This document shows, piece by piece, positions 1 to 57,408 of a stretch of DNA of 57,408 bases. The notes beneath the pieces are model-generated. The model ran no database searches, was not told the DNA's origin, and worked only from the letters and a program-made list of their open reading frames with translations. The DNA is from an uncultured Fidelibacterota bacterium (GTDB taxonomy: Bacteria > Fidelibacterota > Marinisomatia > Marinisomatales > TCS55): assembly GCA_902581045.1 (NCBI GenBank), contig CACHMU010000006.1, forward strand, positions 1-57,408, in the 5' to 3' direction. Positions within the stretch are counted from its first letter, which is position 1. Every line of letters starts with the position of its first letter. The position numbers were made by a program, and so were the translations under genes.

Positions 1-507
1 TCAACGCCAAATGCTAAGCCAGAGATTTGGTCATATGGACATAGAAATATCCAAGGTCTAGCAATCCATCCAGAGACAAACAAATTATGGTCACATGAGC
101 ATGGTCCTAAAGGAGGGGATGAGATCAATATTATTAAAAAGGGTGCAAATTATGGTTGGCCTCTAGCTACTTTTGGAATTGATTACGATGGTTCAATTAT
201 TTCTAAAGATACAACAATAGTAGGAGCTGAAGATCCTATATATTATTGGACGCCAAGCATTGCACCATGTGGAATGAATTTTTATAACTCTGATATTATA
301 CCAGAATGGAAAGGGAATTTATTTTTAGGTGCTTTAGCAGGAAAACATTTGAATAAAATAACAATTGAAAATAATAAGGTCATAGATGAACAAAGATTAT
401 TTCAAGGTCTTGGTAGATTTCGTCAAGTAATAGAGGGGCCTGAAGGATATTTATATTTTGTAACAGAAAGTCCAGGCCAATTGTTTAGAATTAAACCTAG
501 TGGATAA
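1..507 (+). CDS. PQQ-dependent aldose sugar dehydrogenase family protein, 3' part
   Basis: The frame is open from base 1 and stops at 507, so only the last 168 codons are present. The visible part has family hallmarks of soluble glucose/sorbosone dehydrogenases (beta-propeller, usually exported): the SYGHRNIQGLAIHP segment, the WSHEHGPKGGDEIN segment, the GANYGWP motif and a late GALAGKHLNKI strand. Such enzymes oxidise sugars in the periplasm with PQQ, though some family members use other substrates. The HEHGP and GGDE stretches correspond to cofactor/calcium-site regions in the family. Signal peptide and start lie outside the window. A strong terminator follows 31 bases after the stop. Family assignment is confident; substrate is not known. 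Confidence 0.88.
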   Translation, partial: STPNAKPEIWSYGHRNIQGLAIHPETNKLWSHEHGPKGGDEINIIKKGANYGWPLATFGIDYDGSIISKDTTIVGAEDPIYYWTPSIAPCGMNFYNSDIIPEWKGNLFLGALAGKHLNKITIENNKVIDEQRLFQGLGRFRQVIEGPEGYLYFVTESPGQLFRIKPSG

Positions 508-538
508 TTTAATTTTTTTATATATCAAACTTCTAAAC

Positions 539-568
539 AAAAACCCACCGATTAAGATGGGTTTTTTT
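539..568. terminator. Bidirectional rho-independent terminator
   Basis: AACCCA (542-547) pairs with TGGGTT (558-563), extended by flanking A and T runs. The A-tract before and T-tract after let it work in both directions: for the sugar dehydrogenase on the plus strand and for the tRNA-Lys transcript on the minus strand. Confidence 0.85.
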
Positions 569-573
569 GTCAG

Positions 574-646
574 TGATCCGGGTGAGACTCGAACTCACGA
601 CCAATGGCTTAAAAGGCCACTGCTCTACCAACTGAGCTACCGGATC
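574..646 (-). tRNA. tRNA-Lys (anticodon UUU)
   Basis: A complete cloverleaf reads on the minus strand: acceptor GATCCGG pairs with CCGGATC, D-arm GCTC...GAGC, anticodon stem with loop CTTTTAA (anticodon TTT), and T-arm GTGAG-TTCGAGT-CTCAC. The discriminator base is A and CCA is not encoded, so it must be added by nucleotidyltransferase. Confidence 0.97.
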
Positions 647-708
647 GCCAAAGTTATTTGATTCACTTGAAAAAGTGGGTTCAAAATTAAGTTATTCACT
701 TAAAAATA

Positions 709-1098
709 CTAATCTATTTCTCCTTCAATACAAGTTGTATCAAAACCTCCACGAGTATTATAGATAGTTGTAATTCTAATTTTATCTGTATTCAATTTCG
801 TTTTCAGGTCATTATAGATTCTTTTAGTTACACCTTCTTGATAGATACCCACATTTCTAAAACTAATAAAATAATATTTTAATGATTTTAATTCTATACA
901 CTTTCCACCCTCAGGATAGTATTCTATTTTTACATAAGCTAAATCAGGTAAACCACTGAATGGGCATACAGCACTAAATTCATCTGTTTCAGTCATGATA
1001 TATTGATTTGGACTATCAAATGTAAAAGTTTCTAAGAAATCGGGATTAATTTCTTTTTCAGATTTGAATTTAAAATATTTTCCTTCTGCTTTAGCCAT
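709..1098 (-). CDS. queF: NADPH-dependent 7-cyano-7-deazaguanine reductase (preQ1 synthase)
   Basis: Reduces preQ0 to preQ1, the last soluble step before insertion into tRNA by TGT. With the ATG at 1098 the protein is 129 residues, the short type I (YkvM-like) form. The thioimide-forming cysteine is in [12 protein letters not shown] (Cys45, Asp52) and the NADPH/QueF motif is ELKSLKYY (69-76). The reading frame extends ten codons upstream, but the ATG at 1098 overlaps the queD stop by 8 bases and has a GGGTGA ribosome site in front, so I prefer it. Last gene of the queC-queE-queD-queF operon. Very likely correct. Confidence 0.95.
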
Positions 1099-1453
1099 CT
1101 TCACCCTTATAAATGCAGCCAGTAGCACATGTTTCTTTTACTTCCAACGATGATAAATAATTTAGTTGTGGTTTCAGCCGATTCCATATCCATCTTGCAA
1201 GATTCTCACTAGTTGGATTACTTAATCCATCAATATCATTAAGATAATTATGATCAAGCTCCTTATAAATCGGGTCAAATGCATTCTTTATATCTGCAAA
1301 ATCTTCTACCCATCCTATTGATTCATCAACAGGACCATCTAGTGTAATGCGAACTTTAAAAGAATGTCCGTGAAGTCTTCGGCATTTATGGTCATCTGGA
1401 ACATTCGGAAGCATGTGTGCAGCTTCAAACGTGATATCTTTATATATTTTCAT
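1091..1453 (-). CDS. queD: 6-carboxy-5,6,7,8-tetrahydropterin synthase
   Basis: Converts 7,8-dihydroneopterin triphosphate to 6-carboxytetrahydropterin in queuosine biosynthesis. At 120 residues it has normal QueD length. Zinc ligands are His13, His28 and His30 (in FEAAH and RLHGHSF), the catalytic cysteine is Cys24 ([10 protein letters not shown]), the Asp/His pair is in ELDHNYLND (67-68), and the pterin-anchoring glutamate is in the C-terminal EVKET motif (around 104-108). The cysteine four residues before HGH distinguishes QueD from 6-pyruvoyl-tetrahydropterin synthase. Its stop overlaps the queF start; queE ends 8 bases upstream. Confidence 0.95.
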
Positions 1454-1461
1454 TTTTAATG

Positions 1462-2094
1462 CTAAGGTATACCTAAAAATTTATGTGTTTGAAGGCTTAC
1501 ACTCCAATTAGGATGTTCATGGCAGTAATCAATAGTTTTCTTAGTATTTTTTTCTCTATTTTCATCATCTTTTGGCTGAAGTGAAAAATGGTCAAATGAT
1601 AAGTTTTCAAATTCTTTTGGATCGACTTTTGATTGTGGATAAACAAATTTTAGTTCATTTCCATTCTTTAATTTTAGCTCGCTTCCAATTTTTGGACTAA
1701 CACAAATCCAGTCAATTCCTTTTGGTGGTATAATTGTTCCATTTGTTTCTACAGCTATTTCAAATCCGAAATGATGAAAAGTATCAATAAAGTCTTTGTC
1801 AATTTGTAGTAGAGGTTCTCCACCGGTACATACTACAAACGGGTTTGATTTTGAATAATTAGGCCAAAATGATATAGTATGCTGCGCTAGCTTCTCCGAT
1901 GAATCAAACTTCCCACCACCTGGGCCATTTGTTCCAACGAAGTCAGTATCGCAAAAATTACATATTGCGTTTTCACGATCCTTTTCTAATCCTGTCCATA
2001 AATTACATCCAGCAAATCTTAAGAATACTGCTGGCCTCCCTGTATGGTATCCTTCACCTTGAATTGTATAGTAGACTTCTTTTACAGAATACAT
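1462..2094 (-). CDS. queE: 7-carboxy-7-deazaguanine synthase (radical SAM)
   Basis: Radical SAM enzyme that rearranges 6-carboxytetrahydropterin to 7-carboxy-7-deazaguanine. From the ATG at 2094 the protein is 210 residues. It begins with the QueE signature [18 protein letters not shown]; the cluster cysteines are Cys30, Cys45 and Cys48, a CX14CX2C arrangement that is a known QueE variant of the usual CX3CX2[10 protein letters not shown] is the GGEP SAM-binding motif. The frame could start 13 codons earlier inside queC, but the chosen ATG lies one base after the queC stop. Operon member with queC, queD and queF. Confidence 0.94.
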
Positions 2095-2095
2095 T

Positions 2096-2788
2096 TTATT
2101 TATTATATACCAGTGGATCTGAAAGACCGGCATCTAAAAATCCTTTTAGCCTGATTTGACAAGCATCACAAGCTCCACAAGGGTTACCTTTATCAACTGG
2201 ATCATAACATGAATGAGTGATTCCATAATTTACTCCAAGCGCCAATCCTGTTTTTATGATTTCAGCTTTTGTCAACTGAATTAATGGAGTATGAAGCCTG
2301 ATTTGATTATTTTTTTCTGTACCTGATTTTGTCGCGAGTTGGGCCATTTTTTCAAAAGACTCAATATATTCGGGCCTACAGTCTGGGTATCCACTATAAT
2401 CAAGCGCATTTACTCCGATAAAGATATCATTAGATTTGATTGTTTCCGCAAAAGCCAAACCAAATGAAAGAAAAATTGTATTTCGTGCTGGAACATATGT
2501 AATAGGAATTTCATCTGAAATTTGATTGGCATCGCGCTCCTTTGGAACTTCAATATCATCAGTAAGTGCAGACCCACCAAAAGCTCGAAGGTCAATCGTA
2601 AGATTTATGTGATTCTTTGCACCTATAGACTTTGCAACACTCTTTGCTGCCTCAATTTCAAATTTATGTCTTTGACCATAATTAAATGATAATGCATGAA
2701 GTTCATATCCATCTTGTTTTGCTATTGCTAGACATGTTGCGGAATCAAGACCGCCGGATAATAATATAACAGCTTTTTTCATAATCAT
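2096..2788 (-). CDS. queC: 7-cyano-7-deazaguanine synthase
   Basis: ATP-dependent conversion of 7-carboxy-7-deazaguanine to preQ0. The N-terminus has the PP-loop SGGLDS (residues 11-16) and the C-terminus the four zinc cysteines Cys194, Cys204, Cys207 and Cys210 (HSC...CGACDAC). Length 230 is normal. A second ATG two codons in (2782) may be the true start, as [11 protein letters not shown] is the usual beginning. First gene of the que operon; I see no preQ1 riboswitch in the short leader. No tgt or queG/queH is in the window, so use in tRNA is inferred from the pathway. Confidence 0.95.
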
Positions 2789-2889
2789 TAATAATTGGTA
2801 AAGAAATTACGTTATATTATTCTTTTGAAACGAAATTCAGAAACAACTATTTTCCATTAATAATAATGATTGGAAATCACAATTTTAAT

Positions 2890-3315
2890 ATGAAAAAATT
2901 AATTTTATTTTGTATACTATTTATTGGCTGCTCGGAGGATAATGCGGAAGAATTTGATAATAGTTTGCCAAAACTTGACTTGGATAAATTTCGAGTACTT
3001 GAATCTGGTGGTGGTTTTGGAATGCCAACGACCTATTCATTATCATTTTCTGGACACATAATTAATTTGACTGAAAATGTTTATAAGACTTATCGCCAAA
3101 AAATAGTTTTTACTGCAGAAAATGGAAATAAAGTAACTGGAGAAATGGGATTACCAATGTTTCGTTGGTTATGTCCCTTTGATACATTGTACGGGGGTGG
3201 TAAATCCGACGCTTTTGAAAGCGCAACGTTTCTCGATTCAATAGTTTCTTGGGAAACTATTAGTGATGGCTTAATTGTTAATTATGGTGAAGGTGATGAG
3301 TGCAGCAAGAATTAA
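2890..3315 (+). CDS. Small lipoprotein of unknown function
   Basis: Unrecognised protein of 141 residues. The ATG at 2890 gives a clean lipoprotein signal, MKKLILFCILFIGC, with the lipidation cysteine at residue 14 followed by Ser-Glu-Asp-Asn. The mature part is acidic near the start and otherwise mixed beta-like, with two more cysteines, in RWLCPFDTLYGGG and near the end. The frame also allows a start eight codons upstream (2866), but this would place polar residues before the signal. Convergent with the RidA-like gene, their stops overlapping by four bases. Function unknown. Confidence 0.7.
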   Translation: MKKLILFCILFIGCSEDNAEEFDNSLPKLDLDKFRVLESGGGFGMPTTYSLSFSGHIINLTENVYKTYRQKIVFTAENGNKVTGEMGLPMFRWLCPFDTLYGGGKSDAFESATFLDSIVSWETISDGLIVNYGEGDECSKN

Positions 3316-3776
3316 GGCTTTTGTGCGGTCATCATAATTTCAATTAAAGCACCTGGAAATAATACTGTTTCTACCGCAGCTCTTGCGGGAGGCGCTTCAT
3401 TAAAATATTTGGTATATACCTCATTCATTGCTCTATAGTTTTTCATATCTGAAATAAAGACCTGGGATTGAACAACATCTCCAAAATCATAGCCAGCTTC
3501 ATTTAATACTGCACCTAGATTCTCCATTACCCGTTCTGTTTGCTCTTTTATACCTCCATCTACTATTTTTCGGGTAGATGGGTCTAATGCAATTTGTCCT
3601 GCCAAATATAATGTTTTATCTATTAAAATCCCTTGTGAATAAGGACCAACAGCTGCAGGAGCTTTATCGGTAGAAATAACTATTTTATTATTTTTTTGGG
3701 TTTTTATTTTTGTAGAAAAATCTACTTCACAGCCAAATAGATTTAAAGATATTAATATTAAAATAAGCTTTTGCAT
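3312..3776 (-). CDS. Exported RidA/YjgF family lipoprotein (2-aminoacrylate deaminase-like)
   Basis: RidA-family proteins hydrolyse reactive enamine/imine intermediates released by PLP enzymes. After a lipoprotein signal (MQKLILILISLNLFGC, lipobox LFGC) the core is canonical: GPYSQG near the start, LAGQIALDP, QTERVMENLGAVL, and PPARAAVET carrying the conserved arginine, then the ALIEI segment. Most RidA proteins are cytosolic and about 130 residues, so the export signal is unusual. A start four codons earlier (3788), inside the upstream gene, is possible. It is one base downstream of an exported PLP enzyme on the same strand, which suggests that they work together in the periplasm. Confidence 0.87.
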   Translation of the reverse strand: MQKLILILISLNLFGCEVDFSTKIKTQKNNKIVISTDKAPAAVGPYSQGILIDKTLYLAGQIALDPSTRKIVDGGIKEQTERVMENLGAVLNEAGYDFGDVVQSQVFISDMKNYRAMNEVYTKYFNEAPPARAAVETVLFPGALIEIMMTAQKP

Positions 3777-3777
3777 A

Positions 3778-5070
3778 TTATACACCATTTTTAATTATTG
3801 ATTCCATTGCATCGGAAAAACGGTCGATTTCTTCTATAGTAGTATATACATGAGGAGTAACTCTACAGCCTTCAAACTCTGGATGTTTAATCCCTACAAC
3901 AAAGATTCGATATTTGTCCCATAAATGTTTTGCAACATCTGATGTATCAATTCCTTTAATCTCAACAGTTGCAATGGCACACCCTAAACCGGGTTTTAGG
4001 CTTGTATGCAATCTGATACGATCATTTTTTAATAATCGTTTTGCCCAACGATCTCTTAAATACACTAATCGAGCCTCTTTATTCTTACTGCCGATACCTT
4101 GATGAAAAGTAAGTGCATCACCAATGGCTATTTTATTAGGACATGGGTGAGTACCAATTTCTTCAAATTTTCTAATATCACCTTTACCACATTCACCAGG
4201 AGCTTGCATTGGCCATAAATCAGCAATTTTATTTTTACGAACATATAGCATGCCTGTGCCAAAAGGAGCAGAGAGCCATTTATGTAAACTTGTAGCATAA
4301 TAATCGCAGTCTAAATCCTCAAGGGTAAAATCAAAATGAGCAAATGTGTGAGCACCATCTACTATTACTGGGATATCATATTTTCTAGCCATACGCACAA
4401 CTTTTTTAACTGGTAGTATTTGACCAGTGATATTGATCATGTGACACATAAGAATCATTTTTGTTTTTGGTGTAATATTTTTTTCAAACAATCTTACAAT
4501 TTCATTGTCATTTTCTGCAGGGACTGGAATTTTAAATTGTTTCATAACAATACCATCTCTGCATTCTCTTTGCTTGAAAGTGCTGATCATTCTACCATAA
4601 TCTTGAGTTGTTGTTAATACTTCATCTCCAGGTTCAAGATCAAAGCCATTCTGACAAATTTGGAGCCCCTCTGATGCATTTCTGGTTATTGCTATTTCTT
4701 CAGCATCAGAACCAAAAAATCTGGCAAGTCTTCGTCGAACAGTCTCTTTTTGTGGCTCAAGAATTCTCCACATAGTATAAGCAGGAGAGGTGTTAGAAAA
4801 ATCTAAATGTCGTTTTAATGCCTCTTGTACTACACTAGGAGAAGGGCTTACACCACCATTGTTTAAATTAATTATTCCCCGATCAGCAGTATATCCTTGT
4901 TGAATCTCTCTCCAGTAGGATTCATCTTTAGCAACTGATTTTGAATCACCAGATGTTTTTCTAATTTTTGAAAATGCATTTGCCATTAATGTTGGATTTG
5001 ATATTAACATTGATGCCGCAGCAGCTGGCTTTGCAATAGTTCCAAGAAATTGTCTACGATCCAGACCCAT
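3778..5070 (-). CDS. Tat-exported class V aminotransferase-like PLP enzyme
   Basis: A 430-residue fold-type I PLP enzyme of the isopenicillin-N-epimerase/cysteine-desulfurase-like class V group. The N-terminus has a twin-arginine signal, DRRQFLG followed by an Ala-rich stretch, so the folded enzyme with cofactor is probably exported. The cofactor aspartate is in IPVIVDGAHTF (Asp238) and the Schiff-base lysine in ATSLHKWLSAPFG (Lys264). No desulfurase-type active cysteine loop is evident, so cysteine desulfurase is unlikely. The start has a strong AGGAGG ribosome site. It is followed at one base by the exported RidA-like gene. Substrate unknown. Confidence 0.88.
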   Translation of the reverse strand: MGLDRRQFLGTIAKPAAAASMLISNPTLMANAFSKIRKTSGDSKSVAKDESYWREIQQGYTADRGIINLNNGGVSPSPSVVQEALKRHLDFSNTSPAYTMWRILEPQKETVRRRLARFFGSDAEEIAITRNASEGLQICQNGFDLEPGDEVLTTTQDYGRMISTFKQRECRDGIVMKQFKIPVPAENDNEIVRLFEKNITPKTKMILMCHMINITGQILPVKKVVRMARKYDIPVIVDGAHTFAHFDFTLEDLDCDYYATSLHKWLSAPFGTGMLYVRKNKIADLWPMQAPGECGKGDIRKFEEIGTHPCPNKIAIGDALTFHQGIGSKNKEARLVYLRDRWAKRLLKNDRIRLHTSLKPGLGCAIATVEIKGIDTSDVAKHLWDKYRIFVVGIKHPEFEGCRVTPHVYTTIEEIDRFSDAMESIIKNGV

Positions 5071-5427
5071 AGCTCCTCCTATGATATCATTATCTATTAA
5101 GGTGGGATTTTACATATTGTTATTGAATTTGGCAAAAGATCAACATTAATTATTTTTAACCTAATGTAAAACTTTAAACCTTGCATTTTTTTTGAAATTC
5201 TTGATTTTCTCTATTGCGTTAAATTTTTTTCTTCATTTATATTGGTATGCCTCTTTTGGCAGAATTCATAAAGAATTCAAATTAAAGAGGTTGGCAAGTG
5301 AAAAAGTGATAGGGCTCTGGGTTGGCGTTCAGAGCCTTATAATTTGGAAATTAGCCGCAGGATTTTCAATTATTTTGTGAATTCTGCGGCATTTCCTTTT
5401 TTAGGCCAAAAATTGTTTTTTGAAAAT
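5071..5427. other. Spacer upstream of tmRNA with two hairpins and a doubtful 62-codon frame
   Basis: This 357-base gap lies between the aminotransferase start (minus) and tmRNA (plus). A plus-strand frame from a TTG at 5192 to 5380 would encode a 62-residue protein with two hydrophobic segments (first 20 residues and last 24), but there is no ATG and no ribosome site. Two inverted repeats overlap its 3' half: 5311-5338 (nine-base arms) and 5354-5390 (seven-base arms plus a weaker extension). The frame may be a small membrane protein or chance; I cannot decide. Confidence 0.4.
5354..5390 (+). terminator. Candidate terminator hairpin before tmRNA
   Basis: GCCGCAG (5354-5360) pairs with CTGCGGC (5384-5390), and the next bases inside continue with weaker AT/GU pairs. 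It is followed by a T-rich stretch (ATTTCCTTTTTT). It would separate any transcript from the left from the tmRNA gene, and includes the stop codon of the doubtful 62-codon frame. Confidence 0.45.
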
Positions 5428-5776
5428 GGGGGCGATCGGTTTCGACGAGATATGCACCGTAGAAAATGGCATGTCGAGGTCCAGGATCTCGTTAATCACC
5501 TGGAAAAACCATAAATGCCGATTACGGCTACATGGCCGCTGCTTAATTAAAGCGGTCCGTTCTAAGTTTAGTTAGCCTATAGCTGAATTTAAGAGCGTCA
5601 ATTTTATAGGCTGGTCCTGATTTTTGTCTGTGTTATTAGGATGAGACTTTAACAGACTTTGCTTATAATGGCTGTGTCAACAGAGCAGTTATGAGTAAGC
5701 TTAACCTGTTTGACTAAGCATGTAGATGTTCTCTGGGGTTCTATTTCGGACGGGAGTTCGATTCTCCCCGCCTCCA
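5428..5776 (+). ncRNA. ssrA: Transfer-messenger RNA (tmRNA), one-piece
   Basis: The tRNA-like ends are clear: 5' GGGGGCGATCGGTTTCGACG and 3' GACGGGAGTTCGATTCTCCC followed by CGCCTCC and discriminator A, with the first and last seven bases pairing (one G-U). The tag frame is best read from GCC at 5517, after a TAAAT that matches the TAGTC context of E. coli, giving Ala-Asp-Tyr-Gly-Tyr-Met-Ala-Ala-Ala and TAA at 5544-5546. CCA is not encoded. It rescues stalled ribosomes with SmpB. Its 3' end lies 14 bases from the convergent argS stop and I see no terminator between them. Confidence 0.96.
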
Positions 5777-5790
5777 CTCAAAAAATTCTA

Positions 5791-7422
5791 TTACATTTTT
5801 TCTGGTGCAGAAATTCCTAAGATTTCTAAACCATTATTTATTACTATTTTAGTTCCTTTTACTAATGCAATACGTGCCATTGATAAATTGGTATCTTCAG
5901 TAAGTACATGGCATTCAGCATAAAACTTATGAAAACGATTTGCTGTCTCATGTAAGTATGTAGAAATGATATGTGGCTCAAGAGAGTTATGTACACTTTT
6001 AATTATTTCAGGAAATTTTTCTAGATTTTTGATTAATTCAATTTCGCAAGAATGATTTAATAAATTGGTATCATAATCTAAATCAGTTAATTCTTTTTTT
6101 GAATCAGCATGCTTCAAAATATTGCAGATCCGTGCGTGAGCGTATTGTAAATAATATACGGGATTCTTTTCAGATTGATCTTTCGCAAGATCAATATCGA
6201 AGTTTAAGTGAGAATTCATTCCTCTCATTATAAAAAAATATCTTACTACATCAGCTCCAACTTCATCTACTAACTCATCTAATGTAACAAAATTTGCTTT
6301 CCTTGTTGACATTTTAACTTTTTCTCCAGCCCGCATCAAAGTAACAAACTGATATAAAAGAACTTTTATGTGATCAGTTGAAATACCAAGAGCATTCAGT
6401 GCTAATAAAACATCGGGATAAGTATCCATATGATCTGCGCCAAAAATATCAACAATCAGATCATATCCTCTATCAATCTTATTTTTATGATAAGCAGTAT
6501 CAGGGACACGGTATGTGGGCTCGCCAGTTTTTTTTATATAAACTCTATCTTGCTCTTTCCCAAGAGCAGTTGATTTAAACCAAGTAGCTCCATCTTTTTC
6601 ATAAATCAAATCTTTATTTTTTAATTCTGCCAGTAATTGATCAATCTCACCAGTTTCATAAAAAGTTTTTTCATTAACAAATTCATCAAATATGATATTT
6701 AATGTTGATAAGCTCTTTTTTATATCATTAAAAATTGACTGTTCTGCTTCAGATAGAAACCGAGCATCATCTTTTTTTAATTTATTTCCATATTTATCAA
6801 TTACAGATTGAGCAATATTTTTAATATACGTGCCTTGATAACCATCTTCAGGAAATAAGAATTTTTTACCTAATTGTTCAAAATATCTTGCTTCAACAGA
6901 TTGACTTAAAATTCTCATTTGACGTCCAGCATCATTATAATAATATTCTCTAGTTACGCTATAGCCATTCCATTCTAAAATATTTGCGATACAATCGCCT
7001 AGAACGGCATTTCGACCATGCCCTATTGTTAATGGACCAGTTGGATTAGCACTTACAAATTCAACATTTGCTCTTTTTTCTTTTCCTGAATTACCACTAC
7101 CATACTTTTTTACATTAAGAATTTCATTAAGAATTTCATGGTAATATTTTTTACTAATTTTGAAGTTTATGAAGCCTGGTTTTGTAACTGTTACTTCATC
7201 AATTAAATTCTTAGGAATCTTTAGATTGTCAACAATCATGGTTGCAATTTCTATTGGGTTTTGATTTAAGTCTTTAGTTAATGTTAATGCTAAACTTGTA
7301 GAAAGATCTCCAAATTCAGAATTATTTGGCGGACTTAAACTAATTTCCTTGCTAGGAAATTTTAATGAAGAAAGCGCTTTACTTAGTGCTTGAGTTAATT
7401 TTGACGAAATCTTCATCATCAA
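5791..7422 (-). CDS. argS: Arginyl-tRNA synthetase
   Basis: Class I synthetase charging tRNA-Arg. The HIGH-type motif is in SANPTGPLTIGHGRNAV and the KMSKS-type loop is KMSTRKANFV, as is normal for ArgRS. The N-terminal additional domain (about residues 1-90) and the C-terminal anticodon-binding DALR domain (from about 430) are present; 543 residues is slightly short but complete. The start lies 44 bases inside rsfS in another frame: three consecutive ATGs (7422, 7419, 7416) are possible and no later one would keep the N-terminal domain. Last gene of the minus-strand block starting with the cysteine desulfurase. Confidence 0.96.
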   Translation of the reverse strand: MMMKISSKLTQALSKALSSLKFPSKEISLSPPNNSEFGDLSTSLALTLTKDLNQNPIEIATMIVDNLKIPKNLIDEVTVTKPGFINFKISKKYYHEILNEILNVKKYGSGNSGKEKRANVEFVSANPTGPLTIGHGRNAVLGDCIANILEWNGYSVTREYYYNDAGRQMRILSQSVEARYFEQLGKKFLFPEDGYQGTYIKNIAQSVIDKYGNKLKKDDARFLSEAEQSIFNDIKKSLSTLNIIFDEFVNEKTFYETGEIDQLLAELKNKDLIYEKDGATWFKSTALGKEQDRVYIKKTGEPTYRVPDTAYHKNKIDRGYDLIVDIFGADHMDTYPDVLLALNALGISTDHIKVLLYQFVTLMRAGEKVKMSTRKANFVTLDELVDEVGADVVRYFFIMRGMNSHLNFDIDLAKDQSEKNPVYYLQYAHARICNILKHADSKKELTDLDYDTNLLNHSCEIELIKNLEKFPEIIKSVHNSLEPHIISTYLHETANRFHKFYAECHVLTEDTNLSMARIALVKGTKIVINNGLEILGISAPEKM

Positions 7423-7774
7423 ATTCCCTTAATGGAGCATCTGCCCATAGTTTTTCAATATTGTAATATTTTCTTTCTTCAGTTCTAAATATATGTACAA
7501 TCACATCTATATAATCTAATAGCACCCAATTCAAATGTTCATATCCCTCAATTCTAATTGGTTTATGATCAGTATTTTTTCTTATTGAATCAGCAATAGC
7601 TTTTACTTGGATATTTGTATCTGAGGAACATATTACAAATTCATCAGTAATATTTGTTAAATCTTTAACATCAAGACTTATCACATTTTCTGCTTTTTTA
7701 TCTAATGCAAATTGTGCAATCTGGGCTGCTAGCTTGCTTGCATTTACAGCCTTCGCTTTAGAAATTTGGGTCAA
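7379..7774 (-). CDS. rsfS: Ribosome silencing factor
   Basis: RsfS/YbeB/Iojap binds ribosomal protein uL14 and blocks subunit joining when nutrients are scarce. The 131-residue protein has the family signatures SLDVKDLTNITDEFVICSS and NWVLLDYIDVIVHIF followed by RKYYNIEKLWADA. The C-terminus carries about 15 extra acidic residues, and this tail overlaps argS. It sits 17 bases after the LytR_C gene and is co-directional with argS, so all three are probably on one transcript. Confidence 0.95.
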   Translation of the reverse strand: MTQISKAKAVNASKLAAQIAQFALDKKAENVISLDVKDLTNITDEFVICSSDTNIQVKAIADSIRKNTDHKPIRIEGYEHLNWVLLDYIDVIVHIFRTEERKYYNIEKLWADAPLREFDDEDFVKINSSTK

Positions 7775-7791
7775 TTTTGTCCGTTACTTTT

Positions 7792-8352
7792 TCAGTAAGA
7801 TTTTATTGCGGAAATTGAATTATAATCTTTCCCTATAATTAGAGTAAGATCAACATCTAGATTGGGGTCCACAGAAGTAATAACTTGATCTGGATTCTTA
7901 ATATCAAATTTAAGAGCTTCTGCCACATGTTGCATGCCATTTACATTTTCAGTTCTTTGAATAAGAATTGTTTTTTCATATTCAAAATGATCTGCATTTT
8001 CAGACCGAACTACATCTACACGTTTTTCTCTTAAAAATTGAGAAAACTTTGCTGCAATCCCAGGGGTTCCACATCCATTTAGAATTTCAATCTGAATGTC
8101 TAATACTGGATCTGCAGCATAGAGTTCAGTTGCCAGTTTAGGAGTGTCAGGCATTGTTGGAAACTTTACTTGAATAGGAACGCCAGTCTGTGTTTGTCTA
8201 TCTGAAAAGGAAAAAATGAACGCGACTAATAATAATGACATTACTGCAATACCAGAGTTTATTAATCCCATTTTTTTTGCTTTGTTTCCTCGAGTTTTTT
8301 TTCGGGGTCTCGAGAAAAATTTAGATGACTTACTTCGTTTTATTTTGGACAC
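7792..8352 (-). CDS. Membrane-anchored LytR_C domain protein
   Basis: 186 residues: a basic N-terminus (KIKRSKSSKFFSRPRKKTRG), one membrane segment (about residues 28-50, INSGIAVMSLLLVAFIFSF), then a LytR C-terminal-type domain from about 82 with the characteristic IQIEILNGCGTPGIAAKFSQ start and a later DLTLIIGKDY strand. Such domains occur at the end of LytR-CpsA-Psr wall proteins or alone; here no LCP catalytic domain is present. The start is a GTG that shares its G with the stop of the upstream gene (TAGTG), a clear sign of coupling. Its exact role is unknown; the rsfS neighbourhood gives no function. Confidence 0.82.
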   Translation of the reverse strand: MSKIKRSKSSKFFSRPRKKTRGNKAKKMGLINSGIAVMSLLLVAFIFSFSDRQTQTGVPIQVKFPTMPDTPKLATELYAADPVLDIQIEILNGCGTPGIAAKFSQFLREKRVDVVRSENADHFEYEKTILIQRTENVNGMQHVAEALKFDIKNPDQVITSVDPNLDVDLTLIIGKDYNSISAIKSY

Positions 8353-8822
8353 TATCTGGAACGATATAAACGAGAATATGGTTGAGAATAACCGTATCTC
8401 GGATAATTATTCATTGAAAACTTTAAAAATAAATTTTTTGTAGGTTGATAATCTAAGTTTGCTCCGTAAAATAACTGTGATCCACCAAATCCATTTTTTG
8501 AATATGGATTGGTTCCATTCATTGGTGAAGCCAAAGTGAAATTAGTAGATAATCTCATATTTTCTTTAATCATATAATTCATTTGATTTGTATATGAACC
8601 AACAGACATTGAGTTACCTCCAAAGCTCATCATATTCATTCCAAAGCTATGATTCATAGAAAACCGGCTCGGATCTAAAAAAGATAAGTTTTGTGCATGA
8701 GAAAGCCCCTGAGTGTTGACTGGGAGTGTCTTCATAGGGATATTAGAACGAAGTTGCCCCATTGCTAGAGATGTAAGAGCGCTCATAAGCAACATTCTCA
8801 TTATAGAAGTCTTTATTATCAT
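8352..8822 (-). CDS. Small exported envelope protein of unknown function
   Basis: About 156 residues from the ATG at 8822 (an ATG at 8801 is equally possible). It begins with a signal peptide, MRMLLMSALTSLAMG, followed by a mature region rich in Met, Asn, Ser, Gly and aromatics with alternating beta-strand-like patterns (SFGMNMMSFGGNSMSV; LFLKFSMNNYPRYGYS). This looks like a short outer-membrane-associated beta protein, but I recognise no family. The reading frame extends 19 codons further into the end of mnmA. It shares one base with the LytR_C gene start. Placement between sulfur-transfer and translation genes is conspicuous. Confidence 0.7.
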   Translation of the reverse strand: MIIKTSIMRMLLMSALTSLAMGQLRSNIPMKTLPVNTQGLSHAQNLSFLDPSRFSMNHSFGMNMMSFGGNSMSVGSYTNQMNYMIKENMRLSTNFTLASPMNGTNPYSKNGFGGSQLFYGANLDYQPTKNLFLKFSMNNYPRYGYSQPYSRLYRSR

Positions 8823-8869
8823 ATTATAAGATACAAATAAAAGGTAGTATTTGTTCCAGCGAATTTTTT

Positions 8870-9949
8870 TTATCTCCAATGATCAATTATTGCTCCACCA
8901 AGACATTCTTCCTTATCATAGAATACAATAGATTGGCCCGGGGTAATTGCAAATTGAGGGGTTTCAAATTCAACAGTGCATTCTTCATTATTTGATAATG
9001 ATAATTTGCAATTTTGATCTTTCTGTCTATATCTAATCTTAGCAGAAAGATTAGATATATTTTTAGGAGGAATGCCACTTATCCAGTGTAATTGATCAGC
9101 AAAAAGCTTTTTATGAAATAGGGCTGGATGATCATGACCTTGAGCTACTATAAGGATATTATTCTCTAAATCTTTATCTGAAACAAACCACGGTTCTTCT
9201 TTATTTCCAAATCCTCCTCCTATTCCCAATCCCTTCCTTTGCCCAATTGTATAATACATTAGACCATCATGTTCACCACAATTTGATCCATCAGTTGTTT
9301 GAATAAATCCAGGTTTAGCTGGAATATATTTCTTGAGAAAATCTTTAAAAAATTTTTGTTCTCCGATGAAACAAATTCCAGTGCTATCTTTTTTAGCATA
9401 GTTAATTAATCCTGAGGACTGAGCAATTTTACGAACCTCATTCTTTTTTATCTCCCCTATAGGAAACATACTTTTTGAAAGTTGTTGCTGACCCAACAAA
9501 TATAAAAAATAGCTCTGATCTTTATTTTCATCTAATCCTTTATATAAAGCATATTTATCACCATTCTTTTTAACTCTTGCATAATGTCCTGTTGATATTT
9601 TTTTTGCCCCAAGTTTTAAAGAATAATCTAAGAATGCTTTAAATTTAACTTCACGATTACATAATACGTCAGGATTTGGTGTGCGACCCTTTGCATATTC
9701 ATCAATAAAATACTTAAAAACATTTTCCCAATATTCTTTTGCAAAGTTTACAGAATGTAATTGTATTCCTAAATGATCACAAACAGCTAGAGCATCTTTG
9801 TAGTCTTCTTCAGATGTGCAATTTTCATCATCACCTTCCCAGTTTTTCATAAAGATACATTCAACATTAAATCCTTGCTCTTTCAGTAAAAGAGCAGTTA
9901 CAGAACTATCGACACCCCCACTAATACCAACAATAATTGGTTCAGTCAT
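8870..9949 (-). CDS. mnmA: tRNA-specific 2-thiouridylase
   Basis: Adds sulfur at C2 of wobble uridine 34 in tRNA-Lys, -Glu and -Gln, using ATP and a relayed persulfide. The PP-loop is SGGVDSS (residues 10-16). The catalytic cysteines are Cys97 in NPDVLCNRE and Cys193 in GICFIGE. The usual central and C-terminal beta-barrel domains follow; 359 residues is typical. It overlaps the upstream cysteine desulfurase by eight bases, so sulfur donor and user are translationally coupled. Confidence 0.96.
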   Translation of the reverse strand: MTEPIIVGISGGVDSSVTALLLKEQGFNVECIFMKNWEGDDENCTSEEDYKDALAVCDHLGIQLHSVNFAKEYWENVFKYFIDEYAKGRTPNPDVLCNREVKFKAFLDYSLKLGAKKISTGHYARVKKNGDKYALYKGLDENKDQSYFLYLLGQQQLSKSMFPIGEIKKNEVRKIAQSSGLINYAKKDSTGICFIGEQKFFKDFLKKYIPAKPGFIQTTDGSNCGEHDGLMYYTIGQRKGLGIGGGFGNKEEPWFVSDKDLENNILIVAQGHDHPALFHKKLFADQLHWISGIPPKNISNLSAKIRYRQKDQNCKLSLSNNEECTVEFETPQFAITPGQSIVFYDKEECLGGAIIDHWR

Positions 9950-11057
9950 TAATAATTAATCCAATTTCTTTAACTAATTGATGTATGTCATCTTTTGTAT
10001 TACTTCTGCCAAAACTAATTCTAAGCGTTGAAAGGTTGTCTTCATCTGATATCCCCATAGCTTTTAAAACAGGGGAGGGTTTCGTAATTCCTGAACCACA
10101 AGCCGACCCATTTGATAATTCTATACCATTACGATCTAGTTTGGCTAGTAGAATATCGCTACGATTACCAGGGAAGGAAATACTAATTAGTCCTGGGACA
10201 TTATTATTGGGGTCACCATTATATATAATTGATAAGTTTAATTCATTTATTTTCTCTTTAAATAGAGTTTCAAGCTCTATTAGGTGATTCATTCTTTTAT
10301 TTAGATTCTCATAAATTAATTTTGCAGCTTCCCCTAACCCCGCAATCCCTGCAACGTTTTCAGTCCCAGCTCTTTTATTTTCTTCTTGGCTTCCGCCAAT
10401 AATTAGTGAATTTAATTTAGTTTCTTTTTTACAATATAAAAATCCAACTCCTTTCGGTCCATAAAACTTATGTCCTGAAAAGCTCAAAAATTGGGCACCT
10501 AATTCTTTTACAGACAGTGGAATTTTACCTAGTGCTTGCACAGAATCTGAATGAAATGGAATATTAGAATTTTGGGCAATTTCAGATAGAGTTTTTATGG
10601 GTTGTATAGTACCAACTTCATTATTCACCATCATTATAGAAACTAAACCTGTATCTTCTCTGATAGATGCCTCAAGATCCTTAGGATTAACCTGGCCTTC
10701 AGAATTTACTGGTAAAATTGTGCTACTAACTCCAAATGGTTTCAATTGCTCAATTACATTTAAAATTGCTGGATGTTCTACTGCTGATGTTATAATGTGT
10801 TTTTTATTACCATATATCATTGACCAAATAACCATATTATTTGCTTCAGTTCCACTTCCAGTAAAATAAATTTCGCTTGCTAAGGCTTCTATTGTTTGAG
10901 CAATAAGGTGTCTGGCTTTCTCAATAATTGCTTTGGATTTTCTTCCTGATGAATAAAGGCTTGAGGGGTTACCGTAATTAAACTCAGATACTTCATTCAT
11001 TTTATCAATAACTTGAGGGTGGAGTGGCGTTGTAGCGCTATGATCAAAATATGGCAT
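9942..11057 (-). CDS. Cysteine desulfurase (NifS/IscS-like)
   Basis: PLP enzyme that takes sulfur from cysteine as a persulfide. 371 residues; the PLP lysine is Lys197 in LSFSGHKFYGPKGVG, the cofactor-contacting histidine is in SAVEHPAIL, and the persulfide cysteine is Cys320 in ELSNGSACGSG. The position immediately before mnmA and the overlap indicate a main role in tRNA thiolation, although it could also serve Fe-S assembly because no isc or suf genes are seen here. First gene of the operon running through mnmA towards argS. Confidence 0.94.
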   Translation of the reverse strand: MPYFDHSATTPLHPQVIDKMNEVSEFNYGNPSSLYSSGRKSKAIIEKARHLIAQTIEALASEIYFTGSGTEANNMVIWSMIYGNKKHIITSAVEHPAILNVIEQLKPFGVSSTILPVNSEGQVNPKDLEASIREDTGLVSIMMVNNEVGTIQPIKTLSEIAQNSNIPFHSDSVQALGKIPLSVKELGAQFLSFSGHKFYGPKGVGFLYCKKETKLNSLIIGGSQEENKRAGTENVAGIAGLGEAAKLIYENLNKRMNHLIELETLFKEKINELNLSIIYNGDPNNNVPGLISISFPGNRSDILLAKLDRNGIELSNGSACGSGITKPSPVLKAMGISDEDNLSTLRISFGRSNTKDDIHQLVKEIGLIIND

Positions 11058-11089
11058 TATACAATTAAATTAATAAATAAAATTAAGTG

Positions 11090-11114
11090 GAAAAAAATGT
11101 GACCTTAAAGGTCA
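11090..11114 (-). terminator. Terminator whose loop contains the phosphoesterase stop codon
   Basis: On the minus strand TGACC-TTTAA-GGTCA is followed by CATTTTTTT. The TAA stop of the upstream gene (11105-11107) lies inside the five-base loop, so translation would end on the hairpin. Confidence 0.65.
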
Positions 11115-11878
11115 TTTCTTATAGTAGCAAATTTTACAGTATTCTTCAAATTTTTGTAGAATGGTGGTTGTCGTTCTTCTAGACGGCTCATTGTTAATGA
11201 AATATCATAGTCGAATCTTATAACATCCCATTCAAATTTATTACCAACAGTAAGGAATGCAACAGACCCTCTAGGATCTTCATCAAATGGTAATCCTGTA
11301 GCACCTTGACATAGGATTGTTAGATTGTCTCTTGTTTCATTCCTTGGTGTATGTACATGACCATGTACAAAAATAAAATCCGTTAATTCTGGATTTGCTT
11401 TAGATACATGATTTTTCCAACTTATGGCTTCATCCATTGTAGGTGGGATATCATCTCTTTGATACCATGCATGGGTAAATTCTATTAAAGTACTCCCAAC
11501 AATTTCTCTATAGGCAATATGCATTGGTGAACAAAAGTCCACACCTTCTTGCCCTAGTTTATTTGCTGTCCATTCTTCATTAGCAATAATTTCTTTGCAA
11601 ATTGGATCATCAGGAGACATTCCTTCAAGATTTGGTCTTTCATGTGTCCAAAGTTTTTCCAAAAGATATCTATCATGATTTCCGCGTACAAAAATACAAT
11701 CAGGAATTGCTTTGAGCATTTTCATTGTCTTTTCTGGGTCTGGCCCAAGGGCAAAGCAATCACCTAAACAAATAATTTGATCTATATCATTTCGTTCATC
11801 AATGAATGAAAGTGCATGCTCAAGCGCAGCTGTATTTGAATGAATATCAGTTATTATTGCAAAGGTTTTAGAGCCCAT
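11105..11878 (-). CDS. Calcineurin-like metallophosphoesterase
   Basis: Two-metal phosphoesterase of 257 residues. Motifs in order: DIH (around 11-13), GDCFALGPDP (replacing the common GDxVGYGPxP), GNHDRY, and the HGHVHTPR metal-binding end. This pattern fits the YfcE/diadenosine-tetraphosphatase-like group; the natural substrate (nucleotide or phosphoprotein) cannot be told. No signal peptide, so cytosolic. It ends at its own terminator, so it is a single-gene unit, and starts divergently from the PfkB kinase across 113 bases. Confidence 0.88.
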   Translation of the reverse strand: MGSKTFAIITDIHSNTAALEHALSFIDERNDIDQIICLGDCFALGPDPEKTMKMLKAIPDCIFVRGNHDRYLLEKLWTHERPNLEGMSPDDPICKEIIANEEWTANKLGQEGVDFCSPMHIAYREIVGSTLIEFTHAWYQRDDIPPTMDEAISWKNHVSKANPELTDFIFVHGHVHTPRNETRDNLTILCQGATGLPFDEDPRGSVAFLTVGNKFEWDVIRFDYDISLTMSRLEERQPPFYKNLKNTVKFATIRNDL

Positions 11879-11991
11879 AGTAAATGAATATACATGCCCT
11901 ATTAAAAAGAGAGCAAGTCTTTAAAGAAACTCATCAATATATTCATTTAAATAAGTTGGAGTAAACAAATAATCAATGGTATTATTTTATA

Positions 11992-12888
11992 ATGAAAGAA
12001 AAAACTTTACTTATAGTTGGGTCAATTGGTTTAGATGAAATAAAAACACCATTTCATTCAAAGAAAAATATTATAGGTGGTTCAACTACCTATGCTCTCA
12101 TTTCTGCTAGTAATAATATCCCAGTTTCTATTGTAGGGATAATTGGAAATGATTTTCCAGATTTTGGTCATCAAATTTTCCAATCTAAATCAACTAACCT
12201 AGATGATCTTCAGATTGTTGAAGGAAAAACATTCCGTTGGGGTGGTCTATATCATGATAATTGGGATGATAGAGAAACGCTTTATACTGAATTGGGCGTG
12301 TTTTCAGATTTCAAACCTATTTTATCTAAATCAAACAAAAGTAGATCACATATTTTTTTAGCTAATATTCATCCCGATCTTCAAAAATTAGTTATAGAAC
12401 AAAATGAAAATAATGATGCAATAATAGTAGTTGATACAATGAATTTATGGATAGATATAGCTAAAGATTCTCTACTGGATGTTTTATCTAACTCGAATAT
12501 TCTTTTATTAAATGAAAGCGAAGCCTATATGCTAACTGATTGTGATACATTATCAGATTCTGCATCCTCAATATTAGATATGGGTCTTGATTATGTTGTG
12601 ATAAAAAAAGGAAGTTCCGGGTTGGAATTATTTTCACCTAAAAATCATATCAGCATAGAGGCATATCCCGTAAAAGAAGTTGTTGACCCAACAGGAGCAG
12701 GAGATACTTTTGGAGGTGGATTTATTTCAGCCTTAGCATCGGGGAAATCAAAAACTGACTCATTAATCTACGGTTCAAGTCTTGCATCTATTTGTGTGGA
12801 AGGATTTGGCCCAGAGGCAATTCTCAATGCATCTGAAGAAGACATAAACCATAGAATAAATTATTTGAAATCAAAGCTAAATAGTTGA
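11992..12888 (+). CDS. PfkB-family carbohydrate/nucleoside kinase
   Basis: Ribokinase-fold kinase of 298 residues. The N-terminal glycine pair is in NIIGGSTTYALIS, which closes the substrate pocket, and the anion-hole and catalytic base are in VVDPTGAGDTFGGGF (Asp238). A GWGG-like FRWGGLYHDNWDDRET stretch in the lid is distinctive but does not tell the substrate. The frame starts at an ATG directly behind TATA with no visible ribosome site, so a very short leader is possible. The TPR lipoprotein follows 59 bases downstream. Confidence 0.87.
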   Translation: MKEKTLLIVGSIGLDEIKTPFHSKKNIIGGSTTYALISASNNIPVSIVGIIGNDFPDFGHQIFQSKSTNLDDLQIVEGKTFRWGGLYHDNWDDRETLYTELGVFSDFKPILSKSNKSRSHIFLANIHPDLQKLVIEQNENNDAIIVVDTMNLWIDIAKDSLLDVLSNSNILLLNESEAYMLTDCDTLSDSASSILDMGLDYVVIKKGSSGLELFSPKNHISIEAYPVKEVVDPTGAGDTFGGGFISALASGKSKTDSLIYGSSLASICVEGFGPEAILNASEEDINHRINYLKSKLNS

Positions 12889-12947
12889 TTCAACTTAATC
12901 AGATACATAAGTTCCAGCAATATTTGACTGAAAATAAAGAGGAAAAC

Positions 12948-14018
12948 ATGATAACAAGAAAATTGATTTTATTAATCTATACACTAACTCTTTCATTATT
13001 TTTATGGGGATGTGGTGCTTCTGCTGAATATACCTCTGCTAAAATAGCAATTGATAAAAAGAATTGGTCTGAAGCAGAAGAATATTTATTTAAAGCGTTA
13101 GAAGTTGAACCTGGTAATGCAGAGATAATGGTTCAAATAGGTTACCATGTTCATGCGCGAAAATCTGAATGGGTCGAAATGAACAAAATGTTTAATCAAG
13201 CTATTGATGTAGATCCGAATGCGAAAGTATTAAATCGTCCAGTTATAGAAATAACAAGTAATTATAGATCTATGTTTTGGGCAGAAAACTATAATAAAGC
13301 AATACAAGGCTATAATAGTTTTAGAGAGACCAAAGATAAATCATCTTTAGAAGATGCAATTAAACTTTTTAATGAGACACTAGATATTGATCCCTCACAA
13401 AACCAAACATACTCTATTTTAGCTAATTCTTATTTCGAATTAGGTGATCATCCTAAATCAGTTGAATATGCAAGAAAAGCTTATGATATGGCACCAAATG
13501 ATTTCCAACCAAGTTATACACTTGGTCAAATCTTATCATTAACAGGTGATAAAGAGAATGCTATAATATATATAGAACAAGCAAGGACTTTGGACCCAAC
13601 AGATTTAGGAGTCTTAAAACTATTAGCAGGTCTTTATTATGAGACTGATAAAAAAGAACAATCAGTTGAGACATTTCAAATGGCAATTAAACAAGAAACT
13701 AATAAGCCTGCTAAAGCCAATCTTTATTTCAACTTGGGTGTTTTATACATGCAATTGGATAATTTTCAAGAAGCTGAAGACAATTTTATGTCAGCATATG
13801 ATCTTAATCCAGAAGATACAGAAGCTTTAGTTGGTATTGCTCAAACATTTGAAAATGCTGAAAAATGGCGTAGAGCTTCAAAATTTTATAGAGAGCTGAT
13901 AGTTCTTCAGCCTGAAAATCCAGACCATTATAAAGGAATGGCAAGGGTTTTAATCAAGCAGGGCGATATGGATGGTGCAACTAAATATTTTGAAAAGGCT
14001 AAGAAGCTTGGTGGATAA
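12948..14018 (+). CDS. TPR-repeat lipoprotein
   Basis: 356 residues from the ATG at 12948, chosen because it follows an AGAGG ribosome site and begins a lipoprotein signal (MITRKLILLIYTLTLSLFLWGC, Cys22). The open frame reaches 21 codons upstream but these are polar. At least six tetratricopeptide repeats follow, recognisable by patterns such as WSEAEEYLFKALEVEPGNAE, NQTYSILANSYFELGDH and FQEAEDNFMSAYDLNPED. TPR arrays bind partner proteins; in this setting it is probably an envelope scaffold. A terminator lies 30 bases after the stop. Confidence 0.85.
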   Translation: MITRKLILLIYTLTLSLFLWGCGASAEYTSAKIAIDKKNWSEAEEYLFKALEVEPGNAEIMVQIGYHVHARKSEWVEMNKMFNQAIDVDPNAKVLNRPVIEITSNYRSMFWAENYNKAIQGYNSFRETKDKSSLEDAIKLFNETLDIDPSQNQTYSILANSYFELGDHPKSVEYARKAYDMAPNDFQPSYTLGQILSLTGDKENAIIYIEQARTLDPTDLGVLKLLAGLYYETDKKEQSVETFQMAIKQETNKPAKANLYFNLGVLYMQLDNFQEAEDNFMSAYDLNPEDTEALVGIAQTFENAEKWRRASKFYRELIVLQPENPDHYKGMARVLIKQGDMDGATKYFEKAKKLGG

Positions 14019-14047
14019 TATTTAAGTCTTAAAATTTATCAATTATT

Positions 14048-14076
14048 AAAGCCCCTTTATTAGGGGCTTTTTATTT
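14048..14076. terminator. Convergent rho-independent terminator
   Basis: AGCCCC (14050-14055) pairs with GGGGCT, with an A-rich left side and a T-tract on the right. It ends the TPR gene and, on the other strand, overlaps the final codons of the DUF58 gene (stop at 14071). Confidence 0.85.
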
Positions 14077-14961
14077 TAACTTTTGACGTTTTCTTAAAAA
14101 CTCATTTAAAGCTAAATCTAATGGTTGATTGGTAAATAATGGGACATAGTCAATTTTAAGATTTCTGCACCCATGTAAATATGTTTTATTAAACTGATCA
14201 ATCTGTTTTTTATATGCCTTTCTAATGTGCCAAGGATCAGTTGTAATTGATTCCCCAGATTCCATATCAGTAAATTGAATCCTTTCTCCAAAATCAAAAT
14301 TGTACTCTTCTGGATCCATCAAATGAAAAACAATAATTTCTTGTTTGTTATATCTAAAATGTTTCAAACCCATCAACACTTCTTCAGGATCATCTAGTAA
14401 ATCAGAAATTAATATAATTAATCCCCGTTTTCTAATTCGTTCAGCCATAGAATCTAATACAGGTCGAATTTTGGTATCATATCCAGGTCGAACCTTTTCT
14501 AATGAATCCATAATTATATTCGCATGTGATTGTGTTGATTTAGGAGGAATAAATTTTTTGATTTTCTCATCAAACAGCACCAACCCTATTGCATCTTTTT
14601 GATTTAGCATCAAATATGTCAATGCAGCAGATAGATATCTTCCATAAGATAGTTTGTTTACAGTTCCACTCCCAAATTTCATTGATTGACTTGAGTCTAA
14701 CAAAATGTGTGAACGCACATTTGTTTCTTCTTCAAATCTCTTAATATAATAACGATCTGTTTTGCCATATAATTTCCAATCAATATGTCGAACCTCATCT
14801 CCAGGGCCATATGAGCGATGTTCGGAAAATTCGACACTAAAACCATGATACGGACTTTTATGATATCCAATCATATAACCCTCAACGACTAGCCTAGCTC
14901 TTAGTTGCATGTTATTTAATTTAGCAACCATCGAGGGGTCAAGATATTTTCTTTTATCCAA
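14071..14961 (-). CDS. DUF58 domain protein (vWA-like)
   Basis: 296 residues with the DUF58 core signature GPGDEVRHIDWKLYGKTDR (about 52-70), followed by a von-Willebrand-A-like metal site in ILLDSSQSM (DxSxS). No membrane segment. DUF58 proteins are partners of MoxR ATPases in chaperone-like systems that insert metals or mature exported enzymes; the MoxR gene lies two bases upstream here, so the pair is certainly a unit. No BatA/BatB-type vWA genes follow, so this is a minimal version. Target unknown. Confidence 0.92.
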   Translation of the reverse strand: MDKRKYLDPSMVAKLNNMQLRARLVVEGYMIGYHKSPYHGFSVEFSEHRSYGPGDEVRHIDWKLYGKTDRYYIKRFEEETNVRSHILLDSSQSMKFGSGTVNKLSYGRYLSAALTYLMLNQKDAIGLVLFDEKIKKFIPPKSTQSHANIIMDSLEKVRPGYDTKIRPVLDSMAERIRKRGLIILISDLLDDPEEVLMGLKHFRYNKQEIIVFHLMDPEEYNFDFGERIQFTDMESGESITTDPWHIRKAYKKQIDQFNKTYLHGCRNLKIDYVPLFTNQPLDLALNEFLRKRQKLK

Positions 14962-14963
14962 AT

Positions 14964-15941
14964 CTAGCTCAATAACTTCAATATTATTTCGTCTATTTTC
15001 ATTCCTTCAGCCTCTGCACTGAAATTAGGAAGTACGCGATGGCGAAGTACTGGTAGCGCCATCGCTTTTACATCTTGAATATCTGCTGTTGGTCTTCCAT
15101 CTAATATAGCACGCGCTTTAGCTCCTAAAATTAAACATTGAGTAGCACGTGGTCCTGCTCCCCATTCAATCCACTCATTAATAAACTTTTTAGCTTTTGC
15201 TCCTGGTCTTGTTGAGCTAACTAGATCAACAGCAAATTCTAATACATTATTTGAAATTGGTACACGAAGAACCAAATTTTGAAATGCTATAATATTCTTT
15301 CTAGTTATTACTTTTTTTAATTTTACATCACTAGCTGCTGTTGTCGATTCAACAATTGAGATCTCTTCATTTCTATCTGGATAGTCAATTAAAATATTAA
15401 ACATAAATCTATCAAGTTGAGCTTCTGGTAATGGATATGTTCCTTCTTGCTCTATGGGATTTTGTGTTGCTAATACAAAAAAAGGCTCCTCTAAATCATG
15501 AGTTTTACCTGCCGCTGTAACATTATGTTCTTGCATAGCTTCTAATAATGCAGACTGTGTTTTTGGAGGAGTGCGATTTATTTCGTCAGCAAGAATAATG
15601 TTCCCAAAAATTGGTCCTTTAAAAAACTTAAAAGTTCTTTTACCTGTTGAACGATTTTGCTCAATTACTTCAGTGCCAGTTATATCACTAGGCATTAGGT
15701 CAGGAGTAAATTGAATGCGACTAAAATTTAAATCTAATAATTGCGCCATTGATTTGATCATCAGAGTCTTTGCTAACCCTGGTACCCCTACAATAAGCGT
15801 ATGTCCTTTACAAAGGAGTGCAATAAGAATATGGTCTAAAACATTTTTTTGTCCAATTATAGTTTTTCCAATTTCTTCAAAAAATTGTTCTTTTGCACTT
15901 GCAAGTTTTTCTAATAATCGCAGATCTGTTTCGTTTGTCAT
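14964..15941 (-). CDS. MoxR-family AAA+ ATPase
   Basis: 325 residues. Walker A is GVPGLAKT (52-59), Walker B is IILADEINR (Asp119, Glu120), followed by the MoxR motif TPPKTQSALLEAMQE, sensor I (LATQNPIEQEGTYPLPEAQ) and an arginine-containing DRFMF segment. A C-terminal lid domain ends in LPVLRHRVLPNF. It is expected to act with the DUF58 protein encoded two bases downstream as an ATP-driven maturation complex in the cytoplasm. Confidence 0.95.
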   Translation of the reverse strand: MTNETDLRLLEKLASAKEQFFEEIGKTIIGQKNVLDHILIALLCKGHTLIVGVPGLAKTLMIKSMAQLLDLNFSRIQFTPDLMPSDITGTEVIEQNRSTGKRTFKFFKGPIFGNIILADEINRTPPKTQSALLEAMQEHNVTAAGKTHDLEEPFFVLATQNPIEQEGTYPLPEAQLDRFMFNILIDYPDRNEEISIVESTTAASDVKLKKVITRKNIIAFQNLVLRVPISNNVLEFAVDLVSSTRPGAKAKKFINEWIEWGAGPRATQCLILGAKARAILDGRPTADIQDVKAMALPVLRHRVLPNFSAEAEGMKIDEIILKLLS

Positions 15942-16060
15942 TTAATACTCTCTATATAAAATTGATTGATTTTTAAATGGGCAAAAACTTACATGTCTGA
16001 TATGGATGAAGCAAAGAGAATGTCTTGTGATACCATCTACAATGACAGAAATTCTTTGAT

Positions 16061-17101
16061 ATGTCAAAGTCAATTATTTCAAAGAAAAAATCATTTCTTG
16101 ATCTTACATCCTCTGAATTAAATGAAATTTTATTAGATGTAGGTGAAAAAAGATTTCGCATAAAACAAATAAATAATTGGATATATAATCAAAACGTTAG
16201 ATCTTGGGATGAGATGATAAATTTACCTTTATCATTGATTAAATATTTAAAAAGTGAAATTTTGCTCCATCCATTAAAATTGGTTAGTATTAATGGATCA
16301 GAGAATGATAAAACTAGAAAATTTTTATTTCAAACAACTAGGGGCAATCATATAGAATCAGTGCTAATGAGGGAAAAGAATCGCACTACTGTATGTGTAT
16401 CAAGTCAATCAGGATGCATTTTAGATTGCAATTTTTGTGCTACAGCTTCAATGGGGTTTTTACAAAACTTAAATGCAAATGAAATTATTGATCAGGTGAT
16501 CTTACTTTCAAGCTATACAAAATCAAAAATTACGAACGTTGTTTATATGGGTATGGGAGAGCCATTGATGAATTATCGCCAAGTAATTGAATCAGGGAAA
16601 TTATTAAATAAAAATATGGGATTAGGTGCAAGAAGAATCACGATATCAACAGCAGGTATTGCTCCTAAGATTCGGCAGATTGCAGATGATAATTACTCAT
16701 TTAAGTTAGCAATAAGTTTAAATGCGACGAATGATGAGGTAAGGAAAAAAATTATGCCAATTACTTTAAAGCATTCATTTAAAGAAATAATTGATTCTGC
16801 AAAATATTATTATTCCAAAACAAAACGGCTAATTACATTTGAATATGTATTGTTGAAGGGTATAAATGATTCAACTAATGATGCAAAAGAATTAGTCAAA
16901 TTATTAAAAGGGTTTCCTTGCAAATTGAATATTATTCCTTATAATGAAATTGGTGGTCATTACATTAGACCGGAAATAAAAGATATAAATCAATTTTTAT
17001 TTCATCTAAAACCTGCCAAATTTATTGTAACTGTAAGATGGAGCAATGGTACTGATATTGATGCCGGTTGCGGTCAATTAGCAATTAGAGAGAAGCAATG
17101 A
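16061..17101 (+). CDS. rlmN: Dual-specificity RNA methyltransferase RlmN
   Basis: Radical SAM enzyme that methylates C2 of A2503 in 23S rRNA and, in several bacteria, A37 of some tRNAs. The cluster motif is Cys119-X3-Cys123-X2-Cys126 (SGCILDCNFCATASMGF). The second pair of catalytic cysteines is visible: Cys112 and the methyl-carrying Cys337 in DIDAGCGQL. GMGEPLMNY is the SAM-binding GGE equivalent. 346 residues is normal. It overlaps the next gene by four bases (ATGA). Confidence 0.96.
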   Translation: MSKSIISKKKSFLDLTSSELNEILLDVGEKRFRIKQINNWIYNQNVRSWDEMINLPLSLIKYLKSEILLHPLKLVSINGSENDKTRKFLFQTTRGNHIESVLMREKNRTTVCVSSQSGCILDCNFCATASMGFLQNLNANEIIDQVILLSSYTKSKITNVVYMGMGEPLMNYRQVIESGKLLNKNMGLGARRITISTAGIAPKIRQIADDNYSFKLAISLNATNDEVRKKIMPITLKHSFKEIIDSAKYYYSKTKRLITFEYVLLKGINDSTNDAKELVKLLKGFPCKLNIIPYNEIGGHYIRPEIKDINQFLFHLKPAKFIVTVRWSNGTDIDAGCGQLAIREKQ

Positions 17102-17898
17102 TCAATTTTGGATTAATGGCAGAAAAAGTTTTTGATGAAACTCAATTTAATGGAGTTACTGGAATCATCCTTGGATCAGGATTAGGAAAGTTTGCAGATA
17201 TTCTTAATGAAAAAAATATAATTTCATATAATGATATTCCTCATTATCCTAAATCCACTGTTGAAGGTCACGATGGTGAATTAGTGACTGGATATTTTCA
17301 AGATCAAAAAATTATAGTAGGGAAGGGCCGTTTTCATTTTTATGAAGGATATTCTTTTCAAGAGGTTGTAATCCCAATACATTTATTTCATGAATTAGGT
17401 GTTAAAAATATTATCATAACTAATTCATCTGGTTCAATGAATATTAACTTTGTACCCGGTAGTTTTATGGTGGTTAAGAGTCACATGGATTGTACTTACC
17501 GATATGATTCAAAGGATCCAAAACTTTTTTCTGGGAATCCCTACCATTGTCCTCAAATGATCGATCTAGCAATTAAAGCTGGCAAAAAATTATTTCTTGA
17601 TTTGAATATTGGTACTTATTGTTGGACTTTAGGCCCTTCATATGAAACACCCGCGGAAATTTTAGACATGCAAAGAATGGGTGGTGATGCAGTTGGGATG
17701 AGTACTGTACCAGAAATTATTTCTGCAGGAGAATTAGGGATGAGCATACTAACATTATCTTGTCTTACCAATTTTGCTGCAGGTATTAGCTCAACTGCTT
17801 TGAGTCATGAAGAGGTTATAAAGTCAGCAGAGATGAATAGTGAAAATTTTATTGAATTGATTAAAGAGATATTATCAGAATTGCCAAAACTAAATTAA
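17098..17898 (+). CDS. Purine nucleoside phosphorylase, trimeric class
   Basis: Phosphorolysis of inosine/guanosine (deoxy forms too) in purine salvage. 266 residues with the class I trimeric PNP signatures: GIILGSGLGKF (phosphate-binding serine), GRFHFYEGYSFQEVV, NSSGSMN, and GGDAVGMSTVPE near 200, followed by LTNFAAG. Start overlaps rlmN by ATGA, suggesting coupled translation. Its stop overlaps the stop of the convergent gamma-glutamyltransferase by four bases. Assignment as punA-type is likely. Confidence 0.94.
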   Translation: MINFGLMAEKVFDETQFNGVTGIILGSGLGKFADILNEKNIISYNDIPHYPKSTVEGHDGELVTGYFQDQKIIVGKGRFHFYEGYSFQEVVIPIHLFHELGVKNIIITNSSGSMNINFVPGSFMVVKSHMDCTYRYDSKDPKLFSGNPYHCPQMIDLAIKAGKKLFLDLNIGTYCWTLGPSYETPAEILDMQRMGGDAVGMSTVPEIISAGELGMSILTLSCLTNFAAGISSTALSHEEVIKSAEMNSENFIELIKEILSELPKLN

Positions 17899-19607
17899 TA
17901 TCCTATAGCAGTATTTTCACCTCTGGAATCTGGTCCTCCCCAAAATCCTTGATCATCTATCATAATACCATTTGCTTCACCAATATTACCTCGTAGTTTT
18001 ACTTCATGGCCTCGTGCGCTTAATCTTTTAATTAATCTTTTTGAAAGACCACGCTGTTCATGGAAAAGCATATCTGGCATCCATTGCGAATGAACCCGCG
18101 GAGAAGAAACAGCTTCTCTTATATCCATCCCATGAATTACAACATTTAATAAATTTTGGAGTACTGTAGTTATTATTGTAGATCCGCCAGGTGTGCCAAG
18201 AATAAGAAATGGTTGACCATCTTTCAAAACTATTGTCGGTGTCATTGAACTTAATGGTCGTTTTTTGGGTTCAATTGCATTTGCTTCATTTCCTAATAGT
18301 CCAAACATATTTGGTTCACCAGGCTTACTAGAAAAATCATCCATTTCATTATTCATTAAGAATCCAGCCCCCGTAATAGTTATTCCATTGCCATAGCCGG
18401 AATTGATTGTTGTAGTTACTGAGACCGCATTCCCTTCTTTATCTACAATTGAATAATGTGTTGTTTCTTCGCTTTGATCTATATATGAATTCCCATGGGA
18501 AATATCTGATGATAATGTTGCCTTACTTAAATCAATTGAACTAACTCTTTCCCTTGCATAATCTTTAGATAATAGCATCCCTTCTGGAACATCCCAAAAA
18601 TCGGCATCTGCTAAATGCTCTGCACGGTCAGCGTAGGCTCTTCTTTCTATTTCTGTGAGAATATGAATATAGTCAATTGAATTGTAGCTCAAATCAATAG
18701 ATAAACTTTCTGATTTATTCATTATTTCATCAAACATATTGAGCATATGTATTAATAAGATACCACCTGAGCTTGGAGGGCCCATTGATAGTATATCGTA
18801 ATTTTGGAAGGATCCTTCTATTGGATCTCTATATAGGGATTTATAGTTTTCCAGATCTTTATGTGTGATCCAACCTCCCACATTTTTCATTTCTTCAACA
18901 ATTAAATCAGCTGTTTTACCTTTATAAAATCCATCGCGGCCATTTTTTACAATTCTTTCCAATGTCTCTGCAAGGTCACTTTGATAAAAAATATCTCCTG
19001 CTTTCCATTTGCGATCATTTCGAGTAAAAATTCTTTTAGTCTCAGCATGTTTGCTGAGACGCTCTTTATTTTTATTGAATCGTTCGGCCTCATAATCTGA
19101 TAAATCAAATCCATTTTTCGCTAAATTGATTGAAGGTCTTAGTAATCTTTCAATCGATATGTTACCAGAGCCATGGTCTTTCCATGCTTTTAATAAACCA
19201 TCAACAGATCCGGGGACCCCGGAAGCAAAATGAGTTGATCTTGATTTGCCTTTTATTATATCCCCATTCTCATCTAAATACATATTTCGTTCAGCCATTG
19301 CAGGGGCCATTTCTCTATAGTCTAAAGTAAAAGTTTTTCCGCTAGAGAATCTTGTCACCATGAATCCACCACCACCAATATTTCCATTAGAAGAAGAAGT
19401 AACAGCAAGCGCAAAGCCTACACCAACAGCTGCATCTACGGCATTACCACCTTCTTTAAGAATATCAATCCCCACTTGAGATGCATGCCAACTTGTAGAC
19501 ACCACCATTCCATTTTCTCCAAATACTGGAGCTTTTCTTACACATGATAAATTTGAGAAATAGATTAATATAAAAATTATTAGATGTTTAAAAATTTTAT
19601 GATTCAT
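17895..19607 (-). CDS. ggt: Gamma-glutamyltransferase/hydrolase
   Basis: Exported autoprocessing N-terminal nucleophile hydrolase that cleaves gamma-glutamyl bonds (for example in glutathione). 570 residues. The N-terminus is a signal peptide ending near SNLSCV, possibly lipidated although the lipobox is imperfect. The autocleavage/nucleophile threonine is Thr382 in EETTHYSIVD; the downstream GNAVSVTTTINSGYG, RPLSSMTPT and GTPGGSTI motifs match the small subunit of the E. coli enzyme closely. It overlaps the D-aminoacylase end by 11 bases, so the two exported hydrolases are coupled, probably for scavenging unusual peptides. Confidence 0.94.
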   Translation of the reverse strand: MNHKIFKHLIIFILIYFSNLSCVRKAPVFGENGMVVSTSWHASQVGIDILKEGGNAVDAAVGVGFALAVTSSSNGNIGGGGFMVTRFSSGKTFTLDYREMAPAMAERNMYLDENGDIIKGKSRSTHFASGVPGSVDGLLKAWKDHGSGNISIERLLRPSINLAKNGFDLSDYEAERFNKNKERLSKHAETKRIFTRNDRKWKAGDIFYQSDLAETLERIVKNGRDGFYKGKTADLIVEEMKNVGGWITHKDLENYKSLYRDPIEGSFQNYDILSMGPPSSGGILLIHMLNMFDEIMNKSESLSIDLSYNSIDYIHILTEIERRAYADRAEHLADADFWDVPEGMLLSKDYARERVSSIDLSKATLSSDISHGNSYIDQSEETTHYSIVDKEGNAVSVTTTINSGYGNGITITGAGFLMNNEMDDFSSKPGEPNMFGLLGNEANAIEPKKRPLSSMTPTIVLKDGQPFLILGTPGGSTIITTVLQNLLNVVIHGMDIREAVSSPRVHSQWMPDMLFHEQRGLSKRLIKRLSARGHEVKLRGNIGEANGIMIDDQGFWGGPDSRGENTAIGY

Positions 19608-21150
19608 GTTTCTTTAAAATCTTTCCATTTAATTTTTTTGAAGAAATTCCATCATTAATGGAAATTGAGCCATTAACGATAACCCATGAAATCCCTGATG
19701 GATATTGATGTGGTTTTTCCCAAGTGGCATTATCAACAATTTTTTCCGGGTCGAATATAACTATATCAGCCCAATGGTCTTTTTCAATTTTCCCACGATT
19801 TTTTAGCCCTAAAACAGAAGCAGGTAAGGTTGTCATTTTACGAATTGCTTCAACCATAGTAATTATACCTTTTTCTCTTACGTATCTTCCTAAAACACGT
19901 GGGTAAGTTCCATAATTTCTTGGATGCGGTTGTGCATTCCCAAATTCAATTGTACTTCCATCAGATGCATGCATTACTTGAGGATGAGCCATAATACGTT
20001 TTACATCGTCTTCATTCAGACAATGATATATGCCTGATCCACCTCCATCATAAACTAGATCCATTAGAACTTCAGCAGCATTCTTTGGAGTTGCTTTTAG
20101 TCCCTTGGAATTTGTTATTTCAGCTAAGTTCATTCCATTATATTCTGTATTCGGTGGATAATTAGCAATCACTATACTAGAAGCTTTGCCACCCCCACGA
20201 TCATAAACAATATTCCATACTATCCCATCTTTAATTTTTTTCCTCTCAGTTGGATTATCTAATCGTTCTTTTAATTTTTTTGTTCCCCCAGATAGAGACC
20301 AGGCTGGAAATACTACTGTTAATCCTGTACTTGTTGCAGTATATGGATATTGATCGGCCGTAATATTTATCCCTTCAGCTTTAGCTTTGTCTATCATTTC
20401 AAGGGTATTTATTGACTGCCCCCACATTGATTTTCCAACTGCTTTATGGTGTGAAATCTGTATAGGTAATTTTGCTTCTCTTCCAATATTTATTGCTTCT
20501 TCAGTTGCTTCAATTAATCCAATACCTTCTTCTCGCATATGTGTTGCATAAAAACCACCATTTTTTGATACTACGGATGCAAGTTTTACAACTTCCTCTG
20601 TATTTGAATATGCTCCAGGAATATATTTTAATCCAGTGGACATGCCAAACGCACCATCATCCATTGAAGCTTGGATAAGCTTTTGCATTTCTTTTAACTC
20701 CTGATCTGAAGCAATTCTATTTTCTGTCCCCATAACCTGCCGGCGAATTGTATTATGACCTATTAATAAAGCTAAATTTGGTCCGATTCCTATAGATTCA
20801 GTTTTGCTAATAAAATCAGAAATGGGGTATGGTGAACTACCACAATTACCCCCAACCATTGTTGTTACACCCTGTTGAAGATAATTTTCAACGGCTGGAA
20901 ACTCTAGGCTTTTACGCTCAGAGTGAGTATGCATATCAATAAAGCCTGGTGCTACAATAAGTTTTTCAGCATTTATTACTTTTGTACCAATAGCATTATC
21001 TTTATTTCCAATTTCAACTATCTTGCCATTTCTAATATATATATTGGATTTGTATAACTTTGAACCTGTACCATCTGCTATATAACCATTAATAATAATT
21101 AAATCATATGTCGTAGAAGTACACGCGCATAAGATAAGTACTAAAATCAA
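19597..21150 (-). CDS. N-acyl-D-amino-acid deacylase family amidohydrolase (lipoprotein)
   Basis: Metal-dependent amidohydrolase releasing D-amino acids or dipeptides from N-acyl forms. About 517 residues. It has the dihydroorotase-like entry IVAPGFIDMHTHSE, then GGNCGSS (bridging cysteine), THMREEG, QISHHKAVG and HASDGS, the ordered metal and catalytic motifs of D-aminoacylase. The N-terminus (LVLILCACTS) is a lipoprotein signal. The start is uncertain: the first conventional codon is TTG at 21150, but the basic residues expected before the signal (KNFKKNLFL) lie upstream in frame without ATG, GTG or TTG. Coupled to ggt downstream. Confidence 0.88.
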   Translation of the reverse strand: MILVLILCACTSTTYDLIIINGYIADGTGSKLYKSNIYIRNGKIVEIGNKDNAIGTKVINAEKLIVAPGFIDMHTHSERKSLEFPAVENYLQQGVTTMVGGNCGSSPYPISDFISKTESIGIGPNLALLIGHNTIRRQVMGTENRIASDQELKEMQKLIQASMDDGAFGMSTGLKYIPGAYSNTEEVVKLASVVSKNGGFYATHMREEGIGLIEATEEAINIGREAKLPIQISHHKAVGKSMWGQSINTLEMIDKAKAEGINITADQYPYTATSTGLTVVFPAWSLSGGTKKLKERLDNPTERKKIKDGIVWNIVYDRGGGKASSIVIANYPPNTEYNGMNLAEITNSKGLKATPKNAAEVLMDLVYDGGGSGIYHCLNEDDVKRIMAHPQVMHASDGSTIEFGNAQPHPRNYGTYPRVLGRYVREKGIITMVEAIRKMTTLPASVLGLKNRGKIEKDHWADIVIFDPEKIVDNATWEKPHQYPSGISWVIVNGSISINDGISSKKLNGKILKKHES

Positions 21151-21163
21151 AAATAAATTTTTC

Positions 21164-21691
21164 TTAAAATTTTTTATTTTTTCTTCCTTTAATTATGTAA
21201 GGTAATAAAAACATATAAAAACCTGTGATCCATAAAACAAAAAGAATAATTCCTGATGGTAAAAAAATCCAAAGTTTTGCATTATCATGAAACCAAGACC
21301 CATCATGAATTTGTTCAATAATATCTGATCTTCTATATGCAACCTGGATTACTTTTCCTGAATATGTATCAATTTGAATTTCCCATCTATTATTACTTCT
21401 TACTTTTACAATCCCTTTACTAATTCTAACATCCAGTCGGTCAATATCATCCCAAGAATTAATTTCTGCCTCTTTAATTGTTTTTGAAATATTAAGTATT
21501 TGTTCAAAAGAGATTGATGGATTATTTGAGATTTGACCAGTGGTTGTTTTTGGTTGAATCCATTGCACGTCCTTTTTTAATTGTAGAAAAATTCCAGTAA
21601 CAATAATTATTAAAACAGGAAATAGTACTACAAAAGAACCCCAGTAGTGAGTTTTCCTAGTCCATTTATTCCAATTAAAATTTTTCCCCAT
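21164..21691 (-). CDS. PepSY-associated membrane protein
   Basis: 175 residues. First membrane segment at about 17-37 (WGSFVVLFPVLIIIVTGIFLQL) preceded by the typical WTRKTHYWG, then a periplasmic PepSY-like region (SFEQILNISKTIKEA... RWEIQIDTYSGKVIQV) and a second membrane segment (WIFLPSGIILFVLWITGFYMFLL) with a basic tail. This is the short PepSY_TM organisation, often tied to peptidase control or iron-reductase systems. It sits 13 bases upstream of the D-aminoacylase. Precise function unknown. Confidence 0.85.
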   Translation of the reverse strand: MGKNFNWNKWTRKTHYWGSFVVLFPVLIIIVTGIFLQLKKDVQWIQPKTTTGQISNNPSISFEQILNISKTIKEAEINSWDDIDRLDVRISKGIVKVRSNNRWEIQIDTYSGKVIQVAYRRSDIIEQIHDGSWFHDNAKLWIFLPSGIILFVLWITGFYMFLLPYIIKGRKNKKF

Positions 21692-21715
21692 TAATACTTT
21701 TTCTTTATTTTTATA

Positions 21716-22468
21716 TCAACTTCTTCGGGATGATAATTTTGCAAGCAACCGCAATATTTCTAAATACAACCAAATTAATGTAACCATCAGTCCAAATGCG
21801 CCATACCATTCCATATATTTAGGGGCACCACGCTCAGCACCTTCTTCAATAAAATCAAAATCCAAAACCAAATTCAAAGCTGCGATTACAACAACACCAA
21901 TGCTAAATAAGATACCCATATTTGAGTTTGAATGAATTAATGGGACTTCAACGCTAAACCAGCTAAGGATCCAGCTAATAAGATACACAAAAGCAATTCC
22001 ACCAGTAGCTGCAACAATACCAAGTTTAAAATTTTCGGTCGCTTTAATTAAGCCTGATCGGTAGGCAAGTAAAAGAGCAGCCAAAGTACCAAAAGTTAGC
22101 ATTACAGCCTGAGTTACTATTCCAGGATACATTGTTTCAAAAAATTTTGAGATGCCCCCAAGAGCTAACCCTTGTAATAACGAATAAATTGGTACAGTAA
22201 ATTTTGCTATATGTGGTTTAAAGGAAGTAATTAATGCAACTATGAAACCTCCAATCATACCAGTTATCATTAATCCACTCGAACGTGGATCACCAGTTGG
22301 AAGGTTCCAAGTAAATAATGCAGTACACATTAGCAATAATAAGGCTAGTCCTGTTTTATTAACTGTTCCCATTATAGTCATCGTTGTACCACTAGCTAAG
22401 TCAAAACCTGTGAAAGTTTTAGCATTTAAGGTTGGATTTCCAGAACGAAGGGTCAAATGATTATTCAT
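21716..22468 (-). CDS. Bax inhibitor-1/YccA-like membrane protein
   Basis: About 250 residues and seven predicted membrane helices. The opening RSGNPTLNAKTFTGF is the hallmark of the bacterial Bax1-I subfamily, and the YGAFGLMVTLIWLYLEILRLL C-terminus also fits. The ATG at 22468 overlaps the glycyl-tRNA synthetase stop by eight bases; an earlier in-frame start (22489) would add only MLIWRIL. Relatives in other bacteria conduct ions such as calcium or interact with FtsH; no role can be read from the neighbourhood. Confidence 0.88.
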   Translation of the reverse strand: MNNHLTLRSGNPTLNAKTFTGFDLASGTTMTIMGTVNKTGLALLLLMCTALFTWNLPTGDPRSSGLMITGMIGGFIVALITSFKPHIAKFTVPIYSLLQGLALGGISKFFETMYPGIVTQAVMLTFGTLAALLLAYRSGLIKATENFKLGIVAATGGIAFVYLISWILSWFSVEVPLIHSNSNMGILFSIGVVVIAALNLVLDFDFIEEGAERGAPKYMEWYGAFGLMVTLIWLYLEILRLLAKLSSRRS

Positions 22469-23792
22469 TAAAATTCTCCATATTAACATTAATTGTTTTA
22501 ATTAATTGATCTATAGGTATTCTATCTTGTTTTTGTGTATCTCTATGTCTAAGAGTTACGGAATTGTCTTTAGATGTTTGATGATCCACAGTTATACAGA
22601 AAGGTGTTCCCGCTTCATCCTGACGGTAATAACGTTTTCCTATAGAACCTTGTTGATCATAGATAGCTTTAAAATGTGGTTTTAAAATATCAAGAATTTG
22701 ACGTCCAATCTCTGGCAAACCATCTTTTTTAATTAGAGGACAAATTACTGCAGTTATTGGAGCTATTTTAGGATGTAATTTCATTACAATACGATTATTC
22801 TCTTGGTCTTCCCAATAACTATGACATAGAACTGCTAATAAAATTCGATTCAAACCTGCAGAAGTTTCAATTATATAAGGAAGAAACCGTTCATTATTTT
22901 CTTGATCGAAGATTTCCATTTTCTTTCCTGAAAATTCTTCATGTTTCGCTAGATCATAATCAGTACGATTATGAATTCCTTCAATCTCAGACCAGCCAAA
23001 TGGAAACTCATATTCTATATCCCAAGCTTCTTTTGCGTAATGCGCAAGTTCATTATTTCCATGTTCATGGAAACGTAGCTTCGAAGAATTAATCCCAAGC
23101 TGTTCATAAAAAGCCATTCGTTCTGTTTTCCAATTTTTTAATTCAGGGTCATCATTCCCTGGTTTAACAAAATATTGCATTTCCATTTGTTCAAATTCAC
23201 GTGTGCGAAAAATAAAATTTCTAGCAACAATTTCATTGCGAAATGCTTTTCCTATTTGCGCAATCCCAAAAGGAATCTTTAATCGCATTGCATTTTGTAC
23301 TAAAAGATAATTCACATAAATACCTTGTGCAGTCTCGGGTCTTAAAAAAGCAATATTTGATTCATCTTCAATAGGTCCAACATTGGTTTTGAACATTAAA
23401 TTAAATTGCCGGGGTTCTGTTAGTTTCCCAGTATTACCGCATTTTGGGCATTGGATCTCCAACCAATTTATTTTATCTCTATCGTTTTCTATTAATTCAT
23501 CAGCACGATAACGTGATTTACATTCTTTACAATCCACTAATGGATCATTAAACGCTCCGACGTGTCCTGAAGCTTCCCAAATTTTTGGATGCATTAAGAT
23601 TCCACTATCAAGACCAACAATATTTTCATGTAATTGAGTCATATTACGCCACCACAATTGTGAAATATTATTTTTTAAAGTAATGCCTAAAGGGCCATAG
23701 TCGTAAATAGCTCCAAATCCACCATAAATTTCAGAACTCTGAAAAACAAATCCTCGACGTTTACATAGAGATACAATTTTATCAATACTCAT
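22461..23792 (-). CDS. glyS: Glycyl-tRNA synthetase, dimeric (eukaryote/archaea-like) type
   Basis: Class II synthetase of 443 residues. The start (SLCKRRGFVFQSSEIYGGFGAIYDYGPLG) and motif 2 (FRNEIVARNFIFRTREFEQMEMQYFV) are diagnostic for the alpha2 form rather than the alpha2beta2 form of Proteobacteria. A zinc-binding region is visible (CKECKSRYRAD with CPKCG). The C-terminal anticodon-binding domain begins about residue 345. The gene follows ccmH-like after 106 bases, containing an AT-only palindrome at 23857-23874, and overlaps the Bax1-I gene. Confidence 0.96.
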   Translation of the reverse strand: MSIDKIVSLCKRRGFVFQSSEIYGGFGAIYDYGPLGITLKNNISQLWWRNMTQLHENIVGLDSGILMHPKIWEASGHVGAFNDPLVDCKECKSRYRADELIENDRDKINWLEIQCPKCGNTGKLTEPRQFNLMFKTNVGPIEDESNIAFLRPETAQGIYVNYLLVQNAMRLKIPFGIAQIGKAFRNEIVARNFIFRTREFEQMEMQYFVKPGNDDPELKNWKTERMAFYEQLGINSSKLRFHEHGNNELAHYAKEAWDIEYEFPFGWSEIEGIHNRTDYDLAKHEEFSGKKMEIFDQENNERFLPYIIETSAGLNRILLAVLCHSYWEDQENNRIVMKLHPKIAPITAVICPLIKKDGLPEIGRQILDILKPHFKAIYDQQGSIGKRYYRQDEAGTPFCITVDHQTSKDNSVTLRHRDTQKQDRIPIDQLIKTINVNMENFNE

Positions 23793-23898
23793 TTTATTTT
23801 ATTAATCTTCGCAGATTTATTAATTAATAGTTATAAAGAAGTTAGGAAAAATATAATCTATTTATAAATAGATGGTATAATATTAGGCTAGAGAAAAT

Positions 23899-24325
23899 TT
23901 AATCGAACTCTTTGAGCTCTCGTTCAATATCATCATTGTATTTAATTTTTTTATTTGAATAATTTTTTATAGTTGAAATTTCTTTTTTCCCAGTTTTCAT
24001 ATATGTTATGATTATACCTAGTCCCATCAGGCTAATAAAAAAGGGAGCAAGCCAAGCAAAAATATTAAAGCCTTCTACGACAGGAGTTGACAAAACACGC
24101 TCTCCATATTTATCAGTAAAATAACTTAAAATTTCTGGTTTGCTTTTACCATTATTAACCATGCTTGCAATCTCAATTTCCATTTCCTTGTTACCATGAT
24201 CATAAACTGTACCGGTCCAACAACATGTTGCCATTAAACTTTGTTCAATATCAATAATTAGTTCATTTTTTTCATCAGCATTTAAGATAGCAAAAAAAAT
24301 AGTTATTAATAAAATTTTTTTTCAT
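23899..24325 (-). CDS. CcmH-like cytochrome c biogenesis protein, start frame disrupted by an A8 run
   Basis: The open part from the ATG at 24234 (111 residues) has the CcmH pattern: MATCCWTGTVYDHGN, NNGKSKPEILSYFTDKYGERVL, then one membrane segment (WLAPFFISLMGLGIIITYMK). CcmH normally has CxxC (LRCPxCQ); here two adjacent cysteines replace it. Upstream in the same frame lies a clear signal peptide, KKILLITIFFAILNA, but no usable start. The ATG at 24325-24323, overlapping the topA stop as ATGA, is followed by A8 (24315-24322) and is one base out of frame. With seven A residues it would read MKKILLITIFF directly into this frame. Sequencing error, decay, or slippage are all possible. Confidence 0.72.
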
Positions 24326-26835
24326 TTCTTTTTAGCCCTTTTCCTTTTTTTCCTTGGTGGAGCAGCTCGTTTCTTGTTAATAATTTCTACGGCTTCTTCT
24401 AATGAGAGCTTTTCAGGATCAGCATCTCTGGGCAATGATGCATTTACTTTACCATCGGTCATATAAGGTCCATAACGTCCATCTTTTAGAATTAGTGTTT
24501 CTCCTGTTTCAGGATGATCTCCTAAAGTTCTTAATTCTTGGGGGCCACTTGAACGTTTTTTTATGAGTTCTAAAGCATCACTTAATTCTATAGTAAGTGG
24601 CGACATATTTGGTGGGATACGACCATTTTTACCTTTCCCGGCTGTGACATACGGACCAAAACGCCCATAATCGGCTTTCACTTCTTCATTCGTTTCAGGA
24701 TGTAAACCTAATGTCCGAGGAAGTGCAATCAATTTTTGTCCAAGTTCTAGATTAACTTCAGATAGATCTGTACCTTTGGGGATTGCTTTTCTTTTACTAG
24801 TTTCTCCTAATTGGACATACGGTCCATATGGGCCGCTCTTTAAAAATATTTTTTCTCCAGATTCTGAGTCAATTCCAAGTTCTTTGTCTTCATTTATTTC
24901 TTCATTTAATATTTCTAAAGCTTTGTCAATATTAATATCACCAAGAAAAATATTTTGTGGAATAGCTTTTCTAGTTTCACCTTGTTGAACAAATGGTCCA
25001 TATTGGCCTACACGAATTTCAATTGGTTCGCCGTCATTTTCAAATTGAACTGAGCATGCTTTCCCTATATCAACTTTATCATCAAGCATAGTCTCAAGAC
25101 CTGTTTGGTTTTCAGATCCAAAATAAAAATCTTTCATGAAAGGAGTCGCATCTTTTTCTCCTCTTGAAATTGCATCTAACCCATCTTCCATATTTGCAGT
25201 AAACTGAGTATTAACTAGTTCTGTAAAGTGGTTTTCTAATAGTTGTGTTACTGCAACACCAAGGAAAGTTGGGGTAAGTTTTCCGCGATCCCTTTGGACA
25301 TAGGTTCGGTAAACGATTGTATCAATTATGTTTGCAAAAGTAGATGGGCGACCTATACCTTGAGCTTCTAATTCTTTTACTAAAGATGCCTCGGTAAATC
25401 TTGCAGGAGGCTTTGTAAAATGTTCATCTGAAACAAGCTCATCGCAATTTAAGCTTTGACCTTTTGTCATATCTGGCAGAATGGTCTCCTGATCTTCAGT
25501 AACTCCATTTCTTTTATCTGTGCTTTCAACATAAGCTGCCATATATCCTGGGAAAATAATTTTTTTACCATTAGCTCTAAATAATGATTGTTGATTTTCT
25601 ATCGAAATAGCGATTTGTTTTATTTTAGCGGATTTCATTTGAGATGCTAAAGTTCTTTTACGAATTAGATCATAAAGCTTAGCTGCATCTTCATCTATTG
25701 TATTTTTCACTTGGTCAACTGAAGCAAAATTAATTCCGGCAGGTCGAATTGCTTCATGGGCTTCTTGAGCATTTTTTACTTTTGTTTTATAAACTTTAGG
25801 TTGGTCAGGTAAATATTCCTTTCCGAACCTAGATATAATCTCATTTTGAGATCCTTTAACTCCTTCATCAGAAAGAAAAGTAGAGTCAGTTCTCATGTAT
25901 GTAATGAAACCATTTTCATAAAGTCTTTGTGCAGTTCGCATTGTTTTTCTAGCCGAAGACCGTAGTTTTCGAGCTGCTTCTTGTTGCAGTGTCGATGTTG
26001 TAAATGGTGGTTTAGGATTGGAGTTTTTAATTTTTTCTTCAATATTTGAAACTACAAAATCACCCTGATTCAGCTCTTTTACTAATTCATCTGCTTGTGC
26101 TTTAGATAATAAAAGAACATCAGATTTTTTTAATTTTCCTGAATCAGGATCAAAATCTTTTCCGGTGGCAATTCTTTTGCCATCTAATTGGATTAATGTG
26201 GAAGAAAAAGAATTTCCATTAATACTAAATGTTGCTTTTAAATCATAATAATTGGCTGCATGAAAAGACTGTCTCAATCTTTCTCTTTGGACAATTATTC
26301 TAAGCGCAGCAGACTGCACTCTCCCTGCTGAAAGTGAGACCTGAACAAATTTCATATTCTTTTTTAAACAACTCCAAAGAACACGGGAAACTTTATATCC
26401 CACTAATCGATCAATCACGCGACGAGCAGTTCGAGCACTTACCATATCTTTGTCAATGGGCCTAGGTGAATTCATCCCTTCAGCGACACCCTCTTTGGTG
26501 ATTTCAGTAAATTGAACACGAGAAATTTTATCTTTATCGACTTCACTGGCAATATGAGCAGCTATGGCTTCTCCTTCGCGATCAGGATCAGTAGCAATTA
26601 CTACCCGATCGGTTTTATTTGCTAGATCAATTAATTCTTTAAAAAAGGATTCTTTGTCAGGTAAAATATCTTCAACAATTGCAAAATTGTTTTCAACATC
26701 TACACCTAAATCTTTTTTGGGAAGATCTTTAATATGTCCAATTGAAGCTAAAACTTCATATTTATCATCAAGATATTTTGATATTGTTTTTGCTTTTGAA
26801 GGAGACTCAACAATTATAAGAGGTTTATTATTCAT
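24322..26835 (-). CDS. topA: DNA topoisomerase I
   Basis: Type IA topoisomerase relaxing negative supercoils. The Toprim domain begins with LIIVESPSKAKTI and contains ATDPDREGEAIAAHI; the active-site tyrosine is Tyr313 in ITYMRTDST. The C-terminus lacks Cys4 zinc fingers and instead has four Toprim_C_rpt-type repeats recognisable by GQYGPFVQ, GPYGPYVQ, GRFGPYVT and GRYGPYMT, then a Lys/Arg-rich tail. 837 residues from the ATG at 26835; the frame also opens at a TTG three codons earlier. The stop overlaps the ATG of the ccmH-like gene. Confidence 0.97.
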   Translation of the reverse strand: MNNKPLIIVESPSKAKTISKYLDDKYEVLASIGHIKDLPKKDLGVDVENNFAIVEDILPDKESFFKELIDLANKTDRVVIATDPDREGEAIAAHIASEVDKDKISRVQFTEITKEGVAEGMNSPRPIDKDMVSARTARRVIDRLVGYKVSRVLWSCLKKNMKFVQVSLSAGRVQSAALRIIVQRERLRQSFHAANYYDLKATFSINGNSFSSTLIQLDGKRIATGKDFDPDSGKLKKSDVLLLSKAQADELVKELNQGDFVVSNIEEKIKNSNPKPPFTTSTLQQEAARKLRSSARKTMRTAQRLYENGFITYMRTDSTFLSDEGVKGSQNEIISRFGKEYLPDQPKVYKTKVKNAQEAHEAIRPAGINFASVDQVKNTIDEDAAKLYDLIRKRTLASQMKSAKIKQIAISIENQQSLFRANGKKIIFPGYMAAYVESTDKRNGVTEDQETILPDMTKGQSLNCDELVSDEHFTKPPARFTEASLVKELEAQGIGRPSTFANIIDTIVYRTYVQRDRGKLTPTFLGVAVTQLLENHFTELVNTQFTANMEDGLDAISRGEKDATPFMKDFYFGSENQTGLETMLDDKVDIGKACSVQFENDGEPIEIRVGQYGPFVQQGETRKAIPQNIFLGDINIDKALEILNEEINEDKELGIDSESGEKIFLKSGPYGPYVQLGETSKRKAIPKGTDLSEVNLELGQKLIALPRTLGLHPETNEEVKADYGRFGPYVTAGKGKNGRIPPNMSPLTIELSDALELIKKRSSGPQELRTLGDHPETGETLILKDGRYGPYMTDGKVNASLPRDADPEKLSLEEAVEIINKKRAAPPRKKRKRAKKK

Positions 26836-26901
26836 TATTTCCAATTAGCTAAATACAATTAATTCATTCATTTTCGCGCGCGTATATTAATGTAATTGAA
26901 A

Positions 26902-28164
26902 TTATTTTAAAGGTAAAGATTTTATATGATTTAAAATTGATTCAAATGGAATTTCTTTCTGGTCACCACTTGATAGGTCTTTTATAGTAGCAATATTTTT
27001 TGATAATTCCTCTTCACCAATAATGATTACATATTGAGCATCAAGCTTATTTGCATCACGCATTTGTGATTTTATTGATCTCCTTAATACATCAAAATTT
27101 GTTCTGAAATTATTTTTTCTTAATTCTTCTGCTAGATTTACAATTAGTGATCGAACAGAATCACCAAGACCAACAATATAAATCTGAGACTTAGTCGGTT
27201 CAAAATTTCTTTGATCTGCCAATAATAATCGTTCCATTCCAGCAGCAAATCCAATACCGGGAGTTGGTTTGCCACCTAATTGTTCAACTAAGCCATCGTA
27301 ACGACCACCGCCACAAATTGCATTTTGAGCACCAAGTAGATTAGAAGTAACCTCAAACGTTGTCCTTGTATAATAATCTAATCCCCTCACTAGATTTGGT
27401 GATAATTCAAATTTAATATTTATTTTATCTAAAAGTTCGCATACCTCATTAAAATGATTTTTATCATCAGATGTCCAGTAATCTGAAATTTTTGGTCCAT
27501 CTTTTAGCAATCTTTTTTCATCAGGAGATTTTGTGTCTAATATACGTAGAGGATTTTTATTAAATCGGGTTTGGCTTGTTTCGCTTAATTTATCAAAATT
27601 TGGTTTTAAATATTCTTTAATAGCTTTTCGAAAATTATCTCTACAATCCTTGGATCCTATTGAGTTCAATTCCAAAGTGAGTCCGTTTAATTCAAGATTT
27701 TTGAATGTGGACATTGCCAAAGCAATAACTTCAACATCAATCTCGGGGAATTCTGAGCCGAAGGCTTCAATGCCAAATTGATGAAATTGTCTATATCGTC
27801 CCTTCTGAGGCCGTTCCCTTCTAAAGAGAGAGTCAATATAGTAAAGTTTATTTATTGGATTTAGTCCTCCAAGATTATTCTGAATAAAAGACCTGGCAAC
27901 GGGTGCTGTGAGTTCTGGTTTAAGCGTCAGATTTTCACCCCCTTGATCCTCCCAACTATACATCTCCTTAGAAACGATATCAGTTTCTTCTCCCACACTA
28001 TGTAAAAATAATGCAGTATTTTCAAAAGCAGGTGTACGAATCTCATGGTAATTATACTTATCCATAGTATCGCGAATAATTGATTCTAGAGCTTGCCATC
28101 TAAAGGATTGATCAGGAAGAATATCCTGAGTTCCTTTGATTGAACGGATTGGTCTTTTACTCAT
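26902..28164 (-). CDS. hisS: Histidyl-tRNA synthetase
   Basis: Class II synthetase of 420 residues. Motif 2 is in YRQFHQFGIEAFG, the histidine-specific signature LVRGLDYYTRTTFEV and motif 3 region GIGFAAGMERLLLA are present, and the C-terminal anticodon-binding domain starts about 325 (SQIYIVGLGD). The start overlaps the DUF2007 stop by eight bases (ATGAGTAA), so it is translationally coupled to that small gene and probably co-transcribed from lptD. Confidence 0.96.
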   Translation of the reverse strand: MSKRPIRSIKGTQDILPDQSFRWQALESIIRDTMDKYNYHEIRTPAFENTALFLHSVGEETDIVSKEMYSWEDQGGENLTLKPELTAPVARSFIQNNLGGLNPINKLYYIDSLFRRERPQKGRYRQFHQFGIEAFGSEFPEIDVEVIALAMSTFKNLELNGLTLELNSIGSKDCRDNFRKAIKEYLKPNFDKLSETSQTRFNKNPLRILDTKSPDEKRLLKDGPKISDYWTSDDKNHFNEVCELLDKINIKFELSPNLVRGLDYYTRTTFEVTSNLLGAQNAICGGGRYDGLVEQLGGKPTPGIGFAAGMERLLLADQRNFEPTKSQIYIVGLGDSVRSLIVNLAEELRKNNFRTNFDVLRRSIKSQMRDANKLDAQYVIIIGEEELSKNIATIKDLSSGDQKEIPFESILNHIKSLPLK

Positions 28165-28411
28165 TTGAGGGGATAATATCCTTTATTAACTCTTCTGCTT
28201 TTGTCTTAAATGCTTTTGGAATATACAATTTCACAGAGCCACCTGGCATACTCAATGCATTAATATTGTAAGCAGTGCTAAAAAAATCTCCTTTAATGTA
28301 ACAAGGAATATCATTATCAGTTAAAATACCTTTTGCCATTTCAGCCAATATCGACCCATCATACTTTCCAATTACAATCCAATCTTCTAATGATTCCAAA
28401 TTTTTCCCCAT
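28157..28411 (-). CDS. DUF2007-type small protein
   Basis: 84 residues. The pattern WIVIGKYDGSILAEMAKGILTDNDIPCYI followed by GGSVKLYIPKAFKTKAEELI matches the DUF2007 family of ferredoxin-like-fold proteins proposed to bind signalling ligands or act on PII-like systems. No signal peptide. Lies 8 bases after lptD and overlaps hisS. Function unknown. Confidence 0.8.
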   Translation of the reverse strand: MGKNLESLEDWIVIGKYDGSILAEMAKGILTDNDIPCYIKGDFFSTAYNINALSMPGGSVKLYIPKAFKTKAEELIKDIIPSNE

Positions 28412-28419
28412 GTTTTAGA

Positions 28420-31400
28420 TTAACGGTCAAATAGAGATGGGCGACTAAATGTTCCACCACGTTGTTCAAATCTTAGATCTCTAAGATTAGGAGATTTTAC
28501 ATTCAATTTTAAGTATAATCCTGAAGCATAGCCACCTGGAGTCCAATTAAGACTTAATTCCCAGCAATGTAAGTCACGGTATATTGAAAATGTTTGGCTA
28601 ACGAGATCTTGATTGATTAGATCAAATCGTGCATTATATTGAATTTTCCATGCTTCTGTAAATTGGATAGTTGAATTGGATGACATCCAGAATGTTTTTT
28701 GAGGATTATTTGGATTTACATTGTTGTAAGAAAAACTAAAACTAGCAGATGTAGACCAAAGATCACCTGAAGGTGCTGTGTTTCCAACTGTCGCTCCAGG
28801 ACTACTAAACATATTTGCTAAATTGGCTCCATCTACCCGTTGATCTGTATTTGTAGTATCATCTATTACTTCTTCATCTTCTGGCTCATATGATAATCTT
28901 TTGCCTGAAAATCTAAAGCCTGTAGAAAAACGAGCATTAATAAGTCTAGGCGATGGTAATCCATTATTTGTTTTAAATGTATTTATTCTCATATTATTCT
29001 TTTTATCAAAATCATACCAGTCATGAGTCATAGAAAAATCTAAGTTTAATTTTCGGCTAATATTAGCTCGTATAGATGAATTAATATTGTTCCATTGGAA
29101 ATCTTCAGCTACAAAATTCCTTCCTGTGCTCATCCGCCATGAAAAAAGATCTTGTTTTTTTTCATTATCTCCATCCACGATTTTTGCTTGGAAAATATTA
29201 TTAAGAGATATATTCATTGATTGGTTTTCACCTCGTGGTGTTCCACCAGCTAATGTACCTGAGAAGCGATCAAAATAAACTATTTCTCCATTATCTTGCT
29301 GAATAGCTTGATAGTAACCAGGGTTCATTCCAAATACATCTTTAGAAAAATCTGGACGATATGAATAACCAATAGAAGGAGATGCTACATGACGTATTGA
29401 TTCCATTTTTCCAAATTTTACTGGGAATAAACCATAGACTTGTGTGTTCATACTTATATTAAATGATCCAGTTGTTCTAGTCGTGAAACCTTTAACTTCA
29501 TTTTTATTTATTTGCCCTGTGGTCGTATCAATTAATCCAGCATAGCTTCTATTTACCCAATCCGATTTCAAAGAAATACTTGGAGAAACATTAAAATATT
29601 TAAAAATTTTAGATGACATATTTATTCCCGATGAATGAGAAACTATATAATCAGAAAAAGTTTGTTCTAATGGGTCGTTATTTTCATTTTTTATCCACTG
29701 ATAGCCTTTTGTGGAATCGTCAACTGCATATTCTTCAGATTCAAAATAATTTTTCAAGTTATTAGTAAACCTAGAAGAATAATTATAATTAATATTATTA
29801 TACCATTTTTTCTTTGTTGATTTAGTTGGAAAAAGAGCACGTTGGCTATGTGAAAATGCAAGTTGAGGCAATGTATTATTTGTTATATTTATTTGTTGCC
29901 CAGCTCTTGATGGTTTAGAGAAAAAAACAGAGTTTTCATCAATTTTTTTCTCAGCCATAAGGTCACGTCTGGATGAAAGATTTATACTAAGACTATTACG
30001 TGACTTCGGCCATCTCTTAGAATAAGTTGCATTGGACACAGCTTGTTGGTTTAGTCTTTTTTGTTGTTCAATACCTGTCCTACGATTATAATCACCACTG
30101 GAATAATAACTAGCATTCACCGCAGCAGATTGATTATTTCTTAATTGTTGACGATGATTCCACCTTACTACATAATCAGTTTGTCTATTTGAACCTAAAT
30201 TATAAATATCTCGATCTTGTTCAGGTACTGACCCTGAGAATCTTTGTTTTGTTTCTAAATCAAAGCTGCCAGAATATGCATATCGTTTCATATAATTATT
30301 TTGAGAACGTAACGTGATGCCATCTCTATCGTATAAACTCATTGTAAATTTTGAATCAAAATAGTCACTTGCTGCCCAATAGTATCCTAGCCCATTAATA
30401 TAACCACCCCATCTCGCATCAGTACCATATGATGGCATTATCCAACCTGAATGGCGATTACCTTTTTGATGTGGAAATAAACCAAATGGGACACCAAAAA
30501 TAGGAATATTAGCAATATAGAGTATAATAGGTCGAGCAAGAACTTTATCTTCATTGATCATTTTCATTTTATTCATTTCAAAATGAAAATGAGGATGGTC
30601 CAAATCACAAGTGGTATATGCTGCATCATCAATGTAAAAAATACTCATGTCTTGGTTTCTTATTTCTTTGCCATGATAAAATCCATCATCAGCTTTTGTC
30701 TTTCCTCGAATTACCTTTCCATTTTTTGTTTCTAAATTATATATCATTGTATCTCCAACCATTGGCTCATCACCTGCCTCTACCATAGTTGGGCGAAAAC
30801 TACCATATAGTGAATCTCTTTCAGATTCAGGAAGTGCTTTTAACAAATTATTTTTCCACGCAACATTTATGAACCCAGCAGTAAGGTTAATATTGGTATA
30901 ATCAATACTTGCATCACCATGAAGATCTGTTGACTCATCAGACATATTATATTCAATATCTTCTGATTTATATTTTATTGGTCCTTCCATTTGAGCATCT
31001 GCTGAATCTGGAGTGTAAATTCCTTCTGAACCTCCAGAAATAAATATTGTTTCCAAATCATTATCTTTGAACTTCATTTGAATTGTATCGCCAGATGCTT
31101 TGTTTTTACCTTGATAAATTGAATCCTCAAAAATATGATAAAGAGTCGTAGCCATACCTTCCAGTCTCATCGAATCTAATTTACCATCAATAAAAAACCC
31201 GCGGAGAGCTGATCCGGTCATATCATCTGAAAAATTGACAGAATCACTATAGCTTACGCTATCGCCATCAATTACTTCGATCCATTCTCTAAATCCATTG
31301 ATTGGATTAGTAACATGGGCATCACTAGGAATGAAAACTCTATCTAGTACATCATCATTGTATGATAAATAAATTTCGCTACCTGCAATCGTTTGTTCAT

Positions 31401-32031
31401 TATCAATTATTTTAGGATTGATTTTCATGACAGTTTTGCCATTTTCTCTATCATAGATTGCTTCACCACATGTAGCTATACGCTCTTCTTCTGTTATTAT
31501 AACATCACCTCTGGCAGCATATGAAACACCATCTGATTCAGGCAATTCAACATATTCAATCGTATTACTTTTGATGATCTGTTTATCTTGAACTAGAGTA
31601 GCATTCCCATTTGCTGATCCACTATCTAATTCAGAAAAATAATATAAAGTATCTGCTATTAGACTATATGTTGTATCCCAAACATGTGTATTACTATAAG
31701 CGATCATTATATTTTTTGGAGAATCGACAAATAAGGAATCACAAGTCAAGTTTTGGTCATCCTTGACCATTGAAACATTCTCAAATAGGAACCCTTTTTC
31801 AGTCTTCTTATTAAACCTAGCCCAATTACAATTCATGGTCATTTCACCTTTTTTAAATTCGACATTTCCTTTTAGATATTGTATAGACTCACCATTTATA
31901 GTGACGTTTTCAAGAACATCAGCTCTTATAAGACGTAGTCGATTATCCTGTGCATAAACAGATGCAAATAAAAAGATGAAATATAATATCCATTTTTTAA
32001 CCTTATTATGATTTCTATTTAATTGCCGCAT
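28420..32031 (-). CDS. LptD-like outer-membrane assembly protein
   Basis: About 1,203 residues. A signal peptide (KKWILYFIFLFASVYAQ) is followed by an OstA/LptA-like jellyroll from about residue 35 (IRADVLENVTINGESIQYLK, GNVEFKKGEMTMNCNWARF), several more repeats of that fold, and a large C-terminal beta-barrel from about 530 with LptD-type IPIFGVPFGLFPHQKG. LptD places lipopolysaccharide in the outer leaflet with LptE. It is larger than the E. coli protein (about 780), as in Bacteroidota relatives. A GTG six codons upstream (32049) is an alternative start; I chose the ATG. Heads a probable operon with DUF2007 and hisS. Confidence 0.88.
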   Translation of the reverse strand: MRQLNRNHNKVKKWILYFIFLFASVYAQDNRLRLIRADVLENVTINGESIQYLKGNVEFKKGEMTMNCNWARFNKKTEKGFLFENVSMVKDDQNLTCDSLFVDSPKNIMIAYSNTHVWDTTYSLIADTLYYFSELDSGSANGNATLVQDKQIIKSNTIEYVELPESDGVSYAARGDVIITEEERIATCGEAIYDRENGKTVMKINPKIIDNEQTIAGSEIYLSYNDDVLDRVFIPSDAHVTNPINGFREWIEVIDGDSVSYSDSVNFSDDMTGSALRGFFIDGKLDSMRLEGMATTLYHIFEDSIYQGKNKASGDTIQMKFKDNDLETIFISGGSEGIYTPDSADAQMEGPIKYKSEDIEYNMSDESTDLHGDASIDYTNINLTAGFINVAWKNNLLKALPESERDSLYGSFRPTMVEAGDEPMVGDTMIYNLETKNGKVIRGKTKADDGFYHGKEIRNQDMSIFYIDDAAYTTCDLDHPHFHFEMNKMKMINEDKVLARPIILYIANIPIFGVPFGLFPHQKGNRHSGWIMPSYGTDARWGGYINGLGYYWAASDYFDSKFTMSLYDRDGITLRSQNNYMKRYAYSGSFDLETKQRFSGSVPEQDRDIYNLGSNRQTDYVVRWNHRQQLRNNQSAAVNASYYSSGDYNRRTGIEQQKRLNQQAVSNATYSKRWPKSRNSLSINLSSRRDLMAEKKIDENSVFFSKPSRAGQQINITNNTLPQLAFSHSQRALFPTKSTKKKWYNNINYNYSSRFTNNLKNYFESEEYAVDDSTKGYQWIKNENNDPLEQTFSDYIVSHSSGINMSSKIFKYFNVSPSISLKSDWVNRSYAGLIDTTTGQINKNEVKGFTTRTTGSFNISMNTQVYGLFPVKFGKMESIRHVASPSIGYSYRPDFSKDVFGMNPGYYQAIQQDNGEIVYFDRFSGTLAGGTPRGENQSMNISLNNIFQAKIVDGDNEKKQDLFSWRMSTGRNFVAEDFQWNNINSSIRANISRKLNLDFSMTHDWYDFDKKNNMRINTFKTNNGLPSPRLINARFSTGFRFSGKRLSYEPEDEEVIDDTTNTDQRVDGANLANMFSSPGATVGNTAPSGDLWSTSASFSFSYNNVNPNNPQKTFWMSSNSTIQFTEAWKIQYNARFDLINQDLVSQTFSIYRDLHCWELSLNWTPGGYASGLYLKLNVKSPNLRDLRFEQRGGTFSRPSLFDR

Positions 32032-32114
32032 TGAATTATTTAAAGACACAATTTATTTAATGTTTCCTCGGAATATTTCTTATATCCTAACGTTTTGAAG
32101 AAGAAAAAGGTTTC

Positions 32115-32137
32115 ATTATTTCCCTTTGGGGAATAAT
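32115..32137. promoter_or_regulatory. Inverted repeat in the lptD/FKBP divergent region
   Basis: ATTATTTCCC (32115-32124) and GGGGAATAAT (32128-32137) form ten-base arms (one G-U) around a three-base centre. No T-tract follows on either strand, so an operator or leader hairpin is likelier than a terminator. Confidence 0.4.
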
Positions 32138-32160
32138 TCTTGATTATTTGAAGGGACAGA

Positions 32161-32179
32161 TTTTGGTTAATAACCAAAA
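32161..32179. promoter_or_regulatory. Perfect 19-base dyad in the lptD/FKBP divergent region
   Basis: TTTTGGTTAATAACCAAAA has nine-base perfect arms around one central A. It lies about 130 bases upstream of the lptD start and 104 upstream of the FKBP start, so it could control either gene. No regulator for it is recognised. Confidence 0.4.
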
Positions 32180-32282
32180 ACGATTGTGACATGATCAAAT
32201 CTATGCCATTCATAATATGAAATTTACGCTAATTCTATTCAGTCAATTAACGTAAACTTATATATCGATTTGGAGACTAATT

Positions 32283-32687
32283 ATGAAAATTAAATGGCAA
32301 ATATTTGCAATTATACTTTTATTATTTGTTGCAAGTTGCAGTAAGGATAATGACAAAATGGACGGTGAATTGATTATTGAAGATTTGAAAGTAGGAGAGG
32401 GTGCCCCGGTTGAAAAATATAATATAGTTACAGTTAATTATACCGGATGGTTAACTGATGATACAAAATTTGATTCATCTCTTAATCCAGGTCGCTCACC
32501 ATTTCGATTTACTGTTGGTGGAGGTCAAGTAATAAAAGGATGGGATGAAGGGCTATTAGGAATGAAAGTTGGAGGCAAACGAAAACTAACTATTCCACCT
32601 AGTATGGGTTATGGGAATCGAGATATGGGTGTGATCCCTCCAAATTCGACCTTGATTTTTGAGATTGATCTACTCATTATAGAATAA
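32283..32687 (+). CDS. FKBP-type peptidyl-prolyl isomerase lipoprotein
   Basis: 134 residues: lipoprotein signal with lipobox FVASC (Cys19), a short linker, then one complete FKBP domain. The active-site aromatic and acidic residues are in TVNYTGWLTDDTKFDSSL, FRFTVGGGQVIKGWDEGL and YGNRDMGVIPPNSTLIFEIDLL. It would assist folding of exported proteins from the membrane face. GGAGA precedes the ATG at seven bases. Single gene, divergent from lptD, followed by the opposing tRNA-Thr. Confidence 0.94.
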   Translation: MKIKWQIFAIILLLFVASCSKDNDKMDGELIIEDLKVGEGAPVEKYNIVTVNYTGWLTDDTKFDSSLNPGRSPFRFTVGGGQVIKGWDEGLLGMKVGGKRKLTIPPSMGYGNRDMGVIPPNSTLIFEIDLLIIE

Positions 32688-32703
32688 ATCTAAAAAGACT
32701 TTG

Positions 32704-32776
<73 letters not shown>

Positions 32777-32826
32777 AATTACTAAAAAATATAATTTTAT
32801 TTCTATATTTGTAACTATCCATCATC

Positions 32827-33450
32827 TTATTCTTCAATATTATTTTCTAGCTGATAATATTTTGCTGTACGATATGCTCCGTATACTTCTCCACCATATA
32901 TTGTAATAGCAACCCCAATCCAAAATGGTGAAAGAATACTATTTTTATTATAAGACTTAATTGCTGAATTGATTGATAGTCCACTTAATATGAATCCAAG
33001 CAAACCATCTGATGTTCTCCCAGAATATGCTCGTCCTAGTCCTGGAGCAAACATTGATAGCCCTGCAGCAAAAATTGGAGATTTTCTATTTTTTATGGGA
33101 TTAGAGAGATCTACAGGATCTATCATTCTACCATCAATATGATATTGGCCATTTATTTTTGTATGAGCTTCATAAGCAAAAGGGCTACATCTAACAATTC
33201 TATCAGAAGTCATAAACAAGCCAGATATAGCGCCATGTTTATGGATTGCTTCAGCTCCATATAAAGAACAGTTAGGATAAAATTGACAATTAACATTTGG
33301 GTTATTGTAAGAAAGTCGTTGCCATTTTGAAATAGGATAAATTAGCATTTTTTGAAAAAAACTATTATTTGGTGCATTATATAATGAATCTGCAGGATAT
33401 TGCGCAAAAAGTGGAAAAATGAATAAAAGTGTTTTGATTAAAGACTTCAT
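32827..33450 (-). CDS. YidD-domain protein with signal peptide and extra membrane domain
   Basis: About 207 residues from the ATG at 33450; the frame opens 13 codons earlier at a TTG but that adds nothing recognisable. After a hydrophobic signal (MKSLIKTLLFIFPLFAQ) comes a YidD core at about 40-90: ISKWQRLSYN, VNCQFYPNCSLYGAEAIHKH and DRIVRCSPF, with the conserved cysteines. A C-terminal part (about 125-200) has two hydrophobic segments with a Gly/Pro motif (MFAPGLGRAYSGRTSDGLLG). YidD is normally a 70-90-residue aid to membrane protein insertion encoded between rnpA and yidC. This is an elaborated, displaced version, probably facing the periplasm. Confidence 0.8.
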   Translation of the reverse strand: MKSLIKTLLFIFPLFAQYPADSLYNAPNNSFFQKMLIYPISKWQRLSYNNPNVNCQFYPNCSLYGAEAIHKHGAISGLFMTSDRIVRCSPFAYEAHTKINGQYHIDGRMIDPVDLSNPIKNRKSPIFAAGLSMFAPGLGRAYSGRTSDGLLGFILSGLSINSAIKSYNKNSILSPFWIGVAITIYGGEVYGAYRTAKYYQLENNIEE

Positions 33451-33470
33451 TACACTCAATTTTAGGGACG

Positions 33471-34397
33471 ATGAAGCTGATAAATCCAACCAAACTTATA
33501 ATATTTTCGGCAATTTTTTTCCTTGTGGAGTTATCTGCACAAGGAAAAACGATTTATATTTTGCATACAAATAATACAAATGGAGCATTAGAAAATTGTT
33601 ATTGTCCTGATCGTCCATTTGGCTCAGTAGAAAAACGTTCGGTTTATATATCCAATTTTATTGAAAAAAATCCGAATACTATTTTAGTAGATGCTGGTGA
33701 TATTTTTACAATGAATCACAAATCATATAAAGATAGTTTAATGGCTGAAGCTTATAAACTTCTTTCATATGATGCTCTATTATTTGGTGATCAAGAAATA
33801 ACTATGAATCCTAAAACTCTTAATTCATTAAAAAACCAAATGGGTACTCCTGTAATTGGTACAAACTTTGTAGATCAAGGCTTTTTGTCTTCTACAATTA
33901 TCAAGAAAGATGGAATAAGAATTGCAATCCTAGGAGTTATGGATGAGTATGCCATCAAGTATTATCCTGAAGAAATAAGAGCAAAAATCAAGTTATTGGA
34001 TCCTGTTGAATCAATCAAAAATGAAATGAATCGGTTAAATAACAAAGCAGATGTTTTTGTCCTATTAAGTCATAATGGTGTAGATCTTGATAAGAGTATT
34101 GCTAAAAAATTAAACGGTTTAGATGTAATTGTTGGCTCACATAGCCAATCCACAATTGAATCTCCAAAAGAGGTTAATGGGACTCTGATTACACAGGCAG
34201 GTAAAGCAGGTTACTATATTGGAGTAGTTGAATTATCAATTAAGAATGGTAAGGTAGTTGAAAAAAGTGGCAAAATTGATACAATGAAATTTGAAATGCC
34301 AGACGATCCCAAAATAATGAAATTAATAGAAGAGTATGAACAAACAACTGGACGTATGAATCGCAATAAACAAAAAATGATGAAAGCTAAAAATTAA
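33471..34397 (+). CDS. Exported 5'-nucleotidase/metallophosphoesterase-like protein
   Basis: 308 residues with a signal peptide (LIIFSAIFFLVELSAQG). The mature protein starts ILHTNNTNGALENCYCPDRP, resembling the metallophosphatase half of 5'-nucleotidases but with NNTNG in place of the usual NDxHG, and continues with LVDAGDIF, FGDQEI (where GNHE/D is usual), LLSHNG and GSHSQST. The UshA C-terminal substrate domain is absent. Several metal ligands are therefore altered, and activity is uncertain. ATG has an AGGGACG ribosome site and lies 20 bases from the divergent YidD gene. The next gene starts on its stop codon. Confidence 0.82.
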   Translation: MKLINPTKLIIFSAIFFLVELSAQGKTIYILHTNNTNGALENCYCPDRPFGSVEKRSVYISNFIEKNPNTILVDAGDIFTMNHKSYKDSLMAEAYKLLSYDALLFGDQEITMNPKTLNSLKNQMGTPVIGTNFVDQGFLSSTIIKKDGIRIAILGVMDEYAIKYYPEEIRAKIKLLDPVESIKNEMNRLNNKADVFVLLSHNGVDLDKSIAKKLNGLDVIVGSHSQSTIESPKEVNGTLITQAGKAGYYIGVVELSIKNGKVVEKSGKIDTMKFEMPDDPKIMKLIEEYEQTTGRMNRNKQKMMKAKN

Positions 34398-34696
34398 TGG
34401 ATCAATTCAGTGATCTTTTAGCATCAGATCCTATTTATATGGCCATTGCTGTTGTTTTAGCTGTAATAATTTTATTAGGTGTTGTTAAAAAATTGATCAA
34501 GTTAGTACTAGTTGTAAGCGCAATATTAGTTTTATGGATTGCATATACAACTTGGACTGGTGGCGATACTTCTATTAAATCTTTAACTGATGAGCTACAA
34601 TCAGGAGTTGATGCTGTCAAAAACAAAGCATCAGAGGTAGGGGAGAAGGCAAAAGAGAATGCAGTAAAAAAGATTGATGAAAAGATGAGGAATTAG
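34397..34696 (+). CDS. Small membrane protein with amphipathic tail
   Basis: 99 residues, not recognised. Two hydrophobic segments (about 13-29 and 34-52, IYMAIAVVLAVIILLGVV and LVLVVSAILVLWIAY) are followed by a Lys/Glu-rich helix (VDAVKNKASEVGEKAKENAV) like those of membrane-curvature or stress proteins. The ATG shares one base with the upstream stop (TAATG), so it is translated together with the 5'-nucleotidase-like protein. Confidence 0.72.
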   Translation: MDQFSDLLASDPIYMAIAVVLAVIILLGVVKKLIKLVLVVSAILVLWIAYTTWTGGDTSIKSLTDELQSGVDAVKNKASEVGEKAKENAVKKIDEKMRN

Positions 34697-34706
34697 ATTA
34701 CTAAAA

Positions 34707-37700
34707 TTATTTTGACATTAGTTTTTCATTCGTGTCACGCAGTTTCCCTGAAAGCAACTTAATTATACCTTCCATAATTTCACTTTGACTTCCCATAACT
34801 TCATAAAAACCTTCTTGTTCTATCTTAAACAGAGTTGAATCTTCAGTAACAGTTGCATCTGCAGAACGTGGTTCACCATCTAATAAAGCCATTTCCCCAA
34901 GACATGCACCTTTGCCTAGACGAACGATTTCCTGATCTCCTTTATGTATTTTTACATTTCCATCCACAACGATAAATAAAGAATCACCATAGTCACCTTC
35001 AGCCATTATTTGTGTATTGGCTTCAAAATCAACTTCTTCAGTGATTTGTGCGACACGGGATAAATTTTCTGCCGGTATTGATTTAAACATATCAACAGAT
35101 TTCAAGATTATTGTTTTTTCTAAAGTTGAATACATAGCTAATTCCAGTCCCTCTAATTTAAAACGGTCTTTAGGAATGAAATCAAGTTTCTGACCATTTT
35201 TTTGTAATTGTCTTGCAAGTAACTCTTGATTAGCACTTGAAGGGGAAACCTTTTCCCAATCTAATGATTTAAAAATATCTGATTTTTCAGATTTTATAAT
35301 ATAATCTAAAGAAATAGCAGATTTCCATTTATCTGCATCATAAATGAATTTTGTTAATTCATCATCAAAATTATTTGGCAATTTATCAAAATGATTATGG
35401 CCTATATCACTTCGCTCATCAAGAGAAATTGGTTCAATTAAAGGATTAATTATACTTCGTTGATCCTTTGAAAAAATATTTTCAAAAAACTCTAATAAAA
35501 ATGGCAATTTAGATGGATCTCTACTTTTTACAGTTTGTATATATGTTTCAATAGGTGTATCTGGTTTGTCCATGACACCTAATTTTAAAAGAGTTGGAAG
35601 AATATTTTGAATTTCGCTATTTAAAAAATCATTCAGTAAAAATGTATTTTCATCTTCTGGAAGAATTTTTATTGTTTCATATAGAGCATATAATCTATTA
35701 GCTACTGTATTGATCTCATTTGAAATAATATTAATATTGTCTTCGTTTAGAGGCTCAACTCTTGCAATTGCAAGTAAAGCATCAACTGATTCTTTATAAA
35801 TATTTTGGTCTGTTGATTGTAATTGTGATATTAAAAGTTCAATGGATTTGTTTTCTGGATACTCTCTAAGTGCCCTAATAATTCCCAATCCTAATTTTCT
35901 AGGAGTATCATTAGAAGATAAAAGTGAATCAAATTGATCTAAAATTATTTCATCAGAATATTTTTGAAGTGTCTGTCTTGCTTGAAGGCTAGTCTTAGCA
36001 ACATCCAGGTTTGAAATAATCGCCGGTATTAACTCATCATCATTATGTCTTTCAGCAATTGTTAATGCAACATTGCTAATCATATGACCGTCATTTTTTA
36101 AAAATTGAATCAATTTTTCCTGAGTTAAAATGCTATCATCGTGGATTAATTGTTTTAATGCAATTGCCTGAGTTAATTCATTACCACTATTTAGCATTTT
36201 ATTTAAAATTTCTTCTGCTTTTTGTTTAGATCCTGATTCTAATTGAATAATAGCAATTGCACATGCGGCTCGTATTTCTTGATCTTCATCTTCAAGACGT
36301 TTTTCTAATTCAGATGATGCTTGTTCAATATTTCGACGCCCAGCAACGATGATTGCTTCTGATGTTACGTCATCATTCTTATTCATTGCTGAGATAATTA
36401 CATCATTTGACAGTATAGATTCTTCATCCCATGCCATACTTAGTATTCGTTTTCTTACTTCGGAACTACCTTCATTGAATAAATTTTGAATTGTGTTTTT
36501 CCAAGAGGAGAGAGGAAGTCCTTCAATAATTTCTAATGCAAATAGTTGTTTTATTTCGTCATCTGACGATAGTGTTTCTTCGATTGTTTTTACCATAGCG
36601 GCATCTTGCACATCAATGCTTAGTTCTTCAAAATCAATTTGTCGTTTTGAGATAGCATTCTCTAATTGTTTTACATATCCATTTTTAACCCTAAATGCAG
36701 TAAATAGCCAACCAGCAATCGCTCCAAGCGAAACAATACTGAGATATTGTATTGAAATGACTTTAACTAATAAGAAAGTTGTAAAGCCTCCCAGTCCTTC
36801 ACCTATTGATTTTATTGTTCCACTAACCTGAGGTTTTAAGGTTTTGCGAATGACGGGAGGGACGGGCAGCCAAAGTAATTCTAATGATGATGTATTAATT
36901 GTGAACTTGAAGGTTTGGTCAGAAAATTTCGCAAAACTTACACTCATTAAGATGGGCGCAAATAAAATTGCTGTTGATCCAGCAATTAAGAAAAATGGTA
37001 AGATTAGTAAACCAAATAAAATTCCAAAACGTGATAAGATATTACCTGTTACAAAAAATTGCATTATTATTGATGCAGCACCAGCGACTGAATAAAATAA
37101 ACCAAAAAACCCAACCAATCCACTCTCATCGGGGAATGATGCACTAGCAACCATTTTAAATTGATAATCCACCAAAATTGTAACTATAGCGGATAGGAAC
37201 ACTATCGTTCCGATACCAATAATAAAAGGATCTTTCTTCTTCTTTTCTTTTTTCTTTTTAGTCGTAGACGTTATTTTTTTTGCAGGCGACTTCTTTAAGT
37301 ATTTAATTGAATTAAGACCAAAAAACATAGTCAAGCCTAATAAACCTGCGGCTACAAATAATAATTCATCCGTCCCAAATACATTTACAAATGGTTTCAG
37401 AATCATACCAATTAGCATCACAGCGAAAGAGCCTCCACCACCAATAATACCAAATAGCCGTTTTGCTTGCTGAGGCTCAAATGATTCAGCTGCAAATCCC
37501 CAAAATTGAATGATCATTATACCCACTACAAGCTCTATCCAAATATATACAGTTGGGATTACCCAACCTGTAATTATTGGCTGAGCAATAATAAATGTAG
37601 AAATGAAGATTGAACTGGTAATCGTGAAAAGTAAGCGTGGTGATAATTTTTTTGATAGTTTTGTATAATAGGTCAGCACTGGAGCAATAACAACGGCAAC

Positions 37701-37874
37701 CCCAAGAAACATAAGAGGTAAAATCGATTTTTCAAAACGGCTTAAAAAATAAGCATCTTTAGCTGTCTTTGCTACCAAGCCCATAGCAACCATAAAAAAT
37801 GAGAAGCAGAAAAAAGTCAATACCATTTTCCCCTCCCCACGTTTGACATTGACTATATTTTTTAAAAATTTCAT
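34707..37874 (-). CDS. NTT/MFS-like transporter fused to HEAT repeats and a cyclic-nucleotide-binding domain
   Basis: 1,055 residues in three parts. Residues 1 to about 425 form about 12 membrane helices resembling ATP/ADP (Npt1/Tlc) translocases: an early AKTAKDAYFLSRF, a YQFK helix, and LELLWLPVPPVIRKTLKP before the last helices. About 440-800 contains alternating helices with HEAT-like features (EVRKRILSMAW, EIRAACAIAIIQLES). About 930-1055 is a cNMP-binding domain with IMAEGDYGDSLFIVVDG, LGKGACLGEMALLDGEPRS and ATV. The phosphate-cassette Arg-Ser is present, so a cyclic nucleotide may bind. Transport substrate cannot be assigned. The gene starts directly after the stop of the upstream membrane protein gene. 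Confidence 0.85.
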   Translation of the reverse strand: MKFLKNIVNVKRGEGKMVLTFFCFSFFMVAMGLVAKTAKDAYFLSRFEKSILPLMFLGVAVVIAPVLTYYTKLSKKLSPRLLFTITSSIFISTFIIAQPIITGWVIPTVYIWIELVVGIMIIQFWGFAAESFEPQQAKRLFGIIGGGGSFAVMLIGMILKPFVNVFGTDELLFVAAGLLGLTMFFGLNSIKYLKKSPAKKITSTTKKKKEKKKKDPFIIGIGTIVFLSAIVTILVDYQFKMVASASFPDESGLVGFFGLFYSVAGAASIIMQFFVTGNILSRFGILFGLLILPFFLIAGSTAILFAPILMSVSFAKFSDQTFKFTINTSSLELLWLPVPPVIRKTLKPQVSGTIKSIGEGLGGFTTFLLVKVISIQYLSIVSLGAIAGWLFTAFRVKNGYVKQLENAISKRQIDFEELSIDVQDAAMVKTIEETLSSDDEIKQLFALEIIEGLPLSSWKNTIQNLFNEGSSEVRKRILSMAWDEESILSNDVIISAMNKNDDVTSEAIIVAGRRNIEQASSELEKRLEDEDQEIRAACAIAIIQLESGSKQKAEEILNKMLNSGNELTQAIALKQLIHDDSILTQEKLIQFLKNDGHMISNVALTIAERHNDDELIPAIISNLDVAKTSLQARQTLQKYSDEIILDQFDSLLSSNDTPRKLGLGIIRALREYPENKSIELLISQLQSTDQNIYKESVDALLAIARVEPLNEDNINIISNEINTVANRLYALYETIKILPEDENTFLLNDFLNSEIQNILPTLLKLGVMDKPDTPIETYIQTVKSRDPSKLPFLLEFFENIFSKDQRSIINPLIEPISLDERSDIGHNHFDKLPNNFDDELTKFIYDADKWKSAISLDYIIKSEKSDIFKSLDWEKVSPSSANQELLARQLQKNGQKLDFIPKDRFKLEGLELAMYSTLEKTIILKSVDMFKSIPAENLSRVAQITEEVDFEANTQIMAEGDYGDSLFIVVDGNVKIHKGDQEIVRLGKGACLGEMALLDGEPRSADATVTEDSTLFKIEQEGFYEVMGSQSEIMEGIIKLLSGKLRDTNEKLMSK

Positions 37875-38315
37875 TTAAATTGTTGTTATGATTGAATAAT
37901 CGAAGCCACTTTCATTGATTAGATCCATAAAAAATCCTGCAAAAAAACTAAATAACATAATGAGCAATCCTATAAAGGCAACTGTTACTATTAGTAAAAT
38001 ACCGTTAATAAAGAAATATTGTCTTAATTGGTCTAAAGCAATACCAAAGCTTTTAGCATCCTTGTTTTCTAAAGCAAATTGAAAATGATTAGATGCCACC
38101 GTCAGTTTTGTGCCCAAAACAATATTGATAATTCCTATAATAACTGTTGGAATTGCAAATACGAAAATTGTTAAACAGTAAATAGCGCCTAAGATGATAT
38201 TCATAATACCAACAAGTTTGGTCCACTTAGATAATTTATCCATCGTTAAAAAACCATTTTCATCTAGGCTATAATTCAAATTATTTTTTGTAGATGTTTT
38301 TCGTTTTTCTGCCAT
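37875..38315 (-). CDS. Small membrane protein, DUF5362-like
   Basis: 146 residues with a polar N-terminus and three to four hydrophobic segments (GIMNIILGAIYCLTIFVFAI, TVIIGIINIVLGTKL, INGILLIVTVAFIGLLIML). The order of a WTKLVGIMNIILG helix, a GTKL turn and an amphipathic ALENKDAKSFGIALDQL stretch resembles DUF5362 proteins, without certainty. The stop abuts the ATG of the large transporter fusion with no gap (TAAATG), so both are almost certainly made together. Confidence 0.65.
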   Translation of the reverse strand: MAEKRKTSTKNNLNYSLDENGFLTMDKLSKWTKLVGIMNIILGAIYCLTIFVFAIPTVIIGIINIVLGTKLTVASNHFQFALENKDAKSFGIALDQLRQYFFINGILLIVTVAFIGLLIMLFSFFAGFFMDLINESGFDYSIITTI

Positions 38316-38478
38316 TATATTTTATTATTTAAATAATTGTATGTGGTTTTCTAATCGAATATTATACCATTAATATGATGAAGTTATCGGTGATTAAATA
38401 GAATCAAAAGAAAATAACCGCCTATTCCTTCGTTTTTTAACAATTATTGATTCATTAATAAAGTGTTTATTTTTTTAC

Positions 38479-38495
38479 TATAATAGGTTTATAAT
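38479..38495 (+). promoter_or_regulatory. Candidate -10 elements before the secretin cluster
   Basis: Two TATAAT hexamers occur at 38479-38484 and 38490-38495, 29-45 bases before the lipoprotein ATG. No well-spaced -35 box is visible, so promoter status is tentative. Confidence 0.35.
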
Positions 38496-38523
38496 TAAGG
38501 TATACCCTTTCCGAGGTAAATAC

Positions 38524-39051
38524 ATGAAAAACGTCAAAAATAACAAGGTTTTGCTATCTAACTCGTTTGTTAGAGTGTTAATCAGAGGAATCTTTCCTCT
38601 GGTCCTATTGGCTTTCTCTTCATGTGGTGATGATATGCTAAATACTGAAATAACAGCTTCGAATAAAAATGAAAATTTCGAATTGACTTTGAAAGTAGAT
38701 CCTGATATTGTTTATTTGAATAGTAGCACGAAAGTAACAGTTATTATTAAACGTTTAACTGAAAGTTCAACTACCCCTTCCTCATTACAATTAGACGCTG
38801 TTGGTGGTAAACTTGATGGTAGTGGATTGACTTTCAATAGTTCTTATACTACAGGAACAGTTATTACAGTTACAGGTAAACTAGATTCAAAAATTAATTC
38901 TAAATTTGAAGTTTTAGCGTTCTTTGTTCCTTCATATTCATATTCTAATGGTAATTATACTAATTATATGGAGAATGGTCATGTAACAGCGAGGTACGAT
39001 AATATTAATGTAACGCTTCCAATTCAAATGGCTAAACCAAGGCAAAAGTGA
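38524..39051 (+). CDS. Lipoprotein of unknown function, secretin partner candidate
   Basis: 175 residues, unrecognised. A basic N-terminus with a hydrophobic stretch ends in lipobox FSSC (PLVLLAFSSCGDD, Cys38). The mature part is Thr/Ser-rich and beta-like (LTLKVDPDIVYLNSSTKVTVII, GTVITVTGKL), like an Ig-type or bacterial Big-like domain. Its TGA stop overlaps the GTG start of the secretin (GTGA), so the two are translationally coupled. Pilotin-type lipoproteins escort secretins, but this one shows no pilotin signature, so that role is inference. Confidence 0.75.
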   Translation: MKNVKNNKVLLSNSFVRVLIRGIFPLVLLAFSSCGDDMLNTEITASNKNENFELTLKVDPDIVYLNSSTKVTVIIKRLTESSTTPSSLQLDAVGGKLDGSGLTFNSSYTTGTVITVTGKLDSKINSKFEVLAFFVPSYSYSNGNYTNYMENGHVTARYDNINVTLPIQMAKPRQK

Positions 39052-41153
39052 TTAAGAGACACAAAATTATTTTATTTCTGCTTTTGAGCACAATTATATT
39101 TTCTCAACAAAGAGCATCAAGATCTTCTTCTAGTAGTGCTAATATACCAAAAGATTTAAGGAGTCTGCAGTTTGAACAACTCAAACTTAGTTATATTCAA
39201 ACTGATCGTGCATTAGCCATTTTGAAAACGATGGGTTATGCTGTAGTGGAATTTAGGTCAGCTAAAGGCGAAATATCTGGAGAGAATAATTTTACTCCAA
39301 TTTTTTCAAATTACAATTCAGATTTAAATGCTCCTGGGGCTTTACCAGTCATTATTAAGCTTCCAGATACCGAAACTATTTCCTTGGTTGAAAAAAGTGT
39401 CGCAAAAAAAGCGTTAAGATCAAGTGAAAGAGCGGCATTAGGTGTTGATTTAAGTGGCGTTGTAATGAATAGTACAACAAGCGGTGAGCCGATGCAGAGA
39501 TTATTAGTAGGTTATAAATCAGGTAATTATAAACCAATCGCACGCTTAAGAGATTTAATTCAAAATGAAATAGATACTCCTGCAAGTCAAATTGCAATCG
39601 AAGCTTTGGTTATTGAGGTTAACACAGATAATTTAAATGAGTTGGGAGTTGATTTCACAAGCACAGGGCCTATAACTGCGAGTTTTCCACCTCCAGAGGG
39701 TGGTTCTATTTCTCCATTTACAGTTGTACTTGACCGGACTCTTTTGGGCAGTTCCTCAAATTTTCGAGCTAACATGGAAGCATTAGTTAGTGCTAAAAAA
39801 GCTGAAATTTTATCAAAGCCTTCAATCTTAGCCTTAGATGGTAGACAAGCTAGAATTTTGGTAGGACAGCAGCTGCCAATTCTTAGGACAACGGATACGC
39901 AGCAATCATCAACAAAAACATTTGATTACGTTGATGTGGGAATTGTATTGAACTTAAGGCCTCGGATTAGTGAAGATGGATCAAGAATCACAATTCAGGT
40001 TGAGACGATTATTAGTGAAGCAGAAGAGCGTGTTGGTGCAATTGCTGCAGGTGAAGTTTCATCTGCTCCTATTATCAACAACAGAAAAGTTCAATCTTTT
40101 GTTCGTGTGGCAAATAACACTCCATTTATTATTGGTGGATTGATCAATAAAAAAGTTTCTGAGAATGAGGGGGGTGTACCCATTTTAGGGAAAATTCCTT
40201 TTATAAAAACGTTTTTTTCTGTTCAAGGTGAAAAGTTTACAAGGAAGGAAGTAATCGTCGTTATTACACCTCATATTATTACGGAAAGTGAAAGCAACTT
40301 TAGTCGCGTTATCCCTCAGGATGCTGAACGATTCAATATGATGGATAATCAATCTTTTCCTAATTCCTATAGAGTTCAAAACTCAGATATTTATGATCTA
40401 AACTTTATATATGATAGCCCAATTTTTCAGAATATCAAAAGAGAGGTCCAAAAACGAGCAGAAAATGATGTCACTCTACGTGTTAAAGAACCTTATAAGT
40501 CATTACTTGAAAATAAAATCCCTGGTGAATCAATTATTGTGAAGCGTATGCTGCTTGACATCATTAATAAGCTGAATTATGCTCAACATATTGACCCTGA
40601 TAAAGTATTGTATTTCCGTACATCATCTGTAGATCCAGCAGGGTTTGAGGTCACACCCCTTGCACCAGAGATAAGGAATATACCCGCTGGACAAACTCTT
40701 CAATTAACATATTCACTAGAAGGAAAGGCAACATTTGAAAAACCATTTGTTCGCCCGACTGCACTAACAGGATATATTTCTTTAAAAAGCTCTTTCGATT
40801 CATATAAAAACGCATTGGCACAATTAAATACTTTAGGAGCGACACCAGATGAGGATATTTTTACAATTTTAGTGACAAGGTCAGAACCAAAATATGAAAA
40901 GCGTTTATATGAAGTATTAATCATGAAAAAATTATTAGAGATGAACCCCGATCTTGAATTAACATTTGACTATTTTAAAGCAGGTATTGAGATATTATTC
41001 CCCACAGCCCAAGTCTTAAATAATAATGTACATATTGTAGATCGTGATGCGGCCCAATATTTCTATGAGGTAAATACATATTATGGAGCATTTGAACAAG
41101 AATTTAATCGATTTACTAAAGAATTAAGCGACCTGATTCAAGGTCAAAACTAG
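39048..41153 (+). CDS. Type II/III secretion-type secretin with a long novel C-terminus
   Basis: 701 residues, signal peptide ending IIFSQQ. A secretin core spans about 180-415: QIAIEALVIEVNTDNLNELG, SKPSILALDGRQARILVGQQLPI, VDVGIVLNLRPRIS, FIIGGLINKKVSENEGG, VPILGKIPFIKTFF and VIVVITPHII. The N-terminal 170 residues are not a clear STN or N-domain series. The last 285 residues match nothing I recognise. No gspE/F, pil or fimbrial genes are nearby. The start is GTG overlapping the preceding lipoprotein stop. It should form a gated outer-membrane ring; what passes through is unknown. Confidence 0.88.
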   Translation: MIKRHKIILFLLLSTIIFSQQRASRSSSSSANIPKDLRSLQFEQLKLSYIQTDRALAILKTMGYAVVEFRSAKGEISGENNFTPIFSNYNSDLNAPGALPVIIKLPDTETISLVEKSVAKKALRSSERAALGVDLSGVVMNSTTSGEPMQRLLVGYKSGNYKPIARLRDLIQNEIDTPASQIAIEALVIEVNTDNLNELGVDFTSTGPITASFPPPEGGSISPFTVVLDRTLLGSSSNFRANMEALVSAKKAEILSKPSILALDGRQARILVGQQLPILRTTDTQQSSTKTFDYVDVGIVLNLRPRISEDGSRITIQVETIISEAEERVGAIAAGEVSSAPIINNRKVQSFVRVANNTPFIIGGLINKKVSENEGGVPILGKIPFIKTFFSVQGEKFTRKEVIVVITPHIITESESNFSRVIPQDAERFNMMDNQSFPNSYRVQNSDIYDLNFIYDSPIFQNIKREVQKRAENDVTLRVKEPYKSLLENKIPGESIIVKRMLLDIINKLNYAQHIDPDKVLYFRTSSVDPAGFEVTPLAPEIRNIPAGQTLQLTYSLEGKATFEKPFVRPTALTGYISLKSSFDSYKNALAQLNTLGATPDEDIFTILVTRSEPKYEKRLYEVLIMKKLLEMNPDLELTFDYFKAGIEILFPTAQVLNNNVHIVDRDAAQYFYEVNTYYGAFEQEFNRFTKELSDLIQGQN

Positions 41154-41154
41154 T

Positions 41155-41170
41155 TGTGACCTTAATCACA
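41155..41170. promoter_or_regulatory. Crp/Fnr-family-type operator
   Basis: TGTGACCTTAATCACA is a perfect dyad identical to the CRP consensus TGTGA-N6-TCACA. It starts two bases after the secretin stop and lies 108 bases before the EF-hand gene. No T-tract follows, so it is not a terminator. The regulator is not in the window. Confidence 0.55.
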
Positions 41171-41278
41171 TGAAGTTGAAAAAAAATGAAATAGATTTAA
41201 AACCATTTATGCGGAAGGTGGATAAGCTTAATGAAGAGAAACATTAATATATTAACAAAACTCGTCAAGGAGGATGAT

Positions 41279-42553
41279 ATGAAGTTAATGAAAACAATAC
41301 TTGTTGGAATCATCAGTTTAACTATGATGTTTGCACAGCAAGGTCAAGGCAGTCAAGAACCGCCTCCTGAAGCAAAAGTCTTTCGAGAAGCAATGCAGAA
41401 TAGTGGCGGAGATCTTGAAGCGGCTTATAATGCAGTTTATGATTTTGCAAAAAATAATGCAATGAATGAACCTGATTGGGATCCAGAACTTTTTGAGGAA
41501 TGTGCAGGAGCCGCTAAAGAAGCTCTTATGAGTACAACTCAAGATGGTGGAACACCTCAAGATGCTTTCCGTGATGCTATGGAAGCTGCAGGCAAATGTA
41601 GTGGAGAAATTCCACCTCATGATCCTAGACTAATGGATAAAGTTAGGAAGTATAAAGAAAGAAACTGGGCTCCAGAAGAAAATAACGAAGATTGGATGGA
41701 AGCTTGGGATGATTTTGAAAATTGGAAAGATTGGAAACCACGTTTTGCTCCTGATCACGAAGGTCAAATGGATCATGAAGGTCAAATGGATCATGAAGGT
41801 CAAATGGATCATGAAGGTCAAATGGATCATGATGGAATGGGTAATCAGGATGGTCGAATGGACCCAGTTGCAAAGGCATTCTTTTCCGTAATGGATAGTG
41901 GTGGCAACTTTGACGAAGCGTTTAAAGCTGGTGAACGTGTTGCTAGAGAATTTGACCAACGTGAAGGTGATTATGATGAAGAGCAATGGAATAAATGTAG
42001 GGATCAAGCATATCAAGCAGGGCGCAAAGCTGCAGACGAAGGTGCTGACCCAGGTCAAATATTTGATGCTGTTGGTCGCGCTGGTAATGAATGCAGAGAT
42101 GGTGGACCGCGTGGTGAAGGTGATCATGGTGGCGATCATGGCGACCAAGGTGATGATGCTCCTAACTGGAAATTTGAAGATGTGGATGCAAATGGTGATG
42201 GTGTGATTTCACGTGATGAAGCTAGAGCGAAGTATGGTATAGATCCTCAAGGTAACCCAGTATCAGATTTTGACCAACAATTTGATAATGTTGATTCAAA
42301 TGGTAGTGGAGATGTTGACCCTGATGAGCATGCAGCTGCAGTAAACAACCAAGGTGGTGACTGTGGTTTTCCTATGGGAGATGATGGATCTGTAATGGTT
42401 TCACGACCAGATGGTAGCGAACGTTGGCTTATGGCTGGTGAGTATAACATGAATGATGATGGCTCTGTAACAATAAATAAAGATGGTGAACCAGATAATG
42501 GTGCTACTGTAACGCCTCCACCTTGTAATGATGATCGTGGATCAAATAACTAA
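41279..42553 (+). CDS. Exported EF-hand protein with a duplicated two-cysteine domain
   Basis: 424 residues from the ATG at 41279, chosen for its strong GGAGG site; the frame opens 16 codons earlier. Signal peptide 1-20 ends MMFAQQ. Domain A (31-108, Cys75 and Cys107) and domain A' (197-274, Cys240 and Cys272) are clearly related, with identical 32-residue cysteine spacing. Between them are a Trp/Asp-rich stretch and four DHEGQM repeats. After a Gly/Asp/His linker come two EF-hand loops (303-314 and 339-350) with all main calcium ligands. The whole protein is very acidic. Likely an exported calcium-binding structural or surface protein; function unknown. Possibly linked to the secretin upstream. 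Confidence 0.85.
   Translation: MKLMKTILVGIISLTMMFAQQGQGSQEPPPEAKVFREAMQNSGGDLEAAYNAVYDFAKNNAMNEPDWDPELFEECAGAAKEALMSTTQDGGTPQDAFRDAMEAAGKCSGEIPPHDPRLMDKVRKYKERNWAPEENNEDWMEAWDDFENWKDWKPRFAPDHEGQMDHEGQMDHEGQMDHEGQMDHDGMGNQDGRMDPVAKAFFSVMDSGGNFDEAFKAGERVAREFDQREGDYDEEQWNKCRDQAYQAGRKAADEGADPGQIFDAVGRAGNECRDGGPRGEGDHGGDHGDQGDDAPNWKFEDVDANGDGVISRDEARAKYGIDPQGNPVSDFDQQFDNVDSNGSGDVDPDEHAAAVNNQGGDCGFPMGDDGSVMVSRPDGSERWLMAGEYNMNDDGSVTINKDGEPDNGATVTPPPCNDDRGSNN
41753..41842 (+). repeat. Tandem 18-base repeat coding DHEGQM
   Basis: Four copies of GATCATGAAGGTCAAATG (the first with one C for T), at 41753, 41771, 41789 and 41807, then a degenerate fifth (DHDGMG). Near-identity at the DNA level indicates recent expansion; copy number may vary between strains. 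Confidence 0.95.
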
Positions 42554-42575
42554 TTATTCAAAAGAGTGAATATAT

Positions 42576-42610
42576 AAAAAAAGCCTCTCGGATTTCCGGG
42601 GGGCTTTTTT
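42576..42610 (+). terminator. Rho-independent terminator after the EF-hand gene
   Basis: An A-run and AGCC-TCTCGG pair with CCGGGGGGCT around ATTT, followed by TTTTTT. It closes the EF-hand transcript 23 bases after its stop. Confidence 0.85.
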
Positions 42611-42626
42611 GTTTATAGGGCTTAGA

Positions 42627-42642
42627 TTGATTGCTCAATCAA
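42627..42642. promoter_or_regulatory. Operator-like dyad before the dienoyl-CoA reductase
   Basis: TTGATTGCTCAATCAA has perfect seven-base arms. It lies just upstream of the AGGA ribosome site and 13 bases from the ATG at 42656, so a bound protein would block transcription or translation start. TetR-type regulators of fatty-acid genes use similar dyads; this match is inference. Confidence 0.45.
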
Positions 42643-42655
42643 TAGGAAAAAAAAG

Positions 42656-43504
42656 ATGTTTGATGTTCAATTATTAAAAGGGAAAAAGATTGTAGTAACA
42701 GGTGGAGGGACAGGTCTGGGTAAATCCATGGCTACCCGTTTCGCAGAATTAGGAGCAGATCTCGTGATCACAAGCCGCCGGCAGAATGTGATTGATGAAA
42801 CGGCAAAAGATTTACGTGAACATGGAGTAAAAGTTTTAGCAATTTCTTGTGATGTGAGAGATACTGAACAAGTAGAATCCATGGTTGAACAGACTGTTTC
42901 AGAATTTGGTACGATTGATATTTTACTCAATAATGCTGCTGGCAACTTTATTAGTCCTACTGAAAACTTAAGTTCAAATGCTTTTAGAACTATTGTAGAT
43001 ATTGTATTAAATGGGACATTCCATTGTACTCAGGCAGTTGGTAAGGTGATGCGTAAAAACAAATCGGGTGTCATATTAAATATTGTCACAACCTATGCTT
43101 GGACTGGCTCAGGCTATGTTGTTCCATCTGCTTGTGCGAAAGCAGGTGTTTTGGCTATGACACGATCCTTAGCAGTAGAGTGGGCAAAATACGGAATTCG
43201 AACCGCTGCTATTGCACCGGGTCCTTTCCCTACAAAAGGAGCCTGGTCACGCTTAGCTCCACCTGGATTAGGTATTGAGAAAAAAATGAAAGAACGAATT
43301 CCATTGAAGCGTGTTGGTGAGCATATCGAACTAGCTAATTTGGCAACATATTTAATCAGCGATCAAGCAGCATATATTAACGGAGAAGTTGTTACAATTG
43401 ATGGAGGTGAATGGTTAAAAGGTGCAGGCGAAATGAATGAGTTAGAAAAAATCCCAAAAGCTGCTTGGAAACTTCTTCAAATGAAGAGAAAAAAGAAAAA
43501 GTAG
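42656..43504 (+). CDS. SDR-family 2,4-dienoyl-CoA reductase (DECR-like)
   Basis: Reduces 2,4-dienoyl-CoA with NADPH so that polyunsaturated fatty acids can enter beta-oxidation. 282 residues. The NADP-binding TGGGTGLG is near residue 15 and NNAAGNF follows. The usual YxxxK of SDR enzymes is replaced by SACAK (VVPSACAKAGVLAMTRSLAVEW), exactly as in the animal mitochondrial enzyme; the downstream APGPFPTKGAWSRL, RIPLKRVGEHIELANLATYL and INGEVVTIDGGEW also track that family. Thus it is not the flavin-dependent E. coli FadH. A dyad overlaps its leader. The C-terminus is lysine-rich. Confidence 0.88.
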   Translation: MFDVQLLKGKKIVVTGGGTGLGKSMATRFAELGADLVITSRRQNVIDETAKDLREHGVKVLAISCDVRDTEQVESMVEQTVSEFGTIDILLNNAAGNFISPTENLSSNAFRTIVDIVLNGTFHCTQAVGKVMRKNKSGVILNIVTTYAWTGSGYVVPSACAKAGVLAMTRSLAVEWAKYGIRTAAIAPGPFPTKGAWSRLAPPGLGIEKKMKERIPLKRVGEHIELANLATYLISDQAAYINGEVVTIDGGEWLKGAGEMNELEKIPKAAWKLLQMKRKKKK

Positions 43505-43506
43505 AT

Positions 43507-43737
43507 TTATTGTTGTGACGCTACTACCCAACGCGTGACCAGTTCACCCGTTGATATATATAATAGTGTTGCATAAATAAATGCGACTCCAAATAATGCA
43601 AATGGAGTTATGCGAACTTCATGTGAATATTTTTTGGATTGATGAATTTTAATATGCCAGTATCTAAATGCGATAATGGTTAGATATGAGAGTCCCAATC
43701 CAAAGATAAAGTAACCAACAAGGATATATTGATCCAT
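43507..43737 (-). CDS. Small two-helix membrane protein
   Basis: 76 residues from the ATG at 43737; not recognised. Two hydrophobic segments (about 4-24, YILVGYFIFGLGLSYLTIIAF, and 46-62, TPFALFGVAFIYATLLYI) flank a basic loop with HIKIHQSKKYSHEV. An alternative TTG start at 43773 overlaps the ROK kinase stop as TTGA and would add 12 residues; I cannot choose firmly. It follows the ROK and symporter genes. The short helix-plus-basic-loop start vaguely recalls CcmD, but this is not strong enough to name. Confidence 0.6.
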   Translation of the reverse strand: MDQYILVGYFIFGLGLSYLTIIAFRYWHIKIHQSKKYSHEVRITPFALFGVAFIYATLLYISTGELVTRWVVASQQ

Positions 43738-43769
43738 GTTCGTTAGATTATATAACCATTTACCAAATT

Positions 43770-44654
43770 TCAAATGTGATCCATTATCATTGCAGCACCA
43801 AATACACCACTTGAGTCACCAAGTTTATTTTTTATGATCGGGGTAACAACTACATCGCTGAAGGATTCTTTATATGCAGCTTCAAGTCCTTCCGTATATA
43901 ACATATCGACTTTTGAAAGACCTCCTCCTAGCACAACTACATCTGGGTCAAGTATATCAATTACATTTGCTAAAGCGAGTCCAAAATTATTCATAAAATT
44001 TTCTTTCCATTCTGGATGAGACTCGTACAGTTTATTATCTATTATATCTGTAACGGAAGAATATGATCCAGATAATTCTTTCCATTCTTTTTCTAAAGCA
44101 GTTCCAGAAATATATGACTCAGTACAACCTTGACTACCACAATAACAATCTCGACCACCTTGATAAAGTGTATGATGTCCCCATTCTCCAGCAATTCGAT
44201 TTGGACCGCGGTGAATTTTTTTATTTACTACTATTCCAGCTCCACATCCAGTGCCAAGAATGACGCCAAAAACAACCTCAAACTTTTTTGCTGCTCCAAT
44301 TGTGGCTTCAGCCAATGCGAAACAATTTGCATCGTTTTCCATTAGAACCGGCAAACCCAATGCATCTTCTAGATCTTGTTGTATTGGTTTTCCAATTAAA
44401 CAGACCGTATTACTATTTTTTAGTAATCCTGTTGATGCTTCTATGGTTCCAGGTGTACAAATACCAATTGATGAATCAATTTTCCCAATCTTGATCATTT
44501 CTTTTGAAAGGTCAACAATACGCTGAAGGATTGCATCATATCCCTCATCCCTAAGAGTGAGTGTACGTCTTCTCTCAATTACCTGGAATTGATCATCAAT
44601 AATGATTGCTTCAATTTTTGTTCCACCTAGATCAATTCCTAACCGATTAGCCAT
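43770..44654 (-). CDS. ROK-family sugar kinase
   Basis: 294 residues. The ATP-binding loop is GIDLGGTKIEA (about 4-14), the catalytic aspartate is in MENDANCFA, and the ROK zinc site is in GEWGHHTLYQGGRDCYCGSQ with CTESYISG. These fit glucokinase or N-acetylglucosamine/mannose kinases without distinguishing them. No DNA-binding domain, so it is a kinase and not a repressor. The sodium:solute symporter ends 27 bases upstream on the same strand, suggesting uptake then phosphorylation of one sugar. Confidence 0.92.
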   Translation of the reverse strand: MANRLGIDLGGTKIEAIIIDDQFQVIERRRTLTLRDEGYDAILQRIVDLSKEMIKIGKIDSSIGICTPGTIEASTGLLKNSNTVCLIGKPIQQDLEDALGLPVLMENDANCFALAEATIGAAKKFEVVFGVILGTGCGAGIVVNKKIHRGPNRIAGEWGHHTLYQGGRDCYCGSQGCTESYISGTALEKEWKELSGSYSSVTDIIDNKLYESHPEWKENFMNNFGLALANVIDILDPDVVVLGGGLSKVDMLYTEGLEAAYKESFSDVVVTPIIKNKLGDSSGVFGAAMIMDHI

Positions 44655-44681
44655 AATAAGATTCCATCTGTCTAAAAATTG

Positions 44682-46328
44682 TTAAAGGCCAATAGAAAAA
44701 CCCCGCCCAGCCAAGGATAGTAAAATATAAATACCTAGAGTTGAAGCTATTATTACTATAGAAGTCTGTTTCGCTTTATCCCATGGCTTCATATCAACAG
44801 GTGAGAAATCTTTTTGTTCACTCATAGAAATTTCTTTAGGTGTTTTTGGTCTTATTCTACCAATAATTAACATTACAATAATAGCAGCAACAAAACTAAT
44901 AAAATAACCATGAAGATAATGAAGATGGCCTTTTGCATCAGCCAAGAATATTGGGACATTTTTAATATTTATGAACGTAAAGAAAGAATAAAAGATAATT
45001 CCTACTAACATCCCAATTTTAGCAGCGATTGCTGGAATATGTTTGGTTGTAATCCCAAGTAAGAAGATTCCAATAATAGGAACACTATATAAACCATTTA
45101 CTTTTTGAAGGTATTCAAAAATAGATTTCATTTGTCCTAGCATGGGTGCAATAATTATTGATGTTGAGGCAAGACCAATACCAAATTTTTTTCCAATAGA
45201 AACAATTTGCTTTTTGGATGCTAATTGATTCAAATATCCTTTATAAAATTGAAGCGAGAAAAGTGTAGAGGCACTATTTATTGCAGAATTATATGAGCTT
45301 AAAATAGATCCCATTAGAACTGCAGCAAATAAGCCTAAAGACCAATCTGGTAATACATATCTAACAAGTGCACCATATACTTGATCTTGATTGTTAATAT
45401 TTAGATTTGGCATATGAAGGGCAATAATTCCTGGAATACAAAGCATTAAAGGTCCTACCAACTTCATTCCAGATGCAAATAAGAGCCCTTTTTGACCATC
45501 TTCAAGGCTTCTTGCGGCCATAGCTCTCTGAACAATTACTTGATTTGTTGACCAGTAAAATACTTGAATAAACATCATTCCAGTTAAAAGTGTTGGCCAA
45601 GGAACTGAAACTATATTTCCATCAGTATTAGTTTGTGTTAAGACAGCCAAATACTCAGAGTTTTCGCGACCTAAAATACTGATACCTTCAAAAATAGATC
45701 CATCGCCTAGTGCATATAGTCCTAATATTGGAATGGTCAATCCACCAATTAATAATCCGATACCATTCAAAGTATCACTTATTGCAACAGATTTCAATCC
45801 ACCAAAAATAGCATATGCACTACCAATAACCCCAATTGTTCCTATAACAAGCCACAATGGTAAATTAAGATCAAACATTCCAATCAATGCTAATGATCCC
45901 GTATAAAGAATAACAGGCAAAAGGACAGTTACATATCCAAATAAAAATAACCCAGATACTATGGATTTCGTTGTCTTATCAAAACGCTTTTCTAAAAATT
46001 CCGGAGTAGTAGTAAATCCGCTCGCAAGATAACGCGGTAAAAAAACCAATGCGGTTGCAATCATAGCAAATGCTGCTAAAGCTTCCCATGCAATACTAAC
46101 TAGAGCTTTATCACCAAAAACAGCACCATTTAATCCAACTAATTGCTCTGTTGACAAATTTGTTAGTAACAATGAACCCGCTACAACAGGCCATGTAAGG
46201 GCACGTCCCCCAGTAAAATATTCTTCAATAGGATTATTTGATTTTTTCATTTTTTTTACAATACGATAGGTAAAAAATGCTACCGAACCTGTTGCAAAAA
46301 TAAAAGTGGCAATTGAAATGGTATTCAT
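44682..46328 (-). CDS. Sodium:solute symporter (SSS/SLC5 family)
   Basis: 548 residues with about 14 membrane helices. Early motif EEYFTGGRALTWPVVAGSLLLTNLSTEQLVGL is typical of the SGLT-like sugar branch, and FGGLKSVAISDTLNG corresponds to the helix 5 region of SSS proteins. The fold is LeuT-like and uses the sodium gradient. The sugar kinase gene downstream makes a monosaccharide or amino sugar the likely substrate. The reading frame begins at an ATG 48 bases from the Nudix gene end, on the same strand. Confidence 0.92.
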   Translation of the reverse strand: MNTISIATFIFATGSVAFFTYRIVKKMKKSNNPIEEYFTGGRALTWPVVAGSLLLTNLSTEQLVGLNGAVFGDKALVSIAWEALAAFAMIATALVFLPRYLASGFTTTPEFLEKRFDKTTKSIVSGLFLFGYVTVLLPVILYTGSLALIGMFDLNLPLWLVIGTIGVIGSAYAIFGGLKSVAISDTLNGIGLLIGGLTIPILGLYALGDGSIFEGISILGRENSEYLAVLTQTNTDGNIVSVPWPTLLTGMMFIQVFYWSTNQVIVQRAMAARSLEDGQKGLLFASGMKLVGPLMLCIPGIIALHMPNLNINNQDQVYGALVRYVLPDWSLGLFAAVLMGSILSSYNSAINSASTLFSLQFYKGYLNQLASKKQIVSIGKKFGIGLASTSIIIAPMLGQMKSIFEYLQKVNGLYSVPIIGIFLLGITTKHIPAIAAKIGMLVGIIFYSFFTFINIKNVPIFLADAKGHLHYLHGYFISFVAAIIVMLIIGRIRPKTPKEISMSEQKDFSPVDMKPWDKAKQTSIVIIASTLGIYILLSLAGRGFSIGL

Positions 46329-46376
46329 TTTGTTTTCATTTAAATCATTAAATCTTAATATGAAAATTTTTTAATC

Positions 46377-47012
46377 TCATAAATCTATCTCTTGCAATAT
46401 CCATTTAAACTCAGATAGGATTGCAGCTGTTGCTCCCCAGACTTTACATAAATTAAAGTTATAATATGGTACAGATGCATTATATCCTCTTATTTTCCAT
46501 TTTTCCGTAACTAAAATTTTTTCATCTAATAATTCAGATATAGAAATTGAAAATAATTTGTCTACCTCACCTTTGTATATCTTGGTTATAGGTTTTTCTT
46601 TGCACCAACCAATATGGGGATGAATAATATATCCTGTAACTGGAACAAAAAAAGGAGTTAAGCCTCCAAGTAATTCGACCGTATCTCGAATTACACCAAT
46701 TTCCTCCTCAGTTTCGCGAAGAGCTGTTTCACTTAATGACTCATTTCCTTCACACATTCCTCCTGGTAATGAGATTTGTCCTTTATGATGTTCTACAGAT
46801 TCAGTTCGCTGTGTTAAAAAAAATTGGATTTCTTTTTCAAATGGAAATAATAGAATTAGAACTGATGCAGGAATTGCATTTTCATATGTATTTGAAAATG
46901 TCAGATCATTTTTAGATATGACTTTTGTTAACCTATGCGCTTTTCTTCCAGGAAGAGGTTTTGATATTCGGTCTTTAATGTTTTGAGAAAGTTCATTTAT
47001 TCTACTTTTCAT
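46377..47012 (-). CDS. Nudix hydrolase, CoA diphosphatase (NudL/YeaB)-like
   Basis: 211 residues. The Nudix box GMCEGNESLSETALRETEEE with IG is complete (Gx5Ex7REx2EExG). Immediately before it, FLTQRTESVEHHKGQISLPGG is the NudL family signature, pointing to hydrolysis of coenzyme A to 3',5'-ADP and phosphopantetheine. No signal peptide. Divergent from the HAD gene across 55 bases. Confidence 0.88.
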   Translation of the reverse strand: MKSRINELSQNIKDRISKPLPGRKAHRLTKVISKNDLTFSNTYENAIPASVLILLFPFEKEIQFFLTQRTESVEHHKGQISLPGGMCEGNESLSETALRETEEEIGVIRDTVELLGGLTPFFVPVTGYIIHPHIGWCKEKPITKIYKGEVDKLFSISISELLDEKILVTEKWKIRGYNASVPYYNFNLCKVWGATAAILSEFKWILQEIDL

Positions 47013-47067
47013 AACTAATAAAGTTATTTCATTTTAATTAATTCTCCCGCTGGTATTATACTAATAC

Positions 47068-47703
47068 GTGAAGTATAAACATATTATTTGGGATTGGAAC
47101 GGAACACTATTAGATGATTATCAATTCTGTATAAAAATTATGAATCAGATGTTAAAGAAACGTGGGATGCAAGAGATGACAGAAAGTTGGTTTTTAGACA
47201 ATTTTTGTTTTCCAGTTAAAGATTATTATTTAAAACTTGGTTTTGATTTTGAGATAGAATCTTTTGATATATCAGGGACTGAATTTATCAATAACTATAT
47301 GGATCAGTGCTCAACGTTAAAACTTCATTATGAAGCAACTGATATATTGAAATTTTTTAGAAAGAAAGGAATCGACCAATCATTAGTATCCGCAAGTAGT
47401 CAAAAGATGCTTGATGAAATTTTACAATATCACAATATCAATGATTACTTTTTGAAAATTTTAGGAACGGATAATCATTATGCTAATGGTAAAGAAGCAT
47501 TGACTAAGGACTGGATAAATGAATTAGAGCTTAATCCTTCAGAAATATTATTTATTGGAGATACAATACATGACAAGGATATTGCTGACATTATTGGCTC
47601 AGATTGTATATTAATTGCTAAAGGTCATGTCAGTAAAAAGAGATTAATAAAAACAGGCGCTCGCGTTTTTAATGAATTAAATGAAATTAAAAATTGGCTC
47701 TAG
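47068..47703 (+). CDS. HAD-superfamily hydrolase, phosphoglycolate-phosphatase-like
   Basis: 211 residues from a GTG start; the next in-frame ATG would remove motif I. Motif I is DWNGTLLDD (nucleophile Asp9); the usual second aspartate two residues later is Asn11, as in some HAD subgroups, so phosphatase activity may be weak or altered. Motif II is SASSQ, and motif IV is GDTIHDKDIA with a helical cap between (about 15-85). No ribosome site is visible, and a TATACT-like box close to the start suggests a short leader. Convergent with the selenoprotein gene. Confidence 0.84.
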   Translation: MKYKHIIWDWNGTLLDDYQFCIKIMNQMLKKRGMQEMTESWFLDNFCFPVKDYYLKLGFDFEIESFDISGTEFINNYMDQCSTLKLHYEATDILKFFRKKGIDQSLVSASSQKMLDEILQYHNINDYFLKILGTDNHYANGKEALTKDWINELELNPSEILFIGDTIHDKDIADIIGSDCILIAKGHVSKKRLIKTGARVFNELNEIKNWL

Positions 47704-47714
47704 ATTTGAAGTAA

Positions 47715-48260
47715 TTATTTTTTCATTTCGGGCTCTAAGTCAACACCTAAGCCATCTGCTATTCGATTGATATAATTGAAATACCCAATGACTTGAGCAG
47801 CATCGCTAATGGCCTCATGAGAAAACCCATATTTTTCTAAATTTTCCACATCCTCTTTTGTCATATCACTAGGAGACATTGTTAATTTTGTAGCCCATTG
47901 ACAAAGGGATTGGTCTGCCTCATCTAAATTTGCTAGTTGCCAATCATGTTTTAAATGCTCGGCCATTTTTTTATCTTTAACTTCATCCCGGAAGTCAGCT
48001 CCATGAGCTTCAGTTCAGTAATGACATTGATTAATTTTAGATACAACTGTTGCAATCATTTCACGTTGTGCACGTGATAGGTGTGATTTTCCATGCATAA
48101 TTGTTAAATACATTTTCATTGAATCTCGAAGCGCTTCAGGACTTCGACTCATTATTTTAAGTATATTATATATTTTCCCCGCACGTTGAATACCTTTTTT
48201 ATATTCGGCTTTTAATATACCATCAGCATTTTCAAGTTCAATTAAGTTGATATAAGCCAT
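47715..48260 (-). CDS. Predicted AhpD-like selenoprotein (peroxidase-related, CHYU active site)
   Basis: Two frames (48260-48015 and 47966-47715) are one 181-codon gene read through TGA at 48017-48015. The N-terminal half (MAYINLIELENADG... HLSRAQREMIATVVSKINQCHY) and the C-terminal half (TEAHGADFRDEVKDKKMAEH... VIGYFNYINRIADGLGVDLEP) join in frame as a carboxymuconolactone decarboxylase/AhpD-like 'peroxidase-related' protein of normal length. Relatives have CHYC followed by TxAHG; here UGA sits exactly at the second cysteine: Cys79-His-Tyr-Sec82-x3-His86. Nothing else is disrupted. Family role: thiol peroxidase or reductant relay. Insertion needs a SECIS element and selABCD, not seen in the window. 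A decayed gene is the alternative. It starts immediately after the permease stop. Confidence 0.85.
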
Positions 48261-49604
48261 TTATTCCTCCAATAAATGATAGTCTTTTTCCATTTGAGCA
48301 GCATAATTAAAGCCATCTTTTTTCCCTTGGTACCTTCCTAAAAAATAAAGAAGTGTACCTATAGTCAGCCCCCCAAGGGTAAAGAATAATGTATCCTGAA
48401 TTATATCTAAAATAAAAATGATCATTGTTATTACTGAAATACTTCCAATTATATATAAAGACCATATTGGTAATTTTACTGTTGCAGAATCATATAATCG
48501 GCGATTTGTATGTGGTAGTGCAATTAATGCAATACCTTGAAGTGTATAAATTCCAAAAATACCAATTAGCCCGGCGTTCATTAAGAATTGAGATGATTGA
48601 TACCAAATCAATATAACACAAATAAAGGCACTAAGAATTAAGCTGATATAAGGTGTTTTCCATTTCGGATGCACTTTTGCTAAAATTGACGGCATTAGTC
48701 TATCCTCACTAAATACAAAAAGGAGTCTAGATGGGACTAAAATTGTTGCATTAATACTTGTGAGAAAAGCACTCATTGCACCAATTGCTACAATGGCAGC
48801 TCCCCAATCAGGTAAATATTGTTGTGCCGCATCAGCCATTGCTGATTTTGAAATAGCTAATGTTTCTGCTGGTAAAACCCCAAAAGCGACAAAGGACATC
48901 ATAAAAAATATTAACACTGAAACTAACACACCTTTGACAAAAATTTCGGGCAATGTTTTAGTTGGATTTTTTGTTTCTCCTGCAACTTGAGCTAAAGACT
49001 CAAAACCTGCGTAACTAAAAAATAACATTGGCATAGCCGAAAGAAGACCTTTTATGCCTTTTGGTAATAAAGGGTTATAGTAAGAAAGGTCAATCGCAAA
49101 TAAACCTGGGATGACCAAAATAAATATGCTAATAATCAAAATAATTAACATCCCAATTTGAAGAAAACCATAATATCGAACACCTGCAATATTTATACAA
49201 AAAAAGAATATTAATACGGCTGTTGCTGAAATTCTGACATCCATATTTGGACTAAAAAAAGTTAAATATTCACCAAAGCTAGTTGCCATAAATGTTATTG
49301 CACCAACAAAGGCCATTAGTTTCATCCATACTGCAATAAACCCAATGTAGTAATTGTTGAATGTGCGGGATATGTGGATATAAGCACCTCCTGGGCGCAT
49401 TCCTAATGGAGTTGAGATAAATACACTATAGGCTAATGCCGTAGCTAAAATTATTGGGGTGAACAATAAATATGCGAAGGGAACGGCAGCTCCGGCGAGA
49501 GCGCCTGCTTCACCTGTCACTCTAAATATTCCTGCACCAACAAGCATCCCAATAATGGTGGCATAAGCAGAAAATTTTCCTAAATCCCGTTTTAGTAAAT
49601 CCAT
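48261..49604 (-). CDS. APC-superfamily amino acid permease
   Basis: 447 residues with about 12 membrane helices. The first helix IIGMLVGAGIFRVTGEAGALAG holds the GxGIF-type substrate motif of LeuT-fold APC carriers, and FFSYAGFESLAQVAGETKNP is the helix 6 signature with a following conserved Glu-Thr-Lys-Asn-Pro. Substrate is probably an amino acid or polyamine, not determinable. The stop directly abuts the start of the predicted selenoprotein gene, so these two form an operon. Confidence 0.9.
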   Translation of the reverse strand: MDLLKRDLGKFSAYATIIGMLVGAGIFRVTGEAGALAGAAVPFAYLLFTPIILATALAYSVFISTPLGMRPGGAYIHISRTFNNYYIGFIAVWMKLMAFVGAITFMATSFGEYLTFFSPNMDVRISATAVLIFFFCINIAGVRYYGFLQIGMLIILIISIFILVIPGLFAIDLSYYNPLLPKGIKGLLSAMPMLFFSYAGFESLAQVAGETKNPTKTLPEIFVKGVLVSVLIFFMMSFVAFGVLPAETLAISKSAMADAAQQYLPDWGAAIVAIGAMSAFLTSINATILVPSRLLFVFSEDRLMPSILAKVHPKWKTPYISLILSAFICVILIWYQSSQFLMNAGLIGIFGIYTLQGIALIALPHTNRRLYDSATVKLPIWSLYIIGSISVITMIIFILDIIQDTLFFTLGGLTIGTLLYFLGRYQGKKDGFNYAAQMEKDYHLLEE

Positions 49605-49689
49605 AATATGAAATTAACTTGAATAAAGTGTTGTTTCAAATCAATGCTTCAATGAGGTATTGAAAATAGATGCAACCTCTTTAATGGCA

Positions 49690-49716
49690 TTGTAGATTAC
49701 ATATTAACTTTATAAT
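49690..49716 (+). promoter_or_regulatory. Candidate promoter of the amidase gene
   Basis: TTGTAG (49690-49695) and TATAAT (49711-49716) are 15 bases apart, slightly short. Transcription would begin near 49723, which leaves the ATG at 49737 but not the upstream GTG at 49722 usable. Confidence 0.35.
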
Positions 49717-49736
49717 CAAATGTGAGAGATCTTAAA

Positions 49737-51371
49737 ATGAAAAAAATATTACTTATTATTACTACACTTTTCATTAGTTGTGAAAAAAGAGAAATTTTAA
49801 AAAACGATATTATATCATCAGAAAAAATTATGGGAATAGAGTTTTCTTCTTCTGAGAGAGACTCGTTACTAAATACTGTTAGTAGACGTTTAGATCAATA
49901 TAGAACTCTTCGTGAAATTGATATCCCCAATAATATTTCTTTTCCATTGTTTTATGATCCTCTTCCTGTTGGAATGAATATTCCAACAGGTAAAGATATT
50001 TTTGAATTTCGTGAAATAAAAACACTCCGTCCAAAAAATTTGGAAAAATGTGCTTTTATGACAATACCTCAATTAGCTTATCTTATTCGTACAAAACAAG
50101 TCAGCTCTGAAGAGCTAACTAGAATGTATTTGGATCGGTTAAAGCGTTATCAAAATGATCTACAATGTACAGTAACGTTAACAGAATCATTGGCTATAGA
50201 GCAGGCAAGAAAAGCAGACATAGAAATTGAAAAAGGTATATATAGGGGGTCATTGCATGGTATTCCTTGGGGAGCAAAGGATTTATTATCTGTTCCTGAT
50301 TATAAGACTACTTGGGGCGCTGTACCATATAAAGATCAAATTATAGATGAAAAAGGGACTGTTGTTAAAAAACTTGAACAAGCCGGAGCCGTCTTAGTCG
50401 CAAAACTTACTCTGGGAGCTTTAGCGTGGGGAGATGTTTGGTTTGGTGGCAAGACTAAGAATCCCTGGAATTTAGATCAAGGATCGAGTGGTTCATCTGC
50501 AGGCCCAGGTTCAGCGACATCAGCTGGACTCGTCGGTTTTTCAATCGGTTCAGAAACCTGGGGATCGATTGTATCGCCAGCAACACGAAATGGAGTCACA
50601 GGACATAGGCCTTCATTTGGTACTGTGAGCCGCTCAGGGGCTATGGCTTTGAGCTGGACTATGGATAAATTAGGTCCAATGACTCGATCAGTTGAAGGGG
50701 CAGCAATTGTTTTCGAAACTATTCGTGGAGCAGATAATATTGATCGTACCGTAAAAGATATACAATTTAAATATCCTAAAATGGAAGATTTAAAAAAATT
50801 AAGGATAGGATATGTTGCATCTGCTTTTGATGACTCTGTGGTCTCAGAAAATGATAAAGCTTCTTTTGAAATTATGAAATCATTGGGCTTAGATCTGATC
50901 CCAATTGAATTACCGGAATTTCCAACCGGATCACTTTCTTTTGTCCTTCAAGCTGAAGCTGCTGCTGCATTTGACAAGCTAACTAGAACTAATCAGGATG
51001 ATTTAATGGTACGTCAAATTAAGAATGCTTGGCCTAATGTTTTTAGAGAAGCACGCTTTATCCCTGCTGTAGAATATATTAACGCTAACCGTGCACGTAG
51101 CCTTTTAAACCAAGAAATGGCAAATTTGATGGAAGAGGTAGATGTTTATATAATTCCATCTTACTATGGAGATAATCTCTTACGAACAAACCTTACAGGT
51201 CACCCATGTGTAGTAGTTCCTAATGGATTTAATGATAAAGGCTCTCCTACAAGCATCAGTTTTATTGGTAATCTTTATCATGATGGTAATGTCCTAGCTG
51301 TGGCAAAAGCATTTCAAGAAGCCACTGATTGGCATAAAAAATACCCTCCAAAATTTGATATTATTGATTAA
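49737..51371 (+). CDS. Exported amidase-signature hydrolase
   Basis: 544 residues from the ATG at 49737, which starts a signal (MKKILLIITTLFISC) with a possible lipidation cysteine. The amidase signature domain spans about 105-530. Catalytic lysine is in GIPWGAKDLLS (Lys181), the serine-rich loop is GSSGSSAGPGSA, and the nucleophile is in ETWGSIVSPATRNG (Ser277), so the Ser-cisSer-Lys triad is intact. GatA-like folds hydrolyse amides or transamidate; being exported and single, it is a hydrolase of unknown amide substrates. The TonB-dependent receptor follows after 112 bases. Confidence 0.9.
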   Translation: MKKILLIITTLFISCEKREILKNDIISSEKIMGIEFSSSERDSLLNTVSRRLDQYRTLREIDIPNNISFPLFYDPLPVGMNIPTGKDIFEFREIKTLRPKNLEKCAFMTIPQLAYLIRTKQVSSEELTRMYLDRLKRYQNDLQCTVTLTESLAIEQARKADIEIEKGIYRGSLHGIPWGAKDLLSVPDYKTTWGAVPYKDQIIDEKGTVVKKLEQAGAVLVAKLTLGALAWGDVWFGGKTKNPWNLDQGSSGSSAGPGSATSAGLVGFSIGSETWGSIVSPATRNGVTGHRPSFGTVSRSGAMALSWTMDKLGPMTRSVEGAAIVFETIRGADNIDRTVKDIQFKYPKMEDLKKLRIGYVASAFDDSVVSENDKASFEIMKSLGLDLIPIELPEFPTGSLSFVLQAEAAAAFDKLTRTNQDDLMVRQIKNAWPNVFREARFIPAVEYINANRARSLLNQEMANLMEEVDVYIIPSYYGDNLLRTNLTGHPCVVVPNGFNDKGSPTSISFIGNLYHDGNVLAVAKAFQEATDWHKKYPPKFDIID

Positions 51372-51433
51372 GGATAATATTAACACTAGATATTGAATTA
51401 TTTTTAAATTTAACTATTGAATAAATTTGATGT

Positions 51434-51453
51434 CTAACACTTTAAAGTGTTAG
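51434..51453. promoter_or_regulatory. Perfect 20-base palindrome before the TonB-dependent receptor
   Basis: CTAACACTTTAAAGTGTTAG is fully self-complementary and lies 31 bases before the receptor ATG. No T-tract follows on the plus strand, so an operator is more likely than a terminator. Confidence 0.5.
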
Positions 51454-51483
51454 AAAAAATATTTGAAATGAGGTATAAAATAA

Positions 51484-53985
51484 ATGCGTAAAACAATATT
51501 TGTATTAATAATGTTGGTTTTTACTTTTGCTTTTTCTCAGCGGGGTGGAAGTCGTGGTGGCTGGAGTCAACAAAGTCAAATGGATCCTAAAAAAGTTCCT
51601 AAAATTGGTGTGGTCTATGGTACAGTAGTGGATTCTTCGACTAATTCACCAATACCATATGCATCTGTCTCAATTATCAATAATCGTAGTAATACAATCA
51701 TGACAGGTGGTATTACTAATGAAGATGGAGAATTCCATATTAAGGAGATTGCTTTAGGTCGTCATAAAGTTGTTATTGAATATATTGGTTACCAAAAGCA
51801 AGAATTAGGACCATATACATTTATGTCATTTGGAGGTAATCAGACAGAATATAATCTAGAAACTATATCATTATCTCAGACGACCTTACAGATGGCTGGT
51901 GTAGATGTTGAAGGAGAAAGGCCCTTATTTGTTCAGACAGCAGAAAAACGCGTTTTTAATGTAGAAAAAAACTCTTTATCAACAGGTGGTAATGCTATTG
52001 ATGCACTTCGTCAGGTACCAGGTGTTGAAGTTGACCCTGATGACAATGTGAGTTTAAGAGGAAGCTCAAAAGTTAATCTAATGATTGATGGTAAGCCTTC
52101 AAGCATTGCTGGTGGAGATGTTAAATCTCTTCTTCAAAGTATTCCATCTGCAAATATAGCAGATATTGAAGTAATGACAAATCCTGGCGCGAAATATGAC
52201 CCTGAAGGTATGGCTGGAATCATTAATATTGTTTTAAAAGAAAATAAGTTTGCAGGACTAAATGGTAATGTAAACACAGGTGGAGACTCTCAAGGGGGTA
52301 GTAATTTTTCTGGACAAGTTAATTACAGGACAACTAGTTTTAATTCATTTATTAACTTAGGTATGAATGATCGAAAAAGAATTTCAGATGGTACAAGCAT
52401 TCGTAAAATGCAATTCCCAGGATTCAACAACACACTTGATCAAGTAAGTGAATCGAATTCCGGAGGACCGAATTTATTTGTAAAAACTGGTTTTGAATAT
52501 TTTATTGACCCATCGCAATCTTTGGCCATTTCTACAACGATAAGCAATGGAGATCGAAATAGTGATGGGAAAACAAATACTATAGATACGGGTCCTGGTG
52601 ATAAAAAGTTTATTCGGACAACAAATGGGAATAGTGATAGAGGCGGATATGATCTTAATCTGAACTATGATAAAAAATTCAAGAACCCTAAACAGAAACT
52701 AACATCTTATGCTCGATTTTCAGATGGACTTAATGAGGGCTTAAATGAATATTATAATACAGATAATGGTGGATCAACTTTTGTTAATTACGATGGGGCT
52801 CTTAATGGTCAAGATGGTACAAGCAAAGGATATGACTTTAAATTAGACTATAGTCATCCATTCAGCGACGATAGCAAATTAGATGTTGGGTTTTCAAGTA
52901 AATCCAACGATCGAGGAGATACGCAAGAAGCAAAAAGATTTGATTCAGTAGCAAAACAATATGTTGTTGATAAAGCGTTTAGTAATGAATTCATTTATAA
53001 TGAAACAGTCCATGCAGCATATATACAATATGGTGGAAGTATAGGTTTTTTTGGGATTAATGCTGGAGGTAGGTATGAGACAGTTGATATGCTTTCAGAA
53101 TTGAAAACAACAAATGAAAAATTTGAAAATCCGTATTCGAGTTTTTATCCTAGCCTATCTGTTACATTTGGAGCGCCACAATTACTTCAAATACAATCTA
53201 GTTACTCAAAAAGAGTAAACCGCCCTAGATCTAGAATGTTAAATCCATTTACTACTCGTCAAGATAATAAAAATATTAGGACAGGTAATCCATTCCTAAA
53301 GCCAGAGTATACAGATTCCTATGAGCTAAATTTTAGTCGATTTTCTAGAGGTCTCTCACTCAGTTTGGGCGGTTATTACAGGCATACGACTGATAAAATG
53401 CAGCGTCATAAAGAAATGAGAGACGATGGGGTTTCGATAGCAACCTATGCAAATCTCACAGATCAAAAAACCAAGGGGATTGATTATAGTATAGTTGGCT
53501 CACTTGGGAGAAACCTAAGATTAATGTTCTCTGGAAGTGTATATCAAGATGAAATTAATACAGATTTATATGGTGAAGATTATGACAATACATCTCAAGG
53601 ACAACGCTTGAGATTCACAACAATGTGGAACATTAATTCTACAACCGAATTCATGTTCTTTATGTTCCATATGCCATCTCGTGATTTTGCCATTGGTAGT
53701 ATGGATGCAATGACTTTTTCATCATTATCATTAAAAAAGAAACTCATGGAAGAGCGTCTTAACCTTACCTTGAATATAGGTGATCCGTTTGGACTGTCAG
53801 GTTTTGGGTTTTATTCATTTGGAGATAATTGGGAACAAGATGCAACTAGAAATTGGAATAGTCAAACTATTCGTTTAACCCTAGAATATCGTTTTGGAAA
53901 GATGGAAGATAAAAGTCGATATAGCCGTCAAAGAGGAAGAGGTGAAGGCATGGATATGGAAGAAGGTGCGGGAGAAATCTTTTAG
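51484..53985 (+). CDS. TonB-dependent receptor / outer-membrane beta-barrel protein
   Basis: 833 residues. Signal peptide (FVLIMLVFTFAFSQ), a carboxypeptidase-regulatory-like domain at about 40-125 (GTVVDSSTNSPIPYASVSI, TNEDGEFHIKEI, GYQKQELG), a plug at about 140-245 (GNAIDALRQVPGVEVDPDDN, DIEVMTNPGAKYDPEGMAG, INIVLKE), and a large barrel ending in an aromatic-rich strand (TIRLTLEYRFGKM) with an Arg/Gly/Glu tail after it. This matches the outer membrane beta-barrel family of Bacteroidota-like organisms. Ligand unknown. GAGG precedes the ATG; a perfect palindrome upstream may regulate it, and a terminator follows. Confidence 0.92.
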   Translation: MRKTIFVLIMLVFTFAFSQRGGSRGGWSQQSQMDPKKVPKIGVVYGTVVDSSTNSPIPYASVSIINNRSNTIMTGGITNEDGEFHIKEIALGRHKVVIEYIGYQKQELGPYTFMSFGGNQTEYNLETISLSQTTLQMAGVDVEGERPLFVQTAEKRVFNVEKNSLSTGGNAIDALRQVPGVEVDPDDNVSLRGSSKVNLMIDGKPSSIAGGDVKSLLQSIPSANIADIEVMTNPGAKYDPEGMAGIINIVLKENKFAGLNGNVNTGGDSQGGSNFSGQVNYRTTSFNSFINLGMNDRKRISDGTSIRKMQFPGFNNTLDQVSESNSGGPNLFVKTGFEYFIDPSQSLAISTTISNGDRNSDGKTNTIDTGPGDKKFIRTTNGNSDRGGYDLNLNYDKKFKNPKQKLTSYARFSDGLNEGLNEYYNTDNGGSTFVNYDGALNGQDGTSKGYDFKLDYSHPFSDDSKLDVGFSSKSNDRGDTQEAKRFDSVAKQYVVDKAFSNEFIYNETVHAAYIQYGGSIGFFGINAGGRYETVDMLSELKTTNEKFENPYSSFYPSLSVTFGAPQLLQIQSSYSKRVNRPRSRMLNPFTTRQDNKNIRTGNPFLKPEYTDSYELNFSRFSRGLSLSLGGYYRHTTDKMQRHKEMRDDGVSIATYANLTDQKTKGIDYSIVGSLGRNLRLMFSGSVYQDEINTDLYGEDYDNTSQGQRLRFTTMWNINSTTEFMFFMFHMPSRDFAIGSMDAMTFSSLSLKKKLMEERLNLTLNIGDPFGLSGFGFYSFGDNWEQDATRNWNSQTIRLTLEYRFGKMEDKSRYSRQRGRGEGMDMEEGAGEIF

Positions 53986-54010
53986 GATAAAACACGACGA
54001 TTTTATTTTA

Positions 54011-54055
54011 AAAAAGGTGTAATAATTTTTGTGATTATTACACCTTTTTGTTTTT
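54011..54055 (+). terminator. Rho-independent terminator after the receptor gene
   Basis: AAAAAGGTGTAATAAT (54011-54026) pairs with ATTATTACACCTTTTT across a seven-base loop, followed by G and a further T-run. Very stable and symmetrical. Confidence 0.88.
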
Positions 54056-54086
54056 TTTTATAATTAATTAGCAATTATAATTCGCT

Positions 54087-55154
54087 ATGACCACAGATAA
54101 AAAATGGATGATTTATGGCGCTAATGGCTATACAGGAAAATTAGTTGTTGCTGAGGCAATAAGTAGAGGTCTTAAACCTGTATTGGCTGGGAGGTCAACT
54201 GAAGTGGTTGCAATTGCAAGCAAGCATGGACTTGAAGCGAAAGTGTTTTCATTATCATCAATCGATAAAGTAAAAACACAAATTGAGGATTTTGATGTAA
54301 TTGCAAATTGTGCGGGACCATTTTCAGCTACTGCAAAAACAATGATTCAGGCCTGCATTCAATCAAAGGTACATTATATTGATATTACAGGTGAAATTCC
54401 AATTTATGATTATGCAAATCAGCAAGATAATGAAGCATTATCTGCAGGAATTGTTCTTTGTCCGGGGGTTGGGTCAGATGTTATCCCAACAGATTGTTTA
54501 GCATTGTCACTAAAAGAAAAATGTCCTGATGCAACCCATTTAACTTTGGCTTGGGCAATAAAAGGCTCCAAGCCTAGTAAAGGTACTGCTAAAACTGCAG
54601 TTGAAGGGCTTGTACATGGAGGAAAAATTAGAGAGAATGGAATTATCAAAAAAGTTCCTCTAGCACATAAAGAACGTGAAATTGATTTTGGCTATGGACC
54701 AATTAATACTGTGACAATACCATGGGGTGATATTTTTACGGCGTTTCATAGTACTGGGATACCCAATATTGAATTTTATTTAGCGCGTTCAAAAAAAGCT
54801 GTAAAAAAAATGCGAAAACAACGAATGCTAGTAGGCCTTTTTAAGATAAAATGGGTTGTGAATTTTGTCAAAAGAAGGATTGATAAAATTTGGAATCCAA
54901 ATAATTCAGCTCAAAGAGCTAAGTCTAAATCATACTTCTGGGGAGAAGTGAAGAATAAAAAAGGTGATGTAGTGGTTGGACGTTTTACTACCTCAGATGG
55001 TTATGATCTTACAGCCTGGGGCACTGTTGAAGTAGCACAGTATCTATTAAAGGATCATTCTCATAAAGGTTACTATACACCTGGCATTTTGATTGGAAAA
55101 GAATTAATGAAGAATATGCCTGGATATTCTGGAATTGAATTTGACGTGAGTTAA
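54087..55154 (+). CDS. Saccharopine dehydrogenase-like NAD(P)-binding protein
   Basis: 355 residues. Rossmann motif YGANGYTGKLVVAEAI (9-24), then LAGRS and DVIANCAGPFSATAKTMI, HYIDITGEI and LCPGVGSDVIPTDCLAL, the typical order of saccharopine dehydrogenase-like proteins related to trans-acting enoyl reductases. The lysine-metabolism enzyme is not implied. No membrane helix. It shares one base with the nitrilase-like gene (TAATG), and trhO follows, so the three form an operon. Substrate unknown; an enoyl or imine reduction is a reasonable guess. Confidence 0.86.
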   Translation: MTTDKKWMIYGANGYTGKLVVAEAISRGLKPVLAGRSTEVVAIASKHGLEAKVFSLSSIDKVKTQIEDFDVIANCAGPFSATAKTMIQACIQSKVHYIDITGEIPIYDYANQQDNEALSAGIVLCPGVGSDVIPTDCLALSLKEKCPDATHLTLAWAIKGSKPSKGTAKTAVEGLVHGGKIRENGIIKKVPLAHKEREIDFGYGPINTVTIPWGDIFTAFHSTGIPNIEFYLARSKKAVKKMRKQRMLVGLFKIKWVVNFVKRRIDKIWNPNNSAQRAKSKSYFWGEVKNKKGDVVVGRFTTSDGYDLTAWGTVEVAQYLLKDHSHKGYYTPGILIGKELMKNMPGYSGIEFDVS

Positions 55155-55966
55155 TGAAGATAGCACTGATCCAGCAGTTCGCTAGTAATGATATAGAGTC
55201 AAATATTCAATTAGGCCTTGATAATTTGGATCAAGCTGCATCAAGAGGTGCGAAACTAGCTATTTTTGCTGAACTTGCATTTACCCCTTTTTACCCTCAA
55301 TATTTAGCTGACGGAGATATTACTCATTTAGCTGAACAAGTCCCTGGTCCAATTACAGAAAAATATATGGCCAAAGCAAAAGAACATGAAATGGTGGTAG
55401 TTATCAATTTGTTTGAGCTGGATGGAGGAAAAACATATGATTCTTCACCTGTTATAGATTCAAATGGTGATTTATTAGGCACAACTAGAATGGTTCATAT
55501 AGCTGACTATGAATGTTTTTATGAAAAAAGCTACTATGCGGAAGGTAACCATGGAGCGAATGTCTATGATACAGCAGTTGGTAAAATTGGTATAGCAATT
55601 TGTTATGATCGTCATTATCCAGAATATATGAGGAGTTTAGGTGTAAGAGGTGCTGAGATAGTTGCCATTCCGCAAGCTGGAACAATAGGTGAATGGCCCG
55701 ATGGTTTATATGAAGCAGAGCTCCAAGTTGCATCATTTCAAAATGGTTATTTTTGTGCATTAGCTAATAGAGTTGGTAGGGAAGACCAGCTTGATTTTGC
55801 AGGAGAATCATTAATTACAAATCCAGAAGGAAAAGTAATTGCACAATCGCCATCTGGAGAACAAGATATATTGATATGTGATGTAGATCTTGATGAGGTT
55901 AAAAAATCACCTGCACGGAAAATGTTTTTTAGGGACCGTAGGCCAGATATCTATCCATTGGACTAA
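55154..55966 (+). CDS. Carbon-nitrogen hydrolase (nitrilase superfamily), catalytic lysine replaced
   Basis: 270 residues with the nitrilase fold. The nucleophile is Cys150 in GIAICYDRHYPEYM and the base glutamate is Glu40 in IFAELAFTPF. In relatives such as N-carbamoylputrescine amidase the triad lysine follows the arginine of YRKMHIPD; here the aligned segment is TTRMVHIAD, giving Met113. The second glutamate (CFYEKSYY) is kept. The C-terminal FQNGYFCALANRVGRE and RDRRPDIYPL segments are well formed, so the gene is intact. Activity may be altered or another lysine may serve. Operon with the upstream reductase-like gene and trhO. Confidence 0.86.
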   Translation: MKIALIQQFASNDIESNIQLGLDNLDQAASRGAKLAIFAELAFTPFYPQYLADGDITHLAEQVPGPITEKYMAKAKEHEMVVVINLFELDGGKTYDSSPVIDSNGDLLGTTRMVHIADYECFYEKSYYAEGNHGANVYDTAVGKIGIAICYDRHYPEYMRSLGVRGAEIVAIPQAGTIGEWPDGLYEAELQVASFQNGYFCALANRVGREDQLDFAGESLITNPEGKVIAQSPSGEQDILICDVDLDEVKKSPARKMFFRDRRPDIYPLD

Positions 55967-55969
55967 TTG

Positions 55970-57016
55970 ATGAAAAAGGAAACTCTTTACAATAAAAAAA
56001 ATAGATTAGATCTAGAAAATGAATTAAAAAATGAGACCTTTTCAAGAGTTACATGCTCATTTTACCGTTATGTTTTTATTGAAAACCCTGAATTGCTTAG
56101 AGATGAACTATATAGAGAATGGTCAACTTTACAAATTTTTGGAAGAATTTACATTGCAAGTGAAGGTATTAATGCTCAGCTAAGTTGTCCCGAAAACAAT
56201 TGGAATTTATTTGTTGATACAATCAGGTCTCGTGATTTTTTAAACAATATTCCTATAAAAAAAGCAATTCAAGATGGGGCGTCATTTTATAAGCTTACAA
56301 TTAAAGTTAAAGAAGAAATCGTTAAATATAATGTTGATAAAGGTGACTATGATATGAATCATGTGGGAAAACATCTATCAGCTAAAGAATTTAATAGTAA
56401 ACTTGAAGAGGATAATACATTAGTAGTCGATATGAGAAATTATTATGAAAGTGAAGTTGGGCGATTTGAAAATGCAATTATCCCTGATGTAGATACATCA
56501 AGAGATTTATTGCCTGAAGTTAAAAGTTTATTAAATGGACATGAAGAAGATGAAATTCTCCTCTATTGTACTGGTGGCATTCGCTGTGAAAAGGCAAGTG
56601 CTTATTTAATCAAAAATGGGTTTTCTAATGTCAATCAGCTCCAAGGAGGAATTATTCAATACGCCCATGATATCAAATCTCAAGGGTTAGACTCAAAATT
56701 CCTTGGTAAAAATTTTGTTTTTGATGCAAGAATGGGAGAGCGCGTAACAAATGATATTATTGGGGAATGTCATCAATGTGGAAGGCCTGCTGACAAACAC
56801 TTAGATTGTGGAAATGAAGCGTGTCATATATTATTTATTCAATGTGATAAGTGTTATAAAGAATATGATGGTTGTTGTACAAAAGAATGTAAGGATTTTG
56901 CAAGTTTACCGATTGAGGAACAGCGTATTCTTAGAAAGGATCCTGAAAAAGTGGTTTCACAAACCCGTTATTCAAGTCGGGTTAAACCAAAGTTAACAAG
57001 GATTAATCAGTCGTAA
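55970..57016 (+). CDS. trhO: tRNA uridine(34) hydroxylase (rhodanese family)
   Basis: Oxygen-dependent formation of 5-hydroxyuridine at tRNA position 34. 348 residues from the ATG at 55970 (an in-frame TTG lies directly before it). The N-terminal UPF0176 part includes RIYIASEGINAQLS; the rhodanese domain follows from about 125, with the active cysteine in LLYCTGGIRCEKASAYL; the C-terminal cysteine-rich zinc-like region (CHQCGRPADKHLDCGN, CDKCYKEYDGCCTKEC) fits the longer YceA type. Third gene of the operon from 54087. Its end overlaps a convergent small gene by ten bases. Confidence 0.94.
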   Translation: MKKETLYNKKNRLDLENELKNETFSRVTCSFYRYVFIENPELLRDELYREWSTLQIFGRIYIASEGINAQLSCPENNWNLFVDTIRSRDFLNNIPIKKAIQDGASFYKLTIKVKEEIVKYNVDKGDYDMNHVGKHLSAKEFNSKLEEDNTLVVDMRNYYESEVGRFENAIIPDVDTSRDLLPEVKSLLNGHEEDEILLYCTGGIRCEKASAYLIKNGFSNVNQLQGGIIQYAHDIKSQGLDSKFLGKNFVFDARMGERVTNDIIGECHQCGRPADKHLDCGNEACHILFIQCDKCYKEYDGCCTKECKDFASLPIEEQRILRKDPEKVVSQTRYSSRVKPKLTRINQS

Positions 57017-57231
57017 CGAATATACCAAAAAGGTCGTTGATAGTATTGATTAATTGGACGACCAACTATAGCTGTGTAAATCCATCCCGCAAACCAGAAT
57101 GATACTAAAATAGGTAATACTATATTTAATAGTATAGAAAAAACACCCAGAACAAATGCTAAAGCAAAAGGCATAATTAACCCTATACTTATATATGGAT
57201 GTTTGAGCATGAATGTTTGCAATTTATTCAT
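57007..57231 (-). CDS. Small membrane protein of unknown function
   Basis: 74 residues, with two hydrophobic segments (about 14-38, YISIGLIMPFALAFVLGVFSILL, and 39-58, LPILVSFWFAGWIYTAIVG) and an aromatic/Arg-rich tail (QYYQRPFWYIRYD). Not recognised. The ATG at 57231 is the only good start. The stop overlaps the end of trhO on the opposite strand. The remaining bases to the window end (57,232-57,408) show no gene. Confidence 0.65.
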   Translation of the reverse strand: MNKLQTFMLKHPYISIGLIMPFALAFVLGVFSILLNIVLPILVSFWFAGWIYTAIVGRPINQYYQRPFWYIRYD

Positions 57232-57408
57232 TGTTATTCCTTTATTATTTAAATATTAATAGATGCAAAAACTATACAATTAACGATTTACTGTCATAAT
57301 TGTTTCATTCTCTGTCTATGTGGCGGAACGGTAATAAAAATTAATCTATAAATAATCTTCGTTTTAAAGTAGTTGCAATTTATTTTACCTACCCTGAAAA
57401 TCAATTCA

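Follow-up and report, generated by a model that had tools for sequence, protein, structure and literature searches.

An in-frame UGA predicted to encode selenocysteine in an AhpD-like gene next to an amino-acid permease in Marinimicrobia

An AhpD-like gene with a single in-frame UGA

In the whole stretch of 57,408 nucleotides analysed here (the window), a minus-strand frame begins with ATG at position 48260, runs for 81 codons to a TGA at 48017-48015, continues for 99 more codons and ends with TAA at 47717-47715 (Table 1). This TGA is the only one in frame within the gene. Under the standard translation table 11 the gene is cut at the UGA into two unrelated-looking fragments, and it was proposed in a first-pass annotation that the two frames form one full-length family member; the read-through product indeed matches the NCBIfam model TIGR01926 (peroxidase-related enzyme) across residues 3-177, and it also matches Pfam CMD. 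The residues around the codon read NQC79-H-Y-U82-T-E-A-H86, so that the UGA lies, as had been stated, exactly at the second Cys position of the redox motif. Of the 91 ways in which a single base change could create a stop within the gene, only 1 would strike the UGA codon, which agrees with the earlier argument that chance decay would rarely hit this very position. The same annotation called the replaced residue the resolving cysteine; its place as the second Cys stands, but a resolving role is not established, as both cysteines of AhpD belong to one proton-relay active site (Mycobacterium tuberculosis AhpD and PA0269; PMC3141380). On visual inspection, none of the other ORF pairs in the window that are separated by an in-frame TGA has a motif like this one, and the longest two pairs resemble ordinary adjacent genes.

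Table 1. Positions of the AhpD-like gene, its predicted recoding elements and the adjoining permease gene in the window
Feature	Position	Strand	Remarks
AhpD-like (TIGR01926 / COG2128) selenoprotein gene, predicted	47715..48260	-	181 aa with UGA read through; TIGR01926 145.8 bits against a cut-off of 81.8
In-frame UGA, predicted Sec82 of the active-site motif C79-x-x-U82-x3-H86	48015..48017	-	Codon shared with relatives in the order and in other phyla; remaining homologues have Cys
Predicted SECIS hairpin GACUUC-CGGGAU-GAAGUU	47979..47996	-	Synonymous constraint; compensatory changes
APC-superfamily amino-acid permease (AA_permease_2)	48261..49604	-	Stop codon abuts the AhpD-like start; conserved neighbour

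Conservation of the UGA among relatives

Homologues with an in-frame TGA occur in 26 of 101 genomes of the same order, and all of those that could be read carry it at the same codon. They fall into two paralogous groups, group 1 with 62-71% identity (18 readable full motifs, including that of the window's gene) and group 2 with mostly 41-47% identity (14 motifs). Homologues from the order without UGA have TGT or TGC in this column; the Cys that the first-pass annotation had expected at this position in homologues is thus present, and where it had considered additional inactivating mutations in close relatives we find instead intact genes with the same UGA.

The pattern extends beyond the order. 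A scan of GTDB genome contigs retained 80 loci, chosen as the best-scoring matches and hence no gauge of the proportion of Sec to Cys in the family as a whole; UGA is present at this position in 80/80 of these nearest named loci, 79 of them by motif, and in the last (L144), where the motif search was mis-registered, TAC-TGA is found in register as well. These loci belong to Marinimicrobia, Verrucomicrobia, Planctomycetota, Acidobacteriota, Actinomycetota (including Actinomarina), Chloroflexota and others. The invariant columns of the alignment include E67, C79, Y81, position 82 and H86.

The codon that precedes the UGA (48018-48020 in the window) is strongly biased toward TAC, in 17/18 group 1 genes, 14/14 group 2 genes and 59/80 loci across phyla. 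One UGA copy (L101, approximately 2715-3252 on the minus strand, genome G041:C20) has a frame that breaks just past the UGA region, which points either to decay of the copy or to a mistake in the assembly.

A conserved hairpin downstream of the UGA

The predicted SECIS element has a spacer of 18 nt from the UGA to the stem, 24 nt from the UGA to the apical loop, a stem of 6 bp, and a 6-nt loop (CGGGAU) whose second position is G. Its loop size, stem length, loop G and spacing all fall within the limits of the bSECIS model, as quoted in PMC13188914 (a loop of 3-9 nt that has a G among its first two positions, a stem of 4-16 bp, and a distance of 16-37 nt to the UGA). The earlier suggestion of a hairpin downstream of the UGA holds in this respect; the element is, however, the next hairpin downstream of AGCUC-AUG-GAGCU, one of the two that had been named. 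AGCUC-AUG-GAGCU can fold in the window, but it lacks conservation, as 42.7% of its cells are paired, no more than in shuffled controls, and it was rejected.

When the 93 testable synonymous columns of group 1 are ranked by bias (serine codon blocks being treated separately), the top five are V+12, Y-1, D+7, F+8 and R+9, four of which lie inside the hairpin while the fifth is the codon before the UGA. The codons that build the hairpin are used far more often there than elsewhere in the same genes: GTC in 14/18 against approximately 12%, TTC in 18/18 against 37%, and GAC in 16/18 against 28%. The stem is 99% paired within Marinimicrobia, with no double changes. Across phyla, with forms such as GACCUC-CGGGCU-GAGGUC and similar, 88.8% of cells are paired and double changes occur at 4 pairs (20 double-change cells); none of 500 shuffles reached this level of covariation, slid controls gave at most 54.5% pairing, and in a second, independent script 0/2000 arm shuffles were as paired as the real hairpin. 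At a fixed score, a bSECIS-like hairpin is found at the UGA in 80% of loci, compared to 26% elsewhere in the same genes.

The minimum free energy is -3.8 kcal/mol for the conserved hairpin alone, which is no better than shuffled (z -0.96), and -9.2 kcal/mol from the UGA to the hairpin end, a span that includes a non-conserved second hairpin; the SECIS criterion is at or below -7.5 kcal/mol. Support for the predicted SECIS is therefore drawn from conservation, the free energy alone being uninformative.

Selenocysteine machinery in the host and its order

The closest named relatives of the host are Candidatus Marinimicrobia / Neomarinimicrobiota genomes. Its assembly (G000; 943 kb in 48 contigs, 58.5% complete) contains adjoining selB (C10:9731-11551) and selA (C10:11590-12921) genes, which score 347 and 507 bits, respectively, above the cut-offs, and a selD gene (C5:50146-51072, minus strand, L105; 409 bits). 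A search for the sel genes had been proposed along with the initial reading, and it succeeded for selA, selB and selD in the host itself and for tRNA-Sec in a genome of the same genus (G002), where ARAGORN reports it with anticodon TCA. No tRNA-Sec was found in the host's own assembly at its 58.5% completeness; the weak matches there are tRNA-Leu and tRNA-Glu and were rejected. The host selD has an in-frame UGA of its own near the N-terminus, as it does in nearly all relatives searched.

In the order as a whole, 66 of 101 relatives have a tRNA-Sec above the Rfam cut-off. Among the genomes with a UGA homologue, 23/26 have selA above its cut-off, and the three that do not (G020, G034 and G076) all have tRNA-Sec, the selA of G034 being truncated. 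The association between selA and UGA homologues across all genomes is modest (Fisher P = 0.04) because Sec decoding occurs in most of the order. Neither selA above the cut-off nor a UGA homologue is found in the 14 genomes of one family (f15), which indicates an apparent loss of Sec decoding. The members of this family (G053, G063, G069 and 11 others) have small genomes of 0.7-1.0 Mb.

Predicted fold, proposed chemistry and the neighboring permease

The AlphaFold2 model of the AhpD-like protein is all-helical (pLDDT 94.5), and its best PDB matches are the AhpD-like structures 6k40, 3c1l, 2pfx, 2oyo and 2prr (TM 0.86-0.90), with more distant matches to the debrominase Bmp8, AhpD proteins and the AhpD-like domain of Sestrin-2. 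We propose that, when the ribosome reaches UGA82, the hairpin 18 nt downstream would recruit SelB with Sec-tRNA-Sec, and selenocysteine would be put in where the AhpD-type CxxC motif has its second Cys. In the modelled all-helical AhpD fold, the Sec82 selenolate would act together with Cys79, Glu67, Tyr81 and His86, giving a proposed selenolate-based AhpD-type redox centre. Cys79-Sec82 would most likely cycle as a Cys-Sec selenylsulfide in peroxide or thiol-disulfide chemistry, and we expect the enzyme to have peroxidase or thiol-disulfide activity of this kind.

The gene and the permease gene that abuts it are probably co-transcribed. A permease of the window type (65-76% identity) lies directly upstream in the window and in 11/18 other group 1 regions, and likewise in 4/4 named Marinimicrobia loci, which partly overlap the group 1 regions; a relative of it was not seen near the gene in the loci of other phyla. 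A different amino-acid permease lies directly downstream of the group 2 gene in 7/10 group 2 regions examined. The two UGA-containing paralogues are hence each found beside a different permease gene, on opposite sides (L093-L096, L100, L125 and L126; 48261-49604 in the window). This linkage to amino-acid permease genes may be new, and it offers a lead toward the substrate of the enzyme.

Alternative readings

We are highly confident that the locus is a selenoprotein gene of the known AhpD-like family, with UGA82 read as Sec by means of the downstream hairpin, and the in-frame UGA almost certainly codes for selenocysteine as far as comparative sequence data can tell. This had been the initial reading as well, and the sel genes, the Cys homologues, the SECIS-like hairpin and the intact relatives with UGA all favor it. 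The frame, the homology, the conservation of the UGA, the Cys homologues, the sel genes, the conservation and covariation of the SECIS and the predicted fold form its computed basis, from which we infer the actual insertion of Sec.

A true selenoprotein need not reduce peroxide. It could be a substrate-specific reductase, carrying out for instance a reductive dehalogenation as the AhpD-fold debrominase Bmp8 does, on a compound that the neighboring APC permease transports; each of two distinct Sec paralogues has a permease gene beside it, the Bmp8 structures 6ohi and 6ohj are among the fold neighbors (TMq 0.81), and C79, U82 and H86 are retained. However, identity to Bmp8 is just 18-19%, the nearest relatives of solved structure, at 29-34% identity, bear the titles of alkyl hydroperoxide reductase, antioxidant defence or peroxidase-related proteins, and outside the Marinimicrobia loci the gene was not seen beside a relative of the window permease, so that we consider this activity unlikely. 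A broader form of the idea, in which the Sec enzyme and the APC permease would constitute a dedicated Marinimicrobia module that arose twice, in two Sec paralogues whose gene orders are opposite, and whose enzyme would apply redox chemistry to one particular imported compound instead of serving as a general peroxidase, appears quite doubtful to us.

Far less credible is that the two frames are remnants of a pseudogene, created by a nonsense mutation or a sequencing error at the Cys codon. The standard table does yield two separate ORFs, and one point change from TGT or TGC to TGA would suffice, but the same UGA recurs in dozens of intact genes with 41-71% identity and also in several phyla, the hairpin downstream of it is constrained at the codon level, and selA, selB and selD are present; conservation across independent genomes refutes this explanation. 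A variant code, with UGA read as another amino acid (a recoded genome, or UGA as Cys or Trp), would also place an in-frame UGA in a conserved protein, but we reject it as wholly improbable, given that TGA is a normal terminator that ends 9/41 long non-overlapping ORFs in the window, that the position in the redox motif is the only place where the UGA occurs, and that a SECIS-like hairpin and selA, selB and selD accompany it.

Relation to known AhpD-like proteins

The locus has the sequence-level features of the AhpD-like selenoprotein family reported in 2005, and it is therefore a further member of a known family that involves no new principle. The precedent in marine metagenomes to which the first-pass annotation appealed is real: Sec-containing AhpD-like COG2128 proteins with CxxU were described in 2005 in the Sargasso Sea data, where 27 sequences were reported together with SECIS-like hairpins (PMC1088965), and 299 sequences were reported as "AhpD-like 1" from GOS in 2008 (PMC2398784). 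AhpD-like CxxU selenoproteins are also known from genomes (PMC1794560), and the family is listed in PMC9312934 and, under TIGR01926, in PMC13188914. The model is the same here, with CxxU, Sec at the second Cys, a hairpin past the UGA and a marine source; what is added is a Marinimicrobia genome, its sel genes, a cross-phylum SECIS and the permease neighbor, while the kind is unchanged. Because the closest relatives in several phyla combine UGA at the active site with a common SECIS at one fixed position, this pattern can serve as a motif with which to re-annotate the family and to link environmental AhpD-like selenoproteins with their hosts.

The NCBIfam family NF041238 (AhpD_rel_CFYUT, alkylhydroperoxidase-related (seleno)protein) shares the AhpD-type CxYUT with Sec at the second Cys; at 79 bits against a cut-off of 175, the protein is not a member. 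Compared to M. tuberculosis AhpD and P. aeruginosa PA0269 (PMC3141380), overall identity is low, and those enzymes have Cys instead of the predicted Sec; yet the proton relay of Glu/Cys/(His or Tyr)/Cys/His corresponds with identical spacing to E67, C79, Y81, U82 and H86. The Cys-form structures of the TIGR01926 type (6k40, the AhpD of D. radiodurans, with 3c1l, 2pfx, 2oyo and 2prr) are closer, with 29-34% identity (24% for 2prr) and the same active-site positions where aligned, and the aligned 6k40 and 2pfx have Cys at the position of the UGA-encoded Sec.
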